Assembly: GCF_000422385.1 (NCBI RefSeq)
Contig: NZ_AULR01000002.1
Span: forward strand, 124,001 to 188,000
Length of the DNA stretch: 64,000 nucleotides
From: Microbacterium indicum DSM 19969
GTDB lineage: Bacteria; Actinomycetota; Actinomycetes; Actinomycetales; Microbacteriaceae
Reading direction: 5' to 3'
Below are positions 1 through 64,000 of this stretch, piece by piece. The position numbers were made by a program, and so were the translations under genes. The notes beneath the pieces are model-generated. The model saw nothing but the letters and a program-made list of their open reading frames with translations. It did not search any database and was not told the origin of the DNA. How positions within the stretch are numbered: position 1 is the stretch's first letter; every line of letters begins with the position of its first letter.

Positions 1-1446
1 CGACCAGGCGACCCGCACGATGCGGTCATATGCGCGCAGGGTGATGTGGCCCCGATCGAGCGCGCCGTCGAGCACCGAACGCGCGCCCGCGTCGAGCGGG
101 TGCGGCCCCGAGCGGAGCCACGTGCCCGCGACCTCGCCGTTGGTCCGCCACGGGGTCTCGGCCAGCCGTCGGGCCGCGCGCTCGCGCGCCTCCCTGACCC
201 GATCGCGCGCCGCGGCCGTCGTCACGAGCGCGCGATCCCCGTCGATCCGCGAGACGCGCTGCATGCGCATGTCGATGTCGACGCGGTCGAGGAGCGGGCC
301 GGAGATCTTGCCCGCGTAGCGGCGCACCTCGGCGGGCGAGCAGGTGCACGCGCCTCCCGCGACGCCGAACTCCCCGCAGGGGCAGGGATTCATGGCCAGG
401 ACGAGCTGGAAGCGCGCGGGGAAGCTCGCCGTGAACCCCGAACGATGGATCTCGATCGCCCCGAGCTCGAGCGGCTGGCGGAGCGCGTCGAGCACGGAGC
501 GCGGCGCCTCGGCGACCTCGTCGATGAACAGGACGCCGCGGGATGCGCGGGCGATCGCGCCGGGGCTCGCGCGGCGGGATCCGCCGCCCACGAGCGCGGC
601 GAGGGTCGCCGAGTGATGCGGCGCCTCGAACGGCGGGGTGCGCGACAGCGACGCGACGCGCTCGCCCGTGAGGGACCGGATCGACGCGACCTCGAGCGCC
701 GCGTCGTCGCCGAGCGGCGGGAGGATCCCCGGCAGCCGCCGCGCGAGCATCGTCTTGCCGGCGCCGGGCGGGCCGGACATCAGCATGTGGTGACCGCCCG
801 CCGCGGCGACGAGGAGCGTGTCGACGGCCTGCGGCTGACCCACGACGTCGGCCAGGTCGAGCACCTCCGCCGGGGCGCCGGCGGGCGGCGGCGCTGCGGG
901 GGCGTCGATCGGCTCGACCATCGGCTCGTCGACGTCGGCGCCGTGCAGCAGAGCGACCTGCGCGAGCGTGCGCACCCCCGTGATCTCGGCTCCCGTGACG
1001 AGCTCGGCCTCGGCCCGGTTCTCCTCGGGGACGACGATCCGCGGGCGCCCCGCGCGGACGGCCGCGACGACCGACGGCAGCACGCCGGGGACCGCGCGGA
1101 CGCGCCCGTCGAGGCCGAGCTCGCCGATGTGCACCGTGCGGGCGAGCGACTCGGGGTCGAGCCGGCCGTCGGTCGCGAGCGCCGCGACGGCGATCGCGAG
1201 GTCGAATGCCGATCCCTGCTTGGGCAGGCTCGCGGGGGACAGGTTGACGGTCAGCCGCCGGTCGGGCAGTCGGAGACCGCTGTTCTCGCTCGCGTTCATG
1301 ACGCGGCGCACGGCCTCGCCGAGCGACTTGTCGGGCATGCCGATGAGCCGGAAGTCGGGCTTGTGCTGCGTGATGTCGGCCTCGACCTCGATGAGGGATC
1401 CCGCGAGCCCCGTGAGCGCGACGGCCCAGGTGCGGGCGACGATCAT
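1..1446 (-). CDS. comM: YifB/ComM family Mg-chelatase-like AAA+ ATPase, C-terminus cut by window edge
   Basis: About 482 codons are visible from ATG at 1446; the gene runs off the left edge, probably missing only some 25 residues of a family usually near 500-510. The N-terminal part (about residues 1-175) is the Lon-S5-like ChlI domain; the AAA+ part has Walker A GPPGAGKT near residue 223 and Walker B-like GVLFIDE, followed by a Cys-rich stretch (MNPCPCGE, CTCSP) and the C-terminal Mg_chelatase region. Family members act as hexameric branch-migration helicases in natural transformation (ComM of Vibrio and Acinetobacter); many non-transformable bacteria also carry them. The start overlaps the yraN stop as ATGA, so the two are translationally coupled. 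In actinobacteria dprA usually follows, which would lie beyond the edge. Function in this organism is inferred from family. Confidence 0.95.
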   Translation of the reverse strand, partial: MIVARTWAVALTGLAGSLIEVEADITQHKPDFRLIGMPDKSLGEAVRRVMNASENSGLRLPDRRLTVNLSPASLPKQGSAFDLAIAVAALATDGRLDPESLARTVHIGELGLDGRVRAVPGVLPSVVAAVRAGRPRIVVPEENRAEAELVTGAEITGVRTLAQVALLHGADVDEPMVEPIDAPAAPPPAGAPAEVLDLADVVGQPQAVDTLLVAAAGGHHMLMSGPPGAGKTMLARRLPGILPPLGDDAALEVASIRSLTGERVASLSRTPPFEAPHHSATLAALVGGGSRRASPGAIARASRGVLFIDEVAEAPRSVLDALRQPLELGAIEIHRSGFTASFPARFQLVLAMNPCPCGEFGVAGGACTCSPAEVRRYAGKISGPLLDRVDIDMRMQRVSRIDGDRALVTTAAARDRVREARERAARRLAETPWRTNGEVAGTWLRSGPHPLDAGARSVLDGALDRGHITLRAYDRIVRVAWS

Positions 1447-1805
1447 CGGAGCCCCTCGAGGTGCTCGATCCGCGCGCTCTCGGGTTCGCGCCCCGTGATC
1501 GCGATCGCGTCGACCCGCATCACGAGGCCCCGCGCCCGCTCGGGGTGGGCTCGCACCCACGCGTGCCCGAGCCGCCACAGCCGGCGCACCTTCTCGTCGT
1601 CGAGCGCCTCGAGGGGGTGCCCGTAGCGCGTGCTCGTGCGGGTCTTGACCTCGACGATCGCGAGGACCCGTCCGCGCGCCGCGACGATGTCGAGCTCGCC
1701 CTCGGCGCAGCGCCAGTTGCGGTCGAGCACCTCGTACCCGGCGAGGGCGAGGTGCCGGGCGGCGCGTTCCTCGCCGGCCGCTCCGAGTGTCGTGTTGTGG
1801 GTCAT
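1443..1805 (-). CDS. yraN: YraN/UPF0102 family protein, putative endonuclease-like
   Basis: 120 residues from ATG at 1805 (MTHNTTLGAAGEERAARHL). The order of conserved residues is that of UPF0102: GxxGEExAARxL at the N-terminus, then NWRCAEGELDIVA and VEVKTRTS, a PD-(D/E)XK-like core (E..ELD..EVK) shared with Holliday-junction-resolvase-like nucleases. No activity is established for the family. The stop overlaps the ATG of the comM-like gene by four bases, so the pair is an operon. Conserved yraN-comM-dprA linkage suggests a DNA-processing role, which is inference. Confidence 0.93.
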   Translation of the reverse strand: MTHNTTLGAAGEERAARHLALAGYEVLDRNWRCAEGELDIVAARGRVLAIVEVKTRTSTRYGHPLEALDDEKVRRLWRLGHAWVRAHPERARGLVMRVDAIAITGREPESARIEHLEGLR

Positions 1806-1933
1806 GACCGACACGGTGCCGTGCGGGGGCGACGTCGTGCGGCGCGCGAAGCGCCGAAAGGGGCCGTTCCGTGGATCGACGCCGGGATCCGCGTCCTGTG
1901 GACGCGCTGACCCGGCCCCCGACACGCCCGAGG

Positions 1934-1945
1934 CAGACTGGGGGC
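1934..1945 (+). promoter_or_regulatory. Putative leaderless promoter of xerC (-10 CAGACT)
   Basis: CAGACT at 1934-1939 is followed by six bases and then the ATG at 1946, which puts the expected transcription start on the start codon. There is no clear -35. The same spacing recurs at several other genes in the window, which supports both the promoter and the chosen xerC start. Confidence 0.45.
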
Positions 1946-2848
1946 ATGAGGATCTCGGAGGCGGCGGAGGCGTTCGCGGCGCACCTCGCGGACGTGCGCC
2001 GTCTCTCGCCCGCGACGGCGCGCGCCTATCGCGCCGACCTCGCGGATCTCGCGCGGGCCGCGGGCGACCTCGAGGTGTCGGAGGTCGACCTCGAGCATCT
2101 GCGCGACTGGCTCTGGCGCGCGGCGCAGCGCGGGGACGCACGCTCGACCCTCGCGCGGCGCACCTCCTCGGCGCGCGGCTTCTTCGCCTGGGCTCTCGAG
2201 TCGGGGCTCGCGGGCTCCGACCCGAGCCTGCGCCTCGTGACGCCGAAGAAGGGGCGCACGCTCCCGCGCGTGGCGACGGCGGACGGCCTCGCGGAGATGC
2301 TCGACGCCGCGCGATCGGCCGCGGAGGAGGGCGATTCGATCGCGCTGCGCGACCACGCGATCCTCGAGCTGCTCTACGGGTCGGGCATGCGCGTCGCCGA
2401 GCTCTGCGGGCTGGATCTCGCGGACCTCGATCTCGACCGGGCGACCGCGCGCGTCCTGGGCAAGGGATCCAAGGAGCGCGTCGTGCCCTTCGGCGCACCG
2501 GCGCGGCGCGCGGCCGAGGCGTATCTCGTGCGCGCGCGGCCCGTGCTCGCGGCGCGCGCCGACGACGAGTCGCGGGCGCTGCTCCTCGGCGCGCGGGGTC
2601 GCCGGATCGGCCCACGCGCGGTGTACGACCTCGTCGCCCGCACCGTCGGCCCCCTCGTCGGCTCGAGCGCCGTCGGGCCGCACGCTCTGCGCCACTCGGC
2701 GGCGACCCATCTGCTCGACGGGGGCGCGGACCTGCGCGCGGTGCAGGAGATCCTCGGCCACGCGAGCCTCGGCACCACCCAGATCTATACGCACGTGTCG
2801 AGCGAGCGGCTCGCGGCGGCGTACCGGCTCGCGCACCCGCGGGCGTAG
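1946..2848 (+). CDS. xerC: Tyrosine recombinase XerC
   Basis: 300 residues from ATG 1946 ([10 protein letters not shown]). The N-terminal SAM-like core-binding domain covers about residues 1-90, the catalytic domain the rest. All tyrosine recombinase residues are visible: R149 (GSGMRVAEL), K176 (KGSKERV), H246 and R249 ([10 protein letters not shown]), H272 (LGHASLGTT) and nucleophile Y281 (QIYTHVS). Xer enzymes resolve chromosome dimers at dif with a second Xer protein. The position beside comM/yraN and upstream of rpsB is the usual chromosomal site of actinobacterial xerC; there are no phage genes or att repeats nearby, so this is not a mobile integrase. A longer reading from 1871 exists but overlaps the putative promoter. 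Confidence 0.95.
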
Positions 2849-2851
2849 GCC

Positions 2852-3364
2852 TCAGACCGGCAGGAGCACGGGCCGCTCCCGCGCGCCCAGCAGCGCGAGG
2901 GGATCGATGTACTCGCCGTCGCGGCGGACCCCGAGGTGCAGCGCGCCCGGCGCGGTGTGCCCGCCGGACGCGAGCGCTCCGACGACGCCGCCGCGCGCGA
3001 CACGGTCGCCGGGGGAGAGGTCGCTCGCGACGGGCTCGATCGTCGACACGAGGCCGCCGCCGTGGTCGATCGTGACGAGCGGCCTGTCGACGACCGTCCC
3101 GACGAAAGCCACGACGCCGTCGTCGGGCGCGACGACGCTCGACGGGTCGGCGACCGCGACGTCGACGCCGCGGTGGCCGGGGCCGTAGTCGTGGGCGGGT
3201 GCCTCCCACGGGCGGACGACCGCGGCGACGCCGCCCGGCCAGACCCAGGATCCGGCGTGAGCGGACCCCGAAGGGGCGGGATCGGCGCCGGCGGGAGACG
3301 CGGGGACGAGGACGAGGAGCGCGGCGACGGCGGAGGCGGCCACGGCGCGTGCGGGGATGCTCAT
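2852..3364 (-). CDS. Secreted M23/LytM-like peptidase-fold protein, possibly inactive
   Basis: 170 residues from ATG 3364. A Sec signal peptide is clear (MSIPARAVAASAVAALLV, Ala-rich core, cleavage likely after PAGA). The rest is one LytM domain: the first metal motif HRGVD is intact, but the usual HxH motif reads ALH (GALHLGVRRDG), so the first His of the pair is replaced by Ala. The domain ends in the typical YIDPLALL. Intact M23 enzymes cleave peptidoglycan cross-bridges; degenerate LytM proteins instead activate amidases. Actinobacteria commonly have a gene of this type divergent from rpsB. The gene is convergent with xerC, with three bases between the stops. Confidence 0.88.
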   Translation of the reverse strand: MSIPARAVAASAVAALLVLVPASPAGADPAPSGSAHAGSWVWPGGVAAVVRPWEAPAHDYGPGHRGVDVAVADPSSVVAPDDGVVAFVGTVVDRPLVTIDHGGGLVSTIEPVASDLSPGDRVARGGVVGALASGGHTAPGALHLGVRRDGEYIDPLALLGARERPVLLPV

Positions 3365-3404
3365 GCGCCCACCCTCCGCGCATTCCGCGCCGTGCGCGCC
3401 GAAC

Positions 3405-3413
3405 TGTGGACAA
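3405..3413 (-). promoter_or_regulatory. DnaA-box-like nonamer
   Basis: On the minus strand this reads TTGTCCACA, a perfect match to the actinobacterial DnaA box consensus. It lies between the M23 gene and the rpsB promoter. It is a single site, so it is not an origin; a regulatory DnaA contact or chance are both possible. A partial copy (GTCCACA, minus strand) lies at 3431-3437. Confidence 0.35.
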
Positions 3414-3465
3414 GTCGCGCAGATCCCGCCTGTGGACGCGCGTACGGGACGGGCCGCGGCGCTGA

Positions 3466-3471
3466 TACACT
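3466..3471 (+). promoter_or_regulatory. Putative rpsB -10 element (TACACT)
   Basis: TGATACACT gives a good -10 hexamer at 3466-3471 about 180 bases before the rpsB start codon. No convincing -35 precedes it. Transcription from here would make a long structured leader for rpsB. Confidence 0.4.
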
Positions 3472-3479
3472 GGAGGTCG

Positions 3480-3568
3480 CACCCCGCATGTCGGGGTGAC
3501 TTCGCGTGCTCACAGCGGCTTAGGCCGCGTCGCCGCTTCCCCCGGTCCCTCCTCGGAGGGCGGAAGCG
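3480..3568 (+). promoter_or_regulatory. Structured rpsB leader with three hairpins
   Basis: Three inverted repeats lie in a row in the untranslated leader: CACCCCG 3480-3486 with CGGGGTG 3492-3498 (5-base loop); GCGGC 3515-3519 with GCCGC 3524-3528 (TTAG loop); and a two-part stem, CGCTTCC 3534-3540 with GGAAGCG 3562-3568, enclosing CCCTCC 3547-3552 with GGAGGG 3555-3560. S2 autoregulation through the rpsB leader is known in enterobacteria; whether this unrelated leader does the same is inference. Confidence 0.45.
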
Positions 3569-3638
3569 CGTCGGGCACCAGGATCGCCGGCACCCGCCGG
3601 ACATCAACCGAATCGGTGCGCTCAGCGCGCCCCTACGC

Positions 3639-3644
3639 AAGGAG
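3639..3644 (+). promoter_or_regulatory. rpsB ribosome binding site
   Basis: AAGGAG seven bases before ATG 3652; it fixes the rpsB start against the longer in-frame reading from 3496. Confidence 0.8.
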
Positions 3645-3651
3645 AACGGCC

Positions 3652-4488
3652 ATGGCCGTCGTCACTATCCGCCAGCTGCTCGACAGCGGCGTCCACTTCG
3701 GACACCAGACCCGCCGGTGGAACCCGAAGGTGAAGCGCTTCATCCTCACGGAGCGCAGCGGTATCCACATCATCGACCTCCAGCAGTCGCTGACGTACAT
3801 CGACCAGGCGTACGACTTTGTCAAGGAGACGGTCGCGCACGGCGGCACGATCCTCTTCGTCGGCACGAAGAAGCAGGCCCAGGAGGTGCTCGCCGAGCAG
3901 GCGACCCGCGTCGGCCAGCCCTACGTCAACGAGCGCTGGCTCGGCGGCCTCCTCACCAACTTCCAGACGGTGTCGAAGCGCCTCGCGCGCATGAAGGAGC
4001 TCGAGGAGCTCGACTTCGACGACCCCGCCGGCACGGGCTTCACGAAGAAGGAGCTCCTCCTCAAGAAGCGCGAGCTCGACAAGCTCCACAAGTCGCTCGG
4101 CGGCATCCGCAACCTCACGAAGACGCCGTCGGCCCTGTGGGTCGTCGACGCCAAGCGCGAGCACCTCGCGATCGACGAGGCGCGCAAGCTGGGCATCCCC
4201 GTCATCGGCATCCTCGACACGAACGTCGACCCCGACGACCTCGCGTACCCGATCCCGGGCAACGACGACGCCATCCGCTCGGTGGGCCTGCTCACCCGCG
4301 TGATCGCCGACGCCGCGGCCGAGGGCCTGCAGCAGAAGCACAACCCCGAGGGCGACGAGGCGGCCGAGCCGCTCGCCGAGTGGGAGCAGGAGCTGCTCCA
4401 GGGCGGCGAGGCCGAGGCCGCTGAGGCCCCCGCCGAGGCGCCCGAGGCCGAGGCCCCCGCGGCCGAGGCGACTCCCGCCGCGGAGTGA
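3652..4488 (+). CDS. rpsB: 30S ribosomal protein S2
   Basis: 278 residues from ATG 3652 ([27 protein letters not shown]-type start, the S2 signature). The core covers about residues 1-230, with the conserved [18 protein letters not shown] and DTNVDPD segments. The C-terminal ~45 residues are a low-complexity Glu/Ala/Pro tail ([13 protein letters not shown]), common in actinobacterial S2. The protein assembles late on the 30S subunit and is needed for S1 or mRNA binding. It is the first gene of the rpsB-tsf-pyrH-frr-cdsA block. Confidence 0.98.
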
Positions 4489-4493
4489 TCGCC

Positions 4494-4529
4494 ACGAGGG
4501 CGGGTGCCGACTGCGGCGCCCGCCCTCGT
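4494..4529 (+). terminator. Hairpin between rpsB and tsf
   Basis: ACGAGGGCGGG (4494-4504) pairs with CCCGCCCTCGT (4519-4529) and the stem extends inward through T-G and GCC/GGC to about 15 pairs with a six-base loop. No U-tract follows. It may end part of the rpsB transcripts or stabilise a processed end; tsf seems to have its own -10 downstream. Confidence 0.6.
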
Positions 4530-4547
4530 TCGTGCGACCTCGCACCC

Positions 4548-4553
4548 TAGACT
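4548..4553 (+). promoter_or_regulatory. Putative tsf -10 element (TAGACT)
   Basis: TAGACT downstream of the rpsB-tsf hairpin, leaving a leader of about 40 bases with an AAGGGG ribosome binding site at 4583-4588 before ATG 4600. Confidence 0.4.
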
Positions 4554-4599
4554 TGAACTGACTCCGGTCCACCTCCGAAACCAAGGGGAAAAGCCACTC

Positions 4600-5427
4600 A
4601 TGGCAAACTTCACGATCGCCGACATCAAGGCTCTCCGCGAGCAGCTCGGCACCGGCATGGTCGACACCAAGAAGGCCCTCGAAGAGGCCGACGGCGACCT
4701 GGACAAGGCCGTCGAGATCCTGCGCCTCAAGGGCGCCAAGGGCAACGCCAAGCGCGCCGACCGCGACGCGTCCGAGGGCCTCGTCGCCGCCGTCGACAAC
4801 GGAACGTCGGCGACGATGATCCAGCTCGGCTGCGAGACCGACTTCGTCGCGAAGAACGACAAGTTCATCGCGCTGGCCGACAAGGTCCTCGCCGCCGTCG
4901 CCGCCGCGGGCGCCGACTCGGTCGAGGCCGCTCTCGCCGCCCCGGTCGACGGCACGACCGTCGCCCAGCTCATCGAGGACGACGCCGCCGTCATCGGCGA
5001 GAAGCTCGAGCTCAAGGGCGCCTCGACGCTCTCGGGCGACGCCTTCCAGATCTACCTCCACAAGACGAGCAAGGACCTGCCCCCGCAGGTCGGCGTCGTC
5101 GTCGCCTACTCGGGTGACGACGCCGAGACCGCCCGTTCGATCGCCCAGCACATCTCGTTCGCCGCGCCCGAGTACCTCACGCGCGACGAGGTTCCCGCCG
5201 AGGTCGTCGACAAGGAGCGCGAGATCGTCACCGAGATCTCGAAGAACGAGGGCAAGCCCGAGGCTGCTCTGCCCAAGATCGTCGAGGGCCGCGTGAACGC
5301 GTTCTTCAAGCAGGTCGTCCTGCTCGACCAGGCGTACGCGAAGGACAACAAGCTCTCGATCGCGAAGGTCGCCGCCGACGCGGGCCTCGCCATCTCGGGC
5401 TTCAGCCGCTTCAAGGTCGGCGCGTAA
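4600..5427 (+). CDS. tsf: Elongation factor Ts
   Basis: 275 residues from ATG 4600 (MANFTIADIKALREQLGTGMVDTKKALEE). The N-terminal UBA-like domain (about 1-55) carries the conserved TGxGMxDxKKAL; the core TDFVAKN (residues near 80-87) contacts EF-Tu, where the Asp-Phe pair disturbs the Mg2+ site to release GDP. Two EF-Ts repeats follow. The length is normal for an actinobacterial EF-Ts with a full dimerisation domain. Confidence 0.98.
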   Translation: MANFTIADIKALREQLGTGMVDTKKALEEADGDLDKAVEILRLKGAKGNAKRADRDASEGLVAAVDNGTSATMIQLGCETDFVAKNDKFIALADKVLAAVAAAGADSVEAALAAPVDGTTVAQLIEDDAAVIGEKLELKGASTLSGDAFQIYLHKTSKDLPPQVGVVVAYSGDDAETARSIAQHISFAAPEYLTRDEVPAEVVDKEREIVTEISKNEGKPEAALPKIVEGRVNAFFKQVVLLDQAYAKDNKLSIAKVAADAGLAISGFSRFKVGA

Positions 5428-5442
5428 GCACCGTCCGACGGC

Positions 5443-5485
5443 CAGGAGGGCCCGGATCCGCATCACGCGGGTCCGGGCCCTCCTG
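5443..5485 (+). terminator. Long hairpin after tsf
   Basis: The 19-base arm 5443-5461 (beginning CAGGAGGGCCCGGA) pairs with 5467-5485 with one G-T wobble and the five-base loop ATCAC. No U-tract follows. Its position right after tsf makes it the likely end of the rpsB-tsf unit. Confidence 0.75.
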
Positions 5486-5541
5486 CCGTTCGGGGCGTGT
5501 CCACAGCCGCGGCGCGGAAAGATGGGACGGATGCCCCTGCG

Positions 5542-5547
5542 CTAGCG
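5542..5547 (+). promoter_or_regulatory. Putative pyrH -10 element (TAGCGT)
   Basis: TAGCGT lies past the tsf hairpin and about 43 bases before the GTG of pyrH, which has a GAGAGGA ribosome binding site. The -35 is not clear. Confidence 0.35.
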
Positions 5548-5590
5548 TGGGCATCGCGACCTGCACCCCCGCCGAGAGGAACCCACGATC

Positions 5591-6301
5591 GTGTCCAGCG
5601 CCACCCGCCGCGTCCTGCTGAAGCTCTCGGGAGAAGCGTTCGGGGGTGGACAGCTCGGCGTCGCCCCGTCGGTGGTCGGCGAGATCGCCGCGCAGATCGC
5701 CGAGGCCGCGAAGCAGGTCGAGATCGCGATCGTCGTCGGCGGCGGCAACTTCTTCCGCGGAGCCGAGCTCTCGAAGAGCGGCATGGATCGCTCGCGCGCC
5801 GACTACATGGGCATGCTCGGGACCGTCATGAACGCCCTCGCGCTGCAGGACTTCCTCGAGCAGGCCGGCGCCGAGACCCGCGTCCAGTCGGCCATCGAGA
5901 TGCGCCAGGTCGCCGAGCCCTACGTGCCGCGCCGCGCGGAGCGCCACCTCGAGAAGGGCCGCATCGTCATCTTCGGCGCCGGCGCGGGCCTGCCCTACTT
6001 CTCGACCGACACCGTCGCGGCGCAGCGCGCGCTCGAGATCCGCGCCCAGGAGGTCCTCGTCGCGAAGAACGGCGTCGACGGCGTCTACACCGCCGACCCG
6101 CGCGTCGTCGAGACGGCGACCCGCCTCGACCACGTGACGTACGGCGACGCCCTCGTCAAGGGCCTCAAGGTCGTCGACTCGACGGCGTTCAGCCTGTGCA
6201 TGGACAACGGCATGAACATGCGCGTGTTCGGCATGGAGCCGGCCGGCAACGTCACGCGGGCGCTCCTCGGCGAGCAGATCGGCACGCTGGTCACGCGCTG
6301 A
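5591..6301 (+). CDS. pyrH: UMP kinase (uridylate kinase)
   Basis: 236 residues from GTG 5591 ([11 protein letters not shown]). It is an amino-acid-kinase fold enzyme: KLSGE phosphate loop, GGGNFFRG, the Asp-Tyr-Met-Gly (DYMGMLGT) segment, TDTVAAQRA and a uridine-binding VDGVYTADP. It phosphorylates UMP to UDP with ATP and is the essential bacterial type, unrelated to eukaryotic UMP/CMP kinase. The conserved placement between tsf and frr is seen in most bacteria. Confidence 0.97.
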
Positions 6302-6337
6302 CACTGCGCGGCGCGGCGGTCGCGAGCGCGGGCCCCG

Positions 6338-6343
6338 CTAGAA
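6338..6343 (+). promoter_or_regulatory. Putative frr -10 element (TAGAAT)
   Basis: TAGAAT is a near-consensus -10 about 32 bases before the frr GTG, which has GGAG upstream. It would let frr-cdsA-divIVA-like be transcribed without pyrH. Confidence 0.45.
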
Positions 6344-6375
6344 TTCTCTGAGCTACACCGACGAATGGAGTCACC

Positions 6376-6930
6376 GTGATCGCCGACGTTCTGGCCGATG
6401 CCACGAGCCGCATGGACCGAGCCGTGGAGGCCGCGAAGGAGGACTTCGCGACCGTGCGCACGGGCCGCGCCAACCCGCAGATGTTCCAGCGCATCATGGT
6501 CGACTACTACGGCACGCCCACGCCGCTGCAGCAGCTCGCCTCGATGCAGAACCCCGAGGCCCGCACGATCGTCGTGACGCCCTACGACAAGTCGGCTCTC
6601 AAGGCGATCGAGGACGCGATCCGCGACATGCCGAACCTCGGGGCGAACCCGACGAACGACGGCACGGTCGTGCGGATCACGATGCCCGAGCTCACCGAGG
6701 AGCGCCGCAAGGAGTACGTCAAGATCGTGCGCGCGAAGGGCGAGGACGGCAAGGTCCGCGTCCGCGGGATCCGCCGTCAGTCGAAGGACGACCTCGACGC
6801 GCTGAAGGACGAGATCGGCGAGGACGAGATCGCCCGCGGCGAGAAGGACCTCGACGCCCTGACGAAGAAGCACGTCGACGCGATCGACGACGCGCTGAAG
6901 GTCAAGGAAGCCGAGCTCCTCGAGGTCTGA
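6376..6930 (+). CDS. frr: Ribosome recycling factor
   Basis: 184 residues from GTG 6376, the family's usual length. The N- and C-terminal helices of the three-helix domain I flank a small beta domain II; the conserved [28 protein letters not shown] and [14 protein letters not shown] segments are present. It splits post-termination ribosomes together with EF-G. The stop overlaps the cdsA start (TGATG), so the two are coupled. Confidence 0.98.
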
Positions 6931-7979
6931 TGATGACCGCCGAGTCCGCAGAGGGTCCGGTGCCGGAGGATCCGGCCGCCGATCCGGCGCGCCCGGCTCA
7001 CGTGTCGCTGCACGACCGCGTGAGCGGCGCCCGCGGCGACCTCGAGCAGCGCGCGCAGCAGGCGCGCGACCAGCTCGAGCAGAAGGTCGAGCACGCGCGC
7101 GACCAGTTCGAGGCGACCAACGAGCGCATCAAGAAGCGCACGGGTCGCGATCTCTTCGCCGCGATCGGCGTCGGCGTCGTCGCGGGCCTCGGCCTGCTCG
7201 CCGCGCTGCTGTTCGCGAAGGTCGTCTTCGTCATCGCCGCCGTGATCATCGCGGGCGCGGCCGTCGTCGAGCTCTCGGCGGCGCTGCGCGCGCGTGGGCG
7301 CCGGATCGACCTCGCGCCCCAGCTCATCGGCACGGCCGCGATCATGATCGCGGCCTACTGGTTCGCGATGCCCGTCGTGTGGACGGCGCTGTTCTTCGCC
7401 CTCGCCCTCATCATCGTGTGGCGGGTGCTGAGCCAGATGATGGCGCGCGACGGCCGCGTCTACGCGTCGATCTTCAGCGACATCGTCGTCGGCTGCTTCG
7501 TTCCGATCTACATCCCGCTGCTCGCGAGCGCGGCGCTCATGCTGGCGCGCGGCGACGGCGGCGAGTGGTGGGTGCTCGGCTTCCTCATCGTCGTGGTCGT
7601 CTCCGACACGAGCGCCTACGCCTCGGGCCTCCTCTTCGGCCGCGGCGGGCGCCACAAGCTCGCGCCGTCGATCAGCCCCGGGAAGACGTGGGAGGGCTTC
7701 TACGGGGCCCTCGCGATGGGCGCCGTCGCCGGTGTCCTCGTGGCGATCTTCCTCCTCGGCCTGCCGTGGTGGTCCGGGATCGTCTTCGGCGTCGTCCTCG
7801 TCGGCGCCGCGACCCTCGGCGACCTCGGCGAGTCGATGATCAAGCGCGACCTCGGCGTCAAGGACATGAGCTCGATCCTTCCGGGCCACGGCGGGATCCT
7901 CGACCGGCTCGACAGCATCCTCCCGTCCGCCGCCGTGGCGCTCGTCCTGTTCTTCTTCCTGGGGCCCCTCGCATCATGA
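6930..7979 (+). CDS. cdsA: Phosphatidate cytidylyltransferase
   Basis: 349 residues from ATG 6930 (a second ATG follows at 6933). The first ~75 residues are hydrophilic and coiled-coil-like (repeats of RDQLEQKVEHARDQFE). Several membrane helices follow from about residue 83. The CTP_transf_1 signature is near the C-terminus: SISPGKTWEGFYGAL and DLGESMIKRDLGVKDMSSILPGHGGILDRLDS. The enzyme makes CDP-diacylglycerol from CTP and phosphatidate for all phospholipids. The soluble N-terminal extension is longer than in the E. coli enzyme. The stop overlaps the next start (ATGA). Confidence 0.96.
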   Translation: MMTAESAEGPVPEDPAADPARPAHVSLHDRVSGARGDLEQRAQQARDQLEQKVEHARDQFEATNERIKKRTGRDLFAAIGVGVVAGLGLLAALLFAKVVFVIAAVIIAGAAVVELSAALRARGRRIDLAPQLIGTAAIMIAAYWFAMPVVWTALFFALALIIVWRVLSQMMARDGRVYASIFSDIVVGCFVPIYIPLLASAALMLARGDGGEWWVLGFLIVVVVSDTSAYASGLLFGRGGRHKLAPSISPGKTWEGFYGALAMGAVAGVLVAIFLLGLPWWSGIVFGVVLVGAATLGDLGESMIKRDLGVKDMSSILPGHGGILDRLDSILPSAAVALVLFFFLGPLAS

Positions 7980-8542
7980 CCGACACCCGAACCGCTCCCG
8001 CCGAGACCCCCTTCGTCCGCCTCACCGGCGGAAAGCGGGGATACGATCCCGAGGCGGTGGACGCCTTCCTCGCCTCGGCGCGGGAGACGTTCCAGAGCCG
8101 CTCGGCCGAGGTGACGAGCGCCGACGTCCGCACCGCCTCGTTCCCGCTCGTCCGCGGCGGGTACGAGATCGCGGTCGTCGATCAGGCGCTGGCCCGGCTC
8201 GAGGACGCCTTCGCGCGGCGCGAGCGCGACGCGGCGATCGACAGCGCCGGCGCGTCGGCCTGGGTCGACGGCGCCCGCGACGACGCGCAGGTGCTGCTCG
8301 CGCGCATGAGCCGCCCCGAGCGCCAGCGATTCGCGCGCGTCGGCCCGTTCTCGTCGGGCTACTCGGTGGCCGAGGTCGACGCCGTCGCGGCGCGCATCGC
8401 GCGCTACTTCGCGACGGGGGATCCGATCACGGTCGACCAGGTCCGCCGCGCCGCCTTCCGGCCGCAGCGCGGGGGCTATCGCGAGGAGCAGGTGGACGCG
8501 GCGCTCGACGCCGTCGTCCAGGTGATCCTCGCCGTCCGGTGA
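7976..8542 (+). CDS. DivIVA-domain repeat protein
   Basis: 188 residues from ATG 7976, coupled to cdsA by a four-base overlap. I see three or four short DivIVA-like modules of the type F-x3-x-x-GGYDxxxVDAFL: KRGYDPEAVDAFL near residue 20, RGGYEIAVVDQAL near 62, SSGYSVAEVDAVA near 125 and RGGYREEQVDAAL near 166. The modules are separated by short helical stretches instead of one long coiled coil. DivIVA/Wag31 proteins mark poles and septa; the small multi-module type is common in Actinobacteria but uncharacterised. A role in envelope growth is inferred from the cdsA neighbour. Confidence 0.8.
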   Translation: MTDTRTAPAETPFVRLTGGKRGYDPEAVDAFLASARETFQSRSAEVTSADVRTASFPLVRGGYEIAVVDQALARLEDAFARRERDAAIDSAGASAWVDGARDDAQVLLARMSRPERQRFARVGPFSSGYSVAEVDAVAARIARYFATGDPITVDQVRRAAFRPQRGGYREEQVDAALDAVVQVILAVR

Positions 8543-8605
8543 CCCAGGGCGCGTATCTCGCGGACACGCCCGCGGGGGGATTGTCACGGTCGGGTAACAC
8601 TCGGG

Positions 8606-8611
8606 TAGAGT
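8606..8611 (+). promoter_or_regulatory. Putative -10 element (TAGAGT) of the transglycosylase-like gene
   Basis: TTGTCA at 8581-8586 and TAGAGT at 8606-8611 resemble a sigma-70-type promoter with a long 19-base spacer. CGGGTA occurs twice in the spacer region. Transcription would begin a few bases before GTG 8622. Confidence 0.4.
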
Positions 8612-8621
8612 GGGCCGCACT

Positions 8622-9413
8622 GTGACTCCCGAATCCCCCGAGAACCGGCCCATGACCCGTCGCGAGGCGCGCGCGATCGAGCGCTCCGTCGTCGCATCGG
8701 TCCGCCGCACGACCCGTGCCGATGTCGCGAAGCGCCGCCAGGCGTCCGCGCCGCACGGGCACAGTGCGACGAAGCGCGTGGTCGCCGCCGTCGTCGGGGG
8801 AGCCGCCGTGCTCGGCATCGTCGCGGCCTCGGTCCTCCCGGTTCTCGGATCCCAGGAACCGGCTCAGGCGAGCCAGGATCAGGCGCTCTCGGCCTACGCC
8901 TCGGCGTCCGACGAGGCCCAGGTCTTCGCGGCGACCGAGAAGGGCGGCACGCTCGGCGCGCTCGCGACCGTCACGTACTCGGCCGAGCTGCGCACCCCGA
9001 CCCCGACCCCGACTCCCACGCAGGAGGCGGAGGTCGCCGCCGTGTCCGGCGAGACGACCGACGACGCGACGGCGACGGACGACTCGTCGTCCGACGCGCT
9101 CCCCGCCCCCTACGCCCCCGTGCAGTACACGGGCGGCGGGGCGCCGTCCGACTGGATGGCCGCCGCGGGCATCGCTGAGTCCGACTGGGGCTACGTCGAC
9201 TACATCGTGAGCCAGGAGAGCGGCTGGAACCCCAACGCGACGAACGCGTCGTCCGGCGCGTGCGGCCTCGTGCAGGCGCTTCCGTGCAGCAAGGTCGCGG
9301 GCGGCGGATACGACCCGGTCGCGAACCTGCAGTGGGGCAACGGCTACGCCGTGGGCCGCTACGGCAGCTGGGCCGCGGCGTACGCGTTCTGGACCTCCAA
9401 CCACTGGTGGTGA
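8622..9413 (+). CDS. Membrane-anchored or secreted lytic-transglycosylase-like protein
   Basis: 263 residues from GTG 8622; ATG 8652 is a possible later start. A basic N-terminus (about 1-50) precedes a hydrophobic segment (VVAAVVGGAAVLGIVAAS, about residues 52-72) that acts as signal or anchor. Next comes a Thr/Pro/Asp-rich linker (TPTPTPTPTQ). The C-terminal ~90 residues form an SLT-like lysozyme domain: VSQESGWNPNATN with the likely catalytic Glu, then GACGLVQALPCSK and NLQWGNGYAVGRYGSW. Two Cys flanking the GLVQAL segment may form a disulfide. Related actinobacterial proteins act on peptidoglycan; activity here is inferred. Confidence 0.82.
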   Translation: MTPESPENRPMTRREARAIERSVVASVRRTTRADVAKRRQASAPHGHSATKRVVAAVVGGAAVLGIVAASVLPVLGSQEPAQASQDQALSAYASASDEAQVFAATEKGGTLGALATVTYSAELRTPTPTPTPTQEAEVAAVSGETTDDATATDDSSSDALPAPYAPVQYTGGGAPSDWMAAAGIAESDWGYVDYIVSQESGWNPNATNASSGACGLVQALPCSKVAGGGYDPVANLQWGNGYAVGRYGSWAAAYAFWTSNHWW

Positions 9414-9425
9414 CCCGCGACTCGC

Positions 9426-9713
9426 ATGGCGAGATCGCGTAGGAGGCGGCCCGAGCCGCGCCGATCCGACGAGTCCTTCGAGCGGCTGCTCTCCGGCTTC
9501 CGCCGCACCGAGACGCGCCGCGGCGGGGAGTGGACGGTGCAGCCCATCGGGCCCGGCCGATCCGAGAAGACCTATTCGTGCCCCGGGTGCGGGCGCGCGA
9601 TCGAGCCCGGCGTCGCACACGTCGTGACATGGCGCGAGGACGGCGTCATGGGCGCCCGCGCCGACCTCGACGCGCGCCGCCACTGGCACACGCACTGCTG
9701 GCAGATCGCCTGA
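9426..9713 (+). CDS. Small zinc-ribbon-like protein, function unknown
   Basis: 95 residues from ATG 9426. The N-terminus is very basic (MARSRRRRPEPRRSD). The core has CPGCG at about residue 52 and a C-terminal HWHTHCW, a plausible C2HC zinc site. Proteins of this layout are conserved in actinobacteria, often labelled ATP/GTP-binding without evidence. It sits between the transglycosylase-like gene and an alpha/beta hydrolase, twelve bases from each, so the three may be one unit. I assign no function. Confidence 0.75.
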   Translation: MARSRRRRPEPRRSDESFERLLSGFRRTETRRGGEWTVQPIGPGRSEKTYSCPGCGRAIEPGVAHVVTWREDGVMGARADLDARRHWHTHCWQIA

Positions 9714-9724
9714 GGGAGGCCGTC

Positions 9725-10438
9725 ATGGAGATCCGCGGAGCCGCCGTGCTGCCCGCGCGGCGCGAGGACATCGAGCTCACGACCGACGACGGGCTGACGC
9801 TCGTGGGGGAGCTCGCCCTCCCCGAGGGTCGCGAGCCCGTCGCGACGCTCGTGACGCTGCACCCCCTGCCGACGGCGGGCGGCTTCATGGACTCGCACGT
9901 GATCCGGAAGGCCGCCGCGCGCCTTCCCGCGCTCGCCGACGTCGCGGTGCTGCGGTTCAACACGCGCGGCACCTCGTCGCCGCGCGGCACGAGCGACGGC
10001 GCGTTCGAGGAGGGCGTCGGCGAGCGCGCCGACGTCGAGGCCGCGATGCGCTTCGTCGCGGAGCGGGGACTGCCGGATCCGTGGATCCTCGGCTGGTCCT
10101 TCGGGACGGAGCTCGCCCTGAAGTACGGTCGCGGCTTCGACACGCGCGGCACGATCCTGCTCTCGCCGCCCCTGCATCGCACGACCGCCGAGGAGCTCGC
10201 GGCCTGGGCGGGTGACCCCCGGCCGATGCTCGTCCTCGTCCCCGAGTTCGACGACTACCTCCGTCCCGCCGAGGCCGCCGAGCGCTTCGCCGTCGTCCCG
10301 CAGGCGGAGCTCGTCGCCGTCTCGGGCGCGAAGCACCTCTGGGTCGGCGAGAAGCAGGCGCTCCGCGCGCTCACCGAGATCGTGCGCGCCGTGAACCCGT
10401 CGGCGCTTCCTCTGCCCGGGGAATGGCCCGACGCCTGA
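9725..10438 (+). CDS. Alpha/beta hydrolase
   Basis: 237 residues from ATG 9725. The fold motifs are in order: oxyanion HPLP segment, nucleophile elbow GWSFGTE (GxSxG, Ser near residue 126), acid in VPEFDDYL and His in SGAKHLW. There is no signal peptide, so it is cytoplasmic. The layout resembles YpfH/YheT-type short esterase-like hydrolases of unknown substrate. It converges on the AI-2E-family gene with only six bases between the stops. Confidence 0.85.
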   Translation: MEIRGAAVLPARREDIELTTDDGLTLVGELALPEGREPVATLVTLHPLPTAGGFMDSHVIRKAAARLPALADVAVLRFNTRGTSSPRGTSDGAFEEGVGERADVEAAMRFVAERGLPDPWILGWSFGTELALKYGRGFDTRGTILLSPPLHRTTAEELAAWAGDPRPMLVLVPEFDDYLRPAEAAERFAVVPQAELVAVSGAKHLWVGEKQALRALTEIVRAVNPSALPLPGEWPDA

Positions 10439-10444
10439 CGGCCG

Positions 10445-11494
10445 TCAGCGCGCGTTCATGCGCGGGATGAGCACCTGGCGGTAGATGATCAGGACGCTCG
10501 CGGCGACGGGGATCGCGATGAGCGCGCCCAGGAGCCCGAGGAGCGCGCCGCCCGACAGTGCCGCGACGACGACGACGCCGCCCGGCACCGAGACGGCCCG
10601 GCTCATGATGCGCGGGTTGAGCACGTACGCCTCGATCTGCATGTACACGAGGTACCAGGCCGCGGCGATGATCGCGGTCGTCGTCGATCCCACGTCGGGC
10701 AGCAGGCACAGGAGGACGATGATCGCGGATCCCGTGATCGTGCCGACGAGGGGGATCATCGATCCGATGAAGGCGACGACGGCGAGCACCATCGGGAACG
10801 GCGCCCCGATGATCGTGAGGAACACCGCGCTGAGGATGCCGTTGATCGCGGCGAGCGTCACCTGGCCCATGACGTAGTAGCCGACGGAGTCGGTGATCTG
10901 CTCGGCGATGTTCACGAAGCCGTCGCGCTTGGACGCGGGGACGACCTGGTAGATCGCCGACTTCAGCGCGGGCGTCGACGCCGTGAGGTAGATCGTGAGG
11001 ATCAGGATGATGAGGCCGCCGAACAGCCCGTTCGCGACGCTCACGGTGATGTTCACGACGCTCTCGGAGATCGAGAAGATGTTGCTCGTCAGCCAGTCGT
11101 TGATCGCCTGGATCACGACGGGGAAGTCGAGGTTCGGGAAGGTCTGCTCGACCCACGCCTCGATGTCGTTCTGCCAGGACGAGCGGTTGAGGAGGTAGGT
11201 GATGCGCCGGACGAGCTGCGAGATCTGGTCGATCACGGTCGGCAGGACGATCACGAGGATCGCGGCGAAGGCGCCGAGCACGCCGACGATCGAGATCAGG
11301 ACGGCCGCCCAGCGGGGGAGGCCCCGGCGCTCGAACCACGACACGACGGGATCGAGGCCCAGCGAGATGAACAGCGCCGTTCCGACGTAGAGGAGCACGC
11401 TCGAGAGCGTCTGCACGCCCTGCAGGAGCATGATCGCGAGCCCGACGCCGAGCGCGGCGATGAAGCCGAGGCGGAACGGGTTGTGGATCTTCAT
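10445..11494 (-). CDS. AI-2E family (PerM/YdiK/TqsA-type) membrane protein
   Basis: 349 residues from ATG 11494, with an AGGAG ribosome binding site just upstream. About seven or eight hydrophobic segments are visible: a pair at about 10-50, one at 65-85, a soluble central part of about 70 residues, then four or five in the C-terminal half ending in IAIPVAASVLIIYRQ. The VAFIGSMIPLVGTITG and NPRIMSRAVSV segments are the family signature. Members were named for autoinducer-2 export, but most are of unknown or ion/osmolyte transport function, so the name should not be read as quorum sensing. Confidence 0.9.
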   Translation of the reverse strand: MKIHNPFRLGFIAALGVGLAIMLLQGVQTLSSVLLYVGTALFISLGLDPVVSWFERRGLPRWAAVLISIVGVLGAFAAILVIVLPTVIDQISQLVRRITYLLNRSSWQNDIEAWVEQTFPNLDFPVVIQAINDWLTSNIFSISESVVNITVSVANGLFGGLIILILTIYLTASTPALKSAIYQVVPASKRDGFVNIAEQITDSVGYYVMGQVTLAAINGILSAVFLTIIGAPFPMVLAVVAFIGSMIPLVGTITGSAIIVLLCLLPDVGSTTTAIIAAAWYLVYMQIEAYVLNPRIMSRAVSVPGGVVVVAALSGGALLGLLGALIAIPVAASVLIIYRQVLIPRMNAR

Positions 11495-11565
11495 GCGTCT
11501 CCTGGGGCTCGAACGGGTCTCAGCCGAGCGTACCGGCCGGAGCCGCTTCTCCCAGGTCACGCCGC

Positions 11566-11571
11566 TAGGGT
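11566..11571 (+). promoter_or_regulatory. Putative -10 element (TAGGGT)
   Basis: TAGGGT lies about 58 bases before the GTG at 11630, which has GAGGAG at 11615-11620. There is no clear -35. Confidence 0.3.
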
Positions 11572-11629
11572 GGAGCGTCCGTGGCGCCGGGCTGTTCCGT
11601 TCCGGCGCGTGAACGAGGAGAGTTGTTTC

Positions 11630-13444
11630 GTGCGATTCGTATGGGCGGTCGTGTCGTTCCTGGCGGCCGTGGTTCTGATCGGGGCGGGCGTTGCGCAGCT
11701 GACGGTGCTCAAGGGCCCCGAGACGCTGACGAGCGAGATCGCCCCCGCCGACGCGTCTCTTCCGTACACCGTGATCGACGCCGACGTCTTCTCGGAGAAC
11801 CCGGGCCAGCAGCAGTTCTCCGCGTCGGGCGCCGACGGCGAGATCGTCGCGGCGGTCGGGCGCACCTCCGACATCGAGGCATGGCTCTCGGACGTCTCGT
11901 ACAACCACGCGACCGCGGGCGGATCCGAAGACGGTCAGCCGAGCGTCGACGTGGAGGTCGTCGATCCGACGGGCGACTTCGAGGGCGACCGCGCGACGAA
12001 CGACCCGCGCGGATCCGATCTCTGGGTCAGCGAGGACACGGGCGACGGCTCCCTCGAGCAGAACTTCTCGCTTCCCGACGGCATGAGCGTCCTCCTCGCG
12101 ACCGACGGCAGTGCCGCGGCTCCCGCGGATCTGAGCCTCACCTGGGACGTCGACGTCACGACGCCGTGGGCGGGCCCCCTCATCGCGCTCGGCGCGCTCG
12201 CGCTCCTCGTCGGCCTCGTCTTCTGGATCGCGGGCTTCATCGGCCTGCGCCGGCGCCGCGGCCCGCGCCGCAAGGGGCCGAAGCTGCCTCCGACCGCCCC
12301 GATCTCGAAGAAGGAGATCGCCGCGGCCGAGGGCGACGCCGAGCCGACCGCGAAGCGCATCGCCGTGCCCGCGCGCCGTCGCGCGCTCGCGGGGATCCCC
12401 GCGCTCCTCGCGACGGGCGCGCTGCTCGCGGGCTGCTCGCCGAGCGCGTGGCCCGACTTCTCGAGCACCCCCTCGCCGACCCCCACCCCGACGAGCGATG
12501 CGCAGGCCGATCAGGAGACCCCCGCGATCACCGACGCGCAGGCCGCGCGGATCGTCGCGAGCATGGCCGACACGATCGCGCAGGCCGACCAGGACAACGA
12601 CGCCGACCTCGCCTCGCAGCGCATGGACGGCGCCGCCCTCGCGCTGCGCACCGCGACCTACGGGATCCGGGCCGACGTCACCGACTACGCCGCCCCGACG
12701 ACGTTCCCCGACGGCCCCGTCAGCGTCCTGCTCCCGCAGGCGAACGACGGCTGGCCCCGCACCGCGCTCGTCGTCGTCGGCGACTCCGACGGCGACCAGA
12801 GCCCCACGATCCTCACGATGCAGCAGGCCGACCCGTGGGCCGAGTACAAGGCGACCTACGTCGCGAACATCGGCGCGAACGTCGAGCTCCCCGAGCTCGC
12901 ACCGGCCTGGCTCGGCGCCGCGCTCGTGACCCCCGACTCGTCGTTCCTGCAGATCGCCCCGCAGGACCTCGCGGCGGCATACGCCGACATCATCGCCAAC
13001 GGCGAGGACAGCAGCTACGCGCCGCTCTTCGACCTCGACGACGACACGTTCCGCACGGCGCTCCAGGACAAGCGCGACACGACCCTCGCGAACTTCAACG
13101 AGACGGGCGAGGGCACGGCCGAGATGACCTTCGACCAAGGCCCGGGCGACAGCGACCCCGTGTCGCTCGCGACCTTCGACAGCGGCGCGATCGTCGCGGT
13201 ATCGCTGACCGACTCCGAGACGGCGCGTCCCACCAACGAGGACGCGTTCATCCTCATCCCCGACGCTCCGCAGATCCAGCACTTCGTCGACGAGACCGAG
13301 ACCGCGACGGGGCTCACGACGAGCTACGAGAGCGAGCTCTTCTTCTACGTCCCGGCGAAGTCGTCCGACGAGCCGATCCGGATCCTCGGCTATCAGTACG
13401 CCCTCACGGGTTCGGAGCTGCTGCCCGAGGCTGAGGGAGAATAG
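11630..13444 (+). CDS. Multi-domain envelope protein with internal lipobox, function unknown
   Basis: 604 residues from GTG 11630. Three hydrophobic segments are visible: residues about 5-25, about 182-205 (LIALGALALLVGLVFWIAGFIG) and about 252-268 (LAGIPALLATGALLAGC). The last ends in a textbook lipobox LLAGC with Cys269, preceded by a basic stretch (VPARRRALA) like a lipoprotein signal peptide, yet it sits in mid-protein. This gives domain 1 (about 30-180) outside, a basic linker inside, and domain 2 (about 270-604) outside. Domain 2 begins with a Ser/Thr/Pro linker. I recognise neither domain. It may be a fusion of a membrane protein and a lipoprotein gene. It precedes a thioredoxin-fold gene by 42 bases. 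Confidence 0.8.
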   Translation: MRFVWAVVSFLAAVVLIGAGVAQLTVLKGPETLTSEIAPADASLPYTVIDADVFSENPGQQQFSASGADGEIVAAVGRTSDIEAWLSDVSYNHATAGGSEDGQPSVDVEVVDPTGDFEGDRATNDPRGSDLWVSEDTGDGSLEQNFSLPDGMSVLLATDGSAAAPADLSLTWDVDVTTPWAGPLIALGALALLVGLVFWIAGFIGLRRRRGPRRKGPKLPPTAPISKKEIAAAEGDAEPTAKRIAVPARRRALAGIPALLATGALLAGCSPSAWPDFSSTPSPTPTPTSDAQADQETPAITDAQAARIVASMADTIAQADQDNDADLASQRMDGAALALRTATYGIRADVTDYAAPTTFPDGPVSVLLPQANDGWPRTALVVVGDSDGDQSPTILTMQQADPWAEYKATYVANIGANVELPELAPAWLGAALVTPDSSFLQIAPQDLAAAYADIIANGEDSSYAPLFDLDDDTFRTALQDKRDTTLANFNETGEGTAEMTFDQGPGDSDPVSLATFDSGAIVAVSLTDSETARPTNEDAFILIPDAPQIQHFVDETETATGLTTSYESELFFYVPAKSSDEPIRILGYQYALTGSELLPEAEGE

Positions 13445-13486
13445 AGGGCGGCAACGCCCCTTCCCGACAGAACCGAAAGGTGATCG

Positions 13487-14422
13487 ATGTCCGATCCCTC
13501 GCTGGGCGCCGCGCTGCGCGGTGCCGTCGACCTCTCCTCCCTGCGCAACCGCCCCGCCGCGGCGCAGCAGCCGGCCGCGGGCGGCGACGCGCCCGCCGGC
13601 GCGCCCGACCTCGTCACGACGGTGTCCGACGCGACGTTCCCGCAGATCATGCAGCTCTCGCAGCAGATCCCCGTCGTGATGGACCTGTGGTCCCCGCGCA
13701 GCGGCGTCGCGGCCGAGCTGAGCCCCCTCATCGAGAAGGTCGTGCGCTCGTACGAGGGCCGCATCGTCCTGGCCCGCGTCGACGTCGACGAGAACCCGCA
13801 GATCGCGCAGGCCTTCCAGCTGCAGTCGATCCCCATGATCGTCGCCCTCATCGGAGGGCGCCCCGTGCCGATGTTCAACGAGGTCGTCCCCGAGGAGCAG
13901 ATCCGCGAGGTCTTCGACCAGCTGCTGCAGATCGCGCAGCAGCAGGGGATCACGGGATCCGTCACGCCGCCCTCCGGGAGCGCGCAGGAGGAGCCGGCCG
14001 AGCCGCCGCTTCCGCCGCTGCACCAGGAGGCCTACGACGCGATCCAGCGCGGCGACTACGCGGCCGCCGTCGCGGCGTACGAGAAGGCGCTCAAGGAGAA
14101 CCCCCGCGACGCAGACGCGGAGGCGGGCCTCGGGCAGGTGCGGCTCCTCCAGCGCACGGCGGGCGCCGACCTGCAGCAGGCGCGCCGCGCGGCCGCCGAG
14201 GCGCCGCAGGGCGTCGCCGAGCAGCTCGCCGTCGCCGACCTCGACGTCGTGGGCGGGCACGTCGACGACGCGTTCTCGCGCCTCCTCGACCTGTTCGCGG
14301 CGCTGCCCTCCGACGAGCGCGGCCCCGTGCGGGATCGCCTCGTCGAGCTCTTCGGGGTCGTGGGCGCGGGCGACGCGCGGGTGATCGCGGCCCGGGGACG
14401 CCTCACGAGCCTTCTGTTCTGA
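13487..14422 (+). CDS. Thioredoxin-fold/TPR protein, YbbN (CnoX)-like
   Basis: 311 residues from ATG 13487. A Pro/Ala-rich N-terminus of about 40 residues precedes a thioredoxin domain (about 45-150: PVVMDLWSPRSG, VDVDENPQIAQAFQLQSIPMIVAL) and a C-terminal TPR region (about 180-311: AIQRGDYAAAVAAYEKALKENPRDADA). The active-site CxxC is replaced by Ser-Pro-Arg-Ser, so no thiol redox activity is expected. E. coli YbbN also has a degenerate site and works as a chaperone partner of GroEL/DnaK, which is the likeliest role here. The cysteine desulfurase starts just after its stop. Confidence 0.9.
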   Translation: MSDPSLGAALRGAVDLSSLRNRPAAAQQPAAGGDAPAGAPDLVTTVSDATFPQIMQLSQQIPVVMDLWSPRSGVAAELSPLIEKVVRSYEGRIVLARVDVDENPQIAQAFQLQSIPMIVALIGGRPVPMFNEVVPEEQIREVFDQLLQIAQQQGITGSVTPPSGSAQEEPAEPPLPPLHQEAYDAIQRGDYAAAVAAYEKALKENPRDADAEAGLGQVRLLQRTAGADLQQARRAAAEAPQGVAEQLAVADLDVVGGHVDDAFSRLLDLFAALPSDERGPVRDRLVELFGVVGAGDARVIAARGRLTSLLF

Positions 14423-14423
14423 C

Positions 14424-15575
14424 GTGATCTACCTCGACCACGCCGCGACGACGCCCTTGCGCGACGAGGTGCGCGACGCGTGGCTCGAGGCGCAGGCGAC
14501 GGGGAACGCCTCGTCGGTGCACGCGGCGGGTCAGCGGGCGAGGCGCGCCCTCGAGGACGCCCGCGAGCGGGCCGCGGCCGTGCTCGACTGCGATCCCCTC
14601 GAGGTCGTCTTCACCTCGGGCGGCACCGAGTCGGCCAACCTCGCCCTCAAGGGGCTCTGGTGGGCGCGTGGCGCCGGCCGCACGACGATCGTGCTGCCGG
14701 ACGGCGAGCACCACGCGACCCTCGACGCGGTCGAGTGGCTGCGGTCGGCCGAGGGCGCCGAGGTGCGCCCCGTCGCGATCACGGGCACGGCCCACATCGA
14801 GCCCGCGGCGTTCGCGGCGGCGCTCGGACCCGACGTCGCGGTCGCGACGGCCATCGCGGCGAACAACGAGGTCGGCACGGTGCAGGACGTCGCGGCGCTC
14901 GCGGGTGCGGCCGCGTCGGCGGGCGTCCCGATGCACGTCGACGCCGTCGCGGCCCTCGGACACGAGCCCGTGCGCTTCCGCGCCTGGCGCGGCGGGGCCG
15001 CGGGATCCGCGGGGCTCGTCGCGCTCAGCGTCTCGGGTCACAAGGTCGGGGCGCCCGTCGGGACCGGGGCGCTCGTCGTGTCCCGGCACGCCGCGCTCGC
15101 GCCCCTCCTGCACGGGGGAGGGCAGCAGCGCTCGCTGCGCTCGGGAACGCAGGACGTCGCGGGCGCCGCGGCCCTCGCGACGGCGCTCGAGCTCGCCGAG
15201 CGCGAGCGCGAGGCCGAGAACGCGCGGCTCGGCGCCCTGCGCGCGCGGCTCCTCGCGGCGCTGGCGGCCGAGCCGCGGATCCGGGCGCTCGGCGACGCCG
15301 AGCACCGGCTCGCGGGGACCGCGCATCTCCTCCTGCCCGGCGCCGCGGGGGAGTCGGTCCTCTACCTCCTCGACATGGCGGGCGTCGCGGCGTCGACGGG
15401 GTCGGCGTGCCAGGCCGGGATCACCGAGGCGTCGCACGTCGTCCGGGCCATGGGGCTCGGCGAGGCCGCGGCGCGGCAGGTGCTCCGGGTGTCGCTCGGG
15501 CGCACGACGACGGCGGGCGACGTCGACGCCGCGGCCGCCGCGATCCTGGACGCGTACCGCCGCCTCACCAGCTGA
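14424..15575 (+). CDS. Cysteine desulfurase, NifS/IscS class, probable partner of MnmA
   Basis: 383 residues from GTG 14424. It is a fold-type I PLP enzyme: N-terminal YLDHAATTPLRDEV, PLP lysine K207 in SGHKVGAPVG, and catalytic Cys329 in TGSACQAGITEASHV. The short segment around the active Cys is the class I (NifS/IscS) type. It takes sulfur from L-cysteine as a persulfide. Its stop is 18 bases before mnmA, the same pairing as yrvO-mnmA in Bacillus, where the desulfurase feeds tRNA 2-thiouridine synthesis. A second, class II desulfurase (SufS) lies at 42627-43880. Confidence 0.93.
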   Translation: MIYLDHAATTPLRDEVRDAWLEAQATGNASSVHAAGQRARRALEDARERAAAVLDCDPLEVVFTSGGTESANLALKGLWWARGAGRTTIVLPDGEHHATLDAVEWLRSAEGAEVRPVAITGTAHIEPAAFAAALGPDVAVATAIAANNEVGTVQDVAALAGAAASAGVPMHVDAVAALGHEPVRFRAWRGGAAGSAGLVALSVSGHKVGAPVGTGALVVSRHAALAPLLHGGGQQRSLRSGTQDVAGAAALATALELAEREREAENARLGALRARLLAALAAEPRIRALGDAEHRLAGTAHLLLPGAAGESVLYLLDMAGVAASTGSACQAGITEASHVVRAMGLGEAAARQVLRVSLGRTTTAGDVDAAAAAILDAYRRLTS

Positions 15576-15581
15576 CCCGCA

Positions 15582-15593
15582 TACCCTGGGATC
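15582..15593 (+). promoter_or_regulatory. Putative leaderless promoter of mnmA (-10 TACCCT)
   Basis: TACCCT at 15582-15587, then six bases, then ATG 15594. There is no Shine-Dalgarno sequence before mnmA. Confidence 0.45.
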
Positions 15594-16697
15594 ATGCGAG
15601 TTCTGGCGGCGATGAGCGGCGGTGTCGATTCCGCCGTGGCGGCGGCCCGCGCCGTCGAAGCGGGTCACGAGGTCGTGGGCGTCCACCTGGCGCTCTCGCG
15701 GGCGGGCGGCACGCTCCGCACGGGCAGCCGCGGCTGCTGCACGATCGAGGACGCGATGGACGCGCGCCGCGTCGCGGACCGGCTCGGGATCCCGTTCTAC
15801 GTGTGGGACTTCTCGGAGCGCTTCCGCGACGACGTGATCGACGACTTCGTGAGCGAGTACCGCGCGGGTCGCACCCCCAACCCCTGCATGCGGTGCAACG
15901 AGCGGATCAAGTTCGCGGCTCTCCTCGAGCGCGCGATCGAGCTCGGCTTCGACGCCGTCGCGACGGGCCACTACGCCTCGCTCGTCGACGGTCCGGGCGG
16001 GCTCGAGCTCCACCGCGCGAGCGAGGAGGCGAAGGACCAGTCGTACGTGCTCGGCGTGCTCACGGCCGAGCAGCTCGCGCACACCTACTTCCCGCTCGGC
16101 GACACGCCGTCGAAGGACCTCGTGCGCGCCGAGGCGGCCGAGCGCGGGTTCACGGTCGCGCAGAAGCCCGACAGCTACGACATCTGCTTCATCCCCGACG
16201 GCGACACGCGCGGCTACCTCGCCGAGAAGGTCGGCGCCGAGCCCGGCGACATCGTCGACCGCGGGGGCGCCGTGATCGGATCGCACGACGGGGCGCACGC
16301 GTTCACGGTCGGCCAGCGCAAGGGCCTGCGGCTCGGCGTGCCTGCGCCCGACGGCAAGCCCCGCTTCGTCCTCGAGGTGCGGCCCGTGTCGAACACCGTC
16401 GTCGTCGGGCCGAAGGAGGCCCTCGCGGTGCGGGAGCTGGCGGGATCCCGCTACTCCTGGGCGGGAGCCGCGCCCGAGGACCCCGCGACGCCGTTCGCGT
16501 GCGAGGTGCAGATCCGCGCCCACGGCGAGCCCGTGCCGGCGATCGCGCACGTCGAGGACGGCGAGCTCGTCGTCGTGCCGGACGAGCCGATCGTCGGGGT
16601 CGCGACGGGGCAGACCGCCGTCGTGTACGTCGGCACGCGCGTGCTCGGGCAGTGCACGATCGACCGGGCCGAGAGCGCCGTCCCCGTCGCTGCCTGA
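15594..16697 (+). CDS. mnmA: tRNA-specific 2-thiouridylase MnmA
   Basis: 367 residues from ATG 15594. The PP-loop SGGVDSAV is at residues 9-16. The two catalytic cysteines are C98 (NPCMRCNE) and C198 ([10 protein letters not shown]); family motifs GHYA and KDQSYVL are present. It thiolates U34 in the anticodons of tRNA-Lys, Glu and Gln with ATP, using sulfur from a desulfurase. An extra Cys pair (SRGCCTIED) near residue 45 is typical of the family. Confidence 0.97.
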
Positions 16698-16722
16698 CCT
16701 TCGCGTGTCGGGGGTCGAAATC

Positions 16723-19107
<2,385 letters not shown>

Positions 19108-19211
19108 TCGGGGGCGAAACCGGATCTGTGCGTTTCCCACGTGTCGCCTGGAATCCCGCTGAACGGGTCCGTATCGTGAGCCGCTGAATTCCCGGAAGAG
19201 GAGGCTCCACC

Positions 19212-20744
19212 ATGCCCGCCACGACGGTTTACCTGATCGCCCTCGGCGTCTATCTGGTCGCGATGATCGCGATCGGGTACTACGGGTTCCGCAGGACGAA
19301 GAACCACGACGACTACATGCTGGGCGGCCGCGACCTGCCGCCAGCCGTGGCCGCGCTCAGCGCGGGCGCCTCCGACATGTCGGGGTGGCTCATGATGGGC
19401 CTGCCCGGCGCGATCTACCTCTCGGGCCTCATCGAGGCGTGGATGGCGATCGGGCTGACGATCGGCGCCTACCTCAACTGGCGGCTCGTCGCCCCGCGCC
19501 TGCGCGCCTACACCGAGGTCGCGAACGACTCGGTCACGGTCCCGATCTTCCTCGAGAACCGCACGCACGACCGCACGCACCTCCTGCGCATCGTCGCGGG
19601 CGTCGTGATCCTCGTGTTCTTCACCCTGTACGTGTCGAGCGGCATGGTCGCCGGCGGCAAGTTCTTCGTCAGCTCCTTCGGCGGCGACTACCTCACCGGC
19701 ATGCTCGTGATCGGCGGCGTCACGGTGCTCTACTCGCTGTTCGGCGGGTTCCTCGGCGCCTCGTACACCGACTTCGTGCAGGGCGTCCTCATGATGCTCG
19801 CCCTCATCGGCGTGCCGATCCTGGCTTTCATCGCGGTCCTCAACGCGGGCGACTCCGCGACGGCGGCGTTCGAGTCGCACATGACGCCGGGGCAGCTCTC
19901 GTTCTTCGGCGACGACTTCTCGTTCTCGACCGTGATCGTGATCGTCTCGGCGCTCGCGTGGGGCCTCGGCTACTTCGGCCAGCCGCACATCATCGTGCGC
20001 TTCATGGCGCTGCGCAACGCGCGCGAGGCGAAGACGGCCCGCCGCATCGGCATGGGCTGGATGGTCCTGTCGCTCCTCGGCACGATCGTGTCCGGATTCC
20101 TCGGTATTGCGTACCTGAGCCTCAACGGCATCGAGCTCGACGACGTGACGGCCGAGACTGTCGTGCTCGAGATGGCGCAGTTGCTGTTCCACCCGTTCAT
20201 CGCGGGTCTCGTGCTCGCGGCGGTCGTCGCGGCGATCATGTCGACGATCTCGAGCCAGCTCATCGTGTCGTCGTCCGCCCTCATCGACGACATCGGGATC
20301 GTGATCTTCAAGAAGAAGCCGTCGCCGAAGGCCGGCGTCTGGCTCGGCCGCCTCGGCGTGCTCGTGATCTCGGTCGTCGCGATCCTGCTGTCCCTCGATC
20401 AGAACAGCTCGATCCTCGAGCTCGTGAGCTTCGCCTGGGCCGGCTTCGGCGCCGGGTTCGGGCCCCTGATCCTGCTCTCGCTGTTCTGGCGACGTCTCAC
20501 GAACTGGGGCGCGATCGCGGGCATGGTGCTCGGATCCGCGACGGTCTTCATCTGGCCGATCTTCGGCACGGGGCTCTACGAGCTGCTGCCGGGCTTCGTG
20601 ATCGGCCTCGTGGCCGCGGTCGTCGTGAGCCTCGCGACGCACCGGCCCGACACGGTCGACGACCGCGAGATCCAGGACGAGTTCACCCGCACGGGCGCGA
20701 TCGTCCTCGAGGGGATCCACGGCGAAGACGCCTCGGCGTCGTAG
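19212..20744 (+). CDS. putP: Sodium/proline symporter PutP
   Basis: 510 residues from ATG 19212, preceded by GAGGAGG. It is a sodium:solute symporter with about 13 hydrophobic segments; the N-terminal helix is followed by the basic DDYMLGGRDLPPAVAALSAGASDMSGWLMMGLPGA region in which the Ser/Asp residues form the Na+ and proline sites. GQPHIIVRFMALR and STISSQLIVSSSALIDD are further PutP signatures. It imports proline with Na+. It stands alone, with no proline dehydrogenase nearby, so uptake for protein synthesis or osmotic protection is as likely as catabolism. Confidence 0.94.
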   Translation: MPATTVYLIALGVYLVAMIAIGYYGFRRTKNHDDYMLGGRDLPPAVAALSAGASDMSGWLMMGLPGAIYLSGLIEAWMAIGLTIGAYLNWRLVAPRLRAYTEVANDSVTVPIFLENRTHDRTHLLRIVAGVVILVFFTLYVSSGMVAGGKFFVSSFGGDYLTGMLVIGGVTVLYSLFGGFLGASYTDFVQGVLMMLALIGVPILAFIAVLNAGDSATAAFESHMTPGQLSFFGDDFSFSTVIVIVSALAWGLGYFGQPHIIVRFMALRNAREAKTARRIGMGWMVLSLLGTIVSGFLGIAYLSLNGIELDDVTAETVVLEMAQLLFHPFIAGLVLAAVVAAIMSTISSQLIVSSSALIDDIGIVIFKKKPSPKAGVWLGRLGVLVISVVAILLSLDQNSSILELVSFAWAGFGAGFGPLILLSLFWRRLTNWGAIAGMVLGSATVFIWPIFGTGLYELLPGFVIGLVAAVVVSLATHRPDTVDDREIQDEFTRTGAIVLEGIHGEDASAS

Positions 20745-20753
20745 GATCGGCGC
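20742..20753 (+). promoter_or_regulatory. Putative leaderless promoter of the acyl-CoA ligase gene (-10 TAGGAT)
   Basis: TAGGAT at 20742-20747, six bases, GTG 20754. The hexamer includes the putP stop codon TAG. Confidence 0.5.
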
Positions 20754-22448
20754 GTGAGCACCGCGTTCGATCCGCCGCGCCCCTGGACCGCCTCCTACGC
20801 ACAGGGCGTCCCGGTCGACCTCGAACCGCAGACGGGATCCCTCATGGATCTCGTGGCGCGCTCGGCCGCCGACTTCCCCGACGCGACCGCGCTGCAGTTC
20901 TTCGGCCGCGAGACGAGCTACCGCAAGCTGGCCGACGCGATCGAGCGGGCTGCGAACGGCCTGCGCCGGCTCGGTGTGCGCGAGGGCGATCCGGTCGCGC
21001 TGATCCTCCCCAACAGCTCGCAGCACATCGTGGCCTTCTACGCCGTGCTGCGGCTCGGGGCGATCGTCGTCGAGCACAACCCGCTCTACACGCCGCGCGA
21101 GCTGCGCAAGCAGTTCGAGGACCACGGGGCGAAGCACGCGATCGTCTGGAGCAAGGTCGCGAAGACGGTGCAGGAGTTCCCCGCCGACCTCGCCGTGTCG
21201 ACGCTCGTCTCGGTCGACGTGACGACGGGCATGCCCGGGTACATGCGCGCCGCGCTGCGGCTCCCGATCCCCGCGCTCCGGCGCCAGCGCGCGCAGCTCA
21301 CCGAGCGCGTGCGCGGCGCCGTGAGCTGGGAGGAGGTCGTCGGATCCGCTCCGCTCGACCGCGACGTCCCCGGGCCCGCGACCGATGACATCGCGATCAT
21401 CCAGTACACGAGCGGCACGACGGGCGATCCCAAGGGGGCGGCGCTGACGCATCGCAACCTGCTCGCGAACGCGGCGCAGGCGCGCTCCTGGCTGCCCGAC
21501 ATCCAGCGCGGCCCCGGCAACGTCGTCTACGCGGTGCTCCCGATGTTCCACGCCTACGGGCTCACGCTGTGCCTGACGTTCGCGATGTCGCAGGGCGCCC
21601 GGCTCGTCCTCTTCCCGAAGTTCGACCCCGACATGGTCCTCGCGGTCACGAAGAAGCGCCCCGCGACGGTGCTCCCCGCCGTCCCGCCGATCGCCCAGCG
21701 CCTGCTGGCGCGCGCGCAGGAGAAGGGCGTCTCCCTCGCCGGCACGCAGGTCGGGGTCTCGGGCGCCATGGCGCTCGATGCCGAGGCCCTCGTCGGACCG
21801 TGGGAGGCCGAGACGGGCGGCTATCTCGTCGAGGGCTACGGCCTCAGCGAGTGCTCGCCCGTCTTGATCGTGAACCCCGTGGCGCCCAACCGCAAGGCGG
21901 GCTCGATCGGGCTGCCGCTGCCCGGAACCGAGTGCCGCGTCGTCGACCCCGAGACGGGTTCCGACGTTGCGCAGGGCGCGCCGGGCGAGCTGTGGGTGCG
22001 CGGTCCGCAGGTCTTCGGCGGCTACTACGGCAAGCCCGAGGAGACCGAGGCGGTGTTCTCGGGCGACTGGTTCCGCACGGGCGACGTCGTCGAGATGGAC
22101 GAGAACGGATTCTTCACGGTCGTCGACCGCATCAAGGAGCTCATCATCACGGGCGGCTTCAACGTCGCCCCGACCGAGGTCGAGATCGCGCTGCGCCAGC
22201 ACCCCGCGATCGAGGACGCCGCGGTCGTCGGCCTGCCGGGGGAGAAGGGCGAGGAGGTCGTCGCGGCGGTCGTGCTCGACGGCACGCCCGAATTCGATCC
22301 CGAGGAGGTGCGCGCCTTCGTCAAGCGCGTCCTGACGCCCTACAAGGCGCCGCGCCGCCTCGTCGTCGTCGACGAGCTGCCGAAGTCGATGATCGGCAAG
22401 GTCATGCGCCGGCAGGTCAAGCAGCTGCTGCTCGAGCGGGTCGGCTGA
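20754..22448 (+). CDS. fadD: Long-chain fatty acid--CoA ligase (AMP-dependent synthetase)
   Basis: 564 residues from GTG 20754. ANL-superfamily motifs: P-loop YTSGTTGDPKGAALTHRNL near residue 220, the VEGYGLSECSP adenine motif, WFRTGDVVEMDENGFFTVVDR hinge region and the C-terminal catalytic Lys in KSMIGKVMRRQ. It activates an acyl acid to acyl-AMP and then acyl-CoA. The overall sequence resembles FadD of fatty acid catabolism, but the exact acid cannot be read off. The last codon abuts the stop of the convergent MarR-type gene. Confidence 0.9.
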   Translation: MSTAFDPPRPWTASYAQGVPVDLEPQTGSLMDLVARSAADFPDATALQFFGRETSYRKLADAIERAANGLRRLGVREGDPVALILPNSSQHIVAFYAVLRLGAIVVEHNPLYTPRELRKQFEDHGAKHAIVWSKVAKTVQEFPADLAVSTLVSVDVTTGMPGYMRAALRLPIPALRRQRAQLTERVRGAVSWEEVVGSAPLDRDVPGPATDDIAIIQYTSGTTGDPKGAALTHRNLLANAAQARSWLPDIQRGPGNVVYAVLPMFHAYGLTLCLTFAMSQGARLVLFPKFDPDMVLAVTKKRPATVLPAVPPIAQRLLARAQEKGVSLAGTQVGVSGAMALDAEALVGPWEAETGGYLVEGYGLSECSPVLIVNPVAPNRKAGSIGLPLPGTECRVVDPETGSDVAQGAPGELWVRGPQVFGGYYGKPEETEAVFSGDWFRTGDVVEMDENGFFTVVDRIKELIITGGFNVAPTEVEIALRQHPAIEDAAVVGLPGEKGEEVVAAVVLDGTPEFDPEEVRAFVKRVLTPYKAPRRLVVVDELPKSMIGKVMRRQVKQLLLERVG

Positions 22449-22883
22449 TCAAGCCCCGCCGGCGAACGCCGCGAGGGAGTCGCGCACGCGGGCGATCTCG
22501 TCGGGGGCGAGCCCCGTCCTCTCCATGACCTGGCCGGGCACGTCGAGGGCGCGCTCGCGTAGCGCCGCGCCCTCGTCGGTGAGCGAGATGTCGAGGCGGC
22601 GCTCGTCGCCTGCACGGCGAGCGCGGGTCACGAGCCCCTGCGCCTCGAGCCGCTTGATGAGAGGCGACGCAGTCGCGGGCTCGAGCGCGAGCGCGTCGGC
22701 GAGCTCGCGGAGCGAGCGGGGCGAATCCTCCCAGAGCGCGAGCATGACGAGGTACTGCGGGTGCGTCAGACCGAGCGGTTCGAGGACCGGCCGGTAGATC
22801 GAGACGACGTTGCGCGCGGCCGTGACGATCGCGAAGCAGAGCTGGTTGTCGAGCCGCAGAAGGTCATCACGGGGATCTGTCAT
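22449..22883 (-). CDS. MarR-family regulator of the OhrR (thiol peroxide-sensing) type
   Basis: 144 residues from ATG 22883. The N-terminus LDNQLCFAI places Cys16 exactly where OhrR proteins carry the reactive Cys that is oxidised by organic hydroperoxides, and the following RPVLEPLGLTHPQYLVMLALWE aligns with Bacillus OhrR. The winged helix covers about 50-110 (SLRELADALALEPATASPLIKRLEAQGLV; RRAGDERRLDISLT wing). No ohr peroxidase gene lies nearby. It is divergent from a 70-residue Cys-containing protein; an inverted repeat lies between them. MarR regulators of this shape without redox sensing also exist, so the sensing role is inference. Confidence 0.88.
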   Translation of the reverse strand: MTDPRDDLLRLDNQLCFAIVTAARNVVSIYRPVLEPLGLTHPQYLVMLALWEDSPRSLRELADALALEPATASPLIKRLEAQGLVTRARRAGDERRLDISLTDEGAALRERALDVPGQVMERTGLAPDEIARVRDSLAAFAGGA

Positions 22884-22889
22884 GGATCC

Positions 22890-22895
22890 ATTCTG
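22890..22895 (-). promoter_or_regulatory. Putative leaderless -10 of the OhrR-type gene
   Basis: On the minus strand CAGAAT is followed by six bases and ATG 22883. The inverted repeat at 22906-22919 then lies in its -35 region. Confidence 0.4.
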
Positions 22896-22905
22896 TCACC
22901 ACGAA

Positions 22906-22919
22906 TAGTGAGTACACTA
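22906..22919. promoter_or_regulatory. Inverted repeat, candidate OhrR/MarR operator
   Basis: TAGTG-AGTA-CACTA is a perfect five-base inverted repeat in the 42-bp gap between the two divergent genes. The right half overlaps the -10 (TACACT, 22913-22918) of the rightward gene, and the repeat covers the -35 position of the leftward gene. It is A/T-rich against a G/C-rich background, like known MarR/OhrR operators. Confidence 0.5.
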
Positions 22920-22925
22920 ATTGTT

Positions 22926-23138
22926 ATGGCACAGAAGAAGCCCCTGAGCGAACGGATCCGCGAGGCCGGCGGCCTCTATCAGTACGTCAACTCCCGGCTG
23001 ATCCGCTACGCGGGCCCGCCGACCGTCGGGCCGTACGCGCCCGTCGACGGCCCGCCCTGCTCGCGGTGCGGCCACGTCAAGCGCGAGCACGTCGAGGTCG
23101 ACGGGGTCCTGCACTGCCCTGAGTCGCAGCCCGCCTAG
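22926..23138 (+). CDS. 70-residue Cys/His-containing protein, function unknown
   Basis: 70 residues from ATG 22926, placed seven bases after a TACACT -10, so probably leaderless. The sequence has a basic N-terminal half and a C-terminal CSRCGHVKREHVEV...HCPE, a possible zinc or metal site of three Cys and two or three His. It is divergent from the OhrR-type regulator and ten bases upstream of gatC. It may be a regulated target of that repressor or simply the first gene of the gat unit. I recognise no family. Confidence 0.75.
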   Translation: MAQKKPLSERIREAGGLYQYVNSRLIRYAGPPTVGPYAPVDGPPCSRCGHVKREHVEVDGVLHCPESQPA

Positions 23139-23147
23139 ACTGGGGAG
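23136..23147 (+). promoter_or_regulatory. Putative leaderless promoter of gatCAB (-10 TAGACT)
   Basis: TAGACT at 23136-23141, six bases (which include GGGGAG), then GTG 23148. It begins in the stop codon of the preceding small gene. Confidence 0.5.
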
Positions 23148-23447
23148 GTGTCTGAAATCACCCCCGATCTCGTGCGTCATCTCGGTGTGCTCGCTCGGAT
23201 CCAGCTCTCGGACGACGAGGTGACCAGCCTCACCGGCGAGCTCGACGCGATCGTGTCGAACATCGCCAAGGTGAGCGAGGTCGCGACGTCCGATGTCGCT
23301 GCGACGAGCCACCCGATCCCCCTGCAGAACGTCTTCCGGCCCGACGAGCCGGGGCAGATGCTCACGCTCGAGCAGGCTCTGCAGAACGCGCCCGACGCTG
23401 ACAGCGACCGGTTCCGCGTGACGGCGATCCTGGGGGAGGAGCAGTGA
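23148..23447 (+). CDS. gatC: Aspartyl/glutamyl-tRNA amidotransferase subunit C
   Basis: 99 residues from GTG 23148, the family length. The conserved [17 protein letters not shown] and the linker around [12 protein letters not shown] are present. GatC wraps around GatA and holds the GatAB complex. The stop overlaps the gatA ATG (TGATG). Confidence 0.96.
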
Positions 23448-24961
23448 TGGGCGACATCATCCGCCTGACAGCGGCCGAGCTGGCCGAGAAGCTGCGCTCC
23501 GGCGACGTCTCGAGTGCCGAGGCGACGCAGGCGCACCTCGACCGCATCGCGCAGGTCGACGGCGACGTCCACGCGTTCCTGCACGTGAGCGACCACGCCG
23601 TCGAGACCGCGCGCGACATCGACGCGCGTCGCCTCGCGGGCGAGGACCTCCCCGAGCTCGCGGGCGTCCCGCTCGCGGTCAAGGACGTCCTCGTGACGAC
23701 CGACATGCCGTCGACGTCGGCGTCGAAGATCCTCGAGGGCTACATGTCGCCGTACGACGCGACGGTCGTCGCGCGTGCTCGCGCCGCGGGCCTCGTGCCG
23801 CTCGGCAAGACCAACATGGACGAGTTCGCGATGGGCTCGTCGACCGAGCACTCGGCGTACGGCCCCACCCACAACCCCTGGGATCTCGACCGGATCCCCG
23901 GCGGATCGGGCGGCGGCTCGGCCGCGGCGGTCGCGGCCTTCGAGGCTCCCCTCGCGCTGGGCTCCGACACGGGCGGTTCGATCCGCCAGCCCGCGCACGT
24001 CACGGGAACCGTCGGCGTGAAGCCGACCTACGGCGGGGTGAGCCGCTACGGCGCGATCGCCCTGGCGTCGAGCCTCGACCAGGTCGGCCCCGTCACGCGC
24101 ACGGTCCTCGACGCGGGGCTCCTCCACGACGTCATCGGCGGGCACGACCCGCACGACGCGACGAGCCTCACGACCGAGTGGCCCTCGTTCGCGGCCGCGG
24201 CGCGCGAGGGGGCGTCGGGCGAGGTCCTGCGCGGCCTCCGCGTCGGAGTCGTGAAGGAGCTCCCCGACGACGGCTTCCAGCCCGGCGTCGCCCGCTCGTT
24301 CCGCGACGCTCTCGCGACCCTCGAGGCCGCGGGCGCGGAGATCGTCGAGATCAGCGCGCCGAACTTCGAGTACGCCGTCGCCGCGTACTACCTGATCCTC
24401 CCCGCCGAGGCGTCGAGCAACCTCGCCAAGTTCGACTCCGTGCGCTTCGGCCTGCGGTCGGAGGTCGCGGGCGGAACGGTCGAGGACGTCATGTCGGTCA
24501 CGCGCGACGCGGGCTTCGGCCCCGAGGTCAAGCGCCGCATCATCCTCGGCACCTATGCGCTCTCGGCGGGCTACTACGACGCCTACTACGGCTCGGCCCA
24601 GAAGGTGCGCACGCTGATCCAGCAGGACTTCGCCCGCGCCTTCGCCGGCGTCGACGTCATCGCGACGCCCTCGGCGCCGACGACGGCGTTCCGCCTCGGC
24701 GAGAAGATCGACGACCCGCTGTCGATGTACCTCAACGACCTGACGACGATCCCGGCGAACCTCGCCGGCGTCCCCGGCATCTCGATCCCGTCGGGCCTCG
24801 CGCACGACGACGGGCTCCCGGTGGGGATCCAGTTCCTCGCGCCCGCCCACGAGGACGCGCGCCTGTACCGCGTCGGCGCCGCGCTCGAGGCGCTGCTCGT
24901 CGACGCATGGGGAGGTCCGCTCCTCGACCGGGCCCCCGCACTCGAGGGAGGTGCGCGCTGA
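23447..24961 (+). CDS. gatA: Glutamyl-tRNA(Gln) amidotransferase subunit A
   Basis: 504 residues from ATG 23447, with GGGGGAGGA upstream; the GTG three bases earlier is less likely. Amidase-signature catalytic triad: K79 (LAVKDVLVT), S154 (GSGGGSAA) and S178 ([11 protein letters not shown]), the same numbering as in Staphylococcus GatA. The glycine-rich [13 protein letters not shown] loop is intact. It releases ammonia from glutamine and channels it to GatB. A one-base overlap couples it to gatB. Confidence 0.98.
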
Positions 24962-26469
24962 TGGCCGCGCTCATGGACTACGACAAGGCGCTCGAGATCT
25001 TCGAGCCTGTCATCGGGCTCGAGGTGCACGTCGAGCTCAACACGCGCACGAAGATGTTCTCGGCGTCGGGCAACCCGGCCAACGACGAGTTCCAGGGCGC
25101 GGGCCCCAACACGCTCGTCTCGCCCGTCGACCTGGGCCTCCCGGGCTCGATGCCGACCGTCAACGCCGAGGCCGTGCGCAAGTCGATCAGCCTGGGCCTC
25201 GCGCTCGGCTGCTCGATCGCGCCGTCGAGTCGCTTCGCGCGGAAGAACTACTTCTATCCCGACCTCGGCAAGAACTACCAGATCAGCCAGTACGACGAGC
25301 CGATCGCGTTCGAGGGATCCGTCGAGGTCGAGCTCGAGGACGGCACGATCTTCACGGTGCCGATCGAGCGCGCGCACATGGAGGAGGACGCGGGCAAGCT
25401 GACGCACGTCGGCGGATCCACGGGCCGCATCCAGGGCGCCGACCACTCGCTCGTGGACTACAACCGCGCCGGAGTCCCGCTCGTCGAGATCGTCACGCAC
25501 CCGATCTTCGGCGCCGAGCACCGCGCGCCCGAGCTCGCGAAGGCGTACCTCGGCACGATCCGCGACATCGCGCGATCGCTCGGCATCAGCGAGGCGCGCA
25601 TGGAGCGCGGCAACGTCCGATGCGACGCCAACGTCTCGCTGCGCCCGCGCGGCGCCGAGAAGCTCGGCACCCGCACCGAGACGAAGAACGTCAACTCGAT
25701 GCGCTCGGTCGAGCGCGCCGTGCGGTACGAGATCCGTCGCCAGGCCGCGATCCTCGCCGACGGCGGCACGATCACGCAGGAGACGCGCCACTGGCACGAG
25801 GACACCGGCGAGACGTCGCCCGGCCGCCCGAAGAGCGACGCCGACGACTACCGCTACTTCCCCGAGCCCGACCTGCTCCCGGTCGCGCCGAGCGAGGAGC
25901 TCATCGAGGAGCTGCGTGCGCAGCTGCCCGAGGCGCCCGCGGTGAAGCGCCGGCGCCTCAAGGCCGAGTGGGGCTTCACCGACCTCGAGTTCCAGGACGT
26001 CGCGAACGGCGGCTTGACCGACGTCGTCGAGCAGACGATCGCGGCCGGCGCGGCGCCGCAGTCGGCGCGCAAGTGGTGGACGGGCGAGATCACGCGCCTC
26101 GCGAACGCCGCCGACCGCGAGCCCGCCGACATGGTGAGCCCGGCGCACGTCGCGCAGCTCCAGCAGCTCGTCGACGCGGGCACGCTGACCGACAAGCTCG
26201 CGCGCCAGGTCCTCGAGGGCGTCATCGCCGGGGAGGGCGACCCGCAGCAGGTCGTCGACGCCCGCGGGCTCGCGGTCGTCTCGGACGACGGCGCGCTCAT
26301 CGCGGCGATCGACGACGCGCTCGCGGCGCAGCCCGACGTCATGGAGAAGATCAAGGGCGGCAAGGTGCAGGCCGCCGGCGCGATCATCGGCGCGGTCATG
26401 AAGGCCATGAAGGGCCAGGCCGACGCCGCGCGCGTGCGCGAGCTGATCCTCGAGCGCGCCCAGGCCTGA
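24961..26469 (+). CDS. gatB: Aspartyl/glutamyl-tRNA(Asn/Gln) amidotransferase subunit B
   Basis: 502 residues from ATG 24961. The cradle domain ([52 protein letters not shown]) binds Glu-tRNA(Gln) and transamidates it; the helical and YqeY-like tail domains cover about 330-502. The kinase-like step uses ATP. It is needed because most actinobacteria lack GlnRS. Confidence 0.98.
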
Positions 26470-26480
26470 CGCGTCGCTCA

Positions 26481-26526
26481 CGCGAAGAGGCGGCCGCCAC
26501 CCGAGGGTGACGGCCGCCTCTTCGCG
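26481..26526. terminator. Bidirectional hairpin between gatB and the phosphatase gene
   Basis: A perfect 16-bp stem, CGCGAAGAGGCGGCCG (26481-26496) with 26511-26526; the loop can add CACCC/GGGTG. It lies exactly between the two convergent stops. No U-tract is present on either side. Confidence 0.85.
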
Positions 26527-26531
26527 TGTCG

Positions 26532-28553
26532 CTACGCCCGGTTCCGGCGGCGCGTCACGAACCGGATCGCGAGGGCCGTGAGGCCCGCGATGATCGCCGT
26601 CGCGGGGATCGCGACGAGCCGGCCGTCGACGTCTCCGCCCGCGGCGGTGAGCTTCTCGGCGTCCGCGTCCGCGGCCGGGGTCGCGTCGGCGGTCGCTGCG
26701 GGCGTCGCCGTCGTCGCGGGGGCGGCGGTCGCCGACTCGGTCGGCTCGGCCGTCGGCGAGGCGGTGGGCTCCGCGGTGGCGGCGGGCTCCTCGGCGGCCG
26801 CGCCGGCGTACAGCACGCCGTCGGCGACGTGCGTCTCGATCGGCTGCCCGTCGACCGTCACGGCGTCGAAGGCCCCGGAGATCGAGGCTGCGCTCACGAG
26901 GGCCGTCCCGTCGGCCGGCACGGCGTCGAGCTCGAGGCCGCCCGCGAGGGCCGCGGCGCCCGCGACCGTGACCGTCGCGTCGGCTGCGAGGTGCAGCTCG
27001 GCGCCGCCGCCCTGGCTGAAGTATCCGGCGACCGTGATCGCCTGTGGCGCCGTGAGGGTTCCGGCGTCGTTCGCGACCGACCCGGTTCCGAGCGCGCCTG
27101 CCGCGGCGGCGACGATCTCGCCGCCCGCGAGCGTCGTGCCGCCCGAGTAGGTGTTGTCGCCCGAGAGCGTGAGCGATCCCGTGCCCGAGAGCGTCAGGGA
27201 TCCCGCGCCCGCGATGTCGTTCTTCCACTCGTCGGCGGCGTCGAAGCCGCCGTCCGCGGCGTCCATCGCGACGGCGACGTCGGTGTCGAACGAGCCGTAG
27301 CCGTTCGCGGCGGCGAGCAGGTTGATGCGGCCCCAGCCCTCGGCGTCGTCGTTCAGCGGGTAGCCCGACTCGAGGCCCGTCGAGAAGATCACCCAGCGGC
27401 GCTGCTCGTCGGAGAGGTAGGGGTAGCGGGTCTCGATGAGGGTCTCGGCGCCCTTGGGGACGCGCATCGCCTCACCGGCGTCGCCCGTCTGCTCGAAGCC
27501 CATCGTGAGGTACTGCTCGTACTCGGCGAGCTCGGCGTCGTAGTCGACGGCGTCGGGCTCGACGTCCTGCTCGGCGAGCCAGGCCGCCGCGTCGGCGCGA
27601 GCGGCGTCCTTGACGTCGTCGAGGTCGGCGTCGCTCAGGGCGCCGGCCGTGATGGCGGTCGAGAGGATGCGGCCGCCCATGACGTCGAGCGGCGAGTGCA
27701 TACCGAGCTCGATGCGCGAGGTGCCGATCTCGGCCGCCTTCATCATGAGCTCGTCGTACTGCTCGGGGAAGGCGTAGGCGAGGCCGCTCGCCGCCATGGA
27801 TCCCGCGCTCGTGTGGCCCGAGGGGAAGCCGCCGTCGCTCGCGGCCTCCGACACGTCCTTCTTGAGCGGGAGCGCGTAGCTGGGCATGTCGACGTCGTCG
27901 GTCCAGCGGAAGGGGCGGGGGTACTGGAACGCGTTCTTCGACGGGTTCGAGCTCGCGGCGTGGCCGCGGATCGCCTCGACGAGCGCGACGGTCGAGCCGA
28001 GCTCGCCGTCCTGGTCGGCCCAGGCGCCGTTCTCGTTCCCCTCGTCCTCGAACTTCGTCGTGGAGGCCTCGGCCGGAACCTCGTCGGGGATCGTCGTCCC
28101 GAGATCCACCGCCTCGGCGTAGGCGTCGTAGTACGCGCCGAGACCCTCCGACGCGGTGTAGTTCTGGTTGCGGCGGTCGATGACGTACGCGCGCTCCTGC
28201 GTCTCGTCGGACGCGCCCGTCGTGATGTCGACCACCTTCTGGATGTTCTCGTCGAGGAGCGACGGCGCCTTCTTCGTGCCGTTGTCCCAGTCGCTGCCGG
28301 GGGTCCAGAGGTCGTACATCTCGCTGAGCACGCCGACCGCGGCGTTCTCCGCGGGGTCGACGCTCGAGTCGTTCGTGGCCCACGCGTCGACGAAGAAGCC
28401 GTTGCGGCCCTCGTGCGGCGCGATCGCGCTGTCGTCGAGGAGGCCGTCGTCGGTCGCGGCCACGGCGGCGGGCGCGGCGAACGTCAGGGAGGCGAGCGCC
28501 GCGGCGCACACGGCGGCGGGGATCGCGCGGCGGCGGAAGGGTGCCAGGGACAT
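26532..28553 (-). CDS. Secreted, cell-wall or membrane-anchored PAP2 acid phosphatase with autotransporter-type beta repeat
   Basis: 673 residues from ATG 28553. Order: signal peptide (about 1-33, cut near AVA-AT); PAP2 catalytic domain with KNAFQYPRP (K-x6-RP), PSGHTSAG and SRIELGMHSPLD, together the class A acid phosphatase motif; then about residues 450-490 with GSLTLSGTGSLTLSGDNTYSGGTTLAGG, an autotransporter-associated beta-strand repeat; a Thr/Ala/Pro-rich linker (TAEPTASPTAEPTES); and a C-terminal hydrophobic helix with a basic tail (RFVTRRRNRA) as anchor. It should release phosphate from organic esters outside the cell. A PHO-box-like repeat lies upstream. Confidence 0.9.
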   Translation of the reverse strand: MSLAPFRRRAIPAAVCAAALASLTFAAPAAVAATDDGLLDDSAIAPHEGRNGFFVDAWATNDSSVDPAENAAVGVLSEMYDLWTPGSDWDNGTKKAPSLLDENIQKVVDITTGASDETQERAYVIDRRNQNYTASEGLGAYYDAYAEAVDLGTTIPDEVPAEASTTKFEDEGNENGAWADQDGELGSTVALVEAIRGHAASSNPSKNAFQYPRPFRWTDDVDMPSYALPLKKDVSEAASDGGFPSGHTSAGSMAASGLAYAFPEQYDELMMKAAEIGTSRIELGMHSPLDVMGGRILSTAITAGALSDADLDDVKDAARADAAAWLAEQDVEPDAVDYDAELAEYEQYLTMGFEQTGDAGEAMRVPKGAETLIETRYPYLSDEQRRWVIFSTGLESGYPLNDDAEGWGRINLLAAANGYGSFDTDVAVAMDAADGGFDAADEWKNDIAGAGSLTLSGTGSLTLSGDNTYSGGTTLAGGEIVAAAAGALGTGSVANDAGTLTAPQAITVAGYFSQGGGAELHLAADATVTVAGAAALAGGLELDAVPADGTALVSAASISGAFDAVTVDGQPIETHVADGVLYAGAAAEEPAATAEPTASPTAEPTESATAAPATTATPAATADATPAADADAEKLTAAGGDVDGRLVAIPATAIIAGLTALAIRFVTRRRNRA

Positions 28554-28604
28554 CGGGGTCCTTTCGGGGGTGGGGGATCCGGTGCCTCTCGGGCACCGCC
28601 CGCG

Positions 28605-28637
28605 AACCTAGGAAAGCGGAATGAACACGTGTTGAAC
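28605..28637 (-). promoter_or_regulatory. PHO-box-like direct repeat and -10 of the phosphatase gene
   Basis: On the minus strand GTTCA occurs at 28637-28633 and again at 28626-28622, exactly 11 bases apart, the spacing of PhoP direct-repeat units in Streptomyces (GTTCACC plus four). TAGGTT (minus, 28610-28605) downstream is a likely -10. The order fits phosphate-starvation induction of the phosphatase by PhoR-PhoP; binding is inferred. Confidence 0.55.
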
Positions 28638-28678
28638 AGGCGGTGTCGGGGGCGCGCCCGGGTGTCGGAGGTCTCGGC

Positions 28679-28690
28679 GAGAATGGAGGG
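28679..28690 (+). promoter_or_regulatory. Putative leaderless promoter of dinB (-10 GAGAAT)
   Basis: GAGAAT at 28679-28684, six bases, GTG 28691. It is weaker than consensus, but the same spacing as other genes here, and it supports GTG 28691 as the start. Confidence 0.35.
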
Positions 28691-29953
28691 GTGGGCAGGC
28701 AGGACGGATCAGGGCGGCTCGTGTCGCCCGAGGGCGCCGACGACACGGGGGCGGTCGTGCTGCACGTCGACATGGACGCCTTCTACGCGTCGGTCGAGGT
28801 GCTCGACGACCCCTCCCTCGCGGGCAGGCCCGTCATCATCGCGCATCCCGACGGCCGGTCGGTCGTCTCGAGCGCGTCGTACGAGGCGCGGCGCTTCGGC
28901 GTGCGCTCGGCGATGCCGATCGCACAGGCGATCCGGCGCTGCCCCCAGGGCGTCATCGTGCCGCCGCATTTCGACCGCTACCGCGCCGTCTCCGAGCAGG
29001 TGATGGAGATCTTCCGCAGCATCACGCCCCTCGTCGAGCAGCTCTCGATTGACGAGGCCTTCCTCGACGTGTCGGGCGCCCGTCGCCTCTGGGGAGGCCC
29101 GGGCGAGATCGCGCGCATGCTCCGGCGCCGCGTGCGCGCGGAGGCGGGGATCGTGTGCAGCGTCGGCGCCGCCGCGACGAAGCACGTCGCGAAGATGGCG
29201 TCGACGATCTCGAAGCCCGACGGCCTGGTGATCGTGCCCGAGTCGCGCACGCAGGAGTTCCTCGATCCGCGCCCCGTGGGCGCCATGTGGGGCGTCGGCC
29301 CCAAAGCGGCCGAGGCGCTCGGGAACCGCGGGATCCGGACCATCGCCGACGTCCGTGAGACGCCGGTCGACGCCCTGGCGCGGATCGTCGGCCCGGCCCA
29401 GGGGCGGCGGATCCACGACCTCGCCCACGGGCGCGACGCGCGCGGCGTCGAGACCGAACGGGTCGAGAAGAGCGTCTCGCACGAGGAGACCTTCCCCCGA
29501 GACGTGACCGATCCCGAACTGCTGCGCGCCGAGCTCCTGCGCCTGGCCGACCGCGTCGCGGTGCGCCTCCGGCGCTCGGGCGTCGAGGCATCCGGCGTCG
29601 CGATCAAGCTGCGTTTCAGCGACTTCGCGACGATCACCCGGTCCCAGGCGCTGGCCGAGCCGACCGCGCTCGGCCAGCGGATCGGGCAGGAGGCGCGCAC
29701 CCTGTTCGACGGGGTCGCGCTGCGGGCGCCCGTGCGCCTCATCGGGGTGCGCGCCGAGCGCCTCGTCCCCGCGGGGTCGGCCGCGCTGGCTCTCTGGGAC
29801 GAGGACGGAGAGTGGAAGAAGGCCGAGAACGCCCTCGACCGCGCGGCGGCGAAGTTCGGCGCCGGCGCCCTGACGCGCGCGGCGTTCCTTCCGACCGAGA
29901 CGCGCGGCGCCCACCTCCCGTCGTCCGATCGCCCCGCTGAGGACAGCGACTGA
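28691..29953 (+). CDS. dinB: DNA polymerase IV (Y family)
   Basis: 420 residues from GTG 28691; an in-frame GTG at 28643 lies upstream. Catalytic acidic residues are present: HVDMDAFYASVE (palm motif 1) and SIDEAFLDV (Asp-Glu pair). The steric-gate region is Phe (DAFYA), then the finger segment VVSSASYEARRFGVRSAMP and thumb HhH (GVGPKAAEALGNRGIRT). The C-terminus after the little finger (about residue 360-420) has no clear QLxLF-type beta-clamp motif that I can see. It performs error-prone lesion bypass. There is no LexA box in sight. Confidence 0.95.
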   Translation: MGRQDGSGRLVSPEGADDTGAVVLHVDMDAFYASVEVLDDPSLAGRPVIIAHPDGRSVVSSASYEARRFGVRSAMPIAQAIRRCPQGVIVPPHFDRYRAVSEQVMEIFRSITPLVEQLSIDEAFLDVSGARRLWGGPGEIARMLRRRVRAEAGIVCSVGAAATKHVAKMASTISKPDGLVIVPESRTQEFLDPRPVGAMWGVGPKAAEALGNRGIRTIADVRETPVDALARIVGPAQGRRIHDLAHGRDARGVETERVEKSVSHEETFPRDVTDPELLRAELLRLADRVAVRLRRSGVEASGVAIKLRFSDFATITRSQALAEPTALGQRIGQEARTLFDGVALRAPVRLIGVRAERLVPAGSAALALWDEDGEWKKAENALDRAAAKFGAGALTRAAFLPTETRGAHLPSSDRPAEDSD

Positions 29954-29958
29954 GCGGT

Positions 29959-29970
29959 TAGCATGGACCC
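29959..29970 (+). promoter_or_regulatory. Putative leaderless promoter (-10 TAGCAT)
   Basis: TAGCAT at 29959-29964, six bases, ATG 29971. Confidence 0.5.
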
Positions 29971-30297
29971 ATGCCCAACATCGCGATCGAACTCGGCAAG
30001 ATCAGTGCGAACCTCGGCGTCACGGCCGCCTACGGCGAGCAGCAGGACCTCGACGGCGTGAAGGTGCTGCCCGTCGCGGCGACCTGGAGCGGCTTCGGCG
30101 GGGGCTCCGACGAGGCGGGCACGGGCGGCGGTGGCGGCGGCGGGTTCTCGCTGCCCGTCGGCGCCTACGTGCGCCGCGGATCCGAGTTCCGCTTCGCGCC
30201 GAACATCGTGACGCTCCTCGCGGTCCTCACGCCCTTCGTGTGGGTCTCGGGGCGCGCCCTCGGGTTCGTGCTCAAGACCGCGAAGAAGAAGCGCTGA
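29971..30297 (+). CDS. GerW/YtfJ-like small glycine-rich membrane protein
   Basis: 108 residues from ATG 29971. A short N-terminal part contains VTAAYGEQQDLDGVKVLPVA, then a flexible Gly run (GTGGGGGGGFSLPVGAYV), then a hydrophobic segment (about 78-98, IVTLLAVLTPFVWVSGRAL) and a basic tail KTAKKKR. The pattern 'Gly run followed by PVGAYV' is like the GerW/YtfJ sporulation-protein family, also widespread in non-sporulating actinobacteria with no known role. The assignment is by pattern only. Confidence 0.65.
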   Translation: MPNIAIELGKISANLGVTAAYGEQQDLDGVKVLPVAATWSGFGGGSDEAGTGGGGGGGFSLPVGAYVRRGSEFRFAPNIVTLLAVLTPFVWVSGRALGFVLKTAKKKR

Positions 30298-30866
30298 CGG
30301 CTCCGACCCGCACGGTCGCGGCGGCCGACGCGGCGGCCGCGACCGTCCGCCGCGTCCGGGAGACGTGGGCTCGCCGCGTCGTGATCGACGGGCGCAGCGG
30401 CGCGGGGAAGACCACGGCGGCCCGCGCCCTCGTCGACGCGTGGCCGCTCCCGGGCGGCGCGCGCCTCGTGTCGCTCGATGAGCTCTACCCGGGGTGGGGC
30501 GGGCTGCGGGCCGCGTCGCCGATCGCGGCCGGACTGCTGCGGGCCCACGCGGAGGGGCTGGCGGGGGAGTACCGCCGCTGGGACTGGGAGCGCGAGGAGT
30601 GGACCCCCGAGGCGCATGTCGTGGATCCCGGGACGGCGCTCGTCGTCGAGGGGTGCGGTGCGCTCACCGCCGACGCCGCGGCCTTCGCCGACCTCGCGGT
30701 GTGGATGGACGGCGACGCCGCTGAGCGCCGGCGGCGCGCGCTCGACCGCGACGGCGAGCTCTTCGAGCCCTACTGGGACATGTGGGCCGAGCAGGAGCGA
30801 GAGCACATCGCGGCCGAGGACCCCGCGTCGCTCGCCGACATCGTCAGCTCTCTGCCGCCTCGATGA
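30294..30866 (+). CDS. P-loop kinase-like protein (uridine kinase/AAA-type), start uncertain
   Basis: About 190 residues if translation starts at CTG 30294, which overlaps the preceding stop as CTGA; no ATG or GTG lies at a plausible place, and upstream GTG 30240 would run through the previous gene. Walker A is GRSGAGKT near residue 30. SLDELYPGW, EYRRWDWE and VVEGCGAL resemble the uridine-kinase-like P-loop family of actinobacteria. The substrate is unknown. Its last 23 bases overlap the convergent DUF2017 gene. Confidence 0.75.
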   Translation: MTAPTRTVAAADAAAATVRRVRETWARRVVIDGRSGAGKTTAARALVDAWPLPGGARLVSLDELYPGWGGLRAASPIAAGLLRAHAEGLAGEYRRWDWEREEWTPEAHVVDPGTALVVEGCGALTADAAAFADLAVWMDGDAAERRRRALDRDGELFEPYWDMWAEQEREHIAAEDPASLADIVSSLPPR

Positions 30867-31320
30867 GGCCCTCGAGGCGGTATCCCAGCCACTCGTAGAG
30901 GCCGAACCGCGGATCCGCGTCGTCGTGCTCGGCGCCCGCGTCGATCCCGAGACGGCTCGCGAGCACGAGCCGGACGGCGGCGAGCGTGCGCAGCCATGCC
31001 TCGAGCTTCTCCTCGCCCTCGATCGAGACGTCGACGGGCGAGAGCGCCTCGTCGAGCTCGGCGTGATCGATGCGCTGGAGGTCCTGCTGCACGATCGCGG
31101 CGTCGTGGGCGCGCCGGCCGAGGAGCTCGCCGCGCGTCACCTGCTGGAACTCCCGCGCCGCATCGGGGTCGTCGGTGTACGCCGGGGGCGTGAGCCGCTC
31201 GACGGCGGGATCGTCGTGCTGCGGGTCCTCGCCGACGAGCTCGGCGAACTGCGTCACGAGATCGAGCAGGTGCGTCGCCTCGATGCGGGTGAGGGTGAGG
31301 ATGACGAGGCGGTCGGTCAC
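30844..31320 (-). CDS. DUF2017 family protein
   Basis: 158 residues from GTG 31320, whose GTGA overlaps the clpS stop. The start VTDRLVILTLTRIEATHLLDLVTQFAELV and the acidic middle (PDAAREFQQVTRGELLGRR) match the actinobacterial DUF2017 family, which nearly always follows clpS. It is probably a cytoplasmic helical protein working with ClpS in N-degron handling; this rests only on gene linkage. Its end overlaps the convergent kinase-like gene by 23 bases. Confidence 0.85.
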   Translation of the reverse strand: MTDRLVILTLTRIEATHLLDLVTQFAELVGEDPQHDDPAVERLTPPAYTDDPDAAREFQQVTRGELLGRRAHDAAIVQQDLQRIDHAELDEALSPVDVSIEGEEKLEAWLRTLAAVRLVLASRLGIDAGAEHDDADPRFGLYEWLGYRLEGLIEAAES

Positions 31321-31613
31321 TGCGGTGCCCTTCGTACGGTGGCCCAGAGGCCGTAGTCGTGCATCGCCTGCGCGTGCAGCTCCATCTGCTCGCGTGCGCC
31401 CTCGGCGACGACCGCGAGGCCGTCGTTGTGCACGGCGAGCATGCGCTCGGTCGCCTTCTCCTGCGTGAAGCCGAAGTACTCGCGGAAGACGCGCACGACG
31501 TAGCTCATGAGGTTGACGGGATCGTCCCACACGACGGTCTGCCACGGGGTCTGCGGGTCGAGAGCGGCCTCCTCGGCGACGCGCTCGCCGGTCTCCGGCA
31601 TCGCGATCGACAT
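31317..31613 (-). CDS. clpS: ATP-dependent Clp protease adaptor ClpS
   Basis: 98 residues from ATG 31613; GTG codons three and nine bases upstream are alternatives. The unstructured N-terminus (about 20 residues) is followed by the ClpS core: PWQTVVWDDPVNLMSYVVRVF, with the D-P-V-N-x-M hydrophobic pocket that binds N-terminal Phe/Leu/Tyr/Trp, and TQEKATERMLAVHNDGLAVV. It delivers N-degron substrates to ClpA/ClpC. It overlaps both neighbours by four bases, so metallopeptidase-clpS-DUF2017 is one operon. Confidence 0.95.
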   Translation of the reverse strand: MSIAMPETGERVAEEAALDPQTPWQTVVWDDPVNLMSYVVRVFREYFGFTQEKATERMLAVHNDGLAVVAEGAREQMELHAQAMHDYGLWATVRRAPQ

Positions 31614-31963
31614 CACGCCCACCCCAACTCGTGCAGCCGTTCGTCGTCGATCCCGTAGAAGTGCCCGATCTCGTGCACGAGCGTCGTGTGGACCTCGTCG
31701 CGCAGCTCGTCCAGGGTCTCGCAGGCGGCGAGGTGGGGCTCGCGGTACACGATGATCCGATCCGGCAGCTCGCCCATGCCGTAGCGGTCGCGCTCGGTCA
31801 GGGCGAGGCCGTCGTACAGACCGAGGAGGTCGAGGGATCCGTCCTCAGGGCGATCCTCGACGACGAACACGACGTTGTCGAGGCCGTCGATCATCTCGTC
31901 GGGGAGGGCGTCGAGCTCTGCGACGACGAGTGCCTCGAAGGCGTCGGAGTCAAGACTCAACAT
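31613..31963 (-). CDS. Small zincin-like metallopeptidase
   Basis: 116 residues from ATG 31963. The HEXXH motif HEIGHFYGIDD, with a following Asp, lies near residues 99-109; the protein otherwise has the Asp/Glu-rich N-terminal half and YREPH segment of the minimal gluzincin/DUF1025 family. These are the smallest metallopeptidase-like folds and have no known substrate. The ATG is four bases from the tRNA-His CCA. A link with ClpS by operon suggests protein turnover, which is inference. Confidence 0.85.
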   Translation of the reverse strand: MLSLDSDAFEALVVAELDALPDEMIDGLDNVVFVVEDRPEDGSLDLLGLYDGLALTERDRYGMGELPDRIIVYREPHLAACETLDELRDEVHTTLVHEIGHFYGIDDERLHELGWA

Positions 31964-31966
31964 GAT

Positions 31967-32042
31967 TGGGGTGGCTAACCGGGCTTGAACCGGCGACCTC
32001 CTGGACCACAACCAGGCGCTCTACCAACTGAGCTATAGCCAC
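31967..32042 (-). tRNA. tRNA-His (GTG anticodon)
   Basis: The minus strand folds as a full cloverleaf: acceptor GTGGCTA with TAGCCAC, anticodon loop TTGTGGT with GTG, T-loop GTTCAAG. The discriminator is C (31970) and there is an extra 5' G at 32043, both typical for tRNA-His. CCA is encoded at 31969-31967. Confidence 0.96.
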
Positions 32043-32136
32043 CGTAGCCTCGCAGTGCGGGGCAACCTGACTATTCTTGCACGCGCTGTGAGCGCGGCGC
32101 ACATCGGGCACCCAGCGTGTCGCGCCGGGAGGCGGA

Positions 32137-32757
32137 TCAGAGGTGCTGGGCGAAGTCCGCGACGACCTCGGCGGCGATCGCCTGCGCCTCGTCCGAGGTC
32201 GGGCCGGGCTCGGCGAAGGCGGTCCTGCGGTAGTAGCGCAGCTCGCGGATCGACTCGAGGATGTCGGCGAGCGCGCGGTGGCCGCCGTTCTTCTCGGGCG
32301 ACTGGAAGTACACGCGGGGCATCCACCGGCGCGCGAGCTCCTTGATGCTCGACACGTCGACGTTGCGGTAGTGCAGGTAGGTGTCGAGGTCGGGCATGTA
32401 CTTCGCGAGGAACATGCGGTCGGTGCCGATCGTGTTGCCCGCGAGGGGCGCCTTGCCCTCCTGCGGCACGAAGCGCCGGACGTACTCGATGACCTGGCGT
32501 TCGGCTTCGGCGAGGTCGAGGCCGTTCGGGATCTCGAGGTCGAGGCCGCTCGTCTCGTGCATCTTCGTCACGAAGTCGTTCATGTGGTCGAGCGCCGCCT
32601 GCGAGGGCTTGATGACGAGGTCGAGACCGGGGTCCAGGATCTTCAGGTCGAAGTCGGTCACCACGACCGCCACCTCGACGAGCTCGTCGATCGCGGGGTC
32701 GAGACCCGTCATCTCGCAGTCGATCCACACGAGCCGGTCGTTCTCTGCTGCGCTCAC
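32137..32757 (-). CDS. orn: Oligoribonuclease
   Basis: 206 residues from GTG 32757. It is a DEDDh exonuclease: [10 protein letters not shown] (D, E), the [18 protein letters not shown] segment (D) and [13 protein letters not shown] (H, D). It degrades 2-5-nt RNA and pGpG to mononucleotides and is often essential in actinobacteria. It sits between tRNA-His and tRNA-Arg genes on the same strand. The C-terminal extension ([19 protein letters not shown]) is slightly longer than in E. coli. Confidence 0.97.
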
Positions 32758-32792
32758 AGCGCGCCTCGATTCTCTTCGTCTGACATGCGTCG

Positions 32793-32865
32793 TCCCCCAG
32801 ACAGGATTCGAACCTGCGACAACGACGCTTAGAAGGCGTGTGCTCTTCCGCTGAGCTACTAGGGG
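32793..32865 (-). tRNA. tRNA-Arg (TCT anticodon)
   Basis: Acceptor CCCCTAG pairs with CTGGGGG (one G-T pair); anticodon loop CTTCTAA gives TCT; T-arm GCAGG-TTCGAAT-CCTGT. The discriminator is A at 32793. CCA is not encoded (CGA follows), in contrast to tRNA-His nearby. Confidence 0.95.
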
Positions 32866-32922
32866 GTGTGCCGTATCAGGTTACCGGCGCCTCCTCCGCG
32901 GGCGCCGCGTACCGTGGGAGGC

Positions 32923-33483
32923 ATGAGCAAGAACCTCCAGACCTTCGTCCTCGCGGGTGGGTGCTTCTGGTGCCTCGACGCCGCGTATCGCGCGCTCGAC
33001 GGCGTCGAGAGCGTCGTCTCCGGATACACAGGCGGCTCGGTCGACGCCCCGTCGTACGAGCTCGTCTGCACGGGCCGCACGGGCCATGCCGAGGCCGTGA
33101 AGGTGACCTTCGACGCCGACGTGATCCCCGCCGACACGATCCTCGACGCCTACTTCACGATGCACGACCCCCGCCAGCTCGACCACCAGGGCGCCGACAC
33201 GGGCACCCAGTACCGTTCGGCGATGTTCTTCGCGGACGACGCGCAGAAGGCGCTGTTCGAGGCCGCGCGCGATCGCGCGGCCGACACGTGGGACGCCCCG
33301 ATCGGGCGGGTCGAGGGCACCGTGGTCACGACGATCGAGCCCGCGGGGACGTGGTGGGACGCCGAGGACTACCACCAGGACTTCTTCACGAAGAACCCGG
33401 GCCAGGGGTACTGCCTCGCGGTCGCGGTGCCCAAGGTGAACAAGGTCCGCGCGGCCTTCTCGCAGTACGTCAAGGTCGCGTGA
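32923..33483 (+). CDS. msrA: Peptide-methionine (S)-S-oxide reductase
   Basis: 186 residues from ATG 32923. The active site GGCFWCLDA places catalytic Cys14; C17 follows. TGRTGHAEAVKV and HDPRQLDHQGADTGTQYRSAMF are MsrA signatures. The resolving Cys is probably the one in QGYCLAVA near the C-terminus. It reduces the S-epimer of methionine sulfoxide in oxidised proteins. A TACCGT-N7-ATG arrangement suggests a near-leaderless start, although GGGAGG also lies upstream. The stop overlaps the Nudix GTG. Confidence 0.96.
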   Translation: MSKNLQTFVLAGGCFWCLDAAYRALDGVESVVSGYTGGSVDAPSYELVCTGRTGHAEAVKVTFDADVIPADTILDAYFTMHDPRQLDHQGADTGTQYRSAMFFADDAQKALFEAARDRAADTWDAPIGRVEGTVVTTIEPAGTWWDAEDYHQDFFTKNPGQGYCLAVAVPKVNKVRAAFSQYVKVA

Positions 33484-34031
33484 CGGCCGATCTCGCGGGC
33501 GACGCGGCGCGGACCCTCGTCGGCTGGGAGCCGCGGAACGACGACGAGCGACGCACGCTCGCGTCGTTCCGCGGCTTCTTCGAGGCGGGCGACGGGCCGA
33601 TGGGGCGGGGCGCGGGCCGCGACCACGCGACGGCCTCGTGCGTCGTGCTCTCATCGGATCTCGCGCGCACGCTCCTGGTGTTCCACGGCAAGGGCCGCTT
33701 CTGGGTGCAGCCGGGCGGCCACATCGAGGAGGGCGATGCGTCGATCGTCGAGGCCGGGCTCCGCGAGCTGCGCGAGGAGACGGGCGTGAGCCTCGGCGCC
33801 GACAGCGTCCGCGGGCTCGACCTCGACCACCACGCGCTTGACGCGGCCTTCGGGGCGTGCGCGTCGCACCTCGACTTCGGCGTCATAGCGATCGCGGATC
33901 CGCACACCGAGCTCGTCGTGAGCGACGAATCGGAGGACGTCAGGTGGTTCGACGTCGACGCTCTTCCCGAGGTGGTGGCGGGGAGCCTGCCGCGCCGCGT
34001 CGCGGCGGCCGTCGTCCGCCTCGGCGGCTGA
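33480..34031 (+). CDS. Nudix hydrolase
   Basis: 183 residues from GTG 33480, which overlaps the msrA stop as GTGA. The Nudix box is complete: GGHIEEGDASIVEAGLRELREETGV fits G-x5-E-x7-REUxEExGU at about residues 79-101. The substrate cannot be read from the sequence; pairing with msrA hints at cleanup of oxidised or damaged nucleotides, which is inference. Confidence 0.88.
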   Translation: MTADLAGDAARTLVGWEPRNDDERRTLASFRGFFEAGDGPMGRGAGRDHATASCVVLSSDLARTLLVFHGKGRFWVQPGGHIEEGDASIVEAGLRELREETGVSLGADSVRGLDLDHHALDAAFGACASHLDFGVIAIADPHTELVVSDESEDVRWFDVDALPEVVAGSLPRRVAAAVVRLGG

Positions 34032-34197
34032 CGGGTCCGGCCGCCGGGCGTGTCGGGGCCCGGGTCAGCGCGTCCACAGCCGCGGATCCCGGGGAGTTGT
34101 GCGACATCCTCGACAGCTGTCCGAGTGACCGGGGTGCCTCGCGGTCGAGCGTGATCCCAGCGGCCGATCGGCGGCCGCCCGACGAAGGGATCACACC
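34032..34197. other. Intergenic region upstream of the second ssb
   Basis: 166 bases without a gene. It holds the 14-mer GTCCACAGCCGCGG at 34072-34085, also present upstream of pyrH (5499-5512), and AAGGGA before the GTG of ssb. No clear -10/-35 pair. Confidence 0.4.
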
Positions 34198-34752
34198 GTG
34201 TCCGACCACATCTCGATCTGCGGCAACATCGGCTCCGACGCCGCGCGCATCCCCAGCCCTGACGGGCGCACCGTCGTGAAGTTCACGGTCGCGAGCTCCG
34301 CGCGCATGCGCGACAGGGAGACGGGCGAGTGGGTCGACGGGCCCGCGAGCTGGTTCGACGTCCTCGTGCGCGGCGCGCTCGGCGAGAACGCCGAGGCGTC
34401 TCTCGTGCGGGGGCAGCGCGTCGTCGTCGCCGGGCAGCTGCGCGTGAAGCGGTGGCACCGCGACGAGCGCTCGGGGATCGCGGTCGAGATCCAGGCCGAC
34501 GCGATCGGGCCCGATCTGCGCTTCGGCCGCGCGACCTTCCAGCGCACGGCGTCGTCGCGGCAGCCGGAGGAGGCGTCGACGCAGTCCGTCGAGCGCGCGC
34601 CCGCGGGCGATGGCGAGGCGTGGGCGACGCCGGGGGAGCCCCCGCAGCGCACGGCCCCGCCCGAGGAGCCCCCGCCCGCGTCGGCCCCGGGCGAGTGGGA
34701 CGCCATCGCGGTCCCGGAGGGCGGCATCGAGCTCGCGGAGACGCCCTTCTGA
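34198..34752 (+). CDS. ssb: Single-stranded DNA-binding protein, second-copy type
   Basis: 184 residues from GTG 34198. The OB fold covers about residues 1-110 (ISICGNIGSDAARI, VKFTVASSARMRDRETGEWVDG, WFDVLVRGALGENAEASLVRGQRVVVAGQLRVKRW). The linker is Pro/Glu-rich. The C-terminal tip is IELAETPF: the final Pro-Phe that recruits partner proteins is kept, but the usual Asp-Asp-Asp before it is missing. It is not next to rpsF/rpsR, so it is likely an accessory SsbB-type paralogue. The replicative ssb would be elsewhere. Confidence 0.9.
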   Translation: MSDHISICGNIGSDAARIPSPDGRTVVKFTVASSARMRDRETGEWVDGPASWFDVLVRGALGENAEASLVRGQRVVVAGQLRVKRWHRDERSGIAVEIQADAIGPDLRFGRATFQRTASSRQPEEASTQSVERAPAGDGEAWATPGEPPQRTAPPEEPPPASAPGEWDAIAVPEGGIELAETPF

Positions 34753-34790
34753 CACCGGCGGAACGGCTCGTGCCGCGGTGCGTCTCCCCG

Positions 34791-34796
34791 TAGACT
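34791..34796 (+). promoter_or_regulatory. Putative ettA -10 element (TAGACT)
   Basis: TAGACT ten bases before ATG 34807, which implies a leader of only a few bases and no Shine-Dalgarno. Confidence 0.45.
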
Positions 34797-34806
34797 GGGC
34801 GCAACT

Positions 34807-36489
<1,683 letters not shown>

Positions 36490-36496
36490 CGCGCAG

Positions 36497-36540
36497 ACGA
36501 CGGATGGCCCGCACCGAACCCGGTGCGGGCCATCCGTCGT
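36497..36540. terminator. Bidirectional hairpin between ettA and the proX-like operon
   Basis: A perfect 20-bp stem, 36497-36516 with 36521-36540, loop AACC. It lies between two convergent stops. No U-tract follows on the plus strand. Confidence 0.9.
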
Positions 36541-36549
36541 CCGGGGGGG

Positions 36550-37452
36550 CTACGCCGTCAGGCCGTCGACGTAGTCGCGGTTGTCGGCGATCCAGTCGGC
36601 GACGACGGGGCCGTAGTCGTCGACCTGCTCCCCGCTCGCGAACATCGCGGCCTCGAGCGACTGCAGGTGGTCGAGGTCCATCGTGAAGCCCTCGAGCCAC
36701 CCCGCGACCTCGGGTTCGTCCTCCCGGAAGCCCGTGCGCGCCGTGATCTGCATGGTCTCGGCGTCGCCGTAGGTGTTCTCGGGGTCCTCGAGGTTCTTGA
36801 GGTCGTACTGGTCGTAAGCCCAGTGCGGCTCCCAGAGCGTGACGACGATGTTCTCGCCCGACGACATCGCGGCGTCGAGCTCGGACAGCATCGCGGCGCT
36901 CGAGGAGGTCGTGAAGTCCATCCCCTCGAGGCCGTAGGTCGGGATGACGACGTCGGCCGTCGTGGTCGTGAGGCCGGCGCCGGGGTCGGTCCCCACGATC
37001 GTCCCGTCGAACTCGGCGGCGTGGTCGGCGAGCTCCGCGATCGAGTCGATCGGGGCGTCGGCGTTGACCGCGAGGTGGTTCTGCGCGTCCTCGTTCCAGG
37101 TGCCGAGGACGTCGAGCTGGTCGCCCAGCTCGTCGAAGTACGACGCGTGCGTGACGGGCAGCCACGTGTCGGTGAAGAAGTCGTAGTCGCCGGCCGCGAG
37201 GCCCGCGTAGACCGCGGCCGCGTCGGCGTACTCGATGTCGACGGAGTAGCCCTGCTCCTCGAGCACGGCCTTCCAGAGCTCGGAGCTCGCGATCCCTTCG
37301 TCCCAACCGGCGATGGCGGGGATCGTCAGGGATCCCTTCGCGTCGGATCCTCCGGATGAGGCGACGTCCTCCGTCGAGGCGACGCAGCCCGTCAGGGCGA
37401 GCGCGGCCGCGCCCGCGAGGGCTCCGGCCGTCGCGATCCTTCGGGTGATCAT
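36550..37452 (-). CDS. Glycine betaine/proline-type substrate-binding lipoprotein, copy 3
   Basis: 300 residues from ATG 37452 with a GGAAGG upstream. Lipobox ALTGC places the lipid-modified Cys23. The OpuAC domain follows, with the Trp residues that form the ammonium-binding box (GWDEGIASSELW, DTWLPV, WEPHWAY). It is the last gene of the proVW-XXX operon. It resembles copy 2 closely (PAIAGWDEG, SELWKAVLEEQGYSVDIEYADAA shared), so the two are recent duplicates. It ends with VDGLTA, as do the other copies. Confidence 0.92.
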   Translation of the reverse strand: MITRRIATAGALAGAAALALTGCVASTEDVASSGGSDAKGSLTIPAIAGWDEGIASSELWKAVLEEQGYSVDIEYADAAAVYAGLAAGDYDFFTDTWLPVTHASYFDELGDQLDVLGTWNEDAQNHLAVNADAPIDSIAELADHAAEFDGTIVGTDPGAGLTTTTADVVIPTYGLEGMDFTTSSSAAMLSELDAAMSSGENIVVTLWEPHWAYDQYDLKNLEDPENTYGDAETMQITARTGFREDEPEVAGWLEGFTMDLDHLQSLEAAMFASGEQVDDYGPVVADWIADNRDYVDGLTA

Positions 37453-37494
37453 GTGCTTCCTTCCTGGGCGGCGGGACGCTCCCGCCGTCCGCAC

Positions 37495-37548
37495 GCGACG
37501 AGGGGGCCGCCGCAGGGCACAGGGCCGCTGCTGTGACCCCCTCGTCGC
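37495..37548 (-). terminator. Hairpin between binding-protein copies 2 and 3
   Basis: GCGACGAGGGGG (37495-37506) pairs perfectly with CCCCCTCGTCGC (37537-37548), with further pairing possible in the 30-base loop. It lies inside the operon, so it may act as a partial terminator or 3' stabiliser that sets the ratio of the copies. Confidence 0.55.
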
Positions 37549-37564
37549 ACGATGGGCGGGTCGA

Positions 37565-38488
37565 TCAGGCGGTGAGCCCGTCGACGTAGTCCTGGTTGTC
37601 GGCGATCCAGTCGGAGACGACGGGACCGAAGTCGTCGATCTCCTCGTCGTCCGAGAACATGACGGCCTCGAGCGACTGGAGCTGGTCGAGGCTCATCGTG
37701 AAGTTCGACAGCCAGTCGGCGAGCTCGGGGTAGTCGTCGGCGAAGTCGGACCGCGCCGTGACCTGCATCGTCTCGGCGTCGCCGAGCGTGTTCTCCGGGT
37801 CCTCGAGGTTCTTGAGGTCGAACTTCGAGTAGGCCCAGTGGGGCTGCCAGAGCGTCACGACGACGTTCTCGCCCGCGTCCTCCGATGCCTGCAGCTCGGT
37901 GAGCATCGCGGCGGTCGACGAGGTCTGGTAGTCCATGCCCTCGAGGCCGTACGTCGGGATCACCCTGTCCTGCGTGGCCTCCGTGAGGCCGGCGCCGGGT
38001 TCGATGCCCACGAGTGTGTCGCCGAACTCGTCGGCGTGGTCGGCGAGCTCGGTGAGCGAGTCGATGGGCGCGTCGGCGTTGACCGCGATGGTGTTCTGCG
38101 CGTCCTCATTCCACGTGCCGAGGGTCGCGATGTCGTCGCCGTACTCGTCCATGTAGGTCTTGTGCGTCAGCGGCATCCACGTGTCGGTGTAGAAGTCGTA
38201 GTCGCCGGCAGCGAGGCCCGCGTAGACGGTCGCGGCGTCGGCGTACTCGATGTCGACGGAGTAGCCCTGCTCCTCGAGCACGGCCTTCCAGAGCTCGGAG
38301 CTCGCGACGCCCTCGTCCCAGCCGGCGATGGCGGGGATCGTCAGGGACCCCTTCGAATCGCCGCCCGAGGATGACCCTCCGGATGCGACGTCGTCGGCCG
38401 ACGCGACGCATCCCGCGAGGGCGAGCGTGACGGCGCCGAGCGCGGCACCGGAGAAGAGGAGCTTGCGGTTTCGGTTTCGGGTGAGCAT
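37565..38488 (-). CDS. Glycine betaine/proline-type substrate-binding lipoprotein, copy 2
   Basis: 307 residues from ATG 38488. Basic n-region (MLTRNRNRK), lipobox LAGC with Cys27, Ser/Gly-rich linker, then the OpuAC domain with GWDEGVASSELW, DTWMPL and WQPHWAY. WQPHW differs from WEPHW of copies 1 and 3 beside the ligand box. It should bind a quaternary ammonium or proline-like solute and deliver it to ProVW. Confidence 0.93.
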   Translation of the reverse strand: MLTRNRNRKLLFSGAALGAVTLALAGCVASADDVASGGSSSGGDSKGSLTIPAIAGWDEGVASSELWKAVLEEQGYSVDIEYADAATVYAGLAAGDYDFYTDTWMPLTHKTYMDEYGDDIATLGTWNEDAQNTIAVNADAPIDSLTELADHADEFGDTLVGIEPGAGLTEATQDRVIPTYGLEGMDYQTSSTAAMLTELQASEDAGENVVVTLWQPHWAYSKFDLKNLEDPENTLGDAETMQVTARSDFADDYPELADWLSNFTMSLDQLQSLEAVMFSDDEEIDDFGPVVSDWIADNQDYVDGLTA

Positions 38489-38537
38489 GTCTTCGTCCTT
38501 CCTGGCGTGCGAGAACCTCTCGCCGCCGGTGTACGAC

Positions 38538-38572
38538 GAAGGGACCGCCACCTGGCCGGTGACGGCCCCTTC
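38538..38572 (-). terminator. Imperfect hairpin between binding-protein copies 1 and 2
   Basis: A 15-base arm at 38538-38552 pairs with 38558-38572 with two mismatches and a five-base loop. With the hairpin at 37495-37548 it makes a recurring intercistronic structure in this operon. Confidence 0.45.
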
Positions 38573-38593
38573 CTCACACGTATCTCGTGTCGG

Positions 38594-39499
38594 TCAGGCC
38601 GTGAGCCCGTCGACGTAGTCCTGGTTGTCGGCGACCCAGTCGCGCACGATGGGCTCCCAGTCCTCGGCGTCCGCGTTCTGGTTGAACATCAGATCCTCGA
38701 GGTCGGCGAGGAGGTCGGTGTCCATCGTGAAGCCGGCGAGCCAGCCCTCGACCTCGGGGAAGTCGTCGGCGAAGCCCTCGCGGCTGTACACGTTGAGCGA
38801 CTCGGCGTCGCCGAGCGCGCCCTTCGGGTCGTCGAGGTTCTTGATGTCGAACGCCGAGTAGGCCCAGTGGGGCTCCCACAGCGTCACGACGACGTTCTCG
38901 CCCGCATTCAGCGACGCCTGCAGCTCGGCGAGCATCGCGGGGGTCGACGAGGTCTGGAAGTCCATGCCCTCGAGGCCGTACTCCGGGATCACCGAGTCGG
39001 TCATCGCGCTCGTCAGGCCCGCGCCGGGCTCGATGCCGACGATCGTGTTCCCGAACTCGTCGGCGTTCGCCGCGAGGTCCTCGAGCGAGTCGATCGGGGC
39101 GTCGGCGTTGACCGCGACGGTCAGCTTGGAGTCCTCGTTCCAGGTGCCGACCTTCTCGATGCGGTCGCCATAGGTCTCGAGGTACTCGGCGTGGGTCGTA
39201 GGCTCCCAGACGTCGGTCGTGATGTCGTAGTCGCCGTCGCTCAGGCCCTGGAACACCGTTCCGGCGTCCACGGGGTCGATCTCGACGTCGTAGCCGGCGT
39301 CCTCGAGGATGACGCGCCACAGCTCGCTGGTGGCGATGCCCTCCTCCCAGCCGCTGAACTCGGCGATCCGGATGGTGCCCTTCGAGTCGCCGGAGTCCGA
39401 CGAGCCGCCGGACACGTCCTCTGCAGAGGCGACGCAGCCCGTGAGGGAGAGCGCTCCGGCCGCGATGAGGGCCGTGGCGGAGAAGATCCGCTTCTTCAT
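38594..39499 (-). CDS. proX: Glycine betaine/proline-type substrate-binding lipoprotein, copy 1
   Basis: 301 residues from ATG 39499. Lipobox SLTGC with Cys22; the OpuAC domain with GWEEGIATSELW, DVWEP and WEPHWAY. It is the copy nearest the permease and differs more from copies 2 and 3 than they do from each other (IRIAEFSGWEEG for LTIPAIAGWDEG; IDPVDAGTVFQGLSDGDYD). It may be the original partner of ProVW. The specific ligand is not readable. Confidence 0.93.
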   Translation of the reverse strand: MKKRIFSATALIAAGALSLTGCVASAEDVSGGSSDSGDSKGTIRIAEFSGWEEGIATSELWRVILEDAGYDVEIDPVDAGTVFQGLSDGDYDITTDVWEPTTHAEYLETYGDRIEKVGTWNEDSKLTVAVNADAPIDSLEDLAANADEFGNTIVGIEPGAGLTSAMTDSVIPEYGLEGMDFQTSSTPAMLAELQASLNAGENVVVTLWEPHWAYSAFDIKNLDDPKGALGDAESLNVYSREGFADDFPEVEGWLAGFTMDTDLLADLEDLMFNQNADAEDWEPIVRDWVADNQDYVDGLTA

Positions 39500-39536
39500 G
39501 CTGTGTGTTTCCTTTCGTGCAGGCCTGTCAGGGAGG

Positions 39537-40466
39537 TCAAGCTGCGGCTTCCTGCTTGGCCGAACGGCGCTTCGCGACGAAGGCGCGGATCTGCGCGAGC
39601 AGGCCCATCTTCTTGCCGAAGGCGCCCGTGAGGCGGTCGAGGATGATCGCGATGACGACCACCGAGAGCCCTGCCTCGACGCCGAGCGCGGTGTCGAGAC
39701 GGCCGAGGCTCGCGTAGACGTCGCCTCCGAGGCCGCCGGCCCCGACCATGCCCGCGATGACGACCATCGAGAGCGAGAGCATGATGACCTGGTTCACGCC
39801 CGCCATGATCGACGGGAGCGCGAGGGGGAGCTGGATCTGGCGCAGGATGCGGCTCGGGGCCGCGCCGAACGCCTGTCCGGCCTCGACGACCTCGCTGTCG
39901 ACTCCGCGGATGCCCAGCTCGGTGAGGCGGACCCCCGGCGCGAGCGAGAAGAGGATCGTCGCGACGATGCCGGGGGCGACGCCGACGCGCAGCAGGAGCA
40001 GCGCGGGGACGAGGTACACGAACGCCGGCATGGTCTGCAGCAGGTCGAGGACGGGGCGGATGATCGCCGAGAAGCGGTTGCTCTTGGCGGCCGCGATGCC
40101 GAGGGGGATCGCGATGACGAGCGACCAGAAGGTCGCGACGATCACGAGCGACAGCGTCGCCATCGCGTTGTCCCACTGCGCGACCGAGGCGATGAAGAGC
40201 ATGCCGATGAGCGTTCCGGCGCCGAACACCCAGCCGCGCGCCAGGAGGGCGATCGCGACGATGACGACGATGACGAGCGACATGCCGGTGACGGCGAGCT
40301 GGCCGGGGACGATCCAGAAGTAGTCGGCGCCGAGCAGGGTGTACAGCGCGTTGTACATGCTCGTGAAGATCGTGCGGAGCACGTCGAACAGCCCGTGGGC
40401 GTTGGCGACGAGCCAGTCGACGACGTCGGCGGCCCAGGATCCGAGGGGAAGACGGGGGAAGTCCAT
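39537..40466 (-). CDS. proW: Glycine betaine/proline ABC transporter permease
   Basis: 309 residues from ATG 40466, overlapping the proV stop as ATGA. A soluble N-terminus of about 45 residues precedes about seven hydrophobic segments. The EAA loop EVVEAGQAFGAAPSRILRQIQLPLALPSI contacts ProV. MPAFVYLVPALLLLRVG is typical for ProW/OpuAB. The C-terminus is basic (AKRRSAKQEAAA). Confidence 0.95.
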   Translation of the reverse strand: MDFPRLPLGSWAADVVDWLVANAHGLFDVLRTIFTSMYNALYTLLGADYFWIVPGQLAVTGMSLVIVVIVAIALLARGWVFGAGTLIGMLFIASVAQWDNAMATLSLVIVATFWSLVIAIPLGIAAAKSNRFSAIIRPVLDLLQTMPAFVYLVPALLLLRVGVAPGIVATILFSLAPGVRLTELGIRGVDSEVVEAGQAFGAAPSRILRQIQLPLALPSIMAGVNQVIMLSLSMVVIAGMVGAGGLGGDVYASLGRLDTALGVEAGLSVVVIAIILDRLTGAFGKKMGLLAQIRAFVAKRRSAKQEAAA

Positions 40467-41770
40467 CAGTTCGCCTCCTTCGTGTCGGCGGGCTGGGCAT
40501 CGGGGTCGGAGTCGGCGAGCACCTGGTCGATGACGCTCGTGGGCACGGGCTCCTGCGGCAGGGTGATCTCGCCCGTCGCGTCGGGGCCGGGGCCGAGGGC
40601 GGCCAGCAGCGTGACGCGGGGGATGACCCCGACCAGGCGCTCGCGCTCGTCGACGACCGCGAGCGGCAGCGGCGACTCGACCGCGGGGACGAAGACGTCC
40701 ACCAGCACATCGGTCGCGTGGACGACGGCGGGAGCCGGCTTCATGATGTTCGCGAGCGAGCGGTCGCCGCGGCGCACGGCCTTGACGGCGTCGCGGTCCG
40801 AGACCATGCCGACGAGCTTGCGGTTGCGGTCGACGACGTACGCGGCGGCGAGGAACGGGTCGCGCATGGCGCGTAGGGCCGTGCGGGGGCCGGCCGTCTC
40901 GGAGACGACGGGTCGCGGGCGCTCCATGACGTTGCCGGCCGTGAGCACACGCGCGCGGTCGACGTCCTGGACGAACTGCTCGACGTAGTCGTTCGCGGGG
41001 TCGGTGAGGATGTCCTCGGGCGAGCCGATCTGCACGATGCGGCCGTCGCGCATGACCGCGATCCTGTCGCCGAGGAACATCGCCTCGTTGAGGTCGTGCG
41101 TGATGAAGATGATCGTCTTGCCGAGCGTCTCCTGCAGCTCGAGCAGCTGCTCCTGCATCTCGCGGCGGATCAGGGGGTCGAGGGCGCTGAACGCCTCATC
41201 CATCAGGAGGATGTCGGTGTCGGCAGCGAGGGCGCGGGCGATGCCGACGCGCTGCTGCATGCCTCCCGAGAGCTCGCTCGGGAGCTTGTCGCCCCACGAG
41301 CCGAGGTCGACGAGGTCGAGGATCTCCTGCGCGCGAGCCAGGCGCTTGGCCTTCGCGACGCCTTGGATCTCGAGCGGGTACGCCACGTTGTCGATGACGG
41401 TGCGGTGCGGAAGCAGCGCGAAGTGCTGGAAGACCATCGAGATGTGGTCGCGGCGGATGCCGCGCAGCTTCGCGTCCGAGGTCTGGGTGATGTCCTGGCC
41501 GAGGATCTCGACCGAGCCCGCGGTCGCGGGGTGCAGCCCGTTGAGGGTGCGGATGAGCGTCGACTTGCCGGAGCCCGAGAGCCCCATGACGACGAAGATC
41601 TCGCCGCGCTTCACCTCGAAGGAGGCGTCGATCACGGCGGCGGTGGACCCGTCGAGCTCGGTGCGCGGGGTTCCCGCGCGCAGCTTCTCGACGGCTTCGT
41701 GCTGGCGGCGTCCGAAGACCTTGTAGAGGCCCTCGACGCGCACGAGCACGTCTGAATTGTTCTCTGTCAC
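40466..41770 (-). CDS. proV: Glycine betaine/proline ABC transporter ATP-binding protein with CBS domains
   Basis: 434 residues from GTG 41770, with AGAGGAAC directly before it. Walker A GLSGSGKST, signature ELSGGMQQRVGIARAL, Walker B ILLMDEAFSAL and switch His (ITHDLNEA) are all present. The insertion near the start (GRRQHEAVEKLRAG) is typical of ProV/OpuAA. Two CBS domains fill about residues 280-400 (VVDRNRKLVGMVSDRDAV; VVDERERLVGVIPRVTL); in OpuA these sense ionic strength at the membrane. So uptake is probably gated by osmotic stress. Confidence 0.96.
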   Translation of the reverse strand: MTENNSDVLVRVEGLYKVFGRRQHEAVEKLRAGTPRTELDGSTAAVIDASFEVKRGEIFVVMGLSGSGKSTLIRTLNGLHPATAGSVEILGQDITQTSDAKLRGIRRDHISMVFQHFALLPHRTVIDNVAYPLEIQGVAKAKRLARAQEILDLVDLGSWGDKLPSELSGGMQQRVGIARALAADTDILLMDEAFSALDPLIRREMQEQLLELQETLGKTIIFITHDLNEAMFLGDRIAVMRDGRIVQIGSPEDILTDPANDYVEQFVQDVDRARVLTAGNVMERPRPVVSETAGPRTALRAMRDPFLAAAYVVDRNRKLVGMVSDRDAVKAVRRGDRSLANIMKPAPAVVHATDVLVDVFVPAVESPLPLAVVDERERLVGVIPRVTLLAALGPGPDATGEITLPQEPVPTSVIDQVLADSDPDAQPADTKEAN

Positions 41771-42105
41771 GTTCCTCTGCGACGAGCGCGTCCATGACGC
41801 AACATGCACGCTCGAAGCCCTGGTTGACGGATCTGGATAGTGCGTCGCCCTGGCCGTGTCTGACGCGTCACCGAGGGCGGAAATCATCGGGCGCCGGGTT
41901 GCGCGGCGGCGCCTCGTGCTCATCAAGCATAGCCGGGGGTCTCAGACGAAAGGGCTCGGGACCGGCCATAATCCGTTTTCCGATCGGAGTATCGCGCCCG
42001 CGCGCGCACGCGTATAAGAGAAGTGTCGGGCGTCGCGGCTAGGGTCGAAGGGGCCGCCCGGACCGTCACACGATCTTCACCTGGCGGTCAGAACGGAGCA
42101 TCCGC
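41771..42105. other. 335-base divergent intergenic region, proV / thioesterase
   Basis: No gene is apparent. It contains the perfect palindrome TGACGCGTCA (41861-41870), possibly an operator for the proV operon, a TATAAG (42013-42018) and a TAGGGT (42040-42045) as weak -10 candidates for the rightward thioesterase gene, and an A/T-richer patch around 41965-41995. I cannot place the proV promoter with confidence. Confidence 0.35.
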
Positions 42106-42576
42106 GTGACGCACACGATCGACGTCCCGATCCACCTGCGCTGGGGCGATCAGGACGCCTTCGGCCACATCAACAACGTGCAGGCGATGCGCATTCTCGA
42201 GGAGGCGCGCCTCCGGGCGTTCTGGGTCCACGAGGATCCCGCCCGCTCCTACGACGCCGCCGTGATCCGCCCCGATCTGCGGGTCGGCGACGAGGGGCCG
42301 TATTTCGTCGTCATCGCTCGCCACGAGGTCGAGTACACGGTGCAGATGCCGTACGCGCACGAGCCCGTGACCGTGCGCATGTGGTTCGCGAAGCTCGGCG
42401 GTTCGTCGGCCGAGCTGCAGTACGAGATCGTGCGCGGCGACGCGGTGCACGTGCGCGCGGCGTCGACGATCGTCCTCATCGACCAGGCGTCGGGCCGCCC
42501 CGTGCGCCTTCCGCGGGCGATGCGCGACGCGTGGACGCCGTACATCGGCGAGCCGCTCGCGTTCCACCGCAGGTGA
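42106..42576 (+). CDS. Hotdog-fold acyl-CoA thioesterase (YbgC/4HBT type)
   Basis: 156 residues from GTG 42106. The hallmark LRWGDQDAFGHINNVQAMRILEEAR near the N-terminus has the catalytic Asp and the helix of the 4-hydroxybenzoyl-CoA thioesterase class; VEYTVQMPYAHEPVTVRMW and IVLIDQASGRPVRLP complete the fold. It hydrolyses an acyl-CoA of unknown chain. It stands alone upstream of sufS. Confidence 0.9.
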   Translation: MTHTIDVPIHLRWGDQDAFGHINNVQAMRILEEARLRAFWVHEDPARSYDAAVIRPDLRVGDEGPYFVVIARHEVEYTVQMPYAHEPVTVRMWFAKLGGSSAELQYEIVRGDAVHVRAASTIVLIDQASGRPVRLPRAMRDAWTPYIGEPLAFHRR

Positions 42577-42626
42577 CGGCCCCCGATCCGGCGCCCGGTG
42601 CGCCCCGATGCGAGAGGATGGAAGGC

Positions 42627-43880
42627 ATGCCGACGACTCCTGGCGCGGTTGCACGCGCCGACTTCCCCTACTTCGCCGCGCACCCGCGTTCGGTGTATCT
42701 CGACACCGGCGCGACGGCGCAGCGCCCGTCCGCCGTCATCGACGCCGAGGCGGCCTTCGTGCGGAGCGACTACGCGGCCGTCCACCGCGGATCCAGCATG
42801 GCGACGGGCGAGGCGACCGGCGCCTACGAGGCGGCGCGCGAGCGGATCGCGGGCTTCGTCGGCGCCGGGGAACGCGAGATCGCGTTCAGCGAGAACGCGA
42901 CCGACGCGCTCAATATGATCGCCCTCGGCATGGCCGACGCCTCGGCCGGCCTCGGGGGCGAGCGCTTCGCCCTCGCGCCCGGCGACGAGATCGTCGTCAC
43001 GGGGGCCGAGCACCACGCGAACCTCATCCCGTGGCAGCGGCTCGCCGCCAAGACGGGCGCTGCGCTGCGCTGGGCGCCGGTCGACGAGCGCGGCCTCTGG
43101 ACGATCGACGGCCTCCGCGCGGCGACGAGCCCGCGCACCCGCGTGATCGCGGTCGCCCACGTCTCGAACGTCACGGGTCAGATCGCGCCCGTCGAGGACG
43201 TCGTGCAGCTCTCGCGCGAGGTCGGCGCTCTCACGGTGCTCGACGCGTGCCAGTCGGCGCCGCACATGCCGCTCGACCTCGGCACCCTCGGCGTCGACTT
43301 CGCGGCGTTCTCGGCGCACAAGATGACGGGCCCGACGGGCATCGGCGCCCTGTACGGACGCGCCGAGCTGCTCGACGAGCTTCCCCCCGCCCGCACGGGC
43401 GGGTCGATGATCACGGTCGTGACGATGGAGGAGGCCGAGTTCCTCCCGGCCCCGCAGCGCTTCGAGGCGGGGACGCAGCCGGTCAGCCAGGCCGTCGGCT
43501 TCGGCGCGGCTGTCGACTACCTCTCGGCGATCGGCATGGACGCGATCGCACGCCACGAGGCTGAGATCGCGCAGTCGCTGCTCGCCGCCGTCGAGCGCGT
43601 CCCCGGTGTGCGGGCCGTGGGGCCGCAGGCCGGCGAGGAGCGCGGATCGCTCGTGAGCTTCATCGTCGACGGCGTCCACGCCCACGACGTCGGGCAGTTC
43701 CTCGACGACCGCGGCATCACCGTCCGCACGGGGCACCACTGCGCGCAGCCCCTGCACCGGGCGCTCGGCACCCCGTCGACGACCCGCGCGTCGGCCGGCG
43801 TCTACTCGACCGAAGACGACGTCGACGCGCTCGAATCCGCGCTCCGCGAGGTGCGCCCGTTCTTCGGAGCAGACAGGTGA
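42627..43880 (+). CDS. sufS: Cysteine desulfurase SufS
   Basis: 417 residues from ATG 42627 (an alternative ATG lies at 42618). It is a class II desulfurase: VYLDTGATAQRP start, EHHANLIPWQ, DACQSAPHMPLDL, PLP lysine K232 in SAHKMTGPTG, and catalytic C372 in RTGHHCAQP. The sulfur acceptor SufU is encoded directly after with a four-base overlap. The rest of the suf operon (sufBCD) is not in the window. Confidence 0.96.
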   Translation: MPTTPGAVARADFPYFAAHPRSVYLDTGATAQRPSAVIDAEAAFVRSDYAAVHRGSSMATGEATGAYEAARERIAGFVGAGEREIAFSENATDALNMIALGMADASAGLGGERFALAPGDEIVVTGAEHHANLIPWQRLAAKTGAALRWAPVDERGLWTIDGLRAATSPRTRVIAVAHVSNVTGQIAPVEDVVQLSREVGALTVLDACQSAPHMPLDLGTLGVDFAAFSAHKMTGPTGIGALYGRAELLDELPPARTGGSMITVVTMEEAEFLPAPQRFEAGTQPVSQAVGFGAAVDYLSAIGMDAIARHEAEIAQSLLAAVERVPGVRAVGPQAGEERGSLVSFIVDGVHAHDVGQFLDDRGITVRTGHHCAQPLHRALGTPSTTRASAGVYSTEDDVDALESALREVRPFFGADR

Positions 43881-44311
43881 ACGATCTCGAGGCCATGTAC
43901 CAGGAGCTGATCCTGGACCACGCGCGCACGCCCGAGGGCACGGGGGATCCGGCCGCGCACCCCTTCACGCATCACGAGCTGAACCCGTCGTGCGGCGACG
44001 AGATCACGATGGGGATCACGGTCGACGACGGCGTCATCTCGGGGCTCGCCTGGGAGGGCCAGGGCTGCAGCATCTCGATGTCGTCGGCGTCGATCATGAG
44101 CGGACTCCTGACGGGAGCCCCCGTCGCCGACGCGCAGGCGCGCATCGACGAGTTCCGCGAGATGATGCGCTCGCGGGGCGCCGTCGAGCCCAGCGAGGAG
44201 CTCGGCGACGCGGCCGCGTTCCAGAACACGGCGAAGTACGTCATGCGCGTCAAGTGCGCGATGCTCGCGTGGGTCGCGCTCGAGGCCGACCTCAAGGCGG
44301 CCGCGGCCTGA
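43877..44311 (+). CDS. sufU: SufU sulfur-transfer scaffold protein
   Basis: 144 residues from GTG 43877. The zinc/sulfur ligands are in place: NPSCGDEIT (Cys plus the following Asp), GQGCSISMSSAS and RVKCAMLAW. The extra loop of about 20 residues between the second and third Cys (VEPSEELGDAAAF) separates SufU from IscU. It takes the persulfide from SufS C372 and passes it to SufBCD. Confidence 0.95.
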   Translation: MNDLEAMYQELILDHARTPEGTGDPAAHPFTHHELNPSCGDEITMGITVDDGVISGLAWEGQGCSISMSSASIMSGLLTGAPVADAQARIDEFREMMRSRGAVEPSEELGDAAAFQNTAKYVMRVKCAMLAWVALEADLKAAAA

Positions 44312-44316
44312 TCGGG

Positions 44317-44353
44317 CCCCGCCCGCGCCCCCGCCGGGGGCACGCGGGCGGGG
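44317..44353. terminator. Hairpin after sufU
   Basis: CCCCGCCCGCG (44317-44327) pairs with CGCGGGCGGGG (44343-44353), and a second CCCCC/GGGGG pair lies in the loop. It serves both sufU and the convergent small gene. No U-tract. Confidence 0.7.
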
Positions 44354-44360
44354 ACGCCGG

Positions 44361-44588
44361 TCACACGGCGTCGGCCGTGACGGCGAAGTAGCGGTCGCGC
44401 CGCAGCAGGCGCTGGCGTGCCGTCCAGTGCGACATGCGCGCGGCCGAGGCCCAGGAGAGGTCGACGGGCTCCGCGGTCGCGGCCCCCGCCTGCTTCCAGA
44501 ACCGCGCCGCGGCCTCGGCGCTCGTGATGTCCGAGAACGGCGTCGGGACGGGCGAGCCGGGCGCGACGCCCTCCGGGTGCTTCTGCAT
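44361..44588 (-). CDS. 75-residue hypothetical protein at a probable deletion scar
   Basis: 75 residues from ATG 44588. The sequence is hydrophilic, with SAEAAARFWKQAG and a basic ARQRLLRRDRYF near the end. In-frame codons run only eight triplets upstream of the ATG before a stop at the edge of the ABC-ATPase remnant, so the reading frame may be a 5'-truncated gene. I recognise no family. Codon use fits the genome, so it is probably or formerly real. Confidence 0.5.
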   Translation of the reverse strand: MQKHPEGVAPGSPVPTPFSDITSAEAAARFWKQAGAATAEPVDLSWASAARMSHWTARQRLLRRDRYFAVTADAV

Positions 44589-44608
44589 GCCCAGCGCCTT
44601 CTGCGCGC

Positions 44609-44878
44609 GGGCTCACCGACGTGCACGGGACGACGGTCGTCGCGGTGCTCCACGATCTCAACCACGCGGCCAGGTACGCCGACCACGTCATCGCGATCCG
44701 CGACGGCGACGTCGTCGCGGACGGGCCGCCCGAGAGCGTCATCACGGCCGAGACCGTCGAGGACGTCTTCGGCGTCGCGTGCCGCGTCATCGACGATCCC
44801 GAGACGGGGACCCCGCTCGTCGTCCCGGGCGCCGGGTCCCACGCGCGCCGAAGAGGCGCAGCGCGGCACCGCTCCTAG
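44609..44878 (+). pseudogene. C-terminal remnant of a siderophore/haem-type ABC ATPase (FecE/HmuV-like)
   Basis: In this frame, GLTDVHGTTVVAVLHDLNHAARYADHVIAIRDGDVV, IVTAET-like and VDDPETGTPLVV segments match the end of FecE/FepC-type ATPases, including the switch-His loop (LHDLN). Walker A, the signature and Walker B are all missing, so the fragment of about 85 codons cannot work. Homology begins at about 44610, which marks the breakpoint of a deletion. The tail after VVPGAG is Arg-rich. The last codons overlap the stop of the leftward hypothetical gene. Confidence 0.75.
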
Positions 44879-45540
44879 GCGGCCGAACCCGTCGCGCGCA
44901 CGGCGGTCAGGCCCACGGCGGCCGGGCCGCGCGACAGGATGTGCCCGCGCGTGAGCGTGACGCGGTTCCACCGGCCCGACGTCGTGACGCGGGCGGGCTC
45001 CTCGCCCGAGATGAAGCCGAACGAGAACGCCGCGAACGCGACGCCGAGCGGCAGGCCCCCGAGGTCGTCGTCGGGCGCGCCCCACACCGACCCGCGGACG
45101 GCGCGGACCGCGTCCTCGCCGGCGTCGGTCGGCACCTGGTGCGCTACGGCCGCGATGCCCCACTGCGCACGGGTCGCGAGGGTCGACGCCGCGATCTCGC
45201 CCGCCGCCGTCCACCCGGCGCGCGGGGGAGCGACGCCCGCCCACGCCGGGGCGAGCGAGGTATCGGGGAGCTCGAGGGCGGTCGGCTCATCGCTCTCGCG
45301 GAGCTCCGAGACGACGAGGTCGCACTCGAGCTCGGGGTCGGAGGCGAGGATCCGCATCGCGAGCACCGTCGGCGTGCGGTCGAGGAGGCCCTGCGGCGCG
45401 AGCGCGGCCGACGTCATCGCGAGGACTCCGCCCGCGGCCTGCAGGCGGACGCCGTCGGCGCCGATCATCGCCGCGCGCCCCGCGAACGTCAGGGCGTCTC
45501 GCGCCGAAGGGGGATCCGCCAGAACCAGTCGCGCGCTCAT
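44875..45540 (-). CDS. Hypothetical protein
   Basis: 221 residues from ATG 45540. Composition is Ala/Val/Leu-rich but without clear membrane helices. Notable segments are FAGRAAMIGADGVRLQAAGGVLAMTSAALAP, SDPELECDLVVSEL and AFAAFSFGFISGEEPARVTTSGRWNRVTLTRG. I recognise no family. It is divergent from tesB across only 18 bases, with a probable leaderless start (TATCCT-N7-ATG). Coding is supported by codon bias and the promoter arrangement. Confidence 0.75.
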   Translation of the reverse strand: MSARLVLADPPSARDALTFAGRAAMIGADGVRLQAAGGVLAMTSAALAPQGLLDRTPTVLAMRILASDPELECDLVVSELRESDEPTALELPDTSLAPAWAGVAPPRAGWTAAGEIAASTLATRAQWGIAAVAHQVPTDAGEDAVRAVRGSVWGAPDDDLGGLPLGVAFAAFSFGFISGEEPARVTTSGRWNRVTLTRGHILSRGPAAVGLTAVRATGSAA

Positions 45541-45558
45541 CCTCTCTAGGATATTCAG
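45541..45558. promoter_or_regulatory. 18-bp bidirectional promoter with overlapping -10 elements
   Basis: TAGGAT (45547-45552) plus six bases leads to the tesB GTG 45559; on the other strand TATCCT (45553-45548) plus seven bases leads to ATG 45540. The two hexamers share five positions, so the two RNA polymerases cannot bind together. Confidence 0.5.
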
Positions 45559-46425
45559 GTGGCCGAGTTCGTTCCTCCGAAGTTCCCCGTCGACACCCTC
45601 ACGGCGGTGCTGAACCTCGAGCACCAGACGGCGCGCACGAGCGAGGACATCTTCGTCGGGCGCTCGCACCCCATGCCGAACCACCGCGTGTTCGGCGGCC
45701 AGGTGGTCGCCCAGTGCGTCACGGCCGCGGCTCGGACGCTGCCGGGCGACCGCGCGCCGCACTCGATGCACGGCTACTTCCTCCGCCCCGGAGCGACGGA
45801 CGAGCCCATCACCTTCGGCGTCGACCGGATCCACGACGGCCGCTCGTTCGCGCAGCGGCGCGTGCAGGCGTATCAGCAGGGCGTCCCGATCTTCAGCGGC
45901 ATCGTGTCGTTCCAGGACGCTGATCCCGGGATCTCGTTCCAGCGTGCGATGCCTGACGTCCCGGGCCCCGACGAGGTGCGGGCGATCGATCTCGACGCCG
46001 CGGGCGCGCCGAGCCTCCTCCGCCACAGCCCCATCGAGGTCCGATACATCGACGGCGACGTGTTCGCGCGCGTCGACGAGACAGAGCCGCGCCAGCGCGT
46101 CTGGATGCGCACGCGCGGATCGCTCGGCGACGACCCGCTGCTGCACCGCGCCGCGATCGCCTACATGAGCGACTGGACGATCCAGGACCCCACGCTCCGC
46201 GGCGCGGGGGTGCCGTGGGCCACGCCGGGCATCCGCCAGGCGAGCCTGGACCACGCCATCTGGTGGCACCGCGACGCGCGCGCCGACGAGTGGCTCCTCT
46301 ACGCGACCGAGGCGCCGAGCGCCCAGGGCGGGCGCGGGCTCAACCTCGGGACGATCCACACGCTGTCCGGCGAGGTGGTCGCGACGACGGCGCAGGAGAC
46401 GATGCTCCGCGTCCCCGGGGCCTGA
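45559..46425 (+). CDS. tesB: Acyl-CoA thioesterase II
   Basis: 288 residues from GTG 45559, the standard length of TesB (double hotdog). The conserved NHRVFGGQVVAQ, HSMHGYFLRPG, and the active-site residues in SLDHAIWWHR (Asp), and APSAQGGRGL (Gln) are present; the catalytic Thr is probably in the YMSDWTI region. It cleaves medium- and long-chain acyl-CoAs in the cytoplasm. Confidence 0.94.
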   Translation: MAEFVPPKFPVDTLTAVLNLEHQTARTSEDIFVGRSHPMPNHRVFGGQVVAQCVTAAARTLPGDRAPHSMHGYFLRPGATDEPITFGVDRIHDGRSFAQRRVQAYQQGVPIFSGIVSFQDADPGISFQRAMPDVPGPDEVRAIDLDAAGAPSLLRHSPIEVRYIDGDVFARVDETEPRQRVWMRTRGSLGDDPLLHRAAIAYMSDWTIQDPTLRGAGVPWATPGIRQASLDHAIWWHRDARADEWLLYATEAPSAQGGRGLNLGTIHTLSGEVVATTAQETMLRVPGA

Positions 46426-46428
46426 TCC

Positions 46429-46839
46429 CTACTGCTCGAAGGTGTTGACCATCGCGTGCGCGGCGCGCTCGAGATAGTCCCAGAGCGTCGCCTCGTGCAC
46501 GGGGGAGAGGCCCGCCTCTTCGACCGCGGTGCGCATGCACCGGAGCCAGCGGTCGCGGGCGTCGGGATTCACCCGGAACGGCATGTGCCGCATGCGCAGG
46601 CGCGGGTGCCCGCGCTCCTCGCCGTACGTCGTGGGGCCGCCCCAGTACTGCTCGAGGAACATCAGCATGCGCCGCTCGGCGGGCGCGAGATCCTCCTCGG
46701 GGTACATCGGCCGCAGCACGGGGTCGAGCGCGACCTCGCGGTAGAACACGCTCGCGATGCGCTCGAACGTCGCGCGGCCGCCCACCTGCTCGTAGAACGT
46801 GGAGGTGGGCAGGCCGCCCGTCGGCTGGATCTCGACCAT
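46429..46839 (-). CDS. glbO: Truncated haemoglobin, group II (GlbO)
   Basis: 136 residues from ATG 46839, overlapping the pepN stop as ATGA. TrHb II features: [19 protein letters not shown], the [25 protein letters not shown] stretch with Tyr at CD1 region and the proximal His in RMRHMPF, and Trp in RDRWLRCM (G8). These globins bind O2 tightly and take part in NO/oxidative chemistry in mycobacteria. Linkage to a peptidase N gene is common in actinobacteria. Confidence 0.95.
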
Positions 46840-49403
46840 CAGACCTGCTCGTCGGCTTCGGCGTCGCGCTCCTGCGCCGAGAGGGCGCGCTCGACGCCCG
46901 AGAGGTTCTCGCTCACGAGGCGGCGCAGCGCCGCGGGGGCGTCGGCGTTCTCGGCGAGCCACGCGCGCGTCGCGTCGCGGAGCGCGGCGTCGGCGAGCGG
47001 GGCCGGGTAGATGAGCTCGATGAGGTAGCTCGCGATCTGGAACGTGCGCCCCTGCCACACCGGCAGCAGCATGTCGAAGTACTTCGGCACATAGGCCGCG
47101 AGGTCGTCGCGGGTCGCGGGATGCACGAAGCCCAGAGCGGCCGCGCGCACGACGGTGTTGGGCAGCTCGTCGCTCTCGATGAGCGACGCCCAGGCGGCCG
47201 CCTTCGCCTCGGCGCCGGGCAGAGCGGCGCGGGCCTGCGCGGCGAACTCGCCGCCCTTCGCGGTGTTGTCCGACGCGAGCGCCGCGTCGATGTCGGCGCC
47301 CGTGACGGCGCCGCCCGCGGCGAGCGAGATGAGCAGCTGCCACGAGAGGTCGTCGTCGATCGCGAGGCCGTCGAGCGCGACGGACCCGTCGCGCAGCGCG
47401 GCGACCTGCTCCCACTGCTCGGCGGTCGACGCGGCCTGGGCGAACGCCGTCGCGAGCTGCAGCTGGAGGTCGCTCCCGGCCGCGGCCTCGCCGAGCAGGC
47501 GCCAGAGGCCCCGGGCGAGCTTCGAACGCTCCGCGCCGCGCGTGGAGGGCTCGGTGTAGCTGTTCGCCGCGAGGCGTGCCTGCGCGAGCACCGTGCGGAT
47601 GGTCGTCGACGCGGTCTCGGATCCGATGCCCTGCAGCACGAGGTCGACGTAGTCGCGCGCGGCCATCTCGCCGTCTCGCGTCATGTCCCACGCGGCGCTC
47701 CACACGAGGCCGCGGGCGAGCGGGTCGGCGATGTCGGCGACGTGCGCGATCGCGGTGGCGAGGCTCGCCTCGTCGAGGCGGATCTTCGCGTAGGCGAGGT
47801 CGCCGTCGTTGAGGAGGACGAGGTCGGGGCGGCGGCGGCCCTTGAGCTCGGTGATCTCGGTCACGTCGCCGTCGACGTCGACGTCGACGCGGTGCGTGCG
47901 CTCGAGGCGGCCGCCGCGCAGCTCGTAGAAGCCGATGCCCATGCGGTGCGGACGGATCGTCGGGTAGTCGGACGGCGCGGTCTGAAGGACGGCGAAGCGC
48001 GTGATCGTCCCGTCGACGTCGTCGTCGATCGCCGGCGTCAGGGTGTTGACGCCCGCGGTCTCGAGCCACTTCGTCGACCAGGTCGCGAGGTCGCGGCCGC
48101 TCGTGCGCTCGAGCTCCACGAGGAGGTCGCGCAGCGTCGTGTTGCCGTAGGAGTGCGCGCGGAAGTAGGCGCCGACGCCCTGGAAGAACGCGTCGATGCC
48201 CACGTACGCCGCGAGCTGCTTGAGCACCGAGGCGCCCTTCGCGTACGTGATGCCGTCGAAGTTGACCTGCACGTCCTCGAGATCCGAGATCTCGGCGGCG
48301 ATGGGGTGGGTCGAGGGCAGCTGGTCCTGGTTGTACGCCCAGCTCTTCTCGGACGCCGTGAACGTCACCCAGGCGTCGGTCCACTCGGTGGCCTCGGCGG
48401 TCGCCATGGTCGACGCCCACTCGGCGAACGACTCGTTGAGCCACAGGTCGTTCCACCACTGCATCGTGACGAGGTCGCCGAACCACATGTGGGCGAGCTC
48501 GTGGAGGATCGTGACGACGCGGCGCTCGCGCACGGCGTCGGTGACGGCGCTGCGGAACACGTAGGTCTCGGTGAAGGTGACGGCTCCGGCGTTCTCCATC
48601 GCGCCCGCGTTGAACTCGGGGACGAAGAGCTGGTCGTACTTTGCGAAGGGGTAGGGGACCCCGAACTTGTCCTCGTAGTAGGCGAAGCCCTGCTTCGTCT
48701 TCTCGAAGACGTACTCGGCGTCCATGAAGGGCCAGAGGCTCCGGCGCGCGAACACGCCGAGCGGCACCGTGCGGCCCTCGCTGTTCACGAGCTCGTCCCG
48801 CACCTCCTCGTAGGGGCCCGCGACGAGCGCCGTGATGTACGACGAGATCCGCGGCGTCGGCTCGAAGCCCCAGGTCGCGATGCCGCCGTCCTCGTGGGGG
48901 ATCGGCTCGGGCGTCGGCTGGTTCGAGACGACCTTCCACGAGGCGGGGGCTGTGACGGTGAACTGGAACGTCGCCTTGAGGTCGGGCTGCTCGAAGACCG
49001 CGAAGACGCGGCGCGAGTCGGGCACCTCGAACTGCGTGTAGAGGTAGACCTCGCCGTCGACGGGGTCGACGAAGCGGTGCAGGCCCTCGCCCGTGTTCGT
49101 GTACTCGCAGTCGGCGTCGATCACAAGCTCGTTCTCGGCCTCGAGGGCCTCGAGGCGGATCCGGGAGTCGCCGAACGCTGCGGCGGGCTCGATCTCGCGG
49201 CCGTTGAGCGTGATCTCGCGCACGTCGCGCGCGATGAGGTCGATGAAGGTGTTCGAGCCGGGCGTGGCGGCGAACCGCACGACGCTGCGCGACCCGAACA
49301 CCTCGGCTCCCTTCGTGAGGTCGAGGGTCACCGCGTAGCTCTGGGTGTCGACGACGGCGCGTCGCTCCTGCGCTTCCAGGCGGGTGAGGTTCTCTCCAGG
49401 CAC
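46839..49403 (-). CDS. pepN: Aminopeptidase N (M1 family)
   Basis: 854 residues from GTG 49403, with GGGAGCAGGA upstream. The exopeptidase motif GAMEN is near residue 265; the zinc site is HELAHMWF at 301-308 with the third ligand E324 in NESFAEW; the proton donor Tyr is in the [15 protein letters not shown] segment. The C-terminal half is the ERAP1-like helical domain. It removes N-terminal residues from peptides in the cytoplasm; there is no signal peptide. It forms an operon with glbO. Confidence 0.96.
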
Positions 49404-49538
49404 TGTCCTGCTCCCATGTGGGGTTCGTCGGGGGGATGCGCCGGGGCATGGATCGGCCACGGGCAACCCGTACAGCCTACGGTGCCGAGCCCCGACCTGG
49501 ATGAGACCTGAAACGCCGTCTTCTACAGAGGTGCGAAA

Positions 49539-50762
49539 ATGGATTGCGTGAGCAACGCCGCACAGGAGACCGACACCGTCCTCTACGCATCCGCCGCCGC
49601 GTCGTCGGGAGCCCCCTACGTCGAGGAGCCGGTCGCCTACGACGCGATCCTGCTCTCGAGCTTCGGCGGCCCCGAGGGACAGGGTGACGTGATCCCGTTC
49701 CTCCGCAACGTGACGCGCGGCCGGGGGATCCCCGACGAGCGCCTCGAGGAGGTCGCGACCCACTACCGCCACTTCGGCGGCGTGAGCCCGATCAACGCCC
49801 AGAACCGGGAGCTGAAGGCGGCCATCGAGGCCGAGATCGCGCGCCGCGGGCTCGGGCTCCCCGTCTACTGGGGCAACCGCAACTGGCACCCGATGCTCGA
49901 GGACACGGTGCGCGAGGCGTACGCCGACGGGCACCGCACGGTCCTGGCCCTCGCGACGAGCGCGTACAGCTCCTACTCGAGTGACCGCCAGTACCGCGAG
50001 GACTTCGCCCTCGCCCTCGGGCCCGTCGAGGACGGCGGCACGGGGCTGGGCCTCGGCGACGACCCCATGACGATCGACAAGATCCGCCTCTTCTTCGATC
50101 ACCCGGGCTTCGTCGAGCCCTTCTTCGAGGGGGTCCGCGACGCCGTCGCCGCGTGGCTGGCCGAGGGCCGCCCCGCGTCCGAGATCCGGATCCTGTTCTC
50201 GACGCACTCGATCCCCACGGGCGACGCCGAGCGCTCGGGCCCGCGCGACCGCGACTTCGGCGAGGGCGGCGCGTACGCGGCGCAGCACCGCGCGGTCGCC
50301 GAGCACATCATGAAGCGCCTCGTCGCCGAGAACCCGGCCGCGGAAGGCATCGACTGGACGCTCGTGTACCAGTCGCGCTCGGGCCCCGCATCGCAGCCGT
50401 GGCTCGAGCCCGACGTCAACGACGTGATCGCCGAGCTCCCCGCCCAGGGCGCGACGGCCGTCGCCGTCGTGCCGCTCGGGTTCGTGAGCGACCACATGGA
50501 GGTCCTCTGGGACCTCGACACCGAGGCGAAGGAGTCGGCCGAGGAAGCCGGGCTCGCGTTCGTCCGCACGCAGTCGCCCGGCGTGCACCCCGCCTACGTC
50601 GCGGGGCTCGTCGACCTCATCGAGGAGCGCCTGAACGGCACGCCCGCCGCCGAGCGCCCGCACGTGACCGACCTCGGGCCGTGGTTCGACGTGTCGCGGC
50701 CCGGCGACTGCGAGAACGCGCGCCTCGGCTTCCGCCCGGCGGCCGCGGGCATCGCGCCCTGA
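49539..50762 (+). CDS. hemH: Ferrochelatase (coproporphyrin III ferrochelatase type)
   Basis: 407 residues from ATG 49539; GTG 49548 with GAAAAT seven bases upstream is an alternative. Ferrochelatase motifs: LLSSFGGPEG start, GRGIPDERLEEVATHYRHFGGVSPINAQNREL, the WGNRNWHPMLEDTV segment, ATSAYSSYSSDRQYRED, ILFSTHSIP with the metal His, and VVPLGFVSDHMEVLWDLD with the acidic pair. Actinobacteria use this enzyme to insert Fe into coproporphyrin III (CpfC). A C-terminal Cys (GDCENAR) may ligate a [2Fe-2S] cluster. Confidence 0.96.
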   Translation: MDCVSNAAQETDTVLYASAAASSGAPYVEEPVAYDAILLSSFGGPEGQGDVIPFLRNVTRGRGIPDERLEEVATHYRHFGGVSPINAQNRELKAAIEAEIARRGLGLPVYWGNRNWHPMLEDTVREAYADGHRTVLALATSAYSSYSSDRQYREDFALALGPVEDGGTGLGLGDDPMTIDKIRLFFDHPGFVEPFFEGVRDAVAAWLAEGRPASEIRILFSTHSIPTGDAERSGPRDRDFGEGGAYAAQHRAVAEHIMKRLVAENPAAEGIDWTLVYQSRSGPASQPWLEPDVNDVIAELPAQGATAVAVVPLGFVSDHMEVLWDLDTEAKESAEEAGLAFVRTQSPGVHPAYVAGLVDLIEERLNGTPAAERPHVTDLGPWFDVSRPGDCENARLGFRPAAAGIAP

Positions 50763-50809
50763 ACCGCGCCGCTCCGCGACCGCTCATCGAATAGGGAAGA
50801 ATCGGCTTC

Positions 50810-51307
50810 ATGCGCATCCACATCGCCACCGACCACGCAGGGCTCGAGTTCTCGGGGGAGCTGCAGCAGCACCTCATCGACCAGGGCCACGAGGTCGTCG
50901 ACTACGGGCCCGTCGAATACGATGCGCTCGACGACTACCCCGCGTTCTGCATCCGCGCCGCCGAGGCGGTCGTCGCCGACCAGCGCGCGGGCGCCGAGGC
51001 GCTCGGCGTCGTGTTCGGCGGATCGGGCAACGGCGAGCAGATCGCGGCGAACAAGGTCGAGGGCGTGCGCGCGGCGCTCGTCTGGAACGACTCGACGGCT
51101 GAGCTCGCGCGCGAGCACAACGACGCCAACGTGATCTCGATCGGCGCGCGCCAGCACACCGTGGAGGAGGTCTTCCGATTCGTGGACCTCTTCATCGCGA
51201 CGCCGTTCACGGGCGAGGAGCGCCACGCGCGCCGCATCGCGCAGCTCGCCGACTACGAGCGCGACGGCTCGCTCGTCGACACGCCCGCACCCCGGGTCCG
51301 GAGCTGA
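50810..51307 (+). CDS. rpiB: Ribose-5-phosphate isomerase B
   Basis: 165 residues from ATG 50810, after AAGAAT-N7. RpiB/LacA-type motifs: IATDHAGLEF, GHEVVDYGP, GGSGNGEQIAANKVEGVRAAL with the anion-binding loop. In actinobacterial RpiB the catalytic base is a Glu in this GNGEQ loop, as here, replacing the Cys of E. coli. It interconverts ribose- and ribulose-5-phosphate. The Nei-type gene follows after four bases. Confidence 0.95.
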   Translation: MRIHIATDHAGLEFSGELQQHLIDQGHEVVDYGPVEYDALDDYPAFCIRAAEAVVADQRAGAEALGVVFGGSGNGEQIAANKVEGVRAALVWNDSTAELAREHNDANVISIGARQHTVEEVFRFVDLFIATPFTGEERHARRIAQLADYERDGSLVDTPAPRVRS

Positions 51308-51311
51308 CGCG

Positions 51312-52295
51312 GTGCCCGAGGGGCACTCCGTCCATCGCATCGCGCGGCAGTTCGAGCGCAACTTCGCCGGCCGCGCCGTCGCGGTGTCGAGCCCGCAGGG
51401 GCGGTTCGCCGCCGACGCGGCGCTGATCGACGGCCGCGAGATGCTCCGCGCATCGGCCGTCGGGAAGCAGATGTTCCTCGAGTTCGCGGGCGACCTCTGG
51501 CTGCGCGTGCACCTCGGCCTCTACGGGGCCTGGGACTTCGCGGGCGAGATCCTCGTCGACCCGACGATCGCGTCGGCGAACGGCCGCATGGGCCAGACGA
51601 ACCAGCGTGGCACGGTGCTCGACGACGCCGGCGAGAACTCCCTCGCCTCGATCGGCGCGCCGCGCGTGGCCCGCGGCCGCGTGCGGATGTCCGAGCAGAC
51701 GCGCGACTTCGACGAATCGGCGACCGAGTGGCCGCCGCCCGTCGTCGGCCAGGTGCGCGCCCGGCTCATGACCGACGTGACCTGCGCCGACCTGCGCGGG
51801 CCGACGGCGTGCGCCGTCGAGACGCCCGACCGGATCCAGGCGGTCATCGACCGGCTCGGACCCGATCCGCTCGTCGGCGACCCCGCCGAGAACGAGGAGC
51901 GCTTCGTCGCCGCCGTGCGCCGGAGGAACGTCGCGATCGGCCAGCTGCTCATGGACCAGGCCGTCGTCAGCGGGATCGGCAACGTGTATCGCGCCGAGAT
52001 GCTCTTCCGCGCAGGCCTCGACCCGCACACGCCGGGCAGGAACGTGCCTGAGGACGTCGTGCGCGCCCTCTGGCACGACTGGGAGAAACTGCTCCGCATC
52101 GGCGTCGAGACGGGCCAGATGATGACGATGGACGGGCTCGCGGGCGAGGCGTGGCGGAAGGCCATGGCGAGCCGAGACGACCGCCACTGGGTGTACCACC
52201 GCGCCGGTCTGCCGTGCCGCGTGTGCGGCACCGAGATCGTCCTCGAGGAGATGCAGGCGCGCAAGCTCTACTGGTGCCCGACGTGCCAGAGCTGA
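51312..52295 (+). CDS. Formamidopyrimidine/endonuclease VIII-type DNA glycosylase (Nei-like)
   Basis: 327 residues from GTG 51312. After Met removal the protein begins Pro-Glu (MPEGHSVHR), the catalytic P1/E2. The beta sandwich, the H2TH helix (VSGIGNVYRAEMLFRAGLDP) and a C-terminal C4 zinc finger (CRVCG, YWCPTCQ) are complete. MPEGHSVHRIAR is closer to actinobacterial Nei (oxidised pyrimidine) than to MutM. It excises oxidised bases and nicks the AP site. About 22 bases at its end overlap the amidohydrolase reading. Confidence 0.92.
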   Translation: MPEGHSVHRIARQFERNFAGRAVAVSSPQGRFAADAALIDGREMLRASAVGKQMFLEFAGDLWLRVHLGLYGAWDFAGEILVDPTIASANGRMGQTNQRGTVLDDAGENSLASIGAPRVARGRVRMSEQTRDFDESATEWPPPVVGQVRARLMTDVTCADLRGPTACAVETPDRIQAVIDRLGPDPLVGDPAENEERFVAAVRRRNVAIGQLLMDQAVVSGIGNVYRAEMLFRAGLDPHTPGRNVPEDVVRALWHDWEKLLRIGVETGQMMTMDGLAGEAWRKAMASRDDRHWVYHRAGLPCRVCGTEIVLEEMQARKLYWCPTCQS

Positions 52296-53794
52296 CCGCC
52301 GGATCCTCCGTCGACGTCGTCGCGAACGCGCGCGTCGCGGGGGAGGGGCGCGAGCTCCTTCCGCTGCACCTCGTGGAGCCCGACGCGCTCTACGACGTCT
52401 TCCTCGCGGGCGGCCGCATCGTCGACGTCGCCCCCGCCGGCTTCGCGAAGCGCCGCGGGTCCGTGCTCGACGCAGAGGGATCCTGGCTGATCCCGGGCCT
52501 CTGGGATCACCACGTGCACTTCCTGCAGTGGTCGCTCGCCCGGACCCGCCCCTCGATCGCCGACGCGACGGGGCCCGCCGACGCCGCGCGGCGGCTGGCG
52601 CTCATCGAGCCGCAGGCCGACGGGCGACGGGTCGCCTCGCACTGGGGAGACGGCCTCTGGGATGCGCCCGCGACGCTCGCGGAGCTCGACGCGGCGACGG
52701 GCGACGTGCCGACCTACGCGCTCTCGACCGACGTGCACGCCGTGTGGATCAACTCGGCCGCCGCGCGCCGGGAGGGGATCGCCGTCGACGCATCGGGCGT
52801 CGTCCGCGAGCTCGCGGCGTTCGCGCTCATCGACGAGCTCGACGACGTCGCGCCCGCGGTCGCCGATGCGGCCCACGACCACGCGGCGCGCGCCGCGGCC
52901 GGGCGCGGTGTGGTCGGGATCTGGGACCTCGAGTTCGGCGAGAACCACGGGCCGTGGATCCGGCGCTCCGCCTCGTGGAGCCTCCTGCGCGTCTTCAGCG
53001 ACATCTACCCCGAGCACCTCGAGGCCGCGATCGCCGCGGGGCTCGAGACGGGGGATCCCCTCGCAGGCAACCCGCTCGTCCGCGCGGGCATGCTCAAGAT
53101 CTTCGGCGACGGCGCGCTCGGCTCGCGCACGGCGGCGACGAGCGAGCCGTACGCCGGCACGCGCGACCGGGGCGCGCTCACCACGGCGCCCGAGCGCATG
53201 GTCGAGCTCGTCGCCCGCGCGGCGTCGGCGGGCATCGCCTCGACGATCCACGCGATCGGCGACGTCGCGAACGCCGCCGCCCTCGATGCGTTCGCCCGCG
53301 CCGGCGTGCCCGGACGCATCGAGCACGCGCAGCTCGTGTCGGCGGCCGACGTGCCGCGTTTCGCCCGCCTCGGCGTCGAGGCCTGCGTGCAGCCCCAGCA
53401 CCTCGTCGACGACCGCGATCTCGCCGACCGGCACTGGGCGGGCCAGACGGCGACGCCCTACCCGCTCAGGTCCCTCGCCGACGCGGGAGCGAGCCTGCTG
53501 CTGGGATCGGACGGCCCCGTGTCGCCCCTCGACCCCTGGGTCCAGATGGCCGCCGCGGTGTTCCGCAGCGACGACGATCGCGCCCCGTGGCGGCCCGAGC
53601 AGGTGCTCTCGGCCCGCACCGCCCTCGCGGCGTCGACGCTCGGCGGATCGGGCGATCCCCACGCCATCGCGCCGGGCGAGCCCGCCGATCTGGTTCTCGT
53701 CGGATCCGACCCCCTCCGGGCCGACCGCGACGCGCTGCGCGCGATGTCCGTCGGGGCGACGTTCCTCGAGGGCCGGGTCACGCACCTGGCGTGA
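52274..53794 (+). CDS. Amidohydrolase, YtcJ/amidohydrolase-3 family
   Basis: About 506 residues if it starts at GTG 52274 (GTG 52283 is another possibility), both inside the end of the Nei-type gene. HxH metal motif in WDHHVHFLQWS near residue 80; later GDGALGSRTAAT, STIHAIGDVANAAAL (His), IEHAQLVS (His) and LLLGSDGPVSPLDPW (Asp) supply the rest of the metal and catalytic site. Family members hydrolyse amides or cyclic amides with varied substrates; none can be named here. It ends before a hairpin. Confidence 0.85.
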   Translation: MPDVPELTAGSSVDVVANARVAGEGRELLPLHLVEPDALYDVFLAGGRIVDVAPAGFAKRRGSVLDAEGSWLIPGLWDHHVHFLQWSLARTRPSIADATGPADAARRLALIEPQADGRRVASHWGDGLWDAPATLAELDAATGDVPTYALSTDVHAVWINSAAARREGIAVDASGVVRELAAFALIDELDDVAPAVADAAHDHAARAAAGRGVVGIWDLEFGENHGPWIRRSASWSLLRVFSDIYPEHLEAAIAAGLETGDPLAGNPLVRAGMLKIFGDGALGSRTAATSEPYAGTRDRGALTTAPERMVELVARAASAGIASTIHAIGDVANAAALDAFARAGVPGRIEHAQLVSAADVPRFARLGVEACVQPQHLVDDRDLADRHWAGQTATPYPLRSLADAGASLLLGSDGPVSPLDPWVQMAAAVFRSDDDRAPWRPEQVLSARTALAASTLGGSGDPHAIAPGEPADLVLVGSDPLRADRDALRAMSVGATFLEGRVTHLA

Positions 53795-53802
53795 GCGCGC
53801 GA

Positions 53803-53836
53803 AGAAGGGCGGGCCCCCGGAGGAGCCCGCCCTTCT
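53803..53836. terminator. Bidirectional hairpin, amidohydrolase / dps
   Basis: AGAAGGGCGGGC (53803-53814) pairs perfectly with GCCCGCCCTTCT (53825-53836), ten-base loop. It is between convergent genes, no U-tract. Confidence 0.8.
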
Positions 53837-53847
53837 CGACGTGCGGC

Positions 53848-54327
53848 TTACTCGGCGACGTGCGCCGCGAGGAACCAGCGGTCCTTGTCGAGGCCGCGCT
53901 TGATCTCGATCGCGACGTCCTGGCTCGAGAGGTCGATCTCGTCGAGGCCGTCGACGGCGGCCTGCACGTCGGCGAGGATCGCGTCGATATCGGCGACGAT
54001 GCCCGCGATGACCTCGTCGTACTGCGCGAAGCCGGCGGGGGCGCCCGTGGCGGGGACCTTCGCGGCGACCTTGTCGGCGCGCGCGTCGATCGGGAGGCCC
54101 AGGGCGACGATGCGCTCGGCGGCGAGGTCGGCCCACTCGCCGGCGTGCGCGACGAGGGTGTCGAGGAACTCGTGGATGCCGATGAAGTTGGCGCCGCGCA
54201 CGTGCCAGTGCGCCTGCTTGCCGTTGACGGTGAGGGCCTGGAGGCCGAGGACGATCGGCGAGAGGAACTGCGACGTCCCGGCGGCGACGGTCGGGTCTGC
54301 GGCGGTGGAGGTGACGGTCTTGGTCAT
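53848..54327 (-). CDS. dps: Dps family DNA-binding ferritin-like protein
   Basis: 159 residues from ATG 54327 with AAGGGGAAA upstream. The inter-subunit ferroxidase ligands are visible: QAHWHVRGANFIGIHEFLDTL (His, His, Asp) and AGEWADLAAERI (Asp/Glu). The N-terminus is short with one Lys, so DNA binding may be weak; the C-terminal LDKDRWFLAAHVAE is the usual end. It stores iron using H2O2 as oxidant and protects DNA. Confidence 0.95.
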   Translation of the reverse strand: MTKTVTSTAADPTVAAGTSQFLSPIVLGLQALTVNGKQAHWHVRGANFIGIHEFLDTLVAHAGEWADLAAERIVALGLPIDARADKVAAKVPATGAPAGFAQYDEVIAGIVADIDAILADVQAAVDGLDEIDLSSQDVAIEIKRGLDKDRWFLAAHVAE

Positions 54328-54378
54328 GATGTTTCCCCTTCGTTCGGCTGGCGGCGAGTCGCGCTCGCTTCGAGATCA

Positions 54379-54406
54379 AAGGTACTCGGATCCGGCGCCT
54401 TCGCAA
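54379..54406 (-). promoter_or_regulatory. Putative dps promoter
   Basis: On the minus strand TTGCGA (54406-54401) and TACCTT (54384-54379) are 16 bases apart. The -35 is part of an inverted repeat, CCTTCG-CAA-CGAAGG (54398-54412), which could be a regulator site. Confidence 0.45.
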
Positions 54407-54552
54407 CGAAGGGAAGGCTGATCTGAATTCGCCCGCGACCGGGGGTAAAGAGAGCCTCTCCTCAACCGGCGGATCCGCTTCCGCGGCGCGCGCCTGGACG
54501 GGGGTGCGCGGAAGATCCGGTACAGTTGTCCGAGTGCCCCAGCGGGCGCAGC

Positions 54553-54626
54553 GGGGATGTAGCTCAATGGTAGAGCCCCAGTCTTCCAAACTGGTCACGC
54601 GGGTTCGATTCCCGTCATCCCCTCCA
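54553..54626 (+). tRNA. tRNA-Gly (TCC anticodon)
   Basis: Acceptor GGGGATG with CATCCCC, anticodon loop CTTCCAA with TCC, T-loop GTTCGATT. Discriminator T at 54623 and encoded CCA at 54624-54626. A TACAGT at 54521-54526 is the likely -10. Confidence 0.96.
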
Positions 54627-54719
54627 CATCCTCTTCATCGCAGGCGACATGAAGGATCCGCTCCTCGCGTCGGATAGACTCGACGAGGCCGTTTCGTGTT
54701 CCCGAACATGCGGAATCCG

Positions 54720-54793
54720 CGGGGCGTAGCTCAGCTTGGTAGAGCGCCCGCTTTGGGAGCGGGAGGCCGCAGGTTCAAATCCTGTCGCCCCGA
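54720..54793 (+). tRNA. tRNA-Pro (TGG anticodon)
   Basis: Acceptor CGGGGCG with CGCCCCG (the C1-G72 pair typical of tRNA-Pro), anticodon stem CCCGC/GCGGG with loop TTTGGGA, anticodon TGG. Discriminator A at 54793; CCA is not encoded. TAGACT at 54675-54680 is the likely -10. Confidence 0.95.
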
Positions 54794-54815
54794 CATCGGC
54801 CCACACAGGACTCAG

Positions 54816-54840
54816 CCCGCGATGCGTCGTGCATCGCGGG
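54816..54840 (+). promoter_or_regulatory. Hairpin between tRNA-Pro and tig
   Basis: CCCGCGATGC (54816-54825) and GCATCGCGGG (54831-54840) form a perfect 10-bp stem with loop GTCGT. It ends nine bases before the AAGGAG (54849-54854) of tig. It may end the tRNA transcript or be part of the tig leader. Confidence 0.55.
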
Positions 54841-54866
54841 TCCGCAACAAGGAGAAGCGAACCAGC

Positions 54867-56210
54867 ATGGTGAACAGCACCGTCGAGAAGCTCAGCCCCA
54901 CGCGGGTCAAGCTGCACATCACGGTCACCCCCGAAGAACTCAAGTCCAGCGTCGACCACGCGTACGAGCACATCGCTCAGGACGTGCAGATCCCCGGCTT
55001 CCGCAAGGGCAAGGTTCCGGCTCCGATCATCAACCAGCGCGTCGGTCGCGCCGCGGTGCTCGAGCACGCCGTGAACGAGGGTCTCGACCGCTTCTTCCGC
55101 GAGGCGTCGGCCGAGCACGACGTGCAGCCCCTGGGCCGCCCGAGCGCCGACATCACGCAGTGGCCCGAGGAGAAGGACTTCTCCGGCGACCTCGTGGTCG
55201 ACGTCGAGGTCGACGTCATCCCCGAGTTCGAGCTGCCTGACCTCGAGAACATCAAGGTCGAGGTCGACGCGATCGAGGTCGACGAGGCCGCGATCGACGC
55301 CGAGCTCGAGAACCTCCGCGCGCGCTTCGGCACGCTCGTCCCCGTCGACCGTCCCGCCGCGAAGGGCGACTTCGTCGAGCTCGACCTCGTCGCCGCGATC
55401 GGCGACGAGGAGATCGACCGCGCCGAGGGCGTGTCGTACGAGGTCGGATCGGGCGAGCTGCTCGAGGGCACCGACGAGGCGATCGACTCGCTCACCGCGG
55501 GCGAGTCGACGACGTTCCGTTCGACGCTCGTCGGCGGAGAGCGCGCCGGCGAGGAGGCCGAGGTCTCGGTCACGGTCAAGTCGGTCAAGGAGCGCGAGCT
55601 CCCCGAGGTCGACGACGACTTCGCGCAGATGGCGAGCGAGTTCGACACCGTGGCCGAGCTGCGAGAGTCGCTCGCCGAGACGGCCGGATCGCGCAGCGCG
55701 TTCGAGCAGGGCGCCGCGGCGCGCGACAAGCTCGTCGAGCAGCTCATCGAGGCGACCGAGCTCCCCGTTCCCCAGTCGATCATCGACGACGAGGTGCAGC
55801 GCCACCTCGAGCAGGAGAACCGCGCGGGCGACGAGGAGCACGGCAAGGAGGTCGCCGAGGCGACCGAGCGCCAGTACCAGACGCAGTTCCTCTTCGACCG
55901 CATCGCGCGCGACCTCGACGTGCAGGTCTCGCAGGACGAGTTCACGCAGTACCTCATGCAGGTCTCGAGCCAGTACGGCATGAGCCCGCAGGACTTCATC
56001 CAGGCGATCTCGCAGGGCAACCAGCTGCAGTCGCTCATGGGCGACGTCGCGCGCAACAAGGCGATCGCGATCATCCTCGGCCGCGCCGAGGTCGTCGACA
56101 CCAACGGCAAGCCGGTCGACCTCGAGGGCTTCGCGGCCGTCGACGAGGACGACGAGGCCGAGGCCGAGTCGTCGGACGACGCCGAGGACACGGCCGAGAA
56201 GGCCGAGTGA
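54867..56210 (+). CDS. tig: Trigger factor
   Basis: 447 residues from ATG 54867, fixed by AAGGAG 12 bases upstream. The ribosome-binding domain (about 1-115) has the signature IPGFRKGKVPAPI, whose GFRxGKxP loop docks on L23. The PPIase domain (about 150-245, AAKGDFVELDLVA) and the C-terminal chaperone arms follow. The C-terminus is a disordered Asp/Glu tail (DEDDEAEAESSDDAED). It is a ribosome-bound chaperone for nascent chains. Confidence 0.97.
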   Translation: MVNSTVEKLSPTRVKLHITVTPEELKSSVDHAYEHIAQDVQIPGFRKGKVPAPIINQRVGRAAVLEHAVNEGLDRFFREASAEHDVQPLGRPSADITQWPEEKDFSGDLVVDVEVDVIPEFELPDLENIKVEVDAIEVDEAAIDAELENLRARFGTLVPVDRPAAKGDFVELDLVAAIGDEEIDRAEGVSYEVGSGELLEGTDEAIDSLTAGESTTFRSTLVGGERAGEEAEVSVTVKSVKERELPEVDDDFAQMASEFDTVAELRESLAETAGSRSAFEQGAAARDKLVEQLIEATELPVPQSIIDDEVQRHLEQENRAGDEEHGKEVAEATERQYQTQFLFDRIARDLDVQVSQDEFTQYLMQVSSQYGMSPQDFIQAISQGNQLQSLMGDVARNKAIAIILGRAEVVDTNGKPVDLEGFAAVDEDDEAEAESSDDAEDTAEKAE

Positions 56211-56230
56211 GCTGACCTCGCACGAAGCGC

Positions 56231-56258
56231 CGGGCCGGGAGCGCATGCTCCCGGCCCG
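56231..56258. terminator. Hairpin between tig and the galactanase gene
   Basis: CGGGCCGGGAGC (56231-56242) with GCTCCCGGCCCG (56247-56258), loop GCAT. It is located between convergent genes, no U-tract. Confidence 0.8.
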
Positions 56259-56279
56259 CCGTCGTCTGCGGGTGCGGGG

Positions 56280-59177
<2,898 letters not shown>

Positions 59178-59178
<1 letters not shown>

Positions 59179-60776
59179 CAGTTCATCTCCTCGAGTTTGC
59201 GCGTCTGACGCAGCGACACCGCCGAGACGATGCCGACCACGATGAAGACGATGATCGACAGGGCGCTCGCGAGCCCGTAGTCGGCGGATCCGCCCTGGAC
59301 CCCCGAGATGCGGTAGATCGCCGAGATGAGGATGTCGGTGTGCCCCAGGTTCGTCGATCCGCCGAACGCCGGGCCGCCCTCGGTCAGCATGAAGATCAGG
59401 GTGAAGTTGTTGAAGTTGAACGCGAACGAGGCGATCGCGAGGGGCGCGGTCGACACGAGCAGCTGCGGCAGGATGACCGAGCTGAAGCGGCGCCAGCGCC
59501 CCGCGCCGTCGATCGTCGCGGCCTCGAGCGTGTCGCTCGGGATCGCCTGGAGCGCGCCGGTGCACACGAGGAACCAGTACGGATAGCTGAGCCAGAGGTT
59601 GACCCAGAGGATCGCGATCTTCGCGAGGAACGGGTCGCTCAGCCACCCGATGTCGGCCCCGAAGAAGAACAGGTCGTTGATGATGCCGAACTCGCTGTTG
59701 AGCATGCCGCGCCAGAGGAGCGCCGACATGAATGCGGGGAACGCGTACGGGAGGATGAAGAGCGTGCGGAGCACGGCGCGCCCGCGGATCCGCGGATCGT
59801 TGTAGATCAGCGCGAAGAGGAGGCCGAGGCCGAACGCCGTCGCGACCGAGAGGATCGCGAACGCGAAGGTCCACAGGGTCACCTGCGCGAGGGGCCCGCG
59901 CAGCTCGCCGTCGGTGACGGCGCGGACGAAGTTGTCGAAGCCGACGCCGACGTACCAGCCCGCCGCGAGCTCGGTCCCGTCGGCCGAGCGGAAGCGGCCG
60001 TCGTCGGTCGCCTCGTAGACGGTGCCCGTCGAGGTGTCGGTGAGGGTGCGCGCGGCCTCGTCCCACTGCAGGCTGGAGGTGTAGGTCGAGCCCGTCGAGC
60101 CCTCGCGGGTGCGGATCGACCCGTCCTCCGCGTCGTCCGAGACGGGGACGCGGAGCGAGATGACCTGCTCCTGGAGATCGGGATCCGAGAGCACGTCGGC
60201 GCGCGGGACGACCTCGTATCCCGGAACGGTCGCGGGCGCGCCGTTCTCGGCGAGGGTCGCGCCCGCGACCGTCTCGAGCGGCGACTCGGCGGTGCCGGCG
60301 CGGACCTCGTCGCCGTCGACGATCGCGAACCCGAGCTCGCCCGATCGTTCGACGACGGCGAGGGGGTAGCTCTCCGCCCCCTCGACGCGGCGCTCGTCCT
60401 GGATGAGCGCCGCGTCGACCGCCTGCTGCATCGACCCCGCGTGGCCCGTGCCGTAGTTCGTGAACGCGATGTACCCCGTGTAGCCGAACACGAAGATCTG
60501 GAACACGAGCAGGAACGTGAGCCCCGGGAAGAGGTACTTCAGCGGGAGGGCGCGCTTCGTGAAGTAGATGACGTCGGCGGCGACGGTGAGGACCACCGTC
60601 GCGCCGAGGATCAGCCACGACTCGGCGGCCCAGGCCGCGAGCACGACGGCAATGCCGAGCGCGTTCACGAGGGCCATGAGCACGAGCTTCACGAGGAAGC
60701 CCGCGCCGCGGCCGCTCCATGAGCGCGCGTGCGACGTGCCGCGCGGGGGAGAGGGGGCGGAGAGCTGGGCGGACAT
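59178..60776 (-). CDS. ganP: Galacto-oligosaccharide ABC transporter permease (MalF/GanP type) with large external loop
   Basis: 532 residues from ATG 60776, overlapping the binding-protein stop. Three N-terminal hydrophobic segments (about 25-110) are followed by an external domain of about 165 residues (130-280), then about five more helices. The EAA loop is AIPSDTLEAATIDGAGRWRRFSSVILPQL. E. coli MalF also has a large periplasmic P2 loop, while many Gram-positive homologues are near 300-420 residues. FNNFTLIFMLTEGGP is the MalF signature. Confidence 0.93.
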
Positions 60777-62014
60777 CAGCTGATGGCGGCCTCGAGCTCG
60801 GAGACCATGCCGTTCCAGGTCGAGGCCGGGTCGGCCCCGTTGATGATCTGCACCTCGGCGCCGTTCCAGAGATCCCACACGTCGCCCATCTCGGGGATCG
60901 AGGGCATCGGGACGCCGTTCTGGCTCGCCGCGAGGAAGCCCGCGACGATGGGGTCGGACGAGACCTCGTCGGCGATGGCCGTCAGCGCGGGGATGCGCGG
61001 GTCGGCCTCGTAGAGGGTCCGCTGCGCGTCCTCGGTCGAGAGGTAGTTCACGAGGAATTCCTGCGCCAGGAGCGCGTTGTCGCTCTGCGACGAGAGGTAG
61101 AAGCCCTGGACGCCGACGAGCGGAGCCGCGGCCTCGGAACCGGCCGAGGGGATCGGCCCGACGACGATGTTGTCGACGTCGGTGTAGGTCGGGAGCGCCC
61201 AGGGTCCCTGGATCGTGAACGGCGCCTCGCCCGAGTTGAAGAGCTCGTTGTTGATGTCGTAGTCGACGGTCGTCGAGAGGTAGCCCGTGCCCGAGGATCC
61301 GTTGTCCGAGAGCCACTGGGCGAAGGCCTCGCCGTTCGCGCCGCCCATCGTGACCTCGTTCGTGTAGGAGCCGGTGTCGTCCTGCGCGAAGACGGGGGCG
61401 CCGAACGACGACTGGAAACCGTACATCGTGTATCCGTCGCCTGTCTCGCCCGCCGTGTTGACGACGACGGGGCGGTCGGAGACCTCGAGGCCGCGCTGGA
61501 TCATCTCGTCCCAGGTCGCGGGGATCTCCTCGCCGACCAGGTCGGCATTCTGCACGAGCGCGACGCTCTCGACCGAGTACGGCAGGGCGTAGAGCTGGCC
61601 GTCGTAGGTCATGGCCTCGAGCGCCACGTCCTCGAAGCCGTCGGCCGCGTCGCCGAGGTCGATCGTGTCGACGACGCCCGCCGTCACGAGGGCGCCGAGC
61701 CAGTCGTGCGCGCCGACCGTGATGTCGGGGCCCTCGCCCGTCGGGACCTGCGTGATGAAGTCGTTGCGCAGGTCCTCGAAGTTCTTCTGCACGAGGGTGA
61801 CGGTCGTCCCCGTGTCGGCCTCGAACGCCTCGGCCGCCTCGCTCAGTGCGGCCTCGCGCTCGGCGTCGGTCCAGACGACGAGCTCGGCGCCGGAGCCGCC
61901 CGACTCCTCAGCGGTCGTCGAGGCGGTCTCGTCGGAGGCGGTGTCGGCACCGCATCCGGCGAGGACCAGGGCGCCGATCGCGACGCCCGCTGCGAGGAAT
62001 GTCCTCTTCTTCAT
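60776..62014 (-). CDS. ganS: Galacto-oligosaccharide-binding lipoprotein (MalE/GanS type)
   Basis: 412 residues from ATG 62014. Lipobox VLAGC with Cys21. The extracellular-solute-binding family 1 fold follows: ELVVWTDAEREAALSEAAEAFEADTG, GPDITVGAHDWLGALVTAGVV, and APFTIQGPWALPTYTDV. The specificity for galacto-oligosaccharides rests on the operon with GH53 and GH42; maltodextrin binding is the alternative from sequence alone. Confidence 0.92.
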   Translation of the reverse strand: MKKRTFLAAGVAIGALVLAGCGADTASDETASTTAEESGGSGAELVVWTDAEREAALSEAAEAFEADTGTTVTLVQKNFEDLRNDFITQVPTGEGPDITVGAHDWLGALVTAGVVDTIDLGDAADGFEDVALEAMTYDGQLYALPYSVESVALVQNADLVGEEIPATWDEMIQRGLEVSDRPVVVNTAGETGDGYTMYGFQSSFGAPVFAQDDTGSYTNEVTMGGANGEAFAQWLSDNGSSGTGYLSTTVDYDINNELFNSGEAPFTIQGPWALPTYTDVDNIVVGPIPSAGSEAAAPLVGVQGFYLSSQSDNALLAQEFLVNYLSTEDAQRTLYEADPRIPALTAIADEVSSDPIVAGFLAASQNGVPMPSIPEMGDVWDLWNGAEVQIINGADPASTWNGMVSELEAAIS

Positions 62015-62063
62015 GGTGTTACTCCTTCCGCCGCTTCGTCGCGGCAGTGTGTGAGCTGCTGGT

Positions 62064-64000
62064 TCAGGTGAGGTCGTGCCGGATCACGCGGACGGAGCCC
62101 GCGGGAACCGCGAAGGAACCGGCGGTCTCCCCCGAGAGGAGGTCGGTGCCGGCGATCGCGATCTCGCGGTCGTGATCCGCGTGGTTGATCGCGAACGTGT
62201 AGGAGGCGGCGTCGGATCGGCGCCGCACGATCTCGAGGCCCTCGTCGCGGGGCCGCGGCGTGATCCCGGCGTCGGCGTACGCGCCGCGGAAGACGCCGGA
62301 GAGCGCGTCGGCCGACAGGCGCGTCGAGACGTACCAGCCGTGACCCGCCCCGTGTGATCCGCGCGTCACGGCCGGGAGGCCGGCCCCGCCGCCCGCGGCG
62401 TACGTCGCGCGGACCTCGGCGCCCGCGAGGCGGAGGTGCTCCTGCCAGTGGTCCGCCGGGGAGACGGATCCGTCCGACCAGACGATGTCGGCGGAGGTCC
62501 CGCGGGCGAGGGGCAGGTACTCCTCGACGTCGACGCCCAGGGCGTCGCGCAGGGGCGAGAGGAAGCCGCCCGGGTGGACGCCGTCGTTCTCGTCGACGAC
62601 CGCCGAGAAGGAGGAGACGACGAGCGTGCCCCCGCCCGCGACGTAACGGGTCAGGTTCTCGGCGTCCCGGGCGCGGAGCATGTACTGCGCGGGCGCGACG
62701 ACGAGCGGGTAGCGGGAGAGGTCGTGGCCGGGGAGCGCGAAGTCGACCGTGAGGCCGTCGGCGCGGAGCCGCTCGTAGAACGCGCGGACGCGCTCGCCGT
62801 GGTCGAGGTCGTCGACGGGGCGCCATTCGAGGTCCTGCGCCCAGAACGACTCGTAGTCCCAGAGCACGGCGACGTCGGCCTCGACGCGGGATCCCCTGAC
62901 CTCCGCGAGAGCGGCGACGTCGGCGCCGAGCTGCACGACCTCCCGCCACACCCGCGAGTCGGTTCCTGCGTGGGGGAGCATCGCGGAGTGGAACTTCTCG
63001 GCGCCGCGGCGCGAGGCTCGCCACTGGAAGAACATCACGGCGTCGGCGCCGTGCGCCACGTGCGCGAGCGAGTTCCGCGCCATCTCGCCGGGGCGCTTGG
63101 CGACGCCCGTCGGCTGCCAGTTGATGCCGCTCGTCGAGTGCTCCATGAGCATCCACGGGGCGCCGCCGGCGACCGATCGCGTGAGGTCCGCGGCGATCGC
63201 GAGGCCGATCTCGGGGTGCGGGTCGGCCGCGACGAGGTAGTGGTCGTCGCTCACGACGTCGACGAGCTGCGCCCACTCCCAGAGGTCGCAGCCGCCGTGC
63301 TGGTTGGCCATGAAGTTCGTCGTCACGGGGAGGTCGGAGTGGCGGCGGATCCCGTCGCGCTCGGCGACGAAGCAGGCCCGCAGCTGGTGGTCGCTGAAGC
63401 GGTGGAAGTCGAGCTTCTGCGCGGGGTTCGCGATGGTCGGCGTCGCGGCGGGCGTCGAGATGTGCTCCCACTCCTCGTAGTGCTGGCCCCAGAAGGCGGT
63501 GCCCCAGGCGTCGTTGAGGGCGTCGAGGGATCCGTAGCGCTCGCGCAGCCACGCGCGGAAGGCGTCGTTCGAGGCGGGCGAGTGATCCTCGGAGACGGGG
63601 GCGCCGTATTCGTTGTGGACGTGCCACATGACGACCGCGGGGTGGTGCGCATAGCGCTCGGCGAGCGCCGTCGCGATGCGCACGATGGCCTCGCGGTACG
63701 CGGGCGACGACGGCGAGACCATGCCGCGCGAGCCGAAGCCGAGGCGCGTGCCCTCGGCGGTCTGGACCCGCGACTCGGGGTGGGCGGCGAAGAACCACGC
63801 GGGCGGCGACGCCGTGGGTGTGCCGAGGTCGACCGAGATGCCGCCGTCGTGGAGGAGGTCCAGGACCTCGTCGAGCCACCCGAAGTCGAACTCGCCCTCG
63901 CGGATCTCGATGAGGCCCCACGAGAAGATCCCGACGCTCACGAGCGTGACGCCCGCCTCCTGCATGAGGCGCACGTCCTCGCGCCACGTCTCGCGCGGCC
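62064..64000 (-). CDS. ganA: Beta-galactosidase (GH42), N-terminus cut by window edge
   Basis: About 645 codons are visible; the frame is still open at 64000 (PRETWREDVRLMQEAGV), so only the first ~20-40 residues are missing and ATG 63974 is not the true start. The TIM barrel has the acid/base Glu in WHVHNEYG and the nucleophile in LMEHSTSGINWQ. The GH42 trimerisation domain (VLWDYESFWAQ..., APAQYMLRARDAENLTRYVAGGGTLVVSSFS) and the C-terminal domain follow. There is no signal peptide in what is seen. It would hydrolyse imported galacto-oligosaccharides in the cytoplasm. A GH42 next to GH53 and an ABC importer is the gan arrangement of Bacillus and Bifidobacterium. Confidence 0.94.
   Translation of the reverse strand, partial: PRETWREDVRLMQEAGVTLVSVGIFSWGLIEIREGEFDFGWLDEVLDLLHDGGISVDLGTPTASPPAWFFAAHPESRVQTAEGTRLGFGSRGMVSPSSPAYREAIVRIATALAERYAHHPAVVMWHVHNEYGAPVSEDHSPASNDAFRAWLRERYGSLDALNDAWGTAFWGQHYEEWEHISTPAATPTIANPAQKLDFHRFSDHQLRACFVAERDGIRRHSDLPVTTNFMANQHGGCDLWEWAQLVDVVSDDHYLVAADPHPEIGLAIAADLTRSVAGGAPWMLMEHSTSGINWQPTGVAKRPGEMARNSLAHVAHGADAVMFFQWRASRRGAEKFHSAMLPHAGTDSRVWREVVQLGADVAALAEVRGSRVEADVAVLWDYESFWAQDLEWRPVDDLDHGERVRAFYERLRADGLTVDFALPGHDLSRYPLVVAPAQYMLRARDAENLTRYVAGGGTLVVSSFSAVVDENDGVHPGGFLSPLRDALGVDVEEYLPLARGTSADIVWSDGSVSPADHWQEHLRLAGAEVRATYAAGGGAGLPAVTRGSHGAGHGWYVSTRLSADALSGVFRGAYADAGITPRPRDEGLEIVRRRSDAASYTFAINHADHDREIAIAGTDLLSGETAGSFAVPAGSVRVIRHDLT

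Follow-up and report, generated by a model that had tools for sequence, protein, structure and literature searches.

A putative OhrR-derived stress switch with a histidine in the sensing pocket and a divergent 70-residue protein in Microbacterium indicum and related actinobacteria

Introduction

Among thiol sensors OhrR is a textbook case, and the locus described here raises the question of what such a regulator would sense and control when the gene that faces it is not ohr. The locus lies in a stretch of 64,000 nucleotides of the Microbacterium indicum DSM 19969 genome, a 2.81-Mb draft (contig NZ_AULR01000002.1, positions 124,001 to 188,000 of the forward strand), hereafter called the window, whose own numbering is used throughout. 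An initial annotation had proposed for it an OhrR-type sensor without ohr, an inverted repeat over both promoters of a divergent gene pair, and a link to the expression of gatCAB downstream. The regulator loci used for comparison were the best 80 of 542 confirmed relatives, mostly from Microbacteriaceae, and the closest relatives of the genome by regulator in this set were mostly Microbacterium.

Results

The regulator gene occupies 22449..22883 on the reverse strand and encodes an OhrR-like MarR protein of 144 aa. Its product matched the OhrRs of X. campestris (2pfb, E 3.4e-35) and B. subtilis (1z91, E 8e-31) over nearly the full length, and the top fold matches of its predicted model (pLDDT 94.5) were solved OhrR structures, the alignment with 2pex reaching a Z of 17.9 (rmsd 2.3, 134 residues aligned, 47% identity over 134) and that with 1z9c a Z of 17.3. 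The NCBIfam OhrR equivalog NF052638 gave 125.8 bits against a cut-off of 200, a score to be read with the name of that model, TransRegOhrRVib, and its possibly Vibrio-centred scope in mind. Cys16, which had been placed in an LDNQLCF context, was found exactly so and at exact coordinates (codon 22836-22838, reverse strand).

According to the available part of the study on EstR (PMC5201249), the pocket of EstR and of X. campestris OhrR consists of the sensing Cys and two tyrosines (Tyr30 and Tyr41, EstR numbering). The regulator of the window has the fold and sequence of OhrR, the N-terminal sensing-type Cys (Cys16) and the first pocket tyrosine (Tyr30; Tyr36 in X. campestris), while the second tyrosine (Tyr41; Tyr47 in X. 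campestris) is absent and its place is taken by His41 (codon 22761-22763, reverse strand), which aligns opposite the TYPQY tyrosine in the two OhrR chains, from X. campestris and B. subtilis. Cys16, Tyr30 and His41 were invariant in an alignment of 51 regulators. Among the distinct proteins of this His-type, 187/187 carried Q-x-C-F/Y together with His41, and 174/187 contained a single Cys.

That the sensor stands without ohr proved correct for the locus and incorrect for the genome, where a genome-wide search found a true Ohr gene on contig C11 (G000:C11:61801-62217; TIGR03561 175 bits, above the curated cut-off), by which an ohr-free genome is ruled out. This gene is one of three OsmC-superfamily genes, another of which is an OsmC above its own cut-off. 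An acyl-CoA synthetase gene also lies near ohr (locus L002, contig C11), and its product is 54% identical to that encoded beside the regulator. The regulator could then be an ordinary OhrR, sensing organic hydroperoxides and controlling the unlinked ohr in trans along with the small gene: its closest solved relatives are OhrRs, Cys16 and Tyr30 are retained, and in a genome that does harbor a true ohr it was the sole close OhrR relative found, the next match reaching 29 bits. We consider this reading unlikely, because the second pocket tyrosine is a His throughout the 187 distinct proteins of the group, because a different, Cys-free MarR-type gene precedes ohr, where no TTAGTNAGTACACTAA match at <=3 mismatches was reported, and because the operator of the divergent pair is unlike the actinobacterial OhrR box.

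The residue at the second pocket position and the vicinity of ohr went together. In the flanks retrieved, of about 1-4 kb, ohr was nearby for 0/187 distinct His-type proteins vs. 8/8 distinct Tyr-type proteins, the latter being under-sampled because either a protein of the window or its operator served as the query for every locus. Likewise, in a set of 40 class-wide loci, hand-picked among the matches listed, mostly the best ones and thus non-random, none of the 32 His-type loci had ohr nearby and all 8 Tyr-type loci had an ohr match, although that in one locus was weak (35.8 bits). In a midpoint-rooted tree of 74 rows, which took 72 of the 195 distinct proteins and two PDB sequences on long branches, the 64 His proteins made up one side of a branch with support 96/91. 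Considering this clade together with the lack of ohr nearby, His41 and an operator of their own, the His-type regulators appear to have descended as one clade from OhrR, to have separated from ohr and to have changed in pocket and operator.

The gene facing the regulator (22926..23138, forward strand) encodes the 70-residue protein, other than Ohr and with a CxxC...H...C pattern, that the initial annotation had described. A helical N-terminal half is followed by GPPTVGPY and by a CxxC-x6-H-x8-C tail (C45, C48, H55, C64). At E<=1 neither Pfam nor NCBIfam contained a match for the window protein. Across 54 sequences of the small family, G30, C45, C48, H55, C64 and P65 were invariant, and in all 97 motif-matching small proteins the C-to-H spacing was six, the H-to-C spacing varying from 8 to 15. 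The structural model, of middling quality (pLDDT 77.7, pTM 0.35), predicts two helices in the N-terminal half, before GPPTVGPY, and a fold search with it returned no confident match (best E 3.5). Compared with solved structures, the family profile retrieved mostly rubredoxins (best E 0.044), and relatives gave weak profile matches to RGCVC (NF038206; 9/54, best E 0.00089) and to the YacG model (18/54, best E 0.00092). The E-values for the RGCVC family and for other zinc-knuckle families are what a shared CPxCG knuckle would be expected to give, and the window protein matches none of these families. From the invariant ligands we infer that the small protein binds zinc via C45/C48/H55/C64.

The profile found the small family in 55/394 class genomes. 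Among the 23 regulator-bearing loci from the small-protein search (own locus included), all 23 had the small gene in divergent orientation, and in 7/30 small-protein loci from 150 family genomes (own included) there was no regulator within 1.5 kb. A further 20 stretches, picked as second copies or unlinked places, had the small family without regulator nearby in 19 cases; in L282, which belongs to that set, the small protein was not recovered by the search. A longer second copy of the family was observed in L263-L268, with no regulator nearby, and a short-chain dehydrogenase-like gene lies close to it in L264, L265, L267 and L268.

Seen from the regulator, among the best 80 of the 542 relatives the small gene was divergent, by pattern, in 76 loci, and the Cys/His motif was present in 73. 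When the 32 His-type loci from across the class were searched by pattern, a Cys/His small protein turned up in nine, belonging to four other families (L199, L201, L204, L205, L208, L209, L210, L222 and L230), a membrane-type protein in two, a spurious frame in one and nothing in 20, and in 11/32 the scanned stretch contained no TT...AA 12-mer. The protein facing the regulator in L102, L103 and L109 keeps the FGP segment without the Cys/His tail, and in L178-L180 a 59-aa membrane-type protein (membrane stretch identified by eye) faces it. A protein with HGPAKW/F, mostly of 57-61 aa and with one membrane-like stretch by eye, was observed in one family, facing or near the regulator in L178-L181, L184, L200 and L231. 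Six small divergent proteins from other loci, one HGPAKW/F protein included, had no Pfam or NCBIfam match. Outside Microbacteriaceae both the target and the operator varied, and the small family of the window therefore appears to be the usual target in Microbacteriaceae, recurrent beyond them and not universal.

This variety of targets bears on a possible metal switch, in which a soft metal such as Zn or Cu would be bound by Cys16 and His41 and buffered or delivered by the small protein. Such a role might be read from the Cys-His pair that replaces Cys-Tyr and from a target with invariant CCHC-type ligands, and metal-responsive MarR proteins are known (PMC11211675, in its available part). Nonetheless, the alignment of 51 regulators contained no second invariant Cys or His, and the target gives way in other families to proteins lacking the CCHC tail, so that a metal switch seems quite improbable.

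Only 42 bp separate the two divergent start codons. The inverted repeat TAGTG-AGTA-CACTA pointed out by the initial annotation is present exactly, at 22906..22919, and taken alone is weak: 5-bp arms with a 4-base spacer arose in 3.7% of 5000 shuffles of the 42-bp intergenic region, and 5-bp arms with any spacer of 0-8 in 25% of them. A repeat was taken as real because the core columns are nearly invariant across 89 distinct related sites. The alignment comprised 92 loci, corresponding to these 89 distinct sites, and took in only loci with a TAnnnT box 6-8 nt ahead of the start; starts were chosen to favor that box, and conservation of the -10 columns was therefore favored in it. Twelve core columns hold 1.0-2.0 bits. 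The Microbacteriaceae consensus, TTAGT-RC-ACTAA, is centered two bases off the repeat first proposed, and the mean arm complementarity was 0.73 about the conserved axis (between TTAGTA and CACTAA) vs. 0.37 about the earlier one, which is thereby ruled out as the conserved axis. In the window, the conserved operator TTAGTRCACTAA is represented by TGAGTACACTAA at 22909..22920, with one arm mismatch. TTAGTTAGTACACTAATG or a near variant lies upstream of the small gene in most fetched loci; in some relatives the operator is the perfect palindrome TTAGTGCACTAA, and in three genomes a second copy was found 15 bp away.

Exact TTAGTRCACTAA occurred in 37/150 family genomes, never more than once per genome (reversed-pattern control 7/150), and in 37/394 class genomes (reversed-pattern control 38/394). 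Since the class-wide count hardly differs from its reversed control, the count alone proves nothing and it is the position beside the regulator that is telling: a regulator was encoded within about 1.5 kb at 61/71 exact places (48/56 plus 13/15; operator places only, all fetched). The places without regulator were L122, L124, L129, L167, L170, L172, L174, L175, L185 and L187; among them, L122 carries a small gene from the family. When the own genome was scanned with TTAGTNAGTACACTAA at <=3 mismatches, the window site matched with 1 mismatch and two other sites with 3, the reversed control giving 3 matches, and the window site is the only convincing operator in this genome. Where the gene order is altered, being convergent in L144 and L145 and in line in L140, L141 and L149, the operator is still in front of the small gene, an arrangement that speaks for a target role of the small gene over and above autoregulation. 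Because the operator and the divergent pair are conserved together, comparison lends good support to the proposal of a switch dedicated to the CxxC...H...C protein.

Within the operator lies a putative -10 of the small gene, TACACT (22913..22918, forward strand), 7 nt before the ATG; across the loci its distance to the start is usually 6-7 nt. The probable -10 of the regulator, CAGAAT (22890..22895, reverse strand), is placed 6 nt before its ATG and is weaker than the TAnnnT boxes, often of the TAGGAT type, that relatives have there. Both promoters are treated as putative because a strict sigma-70 scan of the locus found no promoter; neither a terminator scan of the locus nor an Rfam search of 22300-23500 gave anything useful. 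Among the best 80 of the 542 relatives, TAnnnT was present 6-8 nt before the small-gene start in 70/76 loci, with starts chosen to favor the box, and 5-9 nt before the regulator start in 53/76 loci with a called start. A -10 only 7 nt before the ATG suggests that the small-gene transcript is leaderless. The operator covers TACACT and the expected -35 region of the regulator, both belonging to predicted promoters. Overall, the features noted by the initial annotation were confirmed, and its interpretation was supported in part.

The suggested link to gatCAB did not stand. gatC follows the small gene by a few bases in the own genome, L052, L053 and L081, with TAGACT-6 nt-GTG; in the window, TAGACT (23136..23141, forward strand), a probable -10, overlaps the stop of the small gene and lies 6 nt before the gatC GTG (23148). 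TAnnnT was found exactly 6 nt before the gatC GTG in 26/26 readable Microbacterium loci (of 30 fetched, 4 being unreadable by pattern), and gatC looks leaderless in all 26. In a crude scan for the motif across 400 bp, only the own one of the 26 readable loci had the operator upstream of gatC. As gatC carries its own conserved putative promoter box and follows the small gene in only 3/80 loci (best 80 of 542), co-control of gatCAB finds no support, and some read-through from the small gene into gatC may occur.

On the other side of the pair, an acyl-CoA synthetase gene ends at 22448 and adjoins the regulator. It could be taken to indicate a MarR protein that binds a ligand, has Cys16 in a structural role and senses, for example, acyl-CoA from the neighboring synthetase. 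We give this very little credence, as the synthetase neighbor was found in only 3/80 loci (L052, L053 and L081; best 80 of 542), which discards it as a general feature, and Cys16 was in every His-type protein examined. In the flanks (up to 4 kb) of the same 80 loci, uvrA was found in 24, uvrB in 15 and both in 9. Many Microbacterium pairs were observed amid nucleotide excision repair genes (L039-L118); UvrA, UvrB, UvrC, CoaE and dehydrogenase-like genes were named by eye. In L182, a single case, a rhodanese faces a His-type regulator across the operator, which is a hint at sulfur chemistry. Given that it occurs in varied neighborhoods, the pair behaves as a unit.

Discussion

Comparison of the loci shows the clade of His-type regulators, their pairing with the small gene, an operator placed across the putative promoter, the lack of a neighboring ohr, and the invariance of the Cys, Tyr and His of the pocket and of the putative zinc ligands. 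We regard it as probable that the regulator is a 1-Cys OhrR-derived autorepressor dedicated to a zinc-finger-like small protein, the two forming a self-contained switch. A regulator dimer would bind TTAGTRCACTAA, where it would sit both on the small gene's -10 and on the upstream promoter region of the regulator gene, and would repress the two genes. An oxidant, an electrophile or a reactive sulfur species would modify Cys16 in the Cys16/Tyr30/His41 pocket and bring about release, and the derepressed, leaderless mRNA would then yield the 70-aa protein, whose C45/C48/H55/C64 site would bind zinc and whose N-terminal helices and GPxxxG segment might, more speculatively, dock on a partner.

A thiol oxidant is a plausible signal, with Cys16 present in all 187 distinct His-type proteins, and the change from Tyr41 to His argues against the plain label of a peroxide-sensing OhrR. 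How a lone Cys may be switched is illustrated by two regulators, as far as the available parts of the sources describe them: the OhrR of B. subtilis has a lone Cys15 that bacillithiolation inactivates (PMC4360819), and in C. glutamicum the MarR-type OhsR is switched by mycothiolation, as an activator (PMC6306002). In the own genome MshA and MshC were both below cut-offs, so that a mycothiol route for the 1-Cys regulator is unsupported and any low-molecular-weight thiol involved may not be standard mycothiol. The signal could also be sulfane sulfur, with Cys16 becoming persulfidated as reported for Cys12 of MgrA. MarR proteins, P. aeruginosa OhrR and MgrA among them, sense sulfane sulfur (PMC11211675; PMC9495516; available parts), and the rhodanese facing the regulator in L182 would suit such chemistry. 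This is not a likely account, however, for the rhodanese was in one locus only, and no sulfur-metabolism gene was noted beside the pair in the window.

The autorepressor model can be set against better known systems. The 1-Cys OhrR of B. subtilis (1z91, 1z9c) resembles the regulator in fold, in the N-terminal sensing Cys and in the equivalent of Tyr30, but has Tyr40 where the regulator has His41, and differs from it further in that the regulator is not linked to ohr and has a different operator. A closer analogy of design is offered by EstR, an OhrR paralog of A. tumefaciens, which in the available part of its description (PMC5201249) shares with our locus Cys16, a divergent target other than ohr, operators over both promoters, and an own operator distinct from the OhrR box. 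An EstR-type arrangement, with a divergent non-ohr target and an operator over both putative promoters, is present here as judged by sequence. Unlike the regulator, EstR keeps both Tyr30 and Tyr41, is a 2-Cys protein whose second Cys lies near the C-terminus, and controls an esterase (PMC5201249); here Tyr41 is replaced by His41, a second Cys is lacking in 174/187 distinct His-type proteins, and the target is a 70-aa protein.

Two actinobacterial systems, known to us from parts of the respective papers, complete the comparison. OhrR of Streptomyces (PMC6034001) belongs to the same protein family and comes from the same class, and is a repressor acting on an inverted repeat over the promoter region; its boxes are ACAATTNAATTGT and GCAACTNAATTGC and its targets ohr, whereas the operator described here is TTAGTRCACTAA, with no ohr nearby, and the 89-site alignment differs from the ACAATTNAATTGT type of box given in that part of the source. 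CrtR (PMC7432914) is a MarR regulator of like design, being a local autorepressor that has a divergent target and is conserved across actinobacteria, but it recognizes a 15-bp motif with a central TTAA, responds to geranylgeranyl pyrophosphate, and has carotenoid and mmpL targets, unlike the regulator of the window. We found no description of the divergent pair itself in our searches of open-licence PMC papers, subscription papers being outside their scope.

Beyond the single locus, we tentatively put forward, as a possibility that we hold with some doubt, that the THPQY clade might be a separate thiol-sensor class, with a Cys-Tyr-His pocket and a signal other than organic hydroperoxides (reactive sulfur, an electrophile or a metal), and that its main targets might be new, very small zinc proteins, spread over several Actinomycetes families and acting themselves rather than via a peroxidase. 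His41 is the feature of interest for the signal sensed by the regulator. Tyr or His at this one pocket position cleanly splits the sampled actinobacterial relatives into those beside ohr and those not, and such a clean split offers a rule for re-annotating many 'OhrR/MarR' genes, as well as a single-residue test of the role of the pocket tyrosine. The locus also provides a simple, predicted 12-bp operator, and the conditions that induce its very small conserved protein would give a clue to what that protein does. The pair of M. indicum would represent a conserved local switch derived from OhrR, with a diagnostic change in the pocket and an undescribed small protein, and the pairing, which recurs in many actinobacteria, looks like an undescribed stress switch.
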